From a virus, in the IMG/VR virus record IMGVR_UViG_3300031772_000247, positions 1 through 25,936 of that record: a stretch of 25,936 bases of DNA. One strand, 5' to 3'. The position numbers and the translations under genes were made by a program. This document shows, piece after piece, positions 1-25,936 of the stretch. Numbering within the stretch: the first letter of the stretch is position 1; every line of letters begins with the position of its first letter. The notes under the pieces were generated by a model, which did not search any database, had not been told where the DNA came from, and saw nothing but the letters and a program-made list of their open reading frames with translations.

Positions 1-320
1 CAGCACCTTCTAGGACGTATTTAAACACTTTGTCATACTAAAGACCGGCGAGGGCCGGACTGAGCGACGCGAGATGATATCAAACTTAAGACGGCTACAG
101 ATTGGGAGACTTTCCCAGCTTAACGCCTGTTCGCTCATATTGCAAAGTCGGCGGGGATTCTTTTCCCTTTTCCTTAACCATACTTTGAGGGAACTCCAAC
201 AATACACAGCTTCTTATTGTAAACCCTTTGCAAACATCAATCGGTTTAAGAACCCGATGACAACTGATTAAAGTTAGGCGGGACTTAACAGAAACCCGTT
301 AAGCTCATTAAGATGATTTA

Positions 321-356
321 GTATCTTATTTAGCGGTATTATATAAATAAAGATAC
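321..356. repeat. Long AT-rich imperfect inverted repeat (hairpin)
   Basis: The left arm 321-332 pairs with the right arm 344-356 over 12 base pairs with one bulged base, around an 11-base loop at 333-343. The outer part is a perfect GTATCTT/AAGATAC. There is no T-run after it, so it is not a classical terminator. It could be a cruciform or melting element. The structure is seen directly; any role is unknown. Confidence 0.5.
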
Positions 357-430
357 AAAGCGAACTATGTCTAAACAATCTAGAATAGAACCTTTCGAAT
401 GAATGAGTTAAATTGATATATTTGGTTTGT

Positions 431-456
431 CTGAATGATTTAATTAACTGATTCAG
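431..456. repeat. Inverted repeat CTGAAT/ATTCAG around an AT core
   Basis: A perfect 6-bp inverted repeat (431-436 and 451-456) encloses a 14-base AT-rich core that contains the palindrome TTAATTAA at 440-447. It lies between the long AT hairpin and the 20-bp palindrome. Short repeats like this arise readily in AT-rich DNA, so significance is uncertain. Confidence 0.3.
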
Positions 457-502
457 TTTGTTTAGATTATCAGGATTAAATGGGTTATATTCGTTTATTC
501 TT

Positions 503-522
503 TTCTTGAACAGGTTCAAGAA
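503..522. promoter_or_regulatory. 20-bp palindrome, operator-like
   Basis: TTCTTGAAC-AG-GTTCAAGAA: two perfect 9-base half-sites with a 2-base centre. A continuous near-perfect dyad of this size suits a dimeric repressor better than an RNA hairpin, which would have only a 2-base loop. The core GAAC-N2-GTTC resembles the Gram-positive LexA box (GAAC-N4-GTTC), but the spacer is two bases too short. It lies upstream of the repeat cluster and the terminase genes. Operator function is inference. Confidence 0.45.
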
Positions 523-540
523 TTCCCTTTTTAATCCAGG

Positions 541-640
541 GCTTGAGCTATGTCTAAACAGGAAGTTAAAGTGAGCTTCAGATATTATCTAAAGGCTTCT
601 GATTTTAGATAAATCTAAAGTTAAAGTGAGCTTGAGATAT
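541..640. repeat. Direct-repeat cluster with a hairpin between the two main copies
   Basis: Two 23-base direct repeats at 563-585 and 618-640 differ at one base (C579 versus G634) and start 55 bases apart. Their shared core is AGTTAAAGTGAGCTT. A partial third copy of the 3' half, GCTTGAGCTAT, is at 541-551. Between the full copies is a perfect 9-bp inverted repeat, TTATCTAAA (585-593) and TTTAGATAA (604-612), with a 10-base loop. A separate 13-mer, CTATGTCTAAACA, occurs at both 365-377 and 548-560. Candidate roles are iterons or binding sites, or promoters for a phage RNA polymerase, which are also often conserved 20-23-base elements. Confidence 0.55.
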
Positions 641-644
641 GGGT

Positions 645-686
645 AGCCCCGCTGTAGGGTATTGTGGATAATTAGGATAGGGGGCT
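645..686 (+). promoter_or_regulatory. AGCCCC/GGGGCT inverted repeat covering a possible ribosome site
   Basis: AGCCCC at 645-650 can pair with GGGGCT at 681-686 across a 30-base loop, directly followed by TTTT and then the ATG of the small ORF at 690. The right arm is the G-rich stretch that would have to serve as that ORF's ribosome site, so the pairing would hide it. It could equally be a weak terminator. The long loop makes either reading uncertain. Confidence 0.25.
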
Positions 687-689
687 TTT

Positions 690-800
690 ATGAGAAATTC
701 TCCCAAATACGACTACAATGCAGATTTGCCAGTTATACCCGAAACTATAGAAACCTCATATAACCCACTAATTTTAGTATATATGCCCGAAAGGGAATAG
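690..800 (+). CDS. Possible 36-residue peptide, doubtful
   Basis: ATG at 690 opens a 36-codon frame ending in TAG at 798-800. The predicted peptide begins MRNSPKYDYNADLPVIPETI and is not recognised. The only ribosome-site candidate is the G-rich stretch at 680-684, close to the start and possibly paired in a stem. It would be the only TAG stop among the genes called here; nearly all others use TAA. It lies between the repeat cluster and the GC-rich leader. It may be a leader peptide or chance. Confidence 0.25.
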   Translation: MRNSPKYDYNADLPVIPETIETSYNPLILVYMPERE

Positions 801-983
801 GGGGGAGGAGGCCCTACAGGGGCCGACGACACCTTTTACTTGTAAGCCCGACCTAGCCCTTGCAAGTACGCCTTTACCAGGATTCCTGGGGGGGTCCAGA
901 ACATACCGGAAATGCCGGACAATTTAAAGGGATAGGGGGGCAGCCCCCTCCCGACGTTTTCAATCAAAAAATGGAGGAACACA
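801..983 (+). promoter_or_regulatory. GC-rich leader of the late gene series, with a strong G/C hairpin
   Basis: This non-coding stretch is much richer in G+C than the DNA to its left (35 of 60 bases at 841-900). A small stem GGCCC/GGGCC with a 5-base loop is at 810-824. A stronger stem spans 929-952: GGGA and GGGGG pair with CCCCC and TCCC around the loop CAG, with a 3-base bulge. TTTT follows four bases later at 957-960. The hairpin ends about 20 bases before the GGAGG of the first gene, so it could attenuate transcription or mark a processed 5' end. No clear -35/-10 pair was found. Confidence 0.4.
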
Positions 984-1304
984 ATGGACATTGAGAAAGA
1001 GCTACAGGAACACATTTCCCGCATGGGGGATGTAAACAAGCAGTTGATGGAAATTCAGAAGAAAATAGGGACTTTGCAGGAAGAAGGGAAGGCCATCTAT
1101 AATAAGGGCTTGGAACTGAAAGGGGCCATTGATGCCCTGGTAGGCCTCCAGATGAAAGAGAAGGCAGCTTTAGAGAACTCGGCCACGGCGAAGCTGACCC
1201 TCCCCGTCGGCTGTAAACCCGTTATTGCGGAAAAGCCGGAAGCCCCCGCTACTCCCTCCGTTGTAACATCGGAAGGCACTATCCCCCCGTTGGAGGTGGT
1301 GTAA
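984..1304 (+). CDS. Small coiled-coil protein, unknown function
   Basis: A 106-residue protein that I do not recognise. Residues 1-64 are rich in E, K, Q and L with heptad-like spacing and few helix breakers, so a coiled coil is likely. Residues 65-106 form a P/A/T/V-rich, probably disordered tail. GGAGG at about 973-977 sits just before ATG 984 and supports the start. The stop overlaps the next start by one base (TAATG). It is the first convincing gene before the terminase subunits. Together with its neighbour it has higher G+C than the genes from TerL onward. It could be an accessory packaging or DNA-binding factor, but nothing in the sequence shows that. Confidence 0.75.
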   Translation: MDIEKELQEHISRMGDVNKQLMEIQKKIGTLQEEGKAIYNKGLELKGAIDALVGLQMKEKAALENSATAKLTLPVGCKPVIAEKPEAPATPSVVTSEGTIPPLEVV

Positions 1305-1690
1305 TGTCAGGAACCGTTCTTGGAACAGATCAGATCAACAAAATCAACGCTTTGTATGGCCAGCTGTATGCCCACGTGAAGGCGACACTAGGTGCCACCT
1401 CCACCCCATTCGAGAAGATGAGGGCGTACCTTGCCGTTGAGTATTTGAACACAACTGAATTAGCAGCCATTTTTGAGCAGCTGCCGTTTATTTCTCCCGC
1501 AGAGAAACGCGCGCTCGTTAGAGCCGCGATTGATGATGTCAGGCTTGGGACCGAAGTAGAGGCTACACCTGCCCCCGTCACGGATAATGCTGGGGTCGTG
1601 AAAACGGATGCGCCGGAAGCCCCTCAGCGGTATTCCCCGCCCCCGTTCAAATTGAACGTGGTTACGACATTTGACCATAAAGTGGTTTAA
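1304..1690 (+). CDS. Hypothetical protein upstream of TerS
   Basis: A 128-residue protein with no recognised domain. The first ~80 residues look folded and largely helical. The tail from about residue 85 is rich in P, A, T and V and ends in a hydrophobic segment (KLNVVTTFDHKVV). ATG 1304 overlaps the preceding stop by one base and has GGAGG at 1292-1296. The next gene begins one base after its stop. The base composition is high in G+C (38 of 60 bases at 1561-1620), like its two neighbours and unlike the DNA after about 2150. The position between a coiled-coil gene and the putative small terminase suggests a packaging-related role, as inference only. Confidence 0.7.
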   Translation: MSGTVLGTDQINKINALYGQLYAHVKATLGATSTPFEKMRAYLAVEYLNTTELAAIFEQLPFISPAEKRALVRAAIDDVRLGTEVEATPAPVTDNAGVVKTDAPEAPQRYSPPPFKLNVVTTFDHKVV

Positions 1691-1691
1691 G

Positions 1692-2159
1692 ATGCCTAAA
1701 GGAATGAAGGGATTTCAGCCTGGGAGGAAGAAGACCGGAGGTAAAGAGAAAGGGGAGCTAAAGATAGCCGACCTTACACACGGTTTTAAGGACCGGCTCA
1801 GACGTTACGGCTTCAACTTTGACAAGGAGCTGGCCAAGGCTCTGAAATTGATGTGCGCCGGAAAACCGGCAAACCAATACTCAGAACTGCGGGCCTTGCT
1901 TCCTTATACTTACCCGAAGCTGAAAGAGATCGAACCCCCGACGTTGGATGTACGGGATGAACCTGAAGCTGCAATAAGCACGAAAGATTTACTGGAGGCT
2001 TTGAACAAGAATGAAAGAAAAGATCCCACAGCCGGACCAAGCAGCCCAGGCCCAAGCGAACTACCTCCTGTGGAAACGGGGAGTATTAGCCCATCTGATG
2101 CGACCTGTTCAACAAGAGATTTATCAGACCTGGCTCAAATCGAAGGAGAAAACGCATAA
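1692..2159 (+). CDS. Putative terminase small subunit (TerS)
   Basis: A 155-residue protein. The basic, glycine-rich N terminus (FQPGRKKTGGKEKGE), then a helical segment (FKDRLRRYGFNFDKELAKAL) and the motif ELRALLPYTYPKLKEIEPP around residues 68-86 match my memory of small phage proteins encoded before TerL and treated as TerS. TerS recognises the packaging site and loads DNA onto TerL. I chose ATG 1692, one base after the upstream stop, over a TTG at 1671 inside the preceding gene; the SD is weak, so translation may be coupled. The last ~50 residues, rich in S, P, D and E, are read in a different frame from the TerL start and overlap TerL by 149 bases. No helix-turn-helix is obvious, so the TerS call rests on this motif and position. 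Confidence 0.55.
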   Translation: MPKGMKGFQPGRKKTGGKEKGELKIADLTHGFKDRLRRYGFNFDKELAKALKLMCAGKPANQYSELRALLPYTYPKLKEIEPPTLDVRDEPEAAISTKDLLEALNKNERKDPTAGPSSPGPSELPPVETGSISPSDATCSTRDLSDLAQIEGENA

Positions 2160-3474
2160 GTTTGTTTGCGTGGCTTCTCGTCGTTTAGGGAAGAGTACCC
2201 TCGGTTTTATGATTTGCCTCGAAGAGGCCATCAAAGTCCCAGGTGCGAACATCCTGTTCGTTGTTCCGGTTTTAAAGAACATTGATCGCTATGTGTCGGA
2301 AATAGCGAGAGACATATTGGCCAGTTGTCCAGAAAATTTAAGGCCAGAATATCTTCCGATGAAGAATATTTACAAATTTGCAAATGGTTCCCAGATTTTT
2401 TGTGTGGGATCGTCGAATCAGTCTTATGAAAATTTGCGTGGATCACGCATCAACCTCGCTGTTATCGACGAAGCTCAACGCAATGATGATCTGGAAATTA
2501 TTATCGATGAAGTCGTAATCCCTAGCCTAATGGATTCAGACGGATACATGCTGATTTACGGCACAGTTCCGAGACAGCCTAATCATCCATTTGTGCGCCG
2601 TTATGTTAGGGAAGCAAAAATAAGCAAGGCTTATGCCGAATTCGACATATACCATGCTGGCTATCCGCCGGAACGCATTGAAGCTTTTCGTGCGGAAGTT
2701 TCTAAAGAAGCATTTGAGCGCGAGTTTGAATGTAAGTTTAACGCTGATAAGCGGTTTAATGTCACTCCGAACTTTAAGTCAGATTATGTTAAACGGGTAG
2801 AAGATCCTTCCTACCTTCCGTCATTGGTATCCTATGTTTCTATGGATATCGGTGGTGCGCTCGACAATACACACATCCCTTTCGCGTATTTTGATGATGT
2901 CACTAAAAAGTTAGTGGTAAAGACAGAAGCAGTATGGGCTTCTCAAGAGAGCCGTGTTAATAAGATAGCTGAAGCTATAAAAGATAAAGAACGCTTGCTC
3001 TCGAAGAGAATCCGACGCGTCTGCGATACCAATAATTTTATTTTGGTGAAGGAGTTACAGGAAAAACATAAACTTGTTTTTGATCCTGTACAGAAGGGGC
3101 CAGGTAGTTTAGAAGCCATGCTAGAAATTCTAAACATCTGGATCGAGCATGATAAGATTTTGATAGATCCGTCTTGCAAAGTTCTTATCCACGAACTGAA
3201 GTTTGGAAGCTGGAATAAAACACGAACAGATCTCGATCGTAGAGATGGAAGCCACTGTGACGGAATTATAGCTTTGGCTTACATGCTTACCATTGTTAAT
3301 GAGAAACATAAAATTAATCAGGCGGCAGATGAGGCAGATGCCAAATTTATTCCGCCAGAAAAAGATCCACTGAATTTAAAAGAGAAAAAAACTGTCGTTA
3401 CGCCGGAACGAGCTTTTGATGAAAGCTTCGAGTTCAAGGACGTAACCTCAACTATTTGGAATAAGGATATTTAA
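2011..3474 (+). CDS. terL: Terminase large subunit (TerL), packaging ATPase-nuclease
   Basis: A 487-residue motor that drives genome packaging and cuts concatemers. The ATPase half shows an adenine-binding-like segment (RPVQQEIY, residues 31-38), Walker A SRRLGKST at 56-63 with K61, Walker B LAVIDE at 149-154 with acidic D153/E154, and a coupling motif YGT at 183-185. The RNase H-like nuclease half shows the expected acidic residues in SMDIGG (D279), VCDTNN (D339) and GSHCDGII (D417). Length fits the family. ATG 2011 has GGAGG at 1994-1998; a later ATG at 2098 would remove the conserved YLLWKRG segment before the RPVQ motif. The start lies inside the TerS gene. The portal starts two bases after the stop. 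Confidence 0.95.
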   Translation: MKEKIPQPDQAAQAQANYLLWKRGVLAHLMRPVQQEIYQTWLKSKEKTHKFVCVASRRLGKSTLGFMICLEEAIKVPGANILFVVPVLKNIDRYVSEIARDILASCPENLRPEYLPMKNIYKFANGSQIFCVGSSNQSYENLRGSRINLAVIDEAQRNDDLEIIIDEVVIPSLMDSDGYMLIYGTVPRQPNHPFVRRYVREAKISKAYAEFDIYHAGYPPERIEAFRAEVSKEAFEREFECKFNADKRFNVTPNFKSDYVKRVEDPSYLPSLVSYVSMDIGGALDNTHIPFAYFDDVTKKLVVKTEAVWASQESRVNKIAEAIKDKERLLSKRIRRVCDTNNFILVKELQEKHKLVFDPVQKGPGSLEAMLEILNIWIEHDKILIDPSCKVLIHELKFGSWNKTRTDLDRRDGSHCDGIIALAYMLTIVNEKHKINQAADEADAKFIPPEKDPLNLKEKKTVVTPERAFDESFEFKDVTSTIWNKDI

Positions 3475-3475
3475 A

Positions 3476-5524
3476 ATGGAAGATAAAGTGCAAGATCCGT
3501 TACAGGAACTAACCGATCAAGCTGGAGGGAATGATCTCGATCAGATCGGTGGACCAATCGATATTAGTTGTCCCGAAATGAAAGATGCCGCCAATCCCGA
3601 TAAGGATGTGATTAAGGCATATAGGTTTCAAATAGAAAAAAGTATTGTTGATACTCTGTCCAACGAGATTGTTAAACGGGAAGCATGGCGGAGACTCTAC
3701 GAGGTGCTATGGTGGAATATTTACAGTTTATACATGTGTGGGAACAGGACGACAACGACTCCAACTCGCTCCAAGATTTTTATACCAATTGCATTTCAGT
3801 TGATCGAGATTGCGACACCGAAACTCATTTCATTTCTTTCAAGTAACGACAATATTTTTGATGTAGAACCGGATGACGCGAAAGATCGCCCTATCGCGGA
3901 TAATATCCAGACCCTTATTTCTGATCAGCTCGTTCAAAATCACTTTAGTGATACCTATGAGAACTTTGTAAAGCAACTTCTTTTATACGGAACTTCCTAT
4001 CTTTATGTGGACTACAAAGTTAAATGGGATTGGGTATGGGAGAGAGTTCCTCAAACGACAGTTACCGTTGACGAGTTCGGGATTAATAAGACAGATATTA
4101 CATATGTCAATCAAAAGAACTATAAGATCACCGAACGTCGGCCAAATATAACCTTTCTCGATGTTCTGGACGTATTTCCGCAGCAGGATCATGCTTCGGT
4201 AGCGGATCAATATCCAGGCGTTTGTATTCGTCGATTTCTAGACCGAAAAGAATTTGAACGGATGTGTGACGGACCTCAGCCTTATTTTGGAAACAAAGAA
4301 CTGGCTATGGCGACTGGTACAACCAATAAATTTCAACAGTCCCGCCAGTTTCGAAAGGTCGCTCGCGGTGAAGTCGCTACTCACACACCAACAGATATCG
4401 AATTGCTCGAATGGTGGATGAAGTACGACCTGGACGGTGATGGTATTGATGAAGAGTGCCAGATCATCATTGCTAATCGAACCGTGGTTGTTCGCGCAGT
4501 TGCCAATCCTTATTATCACCAAAAACGCCCGCTTATCAAAGTTTGCTTCTGTAAAGTTCCTGGTGAGTGGTATGGAATTGGGTTGATCGAGCCGGTAATG
4601 TCTCTTATTAATCAACTCACCACCGTTCGTAGACAACGGTTGGATAATATTACGTTAATTTTAAACCGCATGTGGAAAGTTAAGTCCACAGCCGACATTG
4701 ATCCGACGAAACTAATCGCAACTCCAAATGGTATTATCCTTGTCGATAACATGGATGATATTGCCTCTCTGGAAGTGGTCGATGTCACCCAAAGTTCTTA
4801 TCAAGATTGTAATCAAATATTAAACGATATCTTCTCCGCGTCGGTTCCTCAAGCGCTCACCGGTTCCATCGATGATATGAAAGGTACTGGATCGATCGGT
4901 GTTGGGGCGGTCAGAGCAAATATATCTCAAGCTCTTGAGAAGTTTGCTACGGCTGCAAAAGCGATCGAGGATGAAGGTATCAAACCTGTATTGAGCCTCT
5001 GCTACGAACTTGATTTACAATACCTCAATACAGACGAAATTATTCGGGCATTTTACGGTAAACTTTTCCCTGACCCTTCGATTGTTACGCCAGAGATGAT
5101 CCGAGCGAATGTGTCATTTAGAATGACCGTTCTTTCCGAGATGGTGAATACAGATGTGAAGGTCGCCCAGGGCCAAGCGTTCTACACTCTCGCCAAGGAT
5201 CAATTTACGCCCGACACTAATCAACGTATTTTACGCCAAATTTGGGGATTAATGGGCAACGACGAAGACGAAATTATGGTTAATGGCGCGATGATAGATA
5301 CTTCTGGTGGTGCAATACCTATCGGAGCGTTAACCGGTAATGTACCAGCGGTTCCCATGACACCAGCACCAGTCGCACCTTCGGCTGAAGCACCGGCACC
5401 TGCCATTGCACCTACAGCGACCGCAAAACAGGGAGCCACAATTCTGAAACAAGCCATGGGTGGTCAAATGGCCCCAACACTTAAAGGCGTGACCCCCGTT
5501 CCGAGTCAAACAGGATCAGAGTAA
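3476..5524 (+). CDS. Portal protein
   Basis: A 682-residue protein, large for a portal and in the range of podovirus types. Portals form the dodecameric ring at one capsid vertex through which TerL pumps DNA. Support: position directly after TerL; the N-terminal helical segment with R/W/Y-rich sequence (residues 69-90); the SKIFIPIAFQLIEIATPKL segment (99-117); and the acidic motif DLDGDGIDEE at 318-327, which recurs in large portals. Roughly residues 600-682 form an A/P-rich flexible tail, unusual for a part inside the head-tail joint. AAGGA lies before ATG 3476. The stop overlaps the next start (TAATG). Confidence 0.9.
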   Translation: MEDKVQDPLQELTDQAGGNDLDQIGGPIDISCPEMKDAANPDKDVIKAYRFQIEKSIVDTLSNEIVKREAWRRLYEVLWWNIYSLYMCGNRTTTTPTRSKIFIPIAFQLIEIATPKLISFLSSNDNIFDVEPDDAKDRPIADNIQTLISDQLVQNHFSDTYENFVKQLLLYGTSYLYVDYKVKWDWVWERVPQTTVTVDEFGINKTDITYVNQKNYKITERRPNITFLDVLDVFPQQDHASVADQYPGVCIRRFLDRKEFERMCDGPQPYFGNKELAMATGTTNKFQQSRQFRKVARGEVATHTPTDIELLEWWMKYDLDGDGIDEECQIIIANRTVVVRAVANPYYHQKRPLIKVCFCKVPGEWYGIGLIEPVMSLINQLTTVRRQRLDNITLILNRMWKVKSTADIDPTKLIATPNGIILVDNMDDIASLEVVDVTQSSYQDCNQILNDIFSASVPQALTGSIDDMKGTGSIGVGAVRANISQALEKFATAAKAIEDEGIKPVLSLCYELDLQYLNTDEIIRAFYGKLFPDPSIVTPEMIRANVSFRMTVLSEMVNTDVKVAQGQAFYTLAKDQFTPDTNQRILRQIWGLMGNDEDEIMVNGAMIDTSGGAIPIGALTGNVPAVPMTPAPVAPSAEAPAPAIAPTATAKQGATILKQAMGGQMAPTLKGVTPVPSQTGSE

Positions 5525-5679
5525 TGCCATACGAAATAAAAAAGTCAGGCTCTCAATATGAAGTCGTCAATAAAGATACAGGCAAATCGAAAGGGAAGTC
5601 TGTGTCTAAAGAAAAAGCCCTGGCCCACATGCGAGCCTTGTATCATTTTGCTGGGATTAAAGAAGGCTTGAAGAAGTAA
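5524..5679 (+). CDS. Small basic protein after the portal gene
   Basis: A 51-residue protein starting MPYEIKKSGSQYEVVNKDTG and ending in a basic helix, KEKALAHMRALYHFAGIKEG. The pattern is a short strand pair (MPYxIKK…YEVVNKxTGK) followed by KAxxxxRAL. I recall it from small phage proteins near the portal and head genes, but I know no function for them. The start overlaps the portal stop by one base, and the SD would lie in the portal's last codons (CAGGATCAGAG), so coupled translation is likely. The gene is easily missed because of its size, but its composition, family-like pattern and spacing support it. Confidence 0.75.
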   Translation: MPYEIKKSGSQYEVVNKDTGKSKGKSVSKEKALAHMRALYHFAGIKEGLKK

Positions 5680-5701
5680 ACACTTTTGCTTGGAGGCAAA
5701 T

Positions 5702-6238
5702 ATGTTAAAGAACGAAATTAAGCAGGACGATCGGGGCGTTGACAGGTGTGACCGCAGTATAATGCTTGCCGTCCCAAATGTCACTGGCGACGATTCAAAA
5801 GGTTATCACAATATTGAAGCCAAATGTGGGATGCCTATTGTGCAACGAATCTCGGATATGGTAAAGGGCTGTCCTCGATGCGATAAAGAACCACCGGTGG
5901 GGAATGTTAATCCGCGCACGACAAACGCAGCGGGCATTAAATTGACCGCCAAGGAATTACAAGAGTGTGGACTCACAGAAGACACATCTCTTAAAGTAAA
6001 AGAAACAATTACGGAAACGTTAAAGACGTTCTTTCCTGTGGAGGGTAAAGTGAACGAGGTTAAAAAAGACGTAGTTAGTTTAGAAATACCGTTAGCAGCT
6101 TTAGAAACTGCAGACGTGGCTAGGATGTTGATCGAAAAGGTTATTGATGGCCTGGATGTACTGCCAGTTAGTAACTTCAAAGAGAGCCGAAGACTTATGG
6201 TTCTTCGGGATAGTCTCTTAAAGTCATTGGAGGCGTAA
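5702..6238 (+). CDS. Hypothetical head-region protein with a possible zinc-binding patch
   Basis: A 178-residue protein, not recognised. The N-terminal ~65 residues contain five cysteines, including CGMPIV and CPRC, spaced as in small zinc-ribbon folds. The rest has alternating K/E-rich helical segments and ends in a probable amphipathic helix (RRLMVLRDSLLKSLEA). ATG 5702 is preceded by GGAGG at 5692-5696 with 5 bases of spacing, which favours it over the in-frame TTG at 5690. It lies between the portal cluster and the scaffold, so a minor head or head-assembly role is plausible. Metal binding is inferred only from cysteine spacing. Confidence 0.7.
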   Translation: MLKNEIKQDDRGVDRCDRSIMLAVPNVTGDDSKGYHNIEAKCGMPIVQRISDMVKGCPRCDKEPPVGNVNPRTTNAAGIKLTAKELQECGLTEDTSLKVKETITETLKTFFPVEGKVNEVKKDVVSLEIPLAALETADVARMLIEKVIDGLDVLPVSNFKESRRLMVLRDSLLKSLEA

Positions 6239-6239
6239 T

Positions 6240-6626
6240 ATGGACTATGGAGCTGAATTAGCGAAGTATCCAGATTTACCAGAGGACGAAAAGCAAGAGT
6301 TAGAAAAGCTTTCTAACCTTCAAAAAGATATTGCCGTTGCAGGGAGCGCAGAAGATTTTATTCGCCATCCCTTTTTTAAGACTTTTGAGAATCATATAAA
6401 CGATGTGATCACCGATACCAAAGGTGAGTTTTTGAAGATCGAGAATTTAGCTGACTTACAGGCTTATAAAGCCAAAGTAACGGCTCTCCAAGAACTCAAA
6501 CAATGGTTGAATTCGAAAGTTATGGCGGGACGCATCGCAACACAAGCTATTAATATTTACGAGCAAGATACGGCTGAGATGAATGATCAGATTCAAGCCG
6601 CTGTTACTAAAAATCAAGCTGAGTAA
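6240..6626 (+). CDS. Hypothetical helical head-region protein
   Basis: A 128-residue, almost wholly helical, acidic protein with no transmembrane segment. Residues ~11-30 and 60-115 are rich in L, E, K and Q with coiled-coil character, and a short motif DFIRHPFFKTFENHI lies around 39-53. Small helical proteins of this kind are common between portal and scaffold in phages, where some act as internal head or closure factors. I cannot assign it to a family. ATG 6240 is two bases after the upstream stop with GGAGG at 6229-6233, a strong start. Confidence 0.7.
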   Translation: MDYGAELAKYPDLPEDEKQELEKLSNLQKDIAVAGSAEDFIRHPFFKTFENHINDVITDTKGEFLKIENLADLQAYKAKVTALQELKQWLNSKVMAGRIATQAINIYEQDTAEMNDQIQAAVTKNQAE

Positions 6627-6694
6627 ACCAGTTGGAGGAATTTCCAACGCCAGCCCCACCCTGTGTGGACAAGCTACAAGCAAGGAGATTAAAA

Positions 6695-7579
6695 ATGGAC
6701 TCACAAGTTAATCCGAATAATGTGCAAGATCGAGCCGACAAGCTCGCAGCGGCTGAGAAAGCTGCTGAAATTCCCGCACCCGTTGTTCCAGTGGTGCCAG
6801 TGAAGACAGAAGAACCAGCGAAGGTAGTTGAACCCGCTGCGAAGTCACCTGAGCCAGTTAAACCCGTAGAAAAACACGAAGAACCAGCAAAACAGCCAAA
6901 TGATCCTGCTGAATTGCGAAAGTGGGCTACAAAAGCGTCCCAAGAAAACGCCGAATTAAAAAATGAGATGAAGTCTCTGAAAGCGGCCATTGAAAAGATG
7001 ACCAAAAAACCAGTTGATTATAAAGAGCTGGCGAAGAATCCTGAAGCTATCCAGAAGCAGATTGAAATTGAGCGACAAGAAGCTATTGCAGAAATGCAAG
7101 TTCAGCTCGAAGAGAAAGCTCTTCTCGCCACCAAGAATGAAACGATGGTTGAGAGAATGAAGCGGGAACAAGACACTACGAATTATCCCGAATGGAAAAG
7201 AGTGTTTCCTTTGGTCCAGAACTTAGCTGCAAACACAGATGGACGTATTAACTTCAATAAAGTCCCTGGCGATGTTCTTGATGACCTGTATCAACTCGCG
7301 TTACAGTTAAGTCCGGCTGCTGTTGTAACACCTCCGGCTCCAGAAGTGAAGCCAGAAGTGAAACCCACAGAACCAGTTGTTAAGATGTACACTGAAGCCG
7401 ATCTTGAGGCAGCCAGAAAAGATGCGTTTGCGAAAGCGCAACAGGCGTTGAAAGACGAAGCCAATGGTGCTGGTCTTGGTAGTGCCGGTAAAGGCGGTAG
7501 ACGGTCCAGTGGAGTTTCTAAGGACGCTCTTAACGAAATGCCGTTAGCTGATCTCAAACGAATGATCTCGCAAGAATAA
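6695..7579 (+). CDS. Putative capsid scaffolding protein
   Basis: A 294-residue protein immediately before the major capsid gene. Residues ~25-75 are P/V/E/K-rich and disordered, ~75-170 form a long K/E/Q/A-rich coiled coil, ~170-215 look more folded, another P/V-rich linker follows, and the C terminus is basic (GKGGRRSSG) with a short helix, EMPLADLKRMISQE. This layout is typical of scaffolds, which direct shell assembly and bind capsid protein through a basic C-terminal helix. ATG 6695 has AAGGAG at 6682-6687; an in-frame TTG at 6632 would add 21 unlikely residues. The last helix recurs in proteins encoded after the capsid gene (see findings). No protease motif was seen. Confidence 0.75.
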   Translation: MDSQVNPNNVQDRADKLAAAEKAAEIPAPVVPVVPVKTEEPAKVVEPAAKSPEPVKPVEKHEEPAKQPNDPAELRKWATKASQENAELKNEMKSLKAAIEKMTKKPVDYKELAKNPEAIQKQIEIERQEAIAEMQVQLEEKALLATKNETMVERMKREQDTTNYPEWKRVFPLVQNLAANTDGRINFNKVPGDVLDDLYQLALQLSPAAVVTPPAPEVKPEVKPTEPVVKMYTEADLEAARKDAFAKAQQALKDEANGAGLGSAGKGGRRSSGVSKDALNEMPLADLKRMISQE

Positions 7580-7592
7580 AGTTTTCAAATGC

Positions 7593-7632
7593 CCTGGGAG
7601 TTACGGAGTGGGGATTCCTGCTCGCTCCCAGG
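7593..7632 (+). other. Hairpin after the scaffold gene
   Basis: CCTGGGAG (7593-7600) pairs perfectly with CTCCCAGG (7625-7632). The loop can add about four more pairs (CGGAG at 7604-7608 with CTCG at 7621-7624, one bulge). There is no T-run after it, so a 3'-end stabiliser or processing signal is more likely than an intrinsic terminator. Confidence 0.5.
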
Positions 7633-7655
7633 CGCACCCATTTAGTGTATATAAA

Positions 7656-7674
7656 CACCATAATAGTTATGGTG
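7656..7674 (+). other. Perfect 8-bp hairpin CACCATAA/TTATGGTG
   Basis: Two perfectly complementary 8-base arms (7656-7663 and 7667-7674) with a 3-base loop TAG. It sits 24 bases after the first hairpin. As DNA it is an almost perfect 19-bp dyad and could also be a protein-binding site. Confidence 0.45.
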
Positions 7675-7716
7675 GAAATAGACAGTAAGATTTAACACGA
7701 ACCCCCATAATTCAAA

Positions 7717-7814
7717 GTACGGACAAGCTTAAAATGCCCCCGAACTGAAAGACTGGATAAGGATTAGCAGTAATGGTCGAATAAATGTCGGATAAGCAAA
7801 CGCCCCGACTGAAA
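7717..7814 (+). repeat. Tandem pair of related stem-loop motifs
   Basis: Copy A: stem 7717-7722 with 7740-7745 (GTACGG/CCGAAC, one A-A mismatch), loop 7723-7739, followed by TGAAA. Copy B: stem 7787-7791 with 7805-7809 (GTCGG/CCGAC, perfect), loop 7792-7804, followed by TGAAA. Both loops share A[C/T]AAGC…AAA[T/C]GCC. Copy A has one extra base in each arm compared with B, so the two arms changed together, as expected if the folded form matters. This looks like a duplicated RNA element in the capsid leader. I do not recognise it as a known family. Confidence 0.5.
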
Positions 7815-7834
7815 CATTCCATTATTGAAAGTAC

Positions 7835-7854
7835 CAAAACGAGCAATCGTTTTG
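7835..7854 (+). other. Perfect hairpin with GCAA tetraloop before the capsid ribosome site
   Basis: CAAAACGA (7835-7842) and TCGTTTTG (7847-7854) form a perfect 8-bp stem closed by GCAA, a GNRA tetraloop that stabilises RNA hairpins. It ends about 10 bases before AAAGG (7865-7869), the capsid ribosome site, so that site stays open. A stable hairpin just upstream of an accessible ribosome site is a known way to protect an mRNA 5' end; that role here is inference. Confidence 0.5.
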
Positions 7855-7878
7855 AGCTAACCTTAAAGGTAAATTACT

Positions 7879-8823
7879 ATGGCTCTTAATCCAAACTTGA
7901 CCAGTACCTCTGGTTTGAACGATGCGTCAGCTATTTATTACGACCGCGTTCTTCTAGAGTTCCTTAAATTCCCTCTCTTCTTCCAAGAATCCGCTGAGAA
8001 GCGGCCTATGCCAGGCAAAAACGGTACGCAAATTCAGTTCCTACGTCCAGTGACGTTGGCTGTTGCGACCACTCCCATCACTCAGGGTACGAATCCTGAC
8101 GGTGCGCTGTGGAATACCACGAAAATCTTGGCGACCCCTCTCCAGTACGGAAACTATGTGGCGTTCTCAGATCGTTTGATCCTCGAAGCGTATGATAATA
8201 TCACCGAAGCTATCCATGAAGTGCTTGGGTACAATGCCGGACTCACGTTCGACACACTCCAGCGCAATCAGATGGCCGGTAATATGACCATCCAATATAC
8301 GGGTTCCGCGATCACTGAAATCACAACTTCTGTTGCGTGTGCCGCTGTAGACTTCCGTAAAGCTGCGAAAGCTCTCCAATCTCTTGCCGTTCTTCCGTTT
8401 GAAGACGGAAGTTTCCACGGCCTCCTGCATCCGGCGACGGCTGCTGACCTCCAAGCTGATAGCACCGCTGGTGGATGGTTGGATGTCAATAAGTACATTT
8501 CTATCGACAAGAACCATGAAAAAGTTCTTCGCGGTGAAATTGGAAAACTGTTTAATATTCGCTTCCAAGCTTCCCCAAATATTGCGACTGGTGTCGGTGC
8601 TGCTACTGCCGTTACCTATCATAATTGGGTCATCGGAAAACAGGCCGTTGGGTCTGTCGATGTGGCGAATGAAGGTGTGTCAAAGATCGTTCACATGCCA
8701 GGTGATGCTGGTGTGGCTGATCCCCTCAACTTGACTGGTAGTATCGGTTACAAATTCTATTCAGTGTTCCCTGTGCTGGATAGCAACCGAGCCATCGAAG
8801 TCATTGGGACTTCAGCGTACTAA
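7879..8823 (+). CDS. Major capsid protein, N4-gp56 family
   Basis: A 314-residue protein that should form the icosahedral shell. Family-type features: an N-terminal part reading YYDRVLLEFLKFPLFFQES; the segment GTQIQFLRPVTLAVATTPITQ with a following TQGTNPDG loop; a GNYVAFSDRLILEAYDN motif; and EVLGYNAGLTFDTLQRNQM, matching the LG…D…R pattern of N4-gp56-like capsids. Length is at the short end for the family. ATG 7879 follows AAAGG at 7865-7869. The gene is isolated by a 299-base structured leader and a hairpin-rich 3' spacer, which suggests separate high-level expression. No N-terminal maturation cleavage site is evident. Confidence 0.88.
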   Translation: MALNPNLTSTSGLNDASAIYYDRVLLEFLKFPLFFQESAEKRPMPGKNGTQIQFLRPVTLAVATTPITQGTNPDGALWNTTKILATPLQYGNYVAFSDRLILEAYDNITEAIHEVLGYNAGLTFDTLQRNQMAGNMTIQYTGSAITEITTSVACAAVDFRKAAKALQSLAVLPFEDGSFHGLLHPATAADLQADSTAGGWLDVNKYISIDKNHEKVLRGEIGKLFNIRFQASPNIATGVGAATAVTYHNWVIGKQAVGSVDVANEGVSKIVHMPGDAGVADPLNLTGSIGYKFYSVFPVLDSNRAIEVIGTSAY

Positions 8824-8848
8824 TCCTTCCTAAGTTGTTTTAAAAACC

Positions 8849-8866
8849 GAGGGCTGCAAAGCTCTC
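8849..8866 (+). other. Hairpin with GCAA tetraloop after the capsid gene
   Basis: GAGGGCT (8849-8855) pairs with AGCTCTC (8860-8866) over 7 bp including one G-U wobble, with a GCAA loop, the same tetraloop as in the hairpin before the capsid gene. It begins 25 bases after the stop. It probably protects the 3' end of a capsid message or helps the next hairpin act as a terminator. Confidence 0.5.
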
Positions 8867-8867
8867 A

Positions 8868-8922
8868 GGGGTGGATGGTTCTGATGAAGTGACCTCCACA
8901 CTGGCAAGTTTTCGTCCACCCC
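8868..8922 (+). terminator. Candidate terminator or processing hairpin after the capsid gene
   Basis: GGGGTGGA (8868-8875) pairs perfectly with TCCACCCC (8915-8922). The 39-base interior contains a small hairpin AGTG/CACT (8888-8891/8899-8902). TTCTATTT follows at 8923-8930 and TTTTT at 8937-8941. The strong GC stem followed by a T-rich tract suits a leaky intrinsic terminator separating abundant capsid mRNA from later genes, but the long interior loop is atypical. It starts one base after the GCAA hairpin. Confidence 0.45.
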
Positions 8923-8958
8923 TTCTATTTAGGGAATTTTTACACAAGGAGCAATAAA

Positions 8959-9258
8959 ATGTTGATGGTAAATAAACATGATTTAGACCCAAAGTTAAAT
9001 CTTATGGGGTTAAAACGTGGCGACAAGGTTGAAGTCGAAATCGCTGACGTTAGTCCGATGGGTTTTACGCTTGATCCAAAAACGATTAAGCTTGACGAAA
9101 TGCGCGATCCTGATGAGATACGCGAGCCACTTATGAAAGCTCCAAAACCGAAGACGGCTGCGAGTATGCCTCTTCCTGACTTGAAATCTATGATTCAGCA
9201 ACCTTCACCCGTTCCTGCACCGGATTCTGTGCCGATGCCGCCTCGGACGATGATTTAA
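8959..9258 (+). CDS. Small head-associated protein with scaffold-like docking peptide
   Basis: A 99-residue protein, unrecognised as a whole. Residues 1-50 look like a small beta fold (MGLKRGDKVEVEIADVSPMG…). A linker with K and P follows, then SMPLPDLKSMIQQ at 69-81, almost the same as the last helix of the scaffold. The rest is a proline-rich tail ending MPPRTMI. GGAG about 10 bases before ATG 8959 supports the start. Position right after the capsid gene suggests a decoration (cement) or head-completion role. The shared peptide suggests it binds the shell at the scaffold's site; both are inference. Confidence 0.75.
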   Translation: MLMVNKHDLDPKLNLMGLKRGDKVEVEIADVSPMGFTLDPKTIKLDEMRDPDEIREPLMKAPKPKTAASMPLPDLKSMIQQPSPVPAPDSVPMPPRTMI

Positions 9259-9270
9259 AGGAGATTTAAA

Positions 9271-9582
9271 ATGTCCGAATTACAAGCTGTACCTAGTGAA
9301 CCTGAAAAAGCCACCACTCGCGTCACCATCAATAAGGACCAAGCGATGTCCCTAAAGATTGGCCTCGCGATTCGTTTAGAAGTTGCCGGTGAAGTGAAAG
9401 AACTTTCTCGGTGCTATAATGACAAAGAAAAATATGATGTGGTTATTGAAGATCCTATCGTTAAGAACATCACTCCGAGTGCTGATGAAAAAGAAGACGC
9501 TGAGGAATCCGACGATAAAGAAGAAAGCTTGGCTAAGGTTTCTCTCGATGATCTGAAAAAGCTCATTTCCAAGTCTGAATAA
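9271..9582 (+). CDS. Small head-associated protein, acidic linker and C-terminal docking peptide
   Basis: A 103-residue protein. Residues ~15-70 appear to be a compact beta-rich domain (TTRVTINKDQAMSLKIGLAI… then YDVVIEDPIV). Residues ~71-88 are a very acidic linker rich in D, E and K. The end, VSLDDLKKLISKSE at 90-103, matches the scaffold's last helix (PLADLKRMISQE) in spacing and hydrophobic positions. AAAGGAG lies just before ATG 9271. Like its neighbour it is a candidate cement or head-stabilising protein. The plan of folded domain, charged linker and terminal peptide fits a protein tethered to the shell. Confidence 0.75.
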   Translation: MSELQAVPSEPEKATTRVTINKDQAMSLKIGLAIRLEVAGEVKELSRCYNDKEKYDVVIEDPIVKNITPSADEKEDAEESDDKEESLAKVSLDDLKKLISKSE

Positions 9583-9597
9583 CAGAGGATAATTTTT

Positions 9598-9909
9598 ATG
9601 TTCGAGAAAGAAAAACAAGATATAATGGATGCAGAAGCACTTGTGTCCGAATTAGAGAAATTGATTGAATCAGAAAAATCTGAGGGCGAAGCTGGAAATG
9701 AATCTGACGTGCGCGAACTTGAGGAAGCTCTAGCTCACTTAAATGCGTTTATAGCTGCCGAAAATAAAGAAATAGTCGTAGAAAAGCCATCCGAAATGGT
9801 GGATATTTCCGACCAAAAGAATGTTGTCGATACAAGTGTTCTTACCGGTCCTATCGGTGGGCTAAAGAACTTTCTGATTAAAAAGCAACGCAGTAATGAA
9901 GCAAAATAA
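9598..9909 (+). CDS. Small acidic helical protein in the head cluster
   Basis: A 103-residue protein. Residues 1-60 are an E/K/A/L-rich, likely coiled-coil region. The C-terminal part contains DISDQKNVVDTSV and ends TGPIGGLKNFLIKKQRSNEAK. The GPIGGLKNFLI segment weakly resembles the peptide shared by the scaffold and the two preceding genes (hydrophobic-x-x-LK-x-hydrophobic-hydrophobic). AGAGGA precedes ATG 9598. I cannot name the family. Its place in a run of three small genes after the capsid suggests a structural or head-completion role. Confidence 0.65.
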   Translation: MFEKEKQDIMDAEALVSELEKLIESEKSEGEAGNESDVRELEEALAHLNAFIAAENKEIVVEKPSEMVDISDQKNVVDTSVLTGPIGGLKNFLIKKQRSNEAK

Positions 9910-9929
9910 ATTTTTCCTGGAGGGGAGAG

Positions 9930-10535
9930 ATGTTACAGATAACTTGGTACAAGAAACTCAGGCAACTAAACCCACGCTTGAGAGTTTGTCAGTTTGAATC
10001 ATCGGCGCATTTGCCTGGAATTTACTATATCCATGATCGGGATGGCATTGTGGATGTTTGTGCTACAGACATAGGAGATGTTCCTGCACTCCCATTGTTT
10101 AATAGAAATGGTGTATTAAACAAAAGCGGGTATCGACGGGTGATCTTCGCCTTGCTACATTTAAAGCTAACAACGCCTCAAAAAGTGAAGCGATTATTCC
10201 CTGGCTTTTTTGAAAGTCATTATCCTGGGCCGTCAAGGGTACAGACCGTTTCGACTCACCAACGATGGTCCGAGATGATGAAGGAAGAAAGAAAACGCTT
10301 CAATATTCTCGGTGATGCTCGTCAGGTTGACGTTCAAGATAGAATTGTTGATAAGATGAAAGAAATGGAGATGGACAATTTTAATCGGCGTAAAAGTGCC
10401 GCTTTATCTGGCGATCAGTTTGTTGAACTTGCAGACGATATCAAAAAGAACAGTACAGACACGGAACGAGAGAATCTCGAACGTGCAAAATTTAATTATG
10501 ATAAAGCGGTTGGAAAACGTAAAGTCATAATCTAA
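9930..10535 (+). CDS. Hypothetical protein at the end of the head cluster
   Basis: A 201-residue protein with no recognised domain. Residues 1-95 look globular with aromatic strands (ITWYKKLRQLNPRL, GIYYIHDRDGIVDV) and a repeated arginine/lysine pattern. From about 105 it is helical and highly charged (RWSEMMKEERKRF…, DKMKEMEMDNFNRRK). Size and position suggest a head-completion or head-tail joining factor, without direct evidence. GGAGGGGAGAG before ATG 9930 is a strong ribosome site. The next gene is 62 bases away, after a hairpin, so this gene may end the head cluster. Confidence 0.7.
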   Translation: MLQITWYKKLRQLNPRLRVCQFESSAHLPGIYYIHDRDGIVDVCATDIGDVPALPLFNRNGVLNKSGYRRVIFALLHLKLTTPQKVKRLFPGFFESHYPGPSRVQTVSTHQRWSEMMKEERKRFNILGDARQVDVQDRIVDKMKEMEMDNFNRRKSAALSGDQFVELADDIKKNSTDTERENLERAKFNYDKAVGKRKVII

Positions 10536-10544
10536 AAACCAAAG

Positions 10545-10575
10545 CTCAAAGTTTTCGGAAGAATGAAGACTTGAG
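10545..10575 (+). other. Hairpin between the head cluster and the surface-protein cluster
   Basis: CTCAAAGT (10545-10552) pairs with ACTTGAG (10569-10575) over 7 bp with one bulged A. The loop is 16 bases. It lies between the stop at 10535 and the AAAGGAG ribosome site of the next gene and may be an mRNA processing or partial termination point. Confidence 0.35.
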
Positions 10576-10597
10576 AAGTAATTAAAGGAGTCATACA

Positions 10598-11803
10598 ATG
10601 AGTGTTACCTTCCCCGCAGTTGTCATTAATTTCATAACCTACACCGCTAAAAGGTGGGGTCATTTTCCAACGATTTCATACTCGAATGGTGCTATAGCTG
10701 GATCTGAAGTTGTCACCGTCGATTCGTCTTTAAATATTAACGTCCAGATTCAAACTGGCGTTTCAACAAACGCCCAAATTAAGGCTGCAATAGAAGCTAC
10801 GGCCCCCACAGTGGATAATCTTGGTGCTAGCGATCTCGTTAGCGTGGTTATTACAGGTGGGCATACTGCCGATACAAATGTCACCGTTAAGAACGCAGCC
10901 CTAGCTGGTGGAACAGCTGCTGCAAAAGCTTCTCTAACGATTGGTCATTTAGTTTATGTCGCAAAAACAGCTGGTACTGCTGGAAACAATGTCAGAGTGA
11001 AATATACTTCGGGTGGTTCTTTATCTGTGAGCGTTGCCACAGATGATATTACGATTCAACTTAAAAATGACGGATCTTCAACGAACGCTCTTATTGCCGC
11101 TGCTGTAGCGGCCTCTGGTCCTGCTGATGCCTTAGTCGATGTAAAGTCGGATGGACTTGCTATGAGCTTTGTTCCTACGGCTGCAATCGCTTTAGCCTTT
11201 CTCAACCTTGCCGGTGGAACAGCTGCAGTAGTTGCCTCCCGCGTTCTTCAAGATCTTACTTATACCTCTGTCGCGACAGGAACTTCGAAGAACGGAAAAA
11301 CAATTACATACACGACAGGTGCTACTCATGGTGCTGAAGTCGTCACAGTTGATGTGAATGGAAACGTTAGTGTCCAGATAGAGAACGGTGTCTCAACGGC
11401 GACCGAAATTGAAACGGCTCTGAACCTTGTGGCTGCTTTTACAACGCCCTATGCCGTTAGCGTTTCTGGTACAGGTGGAACGGCTCAAAAAACGGTTAAT
11501 GCGGCTCCCATGACGGGTGCAGTTGGCCTGAATGATCAAGGATTCTATTCCGATCACTCTATAACTGCTCTTACTTCTTCTTTTGTACAGTTTGCTTATC
11601 CATTTATATCGAGAGTTATTACGCTCGCCAATGATGAAACTGCTGGAACAAAAGTTGTTGCTTTCAGTTTTGATGGTGTTAATCTTCATGGAACGCTGGC
11701 GTTTGCCCAGGCTATTACTTGGGATGTTACGACTGGCAAAAATATCTGGTTAAAGTATGTGACTGGTGCGCCCGCTTATAGACTAATGGTCAAGGGTGAC
11801 TAA
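10598..11803 (+). CDS. Virion protein with three ~90-residue repeats
   Basis: A 401-residue protein. Three repeats lie at about residues 13-105, 116-208 and 219-308. Each runs from a strand such as ITYTAK/LVYVAK/LTYTSV through an xVxIQL/NVQIQT/SVQIEN segment and a GVST-A-I helix to a closing AGG or TGA. Repeats of this pattern occur in phage structural proteins, probably as beta-sandwich decorations. The C terminus (310-401) is a separate beta domain. The first ~100 residues match the N terminus of the protein encoded at 13602, with 21 of the first 28 residues identical. AAAGGAG precedes ATG 10598. The stop overlaps the next start by one base. Likely a tail or capsid surface protein. Confidence 0.75.
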   Translation: MSVTFPAVVINFITYTAKRWGHFPTISYSNGAIAGSEVVTVDSSLNINVQIQTGVSTNAQIKAAIEATAPTVDNLGASDLVSVVITGGHTADTNVTVKNAALAGGTAAAKASLTIGHLVYVAKTAGTAGNNVRVKYTSGGSLSVSVATDDITIQLKNDGSSTNALIAAAVAASGPADALVDVKSDGLAMSFVPTAAIALAFLNLAGGTAAVVASRVLQDLTYTSVATGTSKNGKTITYTTGATHGAEVVTVDVNGNVSVQIENGVSTATEIETALNLVAAFTTPYAVSVSGTGGTAQKTVNAAPMTGAVGLNDQGFYSDHSITALTSSFVQFAYPFISRVITLANDETAGTKVVAFSFDGVNLHGTLAFAQAITWDVTTGKNIWLKYVTGAPAYRLMVKGD

Positions 11804-12405
11804 TGTCTGTCCTGGGCAATCTTAATGCCAACGGGGCGACCGAACCTACTCTAGATGAGGTCTTAGCCGATCTAGACAAGTTTACTTTTCTAAGCACCCG
11901 GCTTCTTGTCGATGGTAGCCAAGTTACGCAGCCTGTTAGTGGAACTTTTTGGCCGACCACACAACCTATATCGGGGAGTGTGGATGTATCAAATTTTCCG
12001 TTAACTTATCCTGTTACTGGTCCTTTAACAGACGCAGAACTTCGGGACTCGGCGGTTCCAGTTTCAGGAACAGTAACTGCTGACCAAGGAACAAGTCCGT
12101 GGGTTGTTTCAGGAACGGTGGCAACTGTTCCTGGCAGCATTGGAATAGCTACCGTTTCACGAATTGCTGTTACGAATACGGGAGCTGTTACGTTATCACT
12201 CTCTAACGCCGCTAAGACACAGGTAGTTATTTACAACGAGAGTGGGACGCTATTTGTCAAATTTGGTGCCAGCGCGTCACTTACGGATAACACCTATGTT
12301 CTGCCCCCAAATTCAACGGTGGAAGTGAACGGATACTACGGACTCATTACAGCCAGAAAAGCTTCTGGTAACTCATTTGTCGATATCACGGAGGTTGGAA
12401 TCTAA
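11803..12405 (+). CDS. Virion protein with short VSGTV-type repeats
   Basis: A 200-residue protein. Between residues ~42 and 110 it carries short degenerate repeats around [QVY]P[VI][ST]G[TSP] (QPVSGTFW, QPISGSVDV, YPVTGPL, VPVSGTVT, WVVSGTV). I recall this pattern from phage virion proteins, where it forms an extended linker or beta spiral. The C-terminal ~85 residues look like a compact beta domain (VTLSLSNAAKTQVVIYNESG…) ending DITEVGI. ATG 11803 overlaps the preceding stop by one base (TAATG). Probably a fibre-like or connecting surface protein. Confidence 0.7.
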   Translation: MSVLGNLNANGATEPTLDEVLADLDKFTFLSTRLLVDGSQVTQPVSGTFWPTTQPISGSVDVSNFPLTYPVTGPLTDAELRDSAVPVSGTVTADQGTSPWVVSGTVATVPGSIGIATVSRIAVTNTGAVTLSLSNAAKTQVVIYNESGTLFVKFGASASLTDNTYVLPPNSTVEVNGYYGLITARKASGNSFVDITEVGI

Positions 12406-12408
12406 TTT

Positions 12409-13578
12409 ATGCCTATTTATTATGGCCCCAGCAATAGCGAAACTAGCTTACTTAATCGGCTCCTTTGGGATACCGATGTTGATTGGAATAAAGGCACTCT
12501 TGGCACAGATGTCGAAGTTGTAAATTCGGGATCGTCTGCACAAATTGCGCCCAAAACAACCCTCATGCCTGGCCCTGATATTTATTTGACTTGGCACTTG
12601 AATGAAACTTCAGGGACAACGGCGGCGGATAGCTCGCAATTTAATAGACCTGGAACGCTTGTAACATTTGAAGGATATAATCCAGCTCAATGGGTGGCTG
12701 GAAAATTAAATAATGCCCTGTCCAATCCAAGTGAGAATGAAAGTAATGATTCCGTGGAGGGAGGTGACATTGCTGGTTTTGAATGGGACGAGCCTTTTAG
12801 TATCGAGTGTTGGTTCAATCAATCGCCTGGTTATGATGTAATAATTGCGGGAAATTATAATTCAACTGAGGTGAAAGGGTGGCATTTAGGAATACAAGAA
12901 GGATATTTGCGGATGAGTTTAATTGGCGGATCAGAAAATATCATTCAAACTTACTCCACCTCTATAGTAACTACTAATACATATCAACATCTTGTCGTCA
13001 CTTATGATGGAACAGGATTGGCTGCAGGAATTAAATTTTATTTAGATGGCCTTTTATTGACAAATAGTGTGTATTTGGATGGACTCGCTGAGGTTTCAAT
13101 GGTTCCGACTGCTAACACCTTTCATGTTGGGGCAATCCCGACTATTGGCGGATGGGTAGGTCAACTCGATGAATTCAATTTATATACCGTCGTTTTAAGT
13201 CAAGCAAATGTCGATTTTCGGTATAACGTGGGAGCTGGAACAGAAAGTCCAGTATTTACTCAAGCATTTTATCCAACAACCGCCTACTATGAAACAAATC
13301 CTGCGGATTCAAAAATTGCTGGCCAACTTTGGGGTGCCTTTAATTTTACAAGAACAACCCCCGCTGGGACAACGGTAGTTGTAAAAGTAAGAGTTGCAGA
13401 CGATGCTAACGCCATGGGAAGTTATGGGAGTTCTCTTGCTGCTGGTGCCGACATTAGTCTAAGTGGTCAGTTCATCCAATTCTCTGTTGACTTTACAGGA
13501 ACTGTAACTGAGAGATCGTTAGTCGATTATATTTCTGCGCTGTATGTCGCAATACCCGTTCATTCTGTTTTACCCTAA
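12409..13578 (+). CDS. LamG/concanavalin A-like domain protein, putative glycan-binding virion protein
   Basis: A 389-residue protein. Residues ~58-275 read as a LamG-type jelly roll: YLTWHLNETSGTTAADSS, then ALSNPSENESN, FSIECWFNQSP, TYQHLVVTYDGTGLAAGIKF-YLDGLL and FHVGAIP…WVGQLDEFNLYTVVLSQANV. This order of strands, including the final x-LDEF-xxY segment, is characteristic. LamG-like domains often bind sugars, so binding to host surface glycan is likely. The N-terminal ~55 residues may attach it to the particle; the C-terminal ~100 form another beta domain (GAFNFTRTTPAGTTVVVKVR…). GGAGG at 12390-12394 is rather far from ATG 12409 (14 bases). Confidence 0.8.
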   Translation: MPIYYGPSNSETSLLNRLLWDTDVDWNKGTLGTDVEVVNSGSSAQIAPKTTLMPGPDIYLTWHLNETSGTTAADSSQFNRPGTLVTFEGYNPAQWVAGKLNNALSNPSENESNDSVEGGDIAGFEWDEPFSIECWFNQSPGYDVIIAGNYNSTEVKGWHLGIQEGYLRMSLIGGSENIIQTYSTSIVTTNTYQHLVVTYDGTGLAAGIKFYLDGLLLTNSVYLDGLAEVSMVPTANTFHVGAIPTIGGWVGQLDEFNLYTVVLSQANVDFRYNVGAGTESPVFTQAFYPTTAYYETNPADSKIAGQLWGAFNFTRTTPAGTTVVVKVRVADDANAMGSYGSSLAAGADISLSGQFIQFSVDFTGTVTERSLVDYISALYVAIPVHSVLP

Positions 13579-13601
13579 AATAAATATCAAGGAGTCTTAA
13601 A

Positions 13602-14546
13602 ATGAGTTATATTTTCCCTTCAGTCGTAATTAATTACATCACCTATACAGCAAAACGCTGGGGCCAATCTCCGACGATTGAATATCGTGTAGGAGCTGGA
13701 ACTATCAATGATCCTTTAATCACAGCTGGTAACGAAGTTGTTACTTTGATTGATGATCCAATGTCTGCTGCTGCAATCACTGTCAAGATCGAAGATGGCG
13801 TTAGTACAAATGCTCAGATCGCCGCTGCAATCGCTGCTGCAAAAGATATTTCTGTTGGTAGCCTGTATGCCAAAGATGTCGTGAGCGTCGCCATTACGGC
13901 GGGTCATACAGCCGACGTGAATACTGTAGTTAGTGCAACTCCTATGACTGGTGGGAGTGAAAATTTACCCGCTATGCAAGCAGAAGTTGTTCTTAAAGGA
14001 TTTAAAGATAATGCCACATCTTTACGCGTTAGCGGGCTAGATATAGCCGGTGCATATGTTCAATCATACTCCGGTATATTCTATGATGCGTCTTATTTAG
14101 ATAACGGTTCATTAGCTACACGGTTTATCACTGGCGGTAACGACGGAATGGATGTTGAAGTCCAGTCCACAAGCGATCTCCTGCTTAGTGCGGTTGCGAA
14201 CGGTTCCAGCATTAATGGCATTGTTAAAGTCAATTCTTCGACATGTGCTATTTTCAATACTCGGACTACTTCTGATACCTTATCAACAAAACGGCTCATT
14301 ATTGACCGTGTTGATGTGGCCACCCAAGGTACAGGAAATACATCAGACGTTAACCTCGATGTCAACGCAGGGAATCTTCGGCTGATGGCCGGAAATGTTC
14401 TCGGTACGGTTGTTCTTCCGGTGCTGACAGCTACAGAAATCGGTGCTTTGACTCCAGTCGAGGGCATGATTGTTTATAATGTTACAGATCACAAATTAAA
14501 TATTCGTGTCGCAGCTGCTTGGGAAGAAGTGACTTCTGCCATTTAA
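13602..14546 (+). CDS. Virion protein sharing its N-terminal domain with the protein at 10598
   Basis: A 314-residue protein. Residues 1-~115 are homologous to residues 1-105 of the 401-residue protein (MSxxFPxVVINxITYTAKRWG…, then GVSTNAQI and VSVxITxGHTAD). The remainder is unrelated to that protein and resembles fibre or head-decoration ends, with ATRFITGGNDGMDVEV and a closing VLTATEIGALTPVEGMIVYN…KLNIRVAAAWEEV. The latter matches a motif common at the tips of phage fibres. The shared part is therefore probably an attachment domain and the second half an interchangeable display domain. AAGGAG precedes ATG 13602. Confidence 0.75.
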   Translation: MSYIFPSVVINYITYTAKRWGQSPTIEYRVGAGTINDPLITAGNEVVTLIDDPMSAAAITVKIEDGVSTNAQIAAAIAAAKDISVGSLYAKDVVSVAITAGHTADVNTVVSATPMTGGSENLPAMQAEVVLKGFKDNATSLRVSGLDIAGAYVQSYSGIFYDASYLDNGSLATRFITGGNDGMDVEVQSTSDLLLSAVANGSSINGIVKVNSSTCAIFNTRTTSDTLSTKRLIIDRVDVATQGTGNTSDVNLDVNAGNLRLMAGNVLGTVVLPVLTATEIGALTPVEGMIVYNVTDHKLNIRVAAAWEEVTSAI

Positions 14547-14572
14547 AAAGACCCTTAAAACTGGAGGATCAC

Positions 14573-14803
14573 ATGAAGAAAGAAAAGGACAGAACTACGA
14601 TCATGTGGATAATCATAACTGTTCTGCTCCTTCTTGTTGGATACGATGCTTGGGCTTGTAAAGATCGCAACAAGAGGGAGACAATTAGCGGAATGATTAC
14701 ACATGCTTCTGAAACATATTTATTGATTCCGCTAATATTTGGTTTACTCACGGGACATTTCTTTTGGTCCCAACACTTTAGAAACGATAGGAGTCGCAGA
14801 TGA
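14573..14803 (+). CDS. Small membrane protein, holin-like candidate
   Basis: A 76-residue protein with a basic start (MKKEKDR), one clear membrane segment (residues ~9-28), a basic connection with one cysteine (ACKDRNKR), and a second hydrophobic stretch (YLLIPLIFGLLTGHFFW, ~49-65), ending in a basic tail. Two membrane segments and a charged tail fit a holin, which opens the inner membrane at lysis. The GLLTGHFFW end resembles small phage membrane proteins I remember, but I cannot confirm a family. No endolysin is visible in the window, which weakens the lysis reading. GGAGG precedes ATG 14573. The stop (TGA, the only one among the called genes) overlaps the next start as ATGA. Confidence 0.6.
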   Translation: MKKEKDRTTIMWIIITVLLLLVGYDAWACKDRNKRETISGMITHASETYLLIPLIFGLLTGHFFWSQHFRNDRSRR

Positions 14804-15525
14804 GCATAACAGGAAATTACATAGTGACAGACCTTAGATCAGAAATTGTAGAACCTTCTCCTACATTTTTCTCTAACGCAAGAATGTTAGACTTGATTAA
14901 TCTTGCTCAGAACGAATATGTGCGTCGGACTCGCGTTCTTCAGTCATTCGCATTTACTTCAACCATTTTAGGCCAGTCAGATTATCCCATGCCGAGCGAT
15001 TGGTTAGGCAGCGAGAAGGTATTTTATAATCTTCCAAGTAACGGGATTGATAACTGGCGACCTTTACTGGCGACGAATATCGAAAAGATGGCCCAAGAGT
15101 CTCAGAATTTCATGTCGAATAATCCCACGACTTACGGGGTTCCTTCAAAGTGTTATGTTCTCGGCAAAACGCTTTATATTTTTGCAAAACCAAGAACTAC
15201 TGGACAAAATGATTTATTTTTATACTATGAATCAACCGCTACTCCCTTGGCAACTCTTGCGGATTCTCTTTCTATTGATGATAGTCTTTATCCTGGGGTG
15301 AGAGCATATATTCTCTCGAAATTATGGAGACAGGATAATGAAGACGCAAAGGCTGACAGAGAAGAAGCCAAATTCGAAAAAGAAGTCGGCAATGGTTTTA
15401 AGTGGAAAAATAAAAGAATTCTTGACGGGAGATGGTCCATTGATATGCCGTCTTTTGTTCCTTATAGCTATAATTCGTACAACTCTGGAGCTGTGAACGG
15501 CCAGGTAAATCCCCTCAATCAATAA
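14800..15525 (+). CDS. Head-tail adaptor (connector) protein
   Basis: A 241-residue protein. The pattern LRSEIVEPSPTFFSNARMLD-LINLAQNEYVRRT near the N terminus, then SDYPMPSDWLGSEKVFY, then a late helical part with AYILSKLWRQDNEDAKADRE and KFEKEV, is that of podovirus-type adaptors, which form a ring below the portal and bind the tail. AGGAG lies about 8 bases before ATG 14800, which overlaps the preceding stop. It is placed among surface-protein genes rather than next to the portal, somewhat unusual. Last ~40 residues are Y/S/N-rich and probably flexible. Confidence 0.7.
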   Translation: MSITGNYIVTDLRSEIVEPSPTFFSNARMLDLINLAQNEYVRRTRVLQSFAFTSTILGQSDYPMPSDWLGSEKVFYNLPSNGIDNWRPLLATNIEKMAQESQNFMSNNPTTYGVPSKCYVLGKTLYIFAKPRTTGQNDLFLYYESTATPLATLADSLSIDDSLYPGVRAYILSKLWRQDNEDAKADREEAKFEKEVGNGFKWKNKRILDGRWSIDMPSFVPYSYNSYNSGAVNGQVNPLNQ

Positions 15526-15548
15526 AATATTTTCAAGGAGAAACACAA

Positions 15549-16010
15549 ATGAAGATCAATGAATCAATCGGCCTCAAAGGTTCCGTCAAAGTTCAACTGT
15601 TTGATGAGAATGGAAAAATAAAACAGGAACACGAAGATCACAATCTTATTGTAACAATAGGAAAATCCTATTTGGCAACTTGGCTTGCGGCTGCATCACA
15701 GGCTGGGAAATTTATGTCTTATATCGCCCTTGGGGTAGATACAAATGGTCCGACAGCGGGTGATCTTACTCTTGGATCTGAACTCACAGGCGGAAGCAAC
15801 GCTAGAGTTGTTGGTACTCTCACGCCGAGTACAAATACCTGGAATAATACTGCTACCTTTGCTCCTGGCAATGGAACGGGTGCTGTAACAGAAGCTGGAT
15901 TATTTTCAGACCTAACAGCTGGTACAATGTTTGCTCGACAAGTATTCGCTGCCTATAATAAAGCAGCTGGGGATACAATGGTTATTAATTGGACTGTTAC
16001 ACTGAGCTAA
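15549..16010 (+). CDS. Small virion/tail protein, beta-rich
   Basis: A 153-residue protein. It starts with a short strand pair (GSVKVQLFDENGKIKQEHED), a helix (SYLATWLAAASQAG), then a strand-rich half with the sequence NGTGAVTEAGLFSDLTAGTM, FARQVF and a final DTMVINWTVTLS. This succession (GxGTxxxTExGLF…GTMFAR…DxxxIxWTxxL) is one I recall in small phage structural proteins near tail fibres; a precise function is not known to me. CAAGGAG precedes ATG 15549. It directly precedes the long fibre gene and could be a fibre-attachment or baseplate component. Confidence 0.7.
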   Translation: MKINESIGLKGSVKVQLFDENGKIKQEHEDHNLIVTIGKSYLATWLAAASQAGKFMSYIALGVDTNGPTAGDLTLGSELTGGSNARVVGTLTPSTNTWNNTATFAPGNGTGAVTEAGLFSDLTAGTMFARQVFAAYNKAAGDTMVINWTVTLS

Positions 16011-16040
16011 TACGAAAAATTTTAAACGAGGTAAATAATT

Positions 16041-18692
16041 ATGACCGCGAAATGGCCAACTTCTGTAGCAACTGATGCAGACTTATATGTAGCTAAAAAT
16101 GCGCTAGCTACAACGTTAGCTAGTACGATCACCGATATCGTCACGACAATCCCCCTTACAAATACTACGAACTTTCCTGTAGCAGGTGCTGTCACTATCG
16201 GCCAAGAAATTGTATTTTACACCGGTATTTCTGGTAGCGACTTAACTGGTTGTGTCAGAGGTTCGGATGGAACCATAAACGCGGGACATAACAGTGGCGT
16301 TCCAGTTTCTGCAACTGTGGTTGCATTTCATCATAACGGACTCATGGCAGAAATCGAAGCCATTGAAACGTACCTTAATTCTTTAGTGCTTGACAATCTT
16401 ACAGACGTTGTGATTACCACACCGGCTGCTGGTCAGATTCTGTCTTATAACGGTGTTGAATGGATAAATTCACCGGCGGTTAATACAAGTGGAGGATCTG
16501 GTATCTCTTTGTTCATGTCAGATGTTGCCAGCGTAGATGGTCAATTTAGCTTAGGTAATTTTCCAGATTTAACCCTTGCGACAGATTCTGTCTCTGTTAC
16601 ATCTGCTACTTCTCCATTAATCATGGAAGGCTACATTACATCAGGACTTGCTCGCACTCAATTAGACTCTGGTCTTTGGAGCATCGATCTTTTCAGGGCA
16701 GTAACAGCTGGTGGAGTTACGGGTACTCAAACAATCGAGATTGAATTTTTACGGAGATTTTTAGGAGCTGGAACGGTTACTACGACTGGTGGCCCAGGAG
16801 CCGGTCCACGAACGTGTACGGTTACAGGTGGAACACCGTTTATTAATCCTACTGATGGTAACGCTAATATAACTTTAGCGAGCCATGTTGAAACAGCATC
16901 AGGAGTGTTTCCGATTACGGCAGTTACATCTACGAGCGTCGTTACAATTCAAGTTCCTGCAAGCTACTCGAATGAAGCAGGTGTCGCGTATCATGTTCAA
17001 AGACGACTTTTTAATTTATCGACCGGAGACATAAATGATACAGTGATTACTCAGCAAACAATCGACAGCGTACAGCCCGCGTATACGGGTTTTGCTGTGG
17101 CAGATGAACTGTCTGTGCGATTCTTTGCTACAACGTCTACAGGCACTCGGACGGTTGCTTTTACTCACGGTGGCAGCACACAATATTCTCACATCCATAC
17201 TCCTCTCGTTACTACCCATAATTCTTTAGCAAATTTAGACGGCGGAGTTGCGGGCCAGTATTATCATTTGACAACTGCTCAACACGCCATTGCGACGCAA
17301 ATTGCATCTGCATCTCTTGCGGGTTATGTTTCAACGGGATCACAGACATTTGCTGGTGCGAAGACGTTTAACAATGATGTAACGCTCGCAGCTGGAAAGA
17401 ATGTCGTTCTAACCGATGATACGACAAATACCCTCACTTTGGCTCTCCCTGCGGCTGTTACCTCCTACACTCTTACCCTACCCACAACTGCCGGTACTCT
17501 GGACTATGTGTTAACCACAGATGGTAACGGGGTAACAACTTGGGCTAAGGCCGCTGCTGGGGCTGATATTGTTCGTGAAAATTACATTGTTGGAACCCCG
17601 TCAGGAAACTATTCTGGCTCAACAACCGTGTTCGATCTAGTTAAAAACTTTATTGTCGGCGGTGGTTCTCTTGTTGTCTTACTCGATGGTGTCGTGCAAA
17701 CAGTCGGTGGTTCTAATGACTATGTGGAAACTGACAGCAATACCGTGACGTTTAACAATGCGCTAGTAGCTGGGCAGAAAGTTGGATTCATGTTCTCGAT
17801 ACCGGTTAGTACGAGTGGTACTAACTTTTTCATGGAAGAGTACGATGTTGGTACGGCCTTAAATAACTATACAGGTTCTACAACTGTGTTTGATCTGAAC
17901 GGAACCTATACCCAAGCAAATAACTCAATGAGTGTATTTGTTGACGGTGTCCGGCAGAGACTCGGAGCGACCTATGACTATGTAGAAACCAGTGGGACAA
18001 GAATAACATTTAACGCAGCCTTAACTGCAGTTCAAAACGTTACATTTTTCTGGTTTAATACTACGACGGGTGTAGACTATGCCTCGAAGTCGCTAGATAA
18101 TTTATCTGCAACTGCTATTAATACTTCCCTCATCTCCGATACAAATAATACGGACGATTTAGGAAGTTCTCCGAAGAAATGGAAAGATATTTTTTATGCC
18201 GGAACGCTAACAGGCGCAGCTGCTACATTATCAGGAACAGTTGATGTCACAGGTCAACTAAAAGGAAAAGGTACGGCGACTAACGATAGTGCTGCATCGG
18301 GTTACATTGGAGAATATACTGAATCTGTTATTGGTAATACAAACATGCCGACCACTACAACCTTCGGGGATTTAACATCAATTTCACTAACAGCGGGAGA
18401 TTGGGATGTTTCATGCGCCGCAGTATTTGTAAAAAATCTGGCTACTTCTTGGGGAGTAAATTATTTGGGAGTAACTGCAACAGCAGGGAATTCCTCTACG
18501 GGAGTAGTTTACGGATCTAACATGGTTTTTATGGACGTTCCGGTTGCCAACTTATATGAAGCTCTTAGTTTGTCTTCGATCAGAGTGAGTATTTCGACTA
18601 CAACTACCTATTACTTAAAAACGTATGGTGTTTACAGTGGTGGCCAAGAAATAGTTTACGGCGCGCGCATTTCAGCAAGGAGAGTAAGATAA
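16041..18692 (+). CDS. Tail fibre protein
   Basis: An 883-residue protein. The first ~150 residues look like the attachment end (NFPVAGAVTIGQEIVFYTGI…, then AEIEAIETYL). Two tandem ~73-residue repeats lie at 515-586 and 601-673, each with GSTTVFDL, a DGV-x-Q strand, DYVET and a TFNxAL strand, typical of fibre shafts. At about 707 is SSPKKWKDIFYAGTLTG, a common shaft-to-tip motif. Residues 741-883 form a tip domain that begins KGTATNDSAASGYIGEY, contains SLTAGDWDVS and ends ISARRVR. The same domain occurs alone in the next two large genes. CGAGG precedes ATG 16041. Host recognition by the tip is inferred from position. Confidence 0.85.
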   Translation: MTAKWPTSVATDADLYVAKNALATTLASTITDIVTTIPLTNTTNFPVAGAVTIGQEIVFYTGISGSDLTGCVRGSDGTINAGHNSGVPVSATVVAFHHNGLMAEIEAIETYLNSLVLDNLTDVVITTPAAGQILSYNGVEWINSPAVNTSGGSGISLFMSDVASVDGQFSLGNFPDLTLATDSVSVTSATSPLIMEGYITSGLARTQLDSGLWSIDLFRAVTAGGVTGTQTIEIEFLRRFLGAGTVTTTGGPGAGPRTCTVTGGTPFINPTDGNANITLASHVETASGVFPITAVTSTSVVTIQVPASYSNEAGVAYHVQRRLFNLSTGDINDTVITQQTIDSVQPAYTGFAVADELSVRFFATTSTGTRTVAFTHGGSTQYSHIHTPLVTTHNSLANLDGGVAGQYYHLTTAQHAIATQIASASLAGYVSTGSQTFAGAKTFNNDVTLAAGKNVVLTDDTTNTLTLALPAAVTSYTLTLPTTAGTLDYVLTTDGNGVTTWAKAAAGADIVRENYIVGTPSGNYSGSTTVFDLVKNFIVGGGSLVVLLDGVVQTVGGSNDYVETDSNTVTFNNALVAGQKVGFMFSIPVSTSGTNFFMEEYDVGTALNNYTGSTTVFDLNGTYTQANNSMSVFVDGVRQRLGATYDYVETSGTRITFNAALTAVQNVTFFWFNTTTGVDYASKSLDNLSATAINTSLISDTNNTDDLGSSPKKWKDIFYAGTLTGAAATLSGTVDVTGQLKGKGTATNDSAASGYIGEYTESVIGNTNMPTTTTFGDLTSISLTAGDWDVSCAAVFVKNLATSWGVNYLGVTATAGNSSTGVVYGSNMVFMDVPVANLYEALSLSSIRVSISTTTTYYLKTYGVYSGGQEIVYGARISARRVR

Positions 18693-18693
18693 T

Positions 18694-19164
18694 ATGGCTA
18701 AACGAAATATACATTCATCTTTATATGTTCCAACAAAGGGAACTACGACTAATAATAACGCTGCTGCAGGAATGGTTGGAGAATACGTTTCTTCTAGAGA
18801 TACTAGTGGAGCGTCTGTCATAACAAGCAACACATTCCAAGATATATTGAGCATAACATTGACAGCGGGAGATTGGGATGTTTCAAGTATCCTGGCTTTT
18901 AATACTGGAGGTGCCACCGTAACCGCTGAATATTCAGCTATTTCTATTTACACAGGAAATACAACGACAGACCATGTTTTTGGGGACAACACGACTGTGT
19001 TTATCCTTCCGTTTACAACGGATGATATATATACGCACTCTATTCCAGCTTACAGACTTTCGCTCGCCTCTACAGCAACAGTTTACTTGAAGGGCAGCGC
19101 AGTTTATACTGGAGCTACAGTTAATTTACGTTATTCCAGAATTTCAGCAAGGAGGGTCAGATAA
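18694..19164 (+). CDS. Free-standing copy of the fibre tip domain, short form
   Basis: A 156-residue paralogue of the last 143 residues of the fibre. After only ~14 new residues (MAKRNIHSSLYVPT) it runs from KGTTTNNNAAAGMVGEY through LTAGDWDVS to YSRISARRVR. Length of the shared part (142 residues) is almost equal in the three copies. It has no obvious shaft or anchor, so it either joins another fibre as a tip, is swapped into the fibre gene by recombination, or acts as an assembly partner. The ribosome site GGAG (18679-18682) lies inside the ISARRVR codons of the upstream fibre. It begins two bases after the fibre stop. Confidence 0.8.
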   Translation: MAKRNIHSSLYVPTKGTTTNNNAAAGMVGEYVSSRDTSGASVITSNTFQDILSITLTAGDWDVSSILAFNTGGATVTAEYSAISIYTGNTTTDHVFGDNTTVFILPFTTDDIYTHSIPAYRLSLASTATVYLKGSAVYTGATVNLRYSRISARRVR

Positions 19165-19165
19165 A

Positions 19166-19327
19166 ATGTTTATTATTCAGATTAGTGAAATTGATTCAAG
19201 TTGTCACACTCAAGAGTGCGATGCTCTTGTACAGAAACAACGATTTATTGACTCAGGGATTTCTGTCGAGGATATTGCCATAACCGAAAAAGATACTTTT
19301 AATCCGCCACAGAATATAGGAGAATAA
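19166..19327 (+). CDS. 53-residue companion protein, copy 1
   Basis: A small protein beginning MFIIQISEIDSSCHTQE and containing KQRFIDSG and EKDTF. It is a paralogue of the protein encoded at 20017: by eye 37 of 53 residues are identical, while many codons differ at the third position, which suggests selection to keep the protein. A short strand at the start and a helix in the middle are likely; there is no membrane segment. It starts one base after the tip gene stop, with AAGGAGG inside that gene's last codons. Possible roles: fibre-assembly chaperone or tip-binding partner, inferred only from the repeated gene pairing. Confidence 0.8.
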   Translation: MFIIQISEIDSSCHTQECDALVQKQRFIDSGISVEDIAITEKDTFNPPQNIGE

Positions 19328-19333
19328 ACTACC

Positions 19334-20017
19334 ATGGCACGAACAAAAATTGATAAAACTTTAGTACCAGATCTTTTTCCTTTTTCTGGAGGAACTCTAA
19401 CAGGTCCCCTTGCGTTGCCAACAGGTACTTCTTCCGCAGCGAGCGTACAGATGACAGGAGCTGCACGAACTGGATTGTATTTCTACGGCGCGTATCCAAC
19501 GGAACAAGCCTGGTTCTCATGTCGTAGTGTTGATATTTGGGGTACTAATTCTTCAAACTTTGAGGTACGAGTTCCCCTTGTGGCGAAAGGAACAACAACG
19601 AATGATTCTGCTGCCGCAGGTTATATCGGAGAATATATTGAATTAGTCACTAGTACATCGCAGAATTTTCCGACATCGACACAGTACGGCGATTTGAATG
19701 GCGGCGCGGCTGATATTTCTTTGACAGCCGGAGATTGGGATGTTACGGTAACTTTTAGAACAAATTTAAATTCATCAACTTGCACAGATGTTTCATGTGG
19801 AATTTCTATTACTTCGGGGAATAGCACAACTGGATTGGTTTCTGGAAGCAATTTATTTCTTATGGCTCCGCCAACTTCATCTTATGGAACAAATATGGGA
19901 TTTGTTTATCGAGTATCGTTAGCCTCTACGACAACTGTTTACTTGAAGTATATGGCAAACTATTCAGCTGGAACTCCACAAGCAAGAGGAAGAATTTCAG
20001 CCAGGAGGGTACGCTAA
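19334..20017 (+). CDS. Fibre tip paralogue with its own N-terminal segment
   Basis: A 227-residue protein. Residues 1-84 contain a fibre-type sequence (FSGGTLTGPLALPTGTSSAA, then TGAARTGLYFYGAYP). Residues 85-227 form the same ~143-residue tip domain as in the long fibre (KGTTTNDSAAAGYIGEY…SLTAGDWDVTV…GRISARRVR). It may be a short fibre or a tip on a different stalk. AGGAG at 19318-19322 within the previous gene's end precedes ATG 19334. The stop overlaps the next start (TAATG), and the ribosome site for that gene again lies in the ARRVR codons. The short N terminus could attach to another virion protein. Confidence 0.85.
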   Translation: MARTKIDKTLVPDLFPFSGGTLTGPLALPTGTSSAASVQMTGAARTGLYFYGAYPTEQAWFSCRSVDIWGTNSSNFEVRVPLVAKGTTTNDSAAAGYIGEYIELVTSTSQNFPTSTQYGDLNGGAADISLTAGDWDVTVTFRTNLNSSTCTDVSCGISITSGNSTTGLVSGSNLFLMAPPTSSYGTNMGFVYRVSLASTTTVYLKYMANYSAGTPQARGRISARRVR

Positions 20018-20178
20018 TGTTTATTATACAAATTAATGAGGTTGATTCAAGCTGCCATACGCAAGAAATCGACGCGAATATTCAAAAGCAAAGATTTATA
20101 GATTCCGGAGTATCTGAAAGCGATATTTCCATCGTCGAGAAAGATACTTTTGAACCACCTTTTGTGATGCCCTCATAA
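20017..20178 (+). CDS. 53-residue companion protein, copy 2
   Basis: Paralogue of the 53-residue protein at 19166, of exactly equal length and with the same shared elements (MFIIQI, DSSCHTQE, QKQRFIDSG, EKDTF-x-PP). The C-terminal five residues differ completely. The start is fixed by the one-base overlap with the preceding tip gene and by GGAGGG at 20004-20009 in its last codons. A tip gene followed by this small gene thus occurs twice in tandem, while the long fibre itself has no copy directly after it. Function is unknown; an assembly or tip-associated role is inferred from the pairing. Confidence 0.8.
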   Translation: MFIIQINEVDSSCHTQEIDANIQKQRFIDSGVSESDISIVEKDTFEPPFVMPS

Positions 20179-20188
20179 GGAGAATTAA

Positions 20189-20884
20189 ATGTCTCAAAAG
20201 ACACCAGTTCTCTATGGAAATAGGCTGTATGGTTTGACTGAATATGCAATTAACGAAGATTTTGAAACGTTGACCGCTACTCTCTCGGATTCTACGAGCC
20301 TCAGTGACGCTAGGGTTATCGACACACTTACTAAAGCTCTGGCTGATCTTCTAACTTCGGCAGACGCGACGGCTCTTACTGGAACAAAGATACTCACCGA
20401 CTCTGCAACAATTACTGACTTGGTAGTGAAGTCCTTGACGCGTCACTTTACGGATACTTTACTGATGTCTGAGGCAGACAGTATTCAGTCGATAAAAGTT
20501 ATTACAGATGCTCTTTCAGTTCTCGATTCTACCATAGCAACGACCGGCACCAAACCGCTGTCTGATTCTTCAACCTTATCGGACCAAATAGCGGCTTCTA
20601 TCCAGAAGATTCTTGTAGACGCTTTCGTTATTATCGACAGCCAAATTTTAATGACGGGTACAAAGAGCCTTACAGATTTTATTCTCTTGAAAGAATGGAT
20701 CACAATTACTCTAACAAAAGTGAATCCGTGGACCAAAACTGTTACTTTACCGCCAAATATTCCGACTTACGGAACGATTCTTTACGGCCAGGTCTTATAC
20801 GGATACACACCGAGCATTGCTTGGGATAAACCACAACCTTCTAAAAAATCTTTTACTAACCGCGATGGGGAGAGTCATCAATAA
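20189..20884 (+). CDS. Virion protein with eight 18-19-residue D-x5-[D/E] repeats
   Basis: A 231-residue protein. Eight repeats start with a hydrophobic-x-D at D34, D53, D71, D89, D107, D126, D144 and D163. In each, a second acidic residue (D or E) follows exactly six positions later. The array is flanked by LYG motifs: VLYGNRLYG at 7-15 and YGTILYGQVLYG near the C terminus. A regular elongated structure is likely, such as a rod or solenoid. Paired acidic residues suggest possible metal binding, which is inference. AAGGAG precedes ATG 20189, and the stop overlaps the next start. It lies between the tip cassette and the nozzle-like gene, so a tail structural role is likely. Confidence 0.75.
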   Translation: MSQKTPVLYGNRLYGLTEYAINEDFETLTATLSDSTSLSDARVIDTLTKALADLLTSADATALTGTKILTDSATITDLVVKSLTRHFTDTLLMSEADSIQSIKVITDALSVLDSTIATTGTKPLSDSSTLSDQIAASIQKILVDAFVIIDSQILMTGTKSLTDFILLKEWITITLTKVNPWTKTVTLPPNIPTYGTILYGQVLYGYTPSIAWDKPQPSKKSFTNRDGESHQ

Positions 20885-23800
20885 TGAATAAAACAAAGAT
20901 TACACTTCCAGTTCAAAATTGGGGAACTTTGAAGTCGAAATATAAACCAGAATCAAACTATGTCTCTAATGATGAATTTACAGCCGGTAGCTATAATTTT
21001 TTAACGAACATCAGCGGAGCTATCACTAAACGACCCACAGATATTGTTTACAATGCTACCGCTTTGACTAACGCTGGAAAAGACCAATTTGAAGCCATTT
21101 TTAATAACGGTACTCATCACCTCTTATTTATGGACGGAGGGGCTTTGAAATATACGACCGGCGATACATTGACGCATACTGCTGCGTCTGGTTATACTGC
21201 TGTAGCGAGCATGGAATATTGCATGTTTCAGAACAGAGTCTACTTCGGGAACGGGGTCGATAGTCCTGGTGTTTATGACTTGGCCGCTGCTTACGGAGGA
21301 GTCTCCTATACGCCTCCCCAAGTTAAATCTATGGGATGTGCGGCCCCTTCAAGTGCCGTGACCTTTGATGCAGATTCTGGTAGTACAGGTGTTCCTACAG
21401 GAGCCTATTACTACAAGGTGACGTTCCTCTATTATGGTTTTGAAGAGTCTAACGGCGGGACAATCAGTGGGCTTCATACCATTTCTAGTGGTCCTAAAAT
21501 TGTTAATCTTAAAACTATTCCTACAGGTGGTTACGGTGTCACCGCGAGAAATATTTATCGTGCGATCGACGTAAGCGGAACTCCTGGGCCTTTTCTTCTG
21601 GTAGGCACGATTGTCGACAATGATCCGACCCATACAACCTTCGCAGATTCTACATCAGCGGGTTCAACGCCTATTCCAACCTTTAATAATATTCCTCCTG
21701 TATTTTCTTATATTGGACTCAATCTTTCTCGGTTGTGGGTTGCCGGAGTTTCAGGAACCCCTAGTGAAATTTATTGGTCTATTCCTGGCCAACCAGATGC
21801 TTTTGATCCAGATAATAGTCTGCAATGTAACCCTGGCGATCCTATTCAAGGAATTTATGTTTACCAGGGAATCACAGTTGTTCTAAATCGGCACTCTATT
21901 GGACAGATCGTTGGAACGACAGATGACTCATTCCAGTATCAGCAAGTCCCTGGAAGTGTGGGATGTGTTGATAATCGTTCTATTCAGATTCGTACTTTGG
22001 ATGGCGTTCCTACTTTGATGTGGCTTTCTGACCGTGGTATCTATGGATTCAACGGCAGCAGCGTATTTTATATGTCCGATCCTATTGAAGATGAAGTCAG
22101 TTTAAATATTCAGCAAGTTAATTTTGTTACCGGTAGTCGAGCCATTAGTACCCTAGCAGACTGGCAAGCAGGAACCAGTTCACCTGGGATTGATCTTCTG
22201 AGCAACCCTGGTCAAGTGACTACGATTGATCCTACAGAGATTTTTCAGTCACAAGCAGATTGGGAAAATGTCCTGGGGAGTCGGGTTAATATTGCAACTT
22301 TAGACGGGTCGAACAGTATAAAAGTACCGACGCAATTTACTCCTACGCTTGCTCAAGGAACACTTGGGGGAAGCGCGTATCAGGACGGAACGAATTTAAA
22401 ACTTCCTGTCACGCCAAATTTTACTGGAGAACAGATACCTGTTCCTCCTTACCCTCCTCTTACTCGTCAATATGTTTTAACCCCCGCCAGTCTCTCGAAG
22501 TTCGCATGGCCAATTATTCCCACGCGCTCTGGAACTTTAGACTCGCTCACGTTCGACGGAAATATTCGTGGATCCGCAGGAATTTTTACTTTTCCACACA
22601 CTTTTAAAATATGGACCGACGCTTTGGGTCAACCAGGAACTGCTATATATACATCTGCCATTGCTACAGGAGGTAGCTTATATACGGATGCCACTACTTC
22701 TCGAACTACATCTTTAACTGCTGGTGTCAAATATTGGATCGGAGTTGAACTAGTTCCTCCTGCTGCAAATATCTGGATTGATAGCATGATCGAACTCGGT
22801 TCGAACCTTAGTGGTGGAATTCCAAAAGCTTTCAATAATATTACTCAAACGTGGACAGAAGCGGTATTTACAACCTCCACAGCAGGAAACGTCGCTGTTA
22901 ATTATCTTGGATATACTTTTACTTCAACTCCGATTCCTTCTAGTGGATCATGGACCTCTCCATATTATGATTCAAAATGTTCTAGTGTTGATACAGGAAT
23001 GTCTATAACTTTATCTGGTGCCTATCCAACGAATTGTTCAGGAAGTATTACAGTTTACGGAAGTAATGATAAACTGAATTGGTTGACAACTCAAGTAATT
23101 TCAAATCCAAACGGGCTGAACAGCTTAACCCTATCTGGAAATTGTTACTGGAAACTTATTATAAACTTGGCTACATCAGACGATCGAGCAACCCCAACTA
23201 TGGGAACTCCTGTTTTAAAATTTAATACAGTTGGTACTTGGATCTCTCCTGTTATTGAAACAACTCTAGATGGAACAAGTTTTATTTCGATGCCCGTCAT
23301 CAACAGTATTCCATCTGGTACGACTGTTGTTTATACTATTGCAACTTCAGCAAATAGTGCTGGTCCCTGGACCGGTACTGGAAATGCTGACGGACAGTTC
23401 GGACCTCTTGGGTCAGCTGTTATACGGAGATATGCCAAATTAAAAGCTGTCTTAACTACGACTACCGATAACGCGTCTACGCCTTCTACTTCTTCTATGG
23501 AACTGAACTGGAATTTATCGTCAACTTATGTTTCATCGGCCATCGATATTGGTCAAGTTCCGTCAGGGTGGGGGCTATTTCAGGCAACATCTACCTTAGA
23601 TGGTGGTACTCTAGTTTTCTCGATGAAAAGTGCAGCTTCTTCAGGTGGGCTAGCAGCAGCAATGTACTACACAGTTTCTAACGGAGCATTTCCCAATAGT
23701 TTAATTCTTCCCTTACAATTTACGCAAGTACGAATAGTTTTAACTGCGACTCCTGGTAATCTTCCAACTGTAGATAGCTTCACATTAAACTGGTTTACTG

Positions 23801-24411
23801 GTGGAAATGTAGCCCCGATTAGAGTTGCAAGCATATTCGTCCAGAAGACCTATTTTTTAGCGGCAGCTGAAATTAGACAGCCACAGAACAATATCGTGAT
23901 CGTGTATGACCAGGAAGGCCTGTGGAGGCTATTCCGTGATATAAACGTGAACAGTCTCTCTCTTTTCTTTAATCAACCCTTTTACTGCGATGCCGTGAGG
24001 AAATATATCTATCAATGGCTCACGCCTCCAACGGGTTCATCTGCGGCAATTACAATGGATGTACGAACAAAAGCTTTTGACTTAGGCCTCTTGGATAATC
24101 TGAAGAGTGCAAGGAGTTGTAGAGTCGTCGGTATAAATACCGGCACAACAATTCACGCCTATTATTCTGTAGATCGTGGAACAACGTGGATCGAGATGTT
24201 AAATGTAAACGGCACAACTGGCTATGTTACAACGACTGACGGTAATAAGTTCTCGTCATATTTTGTCCCCGATTATTCGGCTAATAGCGTTGTCAGTGGT
24301 ACGACAATTATGTTTAGAGTTACCAGTGTAGATGCATTTCCATGTGAGATTCTTCAGATCGAACCGACGCTTTATGTTCGACAAGGCCGCTACACAGGGG
24401 AGCCAGTTTAA
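20884..24411 (+). CDS. Large tail protein, nozzle/stabilisation-like with added C-terminal domains
   Basis: An 1175-residue protein. The first ~430 residues resemble tail nozzle or head-tail stabilisation proteins of podoviruses: an early TAGSYNFLTNISGAITKRPT segment, repeated blade-like strands (YTAVASMEYCMFQNRVYFGN, LSRLWVAGVSGTPSEIYWSI) and WLSDRGIYGFNGSSVFYMSD, compatible with a beta-propeller. After ~430 there are several beta-sandwich-like segments (GSWTSPYYDS…, GTWISPVIET…, STYVSSAIDI…) that suggest inserted surface domains. The end (AGVQ-free, FDLGLLDNLKSARSCRV, then SVDRGTTWIEM) resumes a compact fold. The length exceeds classic nozzle proteins, as expected with the added domains. 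GGGGAG precedes ATG 20884, which overlaps the preceding stop. Confidence 0.7.
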   Translation: MNKTKITLPVQNWGTLKSKYKPESNYVSNDEFTAGSYNFLTNISGAITKRPTDIVYNATALTNAGKDQFEAIFNNGTHHLLFMDGGALKYTTGDTLTHTAASGYTAVASMEYCMFQNRVYFGNGVDSPGVYDLAAAYGGVSYTPPQVKSMGCAAPSSAVTFDADSGSTGVPTGAYYYKVTFLYYGFEESNGGTISGLHTISSGPKIVNLKTIPTGGYGVTARNIYRAIDVSGTPGPFLLVGTIVDNDPTHTTFADSTSAGSTPIPTFNNIPPVFSYIGLNLSRLWVAGVSGTPSEIYWSIPGQPDAFDPDNSLQCNPGDPIQGIYVYQGITVVLNRHSIGQIVGTTDDSFQYQQVPGSVGCVDNRSIQIRTLDGVPTLMWLSDRGIYGFNGSSVFYMSDPIEDEVSLNIQQVNFVTGSRAISTLADWQAGTSSPGIDLLSNPGQVTTIDPTEIFQSQADWENVLGSRVNIATLDGSNSIKVPTQFTPTLAQGTLGGSAYQDGTNLKLPVTPNFTGEQIPVPPYPPLTRQYVLTPASLSKFAWPIIPTRSGTLDSLTFDGNIRGSAGIFTFPHTFKIWTDALGQPGTAIYTSAIATGGSLYTDATTSRTTSLTAGVKYWIGVELVPPAANIWIDSMIELGSNLSGGIPKAFNNITQTWTEAVFTTSTAGNVAVNYLGYTFTSTPIPSSGSWTSPYYDSKCSSVDTGMSITLSGAYPTNCSGSITVYGSNDKLNWLTTQVISNPNGLNSLTLSGNCYWKLIINLATSDDRATPTMGTPVLKFNTVGTWISPVIETTLDGTSFISMPVINSIPSGTTVVYTIATSANSAGPWTGTGNADGQFGPLGSAVIRRYAKLKAVLTTTTDNASTPSTSSMELNWNLSSTYVSSAIDIGQVPSGWGLFQATSTLDGGTLVFSMKSAASSGGLAAAMYYTVSNGAFPNSLILPLQFTQVRIVLTATPGNLPTVDSFTLNWFTGGNVAPIRVASIFVQKTYFLAAAEIRQPQNNIVIVYDQEGLWRLFRDINVNSLSLFFNQPFYCDAVRKYIYQWLTPPTGSSAAITMDVRTKAFDLGLLDNLKSARSCRVVGINTGTTIHAYYSVDRGTTWIEMLNVNGTTGYVTTTDGNKFSSYFVPDYSANSVVSGTTIMFRVTSVDAFPCEILQIEPTLYVRQGRYTGEPV

Positions 24412-24666
24412 ATGTTATCACAATCTTCTCCCGTCGTTCCTCCTACCCCGACAGACGGTAACTTAACTGGTTTTTCGCAGGTTATCCAAAATAGTTTCAA
24501 AACATTATTTCAGGCGGGACATATTCACAGAGTTCTAGTAGTTGCCCCTAAACCTAATGATGGAGAAGTGGGTAGCATTTATTTATTCGATGATGGCACA
24601 AGCATTTATCTTTATATCAAGACTAATAGAGGTTGGGCGAAGAGTTCAACTTTGACATTAATTTAA
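24412..24666 (+). CDS. Small tip-like or connecting virion protein
   Basis: An 84-residue protein. The first ~25 residues are P/S/T-rich and flexible. The second half, VVAPKPNDGEVGSIYLFDDG followed by TSIYLYIKTNRGWAKSSTLT, has the GxIYL…LYxKTxxGW pattern of small beta domains at the ends of phage fibres. It starts directly after the nozzle-like gene stop (0-base gap) with GGGGAG about 12 bases upstream. It may cap or plug a tail component. Function not established. Confidence 0.65.
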   Translation: MLSQSSPVVPPTPTDGNLTGFSQVIQNSFKTLFQAGHIHRVLVVAPKPNDGEVGSIYLFDDGTSIYLYIKTNRGWAKSSTLTLI

Positions 24667-24677
24667 GGAGTAACACT

Positions 24678-25574
24678 ATGAGTATTACAGCTGCAGCTGG
24701 TGGAGTTTTAAAAGGGCTTCTGACTGAAGGTGGAGTTTCTGCTCCTGACCTTACAGCATTATTTCAAACGATAGATAGTGCGGGTGCAAATCAACGCGAC
24801 CTCATCAATGCTCTCCCCGCTGAATTACAGAAGCAGTATGCGGAATATAAAACGTCTAATACTGCGGCGATAGGAGCTTTACAGACAGGTACAGCAGCAC
24901 TCGGAGAGAAATTAAAGGCTGAAACAGCGGCTCTTTATGGTCCAAATGCACCTGCCGTTCAAGCAGCGATGGATGCGTCCAAAACCGCAATATACGCAGA
25001 ACTTCCAGGGCAACAAGCAGCGATTCGTCAGGCTTTGGCTGCTACAGGTGGATTCGATAGAGGTACAGCAGGTAAACAGTTAGCAGCTCCTGTCCTACAG
25101 GCGGGGCAGCAATATGGGCAACAGGTGGCAAATATTACAGCGCAGCAGCTTCAGCAAAAACAAAAAGCTGAACAAAATGCTATTACCACTATAAATTCGA
25201 TGGATGAAAATACTTTGCGGGCTGTATTTGGGATGAACAAAGAACAGGCTCTTATGATTATGAATAGCAACCGCCAGGACTTGAAAGACCAGATGACAGA
25301 CTTAGTTACCCAATCAACCCAACAAACACAACAAAAACTTGGTGTCCAGGGTATGCAAATTCAAAATCAATATCAAGCCGATGTCGCAAAGAAGGCTCAA
25401 AAAGATGCAATGACTGGTGCATGGATCGATCTTGGGGCTGAAGCTATTGATGGTGGAATTAGCGCAGCTGGCGGATGGAAAGGAATTTCACAAGGGTTGA
25501 GTGGTCAACCTGCCGGATATAATCCAAATATTAGTTACGATCAAGTGATGAATCCTAATTTGTACTCAAAATAA
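24678..25574 (+). CDS. Putative internal virion (ejection) protein
   Basis: A 298-residue, A/Q/T-rich, mostly helical protein. Long heptad-like stretches run from about residue 20 to 225 (PAELQKQYAEYKTSNTAAIG, then AQQLQQKQKAEQNAITTINS and QQTQQKLGVQGMQIQNQYQA). A glycine/alanine-rich segment follows near 265-285, and the end is N/P/Y-rich. Ala/Gln-rich helical proteins encoded after the tail genes of podoviruses are often packed in the head and ejected with DNA, so this is the likely role. ATG 24678 has AAGGAG at 24665-24670 and is preferred to an in-frame TTG at 24633. The next gene starts 12 bases after the stop. Confidence 0.6.
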   Translation: MSITAAAGGVLKGLLTEGGVSAPDLTALFQTIDSAGANQRDLINALPAELQKQYAEYKTSNTAAIGALQTGTAALGEKLKAETAALYGPNAPAVQAAMDASKTAIYAELPGQQAAIRQALAATGGFDRGTAGKQLAAPVLQAGQQYGQQVANITAQQLQQKQKAEQNAITTINSMDENTLRAVFGMNKEQALMIMNSNRQDLKDQMTDLVTQSTQQTQQKLGVQGMQIQNQYQADVAKKAQKDAMTGAWIDLGAEAIDGGISAAGGWKGISQGLSGQPAGYNPNISYDQVMNPNLYSK

Positions 25575-25586
25575 AGGAGAATGACA

Positions 25587-25936
25587 ATGGCACCTGAAAT
25601 AGATTTACGGTCACAATTAATCGGACGCGGATTAGACCCAAATGACCCTGCAAATACATATGTTGATTTTGCGACAAAACTTGCCAAGAATCAACAAGAA
25701 CAAAGGCAAATGGAGCAGAATCTTGCTCGCGCTGGAGAACTGACGGCTCAATCTAAGATTGAAACTAGACAAAAAACTGCTGCTGAAGCTGCTGGATATA
25801 ATCCTGAGCTTATTGGCACGATGTCAAAAGATCAAGCACTAGAATCTGTGAAGGTTGCCCTAAAAATTAAAAAGGTTAAGGTAGACGAGGACGTTCTTGA
25901 TGAATGGTATAAACAACTACCAGCACTCGTTAAAAG
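25587..25936 (+). CDS. Putative internal virion protein, cut by the window end
   Basis: An open frame of at least 116 codons running off the right edge. It begins MAPEIDLRSQLIGRGLDPND and continues as a charged helical region rich in Q, E, K and A (AKNQQEQRQMEQNLARAG), followed by EAAGYNPELIGTMSKDQAL and a lysine-rich stretch. AAGGAG at 25574-25579 is 7 bases from ATG 25587 and only one base from the in-frame ATG at 25581, so 25587 is preferred. Composition and position next to an ejection-like protein suggest another internal protein. The missing part could contain an enzymatic domain such as a transglycosylase. Confidence 0.65.
   Translation, partial: MAPEIDLRSQLIGRGLDPNDPANTYVDFATKLAKNQQEQRQMEQNLARAGELTAQSKIETRQKTAAEAAGYNPELIGTMSKDQALESVKVALKIKKVKVDEDVLDEWYKQLPALVK

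Follow-up and report, generated by a model that had tools for sequence, protein, structure and literature searches.

In phage Mu, paired fibre and Tfa genes lie in the invertible G segment, where they form alternatives that are switched by an invertase. Phage Pam3 encodes a fibre with a TNF-like distal domain (gp24) beside a chaperone (gp25), the 55-residue N-terminal domain of which grips the side of the gp24 TNF-like domain (PDB 7YPX, PMC9608196). The Alteromonas phages A5 and V22 have a module of fibre and cognate chaperone that is common to distantly related phages, and these chaperones have been proposed as 'transient chaperone caps' in a paper that also mentions the Mu pairs (PMC10579305). 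A trimeric fibre, gp47, is present in six copies in phage PhiM1 (PDB 8vbx, PMC11440229).

Here we describe a fibre locus in the window, by which we mean the whole stretch of 25,936 nucleotides of DNA from an uncultured phage that was analysed (IMG/VR record IMGVR_UViG_3300031772_000247, itself a fragment). Coupled into one gene run are a long fibre, a tip gene with a 53-aa gene, and a second such pair (Table 1); the first-pass annotation had read this region as a tandem cassette, and all five open reading frames (ORFs; the fibre, two tips and two small proteins) are indeed in place. A Shine-Dalgarno-like sequence stands before each ORF of the array, the ORFs share one direction, and promoters or terminators dedicated to parts inside the array show no excess over shuffled sequences. 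By analogy, the layout appears comparable to the TNF-like fibre gp24 and chaperone gp25 of Pam3, and the partners of ~50 aa resemble the client-binding domain of gp25 in size; gp25, however, is 162 aa long, Tfa-like by sequence and equipped with a C-terminal helical trimerisation domain, whereas the window partners lack such a domain and have no sequence match to it. The A5 and V22 chaperones differ in length (195-240 aa) and in serving one fibre with one chaperone, their tip domains, so far as described, are different, and no free-standing tips are known to us from the account (PMC10579305). PhiM1 has a single fibre gene, with neither a small partner nor an array. As in Mu, units of a fibre end and a small partner are repeated in one phage, but the window units stand in direct orientation, are all apparently expressed, and have no invertase that we could find.

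Table 1. Features of the fibre array in window coordinates.
Feature	Position	Strand	Remarks
Long tail fibre, 883 aa	16041..18692	+	N-terminal domain common to same-neighbourhood relatives; C-terminal tip domain
Tip domain 1, TNF/C1q-like (predicted), C-terminus of long fibre	18267..18689	+	Small gene not directly 3'
AGGAG, Shine-Dalgarno-like	18678..18682	+	Within Arg-Arg codons ending tip 1; serves tip 2
Free-standing tip 2, 156 aa	18694..19164	+	N-terminal peptide of 12-15 residues (MAKRNIHSSLYVP), then tip domain
AGGAG, Shine-Dalgarno-like	19150..19154	+	Within last Arg-Arg codons of tip 2; serves small protein 1
Small partner 1, family A, 53 aa	19166..19327	+	
Free-standing tip 3, 227 aa	19334..20017	+	N-terminal motif MARTKIDKTLVP, short fibre-like linker, tip domain 19586-20014
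AGGAG, Shine-Dalgarno-like	20003..20007	+	Within last Arg-Arg codons of tip 3; serves small protein 2
Small partner 2, family A, 53 aa	20017..20178	+	Start codon overlaps tip 3 stop
TPVLYG protein, 231 aa	20189..20884	+	Conserved right-hand neighbour; right border of variable cassette region

That the tip domain recurs in three proteins had been noticed earlier from the letters alone, and the likeness is far beyond chance: a search with the 156-aa protein retrieves both of the remaining tips, at E values of 6.7e-25 and 4.1e-23. The earlier wording of 'three copies' holds for the repeated domain and fails if recent copying is meant: identity among the window tips was about 40-52% in the pairs compared, against 51-58% for the best matches that they have in other phages. 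A recent in-place tandem duplication of the tip was rejected on the ground that tips of other phages are as close as, or closer than, the window tips are mutually, and a tree neither shows nor rejects the window tips as one clade (AU p = 0.56). The two 53-residue proteins are paralogues with 37 of 53 residues identical, the same count as in the first-pass annotation (BLASTP 37/48 aligned, E 2e-27). Both the tip pair (tip 2 against tip 3, dN/dS ~0.26) and the small pair (pS 0.82, pN 0.22) are near saturation at synonymous sites, and both diverge as real proteins under purifying selection.

The tip is predicted to adopt a TNF/C1q-like trimer fold. An AF2 model of tip 2 as a single chain is an eight-strand jelly-roll sandwich (pLDDT 88.5, pTM 0.79) that matches many TNF/C1q members with VIA Z scores of 9-12 over residues 22-156. 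The closest PDB folds are the exosporium protein ExsF/BxpB (Z 12.4) and the TNF-like lectins PLTL (11.1) and BC2L-C (11.0), and the short tail fibre of cyanophage A-1(L) scores 10.7. PLTL and the N-terminal domain of BC2L-C are trimeric, sugar-binding bacterial lectins with the same predicted fold at Z ~11, but identity over the alignment is only 16-20%, and sugar binding by the phage tip is putative. By sequence, the tip is homologous to the C-terminal residues 402-534 of PhiM1 gp47 (8vbx, PMC11440229; E 3.7e-22) and matches residues 402-538 of the profile phrog_11393 (E 6.9e-11). The tip is widespread, with at least 550 matches in viral contigs, and the domain forms the end of its ORF in all 120 tips found. 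Six of 1379 ORFs carry the N-terminal motif M[AS]RTxIDxSL; every one is a fibre gene within a fibre region, and in two of them the C-terminal domain is unrelated.

The partners, of ~50 aa, fall into two families, A and B, which are unknown to Pfam, PHROGs and NCBIfam and yield no profile match to Caudo_TAP or phrog_188 at E values up to 5; a third small ORF type (L077) reaches phrog_188 at E 0.16 only. Merging A with B into a single sequence family was rejected, as hhalign finds no match between them; by eye, both read as beta-beta-alpha-beta. An AF2 model of small partner 2 (pLDDT 91.4) consists of this beta-beta-alpha-beta unit only, with no C-terminal helical trimerisation domain. No named homologues were found in cultured phages, and scans with single small proteins gave few matches, one of them (L004) false. 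A Tfa-like trait is the position of the partner gene directly downstream of a fibre or tip gene; in the Foldseek and VIA match lists, where absence is uninformative, the small proteins have only weak matches, none of them to the fold of a known Tfa protein, and they have no sequence match to known Tfa proteins either.

Tip and small gene do recur as a unit, in line with the earlier annotation. Among 20 whole records, all 19 copies of A or B lie directly behind a tip gene and none elsewhere; loci fetched by small-protein queries likewise have a tip in front, and the distance from tip stop to small start is -4 to +1 nt in all 24 pairs examined. Coupled ORFs of 40-140 aa follow 40 of 117 tips, against 40 of 508 other long ORFs. 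An A or B partner is absent from 96 of 120 tips, and in PhiM1 a DNA maturase gene comes after the fibre tip, so a partner is not universally needed. GGAG stands at the tip end in 18 of 21 cases with a partner as against 7 of 39 with no following gene; restricted to loci below 55% G+C, the counts are 17/20 and 7/18. G+C thus partly confounds reading the last Arg-Arg codons as a Shine-Dalgarno sequence. The earlier suggestion that each partner is dedicated to its own tip is not supported in a strict sense: near-identical small proteins stand behind very different tips, and tip distances correlate weakly with small-protein distances (Mantel r 0.14-0.16, p 0.08-0.19), and co-evolution of tip and partner was set aside as weak.

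Syntenic relatives differ in the number of cassettes and in the partner family, which answers the question of related genomes raised in the earlier annotation. At the locus where the window has fibre/tip-A/tip-A, one relative (L122) has fibre/tip-B, five (L123, L125, L128, L014 and L016) have fibre-B, and two (L023 and L025) have fibre-A. Strict one-to-one orthology, which the same annotation had named as the outcome that would speak against it, is the opposite of what is seen, as DNA comparisons show exchange between phages, at times of tip and partner jointly and at times of the partner alone. L020 and L041 share 100% identity as far as the tip motif, fall to 35-55% in the tip and 65-73% in the small gene, and return to 83-95% just past it. 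Between L023 and L025, dS is 0.82 in the small gene, 0.16 in the tip (dN/dS 0.93) and 0.01-0.11 in flanking genes; the small gene of L171 is close to those of L023 and L025, while the rest of its locus is different.

We lean towards reading the region as the receptor-binding array of a podovirus-like phage with a short tail, in which a long fibre is accompanied by two mini-fibres with minimal chaperones or caps. The long trimeric fibre and the free-standing tips, which look like co-expressed mini-fibres, would all carry at their ends a TNF/C1q-like trimeric domain for gripping the cell surface, probably at a glycan, and the short peptide M[AS]RTxIDxSL would probably attach the mini-fibres to the virion. 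Each free-standing tip is translationally coupled to its ~50-residue beta-beta-alpha-beta protein, for which a role as fibre chaperone is plausible: it would most likely bind the tip during folding or trimerisation, recognising the common tip fold and not one tip sequence. Host specificity would then shift as phages trade tips and partners with one another, not by switching within one genome, and this trading probably changes the surfaces gripped. Breakpoints visible at DNA resolution point to the conserved tip-entry motif KGTTTND..GYIGEY and the ARRVR/start-codon junction of tip stop and partner start, where the last arginine codons of the tip would double as the ribosome-binding site of the partner. 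The fibre's own tip 1 has no small gene directly behind it, and the families match neither known Tfa proteins nor, detectably, each other; these observations, like the many tips that lack an A or B partner and the partnerless PhiM1 tip, speak against the array reading.

Spare tips with dedicated partners had earlier been proposed as a system for changing or combining host specificity. In one form of this idea, free tips and partners would be spare parts for switching inside a single genome, through inversion or through recombination with the fibre gene, as in the Mu G segment. Although such units are repeated beside the fibre and share conserved DNA (21 identical nt at LTAGDWDV in the tips, 144 nt with 72% identity across the small genes), the genes lie on one strand, the free tips each come with a ribosome-binding sequence and an N-terminal motif of their own, and the tips are old and diverged. 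No inverted repeats were found, and neither a resolvase-type invertase or recombinase nor a reverse transcriptase in the 20 records, which may be fragments, as the window record is. We thus regard switching as very improbable; a Mu-type invertible cassette and a diversity-generating retroelement were both rejected, within the bounds of a fragment record. Somewhat less improbable, and still poorly favoured, is a small gene that is an unrelated passenger at a recombination hot spot behind fibre tips. Its weak co-variation with the tip, its independent transfer and its lack of known homologues fit this, but all 19 copies follow one tip type in phages with quite different gene neighbourhoods, the start-stop coupling is invariant (24/24), two unrelated-looking families of the same size occupy the same spot, and fibres of other types in the same gene neighbourhood are followed by unrelated ~50-aa ORFs (L126, L131 and L171).

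A structural adhesin or cap, kept on the virion tip and adding receptor specificity like gp38 on T2/S16-type long fibres, is unlikely too, if the strongest of these rivals. It would account for replacement of the small gene alone between the near-identical L023 and L025, for its transfer to L171 behind a very different tip, as expected if it matters for specificity, and for the high tip dN/dS between L023 and L025. Against it, the small proteins are more conserved than the tips (70% against ~46% in the window, 65% against 49% between L020 and L041), their dN/dS is low (0.12-0.29), and the ~50-residue partners are far smaller than gp38 adhesins.

On the preferred array reading, two unannotated small-protein families gain a testable role. 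Should the partners prove to be chaperones, they would be roughly the smallest phage fibre chaperones that we know of, and a simple system for studying the minimal needs of a fibre chaperone. If free-standing tips act as additional mini-fibres, this would explain how phages with short tails gain receptor specificities with no whole extra fibre gene. We raise tentatively, and with more doubt than belief, a broader possibility: a mobile class of minimal ~50-residue 'tentacle only' chaperones or caps for TNF-like tips generally, in at least two families that are exchanged without regard to the tip, tips and helpers together making up a mix-and-match kit by which mini-fibres are added to an array. 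A PDB sequence search with the 129-aa partner of L024 gave no chaperone; by eye, this protein, with a family B-like N-terminus and an extension, may be an intermediate to the gp25 type.

The array at the fibre locus, in a 25.9-kb IMG/VR virus record whose genes include terminase, portal, major head protein, an SU10-type adaptor and the fibre, has the order described in the first-pass annotation, a fibre followed by two pairs of tip and small gene. An 883-residue fibre, whose last ~143 residues form the tip, is followed by a free tip of 156 residues, a 53-residue protein, a 227-residue protein with a terminal tip, and a second 53-residue protein. In a search within the window the tips match each other (E 6.7e-25 and 4.1e-23), as do the 53-residue proteins (E 2e-27, 37 residues identical). 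Start-stop spacing is within -1 to +1 nt, or 6 nt, at four of the five array junctions, and an AGGAG-type sequence lies ahead of each of the last four genes, the first three such sequences sitting within the terminal codons of the gene upstream.

An AlphaFold2 model of the tip, built from an alignment of 64 tips, is a jelly roll (pLDDT 88.5, pTM 0.79) whose nearest solved folds by VIA structure comparison are TNF/C1q-like: exosporium proteins ExsF (Z 12.4) and BxpB (12.0), the lectins PLTL (11.1) and BC2L-C (11.0), the phage phi812 central spike (10.9) and the cyanophage A-1(L) short tail fibre (10.7), with TNF and C1q proteins next. The modeled fold suggests that the tip may bind a sugar. By sequence, the tip corresponds to the C-terminal domain of gp47 of Pectobacterium phage PhiM1 (E 3.7e-22), a trimeric tail fibre (PMC11440229), and also matches that of PHROG 11393 tail fibres. 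It is common: of the 599 viral-contig stretches listed, at least 550 were confirmed as relatives, and bacterial or archaeal genomes add 23. The tip ends its ORF in all 120 cases analysed.

Two families of small partner genes lie directly behind such tips: family A (twice in the window, and in L040, L005, L019, L023, L025 and L171, loci of other phage records) and the same-sized family B (L012, L013, L014, L016, L020, L021, L034, L035, L041, L042, L118, L120, L123, L125, L128 and, with a 75-residue extension, L024). Across 20 whole records of 13-180 kb, 19 of 19 copies directly follow a tip and none lies elsewhere; no record holds both families. The partner start codon falls -4 to +1 nt from the tip stop in all 24 pairs, its ribosome-binding sequence being the last two arginine codons of the tip. 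At G+C below 55%, GGAG is present at the tip end in 17 of 20 tip-partner pairs versus 7 of 18 tips without a following gene, and coupled ORFs of 40-140 residues are found behind 40/117 tips versus 40/508 other ORFs (at least 250 residues). Searches of Pfam, PHROGs, NCBIfam, the PDB and cultured phages gave no match to the small protein; for the window's copy the predicted fold is beta-beta-alpha-beta (pLDDT 91.4), with only weak matches to uncharacterised phage proteins of 45-57 residues.

Loci were compared across the stretch flanked on the left by the adaptor and the gene next to it, and on the right by the TPVLYG protein (the right-hand neighbour of the array) and a 1175-residue protein. 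From these layouts, cassette number, order and partner family vary between related phages, the opposite of the strict one-to-one conservation without exchange that the first-pass annotation had set against its own reading. Two L171 fibres of another type are each followed by a small ORF too, so units of a fibre and a tiny gene extend beyond the TNF-like tip.

Features and cassette layouts (A and B, partner family; fibre-A or tip-B, fibre or free tip with that partner)
Record	Positions	Strand	Feature
Window	16041-20178	+	Whole array (ORF calls): fibre, tip-A, tip-A
Window	17675-17731, 17933-17989		Fibre-shaft domain, two tandem copies
Window	20189-20884		TPVLYG protein, 231 aa
L114	3153-4181		TPVLYG protein, 342 aa
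L013	806-1663		TPVLYG protein, 285 aa
L122			Fibre, tip-B
L123			Fibre-B, then two secondary fibres of another type
L125, L128, L014, L016			Fibre-B
L023	4001-4423 (tip)		Fibre-A
L025	2680-3102 (tip)		Fibre-A
L126, L131			Fibres without this tip, each then a different 50-aa gene
L171			Tip-A, then the two fibres of the next row
L171	3169-5622		Two fibres of another C-terminal type, each then its own small ORF (60 and 53 aa)
L040			Fibre-A (phage of different type, other neighbour genes)
L012			Fibre, tip-B (phage of different type, other neighbour genes)
L024	4417-4803		129-aa partner
L012	5283-6206		GIY-YIG-like gene
L120	581-1177		GIY-YIG-like gene
L040	5782-6558		GIY-YIG-like gene

Exchange is visible in DNA comparisons. 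Between L020 and L041 identity is 100% as far as the GTTTNDSAAAGYVGEY motif, past which it falls to 35-57% over most of the tip, is 65-73% across the small gene and stands at 83-95% for the ~150 nt that follow; tip and partner were therefore swapped together. Between L023 and L025, dS is 0.01-0.11 in neighbouring genes and 0.16 in the tip but reaches 0.82 in the small gene, so in this pair replacement affected the small gene alone and the tip was altered by point mutation. In the small gene and for ~45 nt into the gene after it, L171 closely resembles L023/L025 (N-terminal half L023-like, C-terminal half L025-like), but the tip ahead of this small gene has only 38-39% identity to theirs. Partners can thus also move without the tip. 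Distances among partners follow those among tips only weakly (r 0.14-0.16, p 0.08-0.19), and partner families are scattered across the tip tree; what a partner recognises is probably the fold that tips share, not one tip sequence. In the near-identical L023 and L025 phages, dN/dS of 0.93 in the tip hints that it changes rapidly or diversifies; the value is 0.29 in the small gene, 0.08-0.29 over this and three neighbouring genes, and 0.85 over residues 1-110 of the fibre. The putative GIY-YIG homing endonuclease genes, recognised by eye just downstream of tip-partner cassettes in three records, could promote local exchange. It is already known that fibre and chaperone form modules, that such modules pass from phage to phage and that one phage can have several receptor-binding proteins; new are the two partner families and their tiny size, the independent mobility of the partner, and arrays of free-standing TNF-like tips.

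By analogy, the small partners may be minimal chaperones or transient caps for the tips. The best-matching solved system is that of Pam3, in which the fibre gp24 carries a TNF-like domain and gp25 is its chaperone. With a 55-residue N-terminal domain gp25 grips the TNF-like domain from the side, it trimerises through a separate helical domain, and virions had no detected gp25 (PMC9608196). The window partners are sized like the gripping domain alone. A transient-cap role is suggested for larger Alteromonas chaperones (PMC10579305). The first 50 residues of the L024 partner are family B-like, and it is possibly a link to two-domain fibre chaperones. Against this proposal, most tips have no family A or B partner, PhiM1 does without any, and a search for a sequence or fold link of the small proteins to Tfa found none. 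The small protein might instead be a virion adhesin, or its gene a passenger at a recombination hot spot. The first-pass annotation had proposed spare tips for switching host specificity; we disfavour such spare parts because neither an invertase nor a retroelement turned up in the 20 records, which may be fragments, a search for inverted repeats found none, and each unit is equipped with translation signals of its own.

Besides a chaperone or cap role for the partners, the free tips themselves would be located in the virion, as mini-fibres. Tip 3, the 227-residue protein, starts MARTKIDKTLVP and tip 2, the 156-residue protein, MAKRNIHSSLYVP; other free tips start MSRTQIDASL (L035) and MSRTRIDPAL (L012). 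This motif opens 6 of 1379 ORFs, all six being fibre genes in these loci. Its carriers include the L012 long fibre, and also two secondary fibres whose C-terminal domain differs greatly from the tip and is related to PHROG 4492 tail fibres. A virion-attachment peptide would be expected to show this pattern of a start that is kept and an end that is exchanged. The shaft of the long fibre in the window contains tandem ~85-residue domains (YxGSTTVFDL..VxLDGVxQ..DYVET..ITFNxAL), of which the syntenic L114 fibre apparently has one copy. The TPVLYG protein is built of degenerate repeats of ~20 residues (TKxLxDxLTxxDA), whose number differs among relatives.
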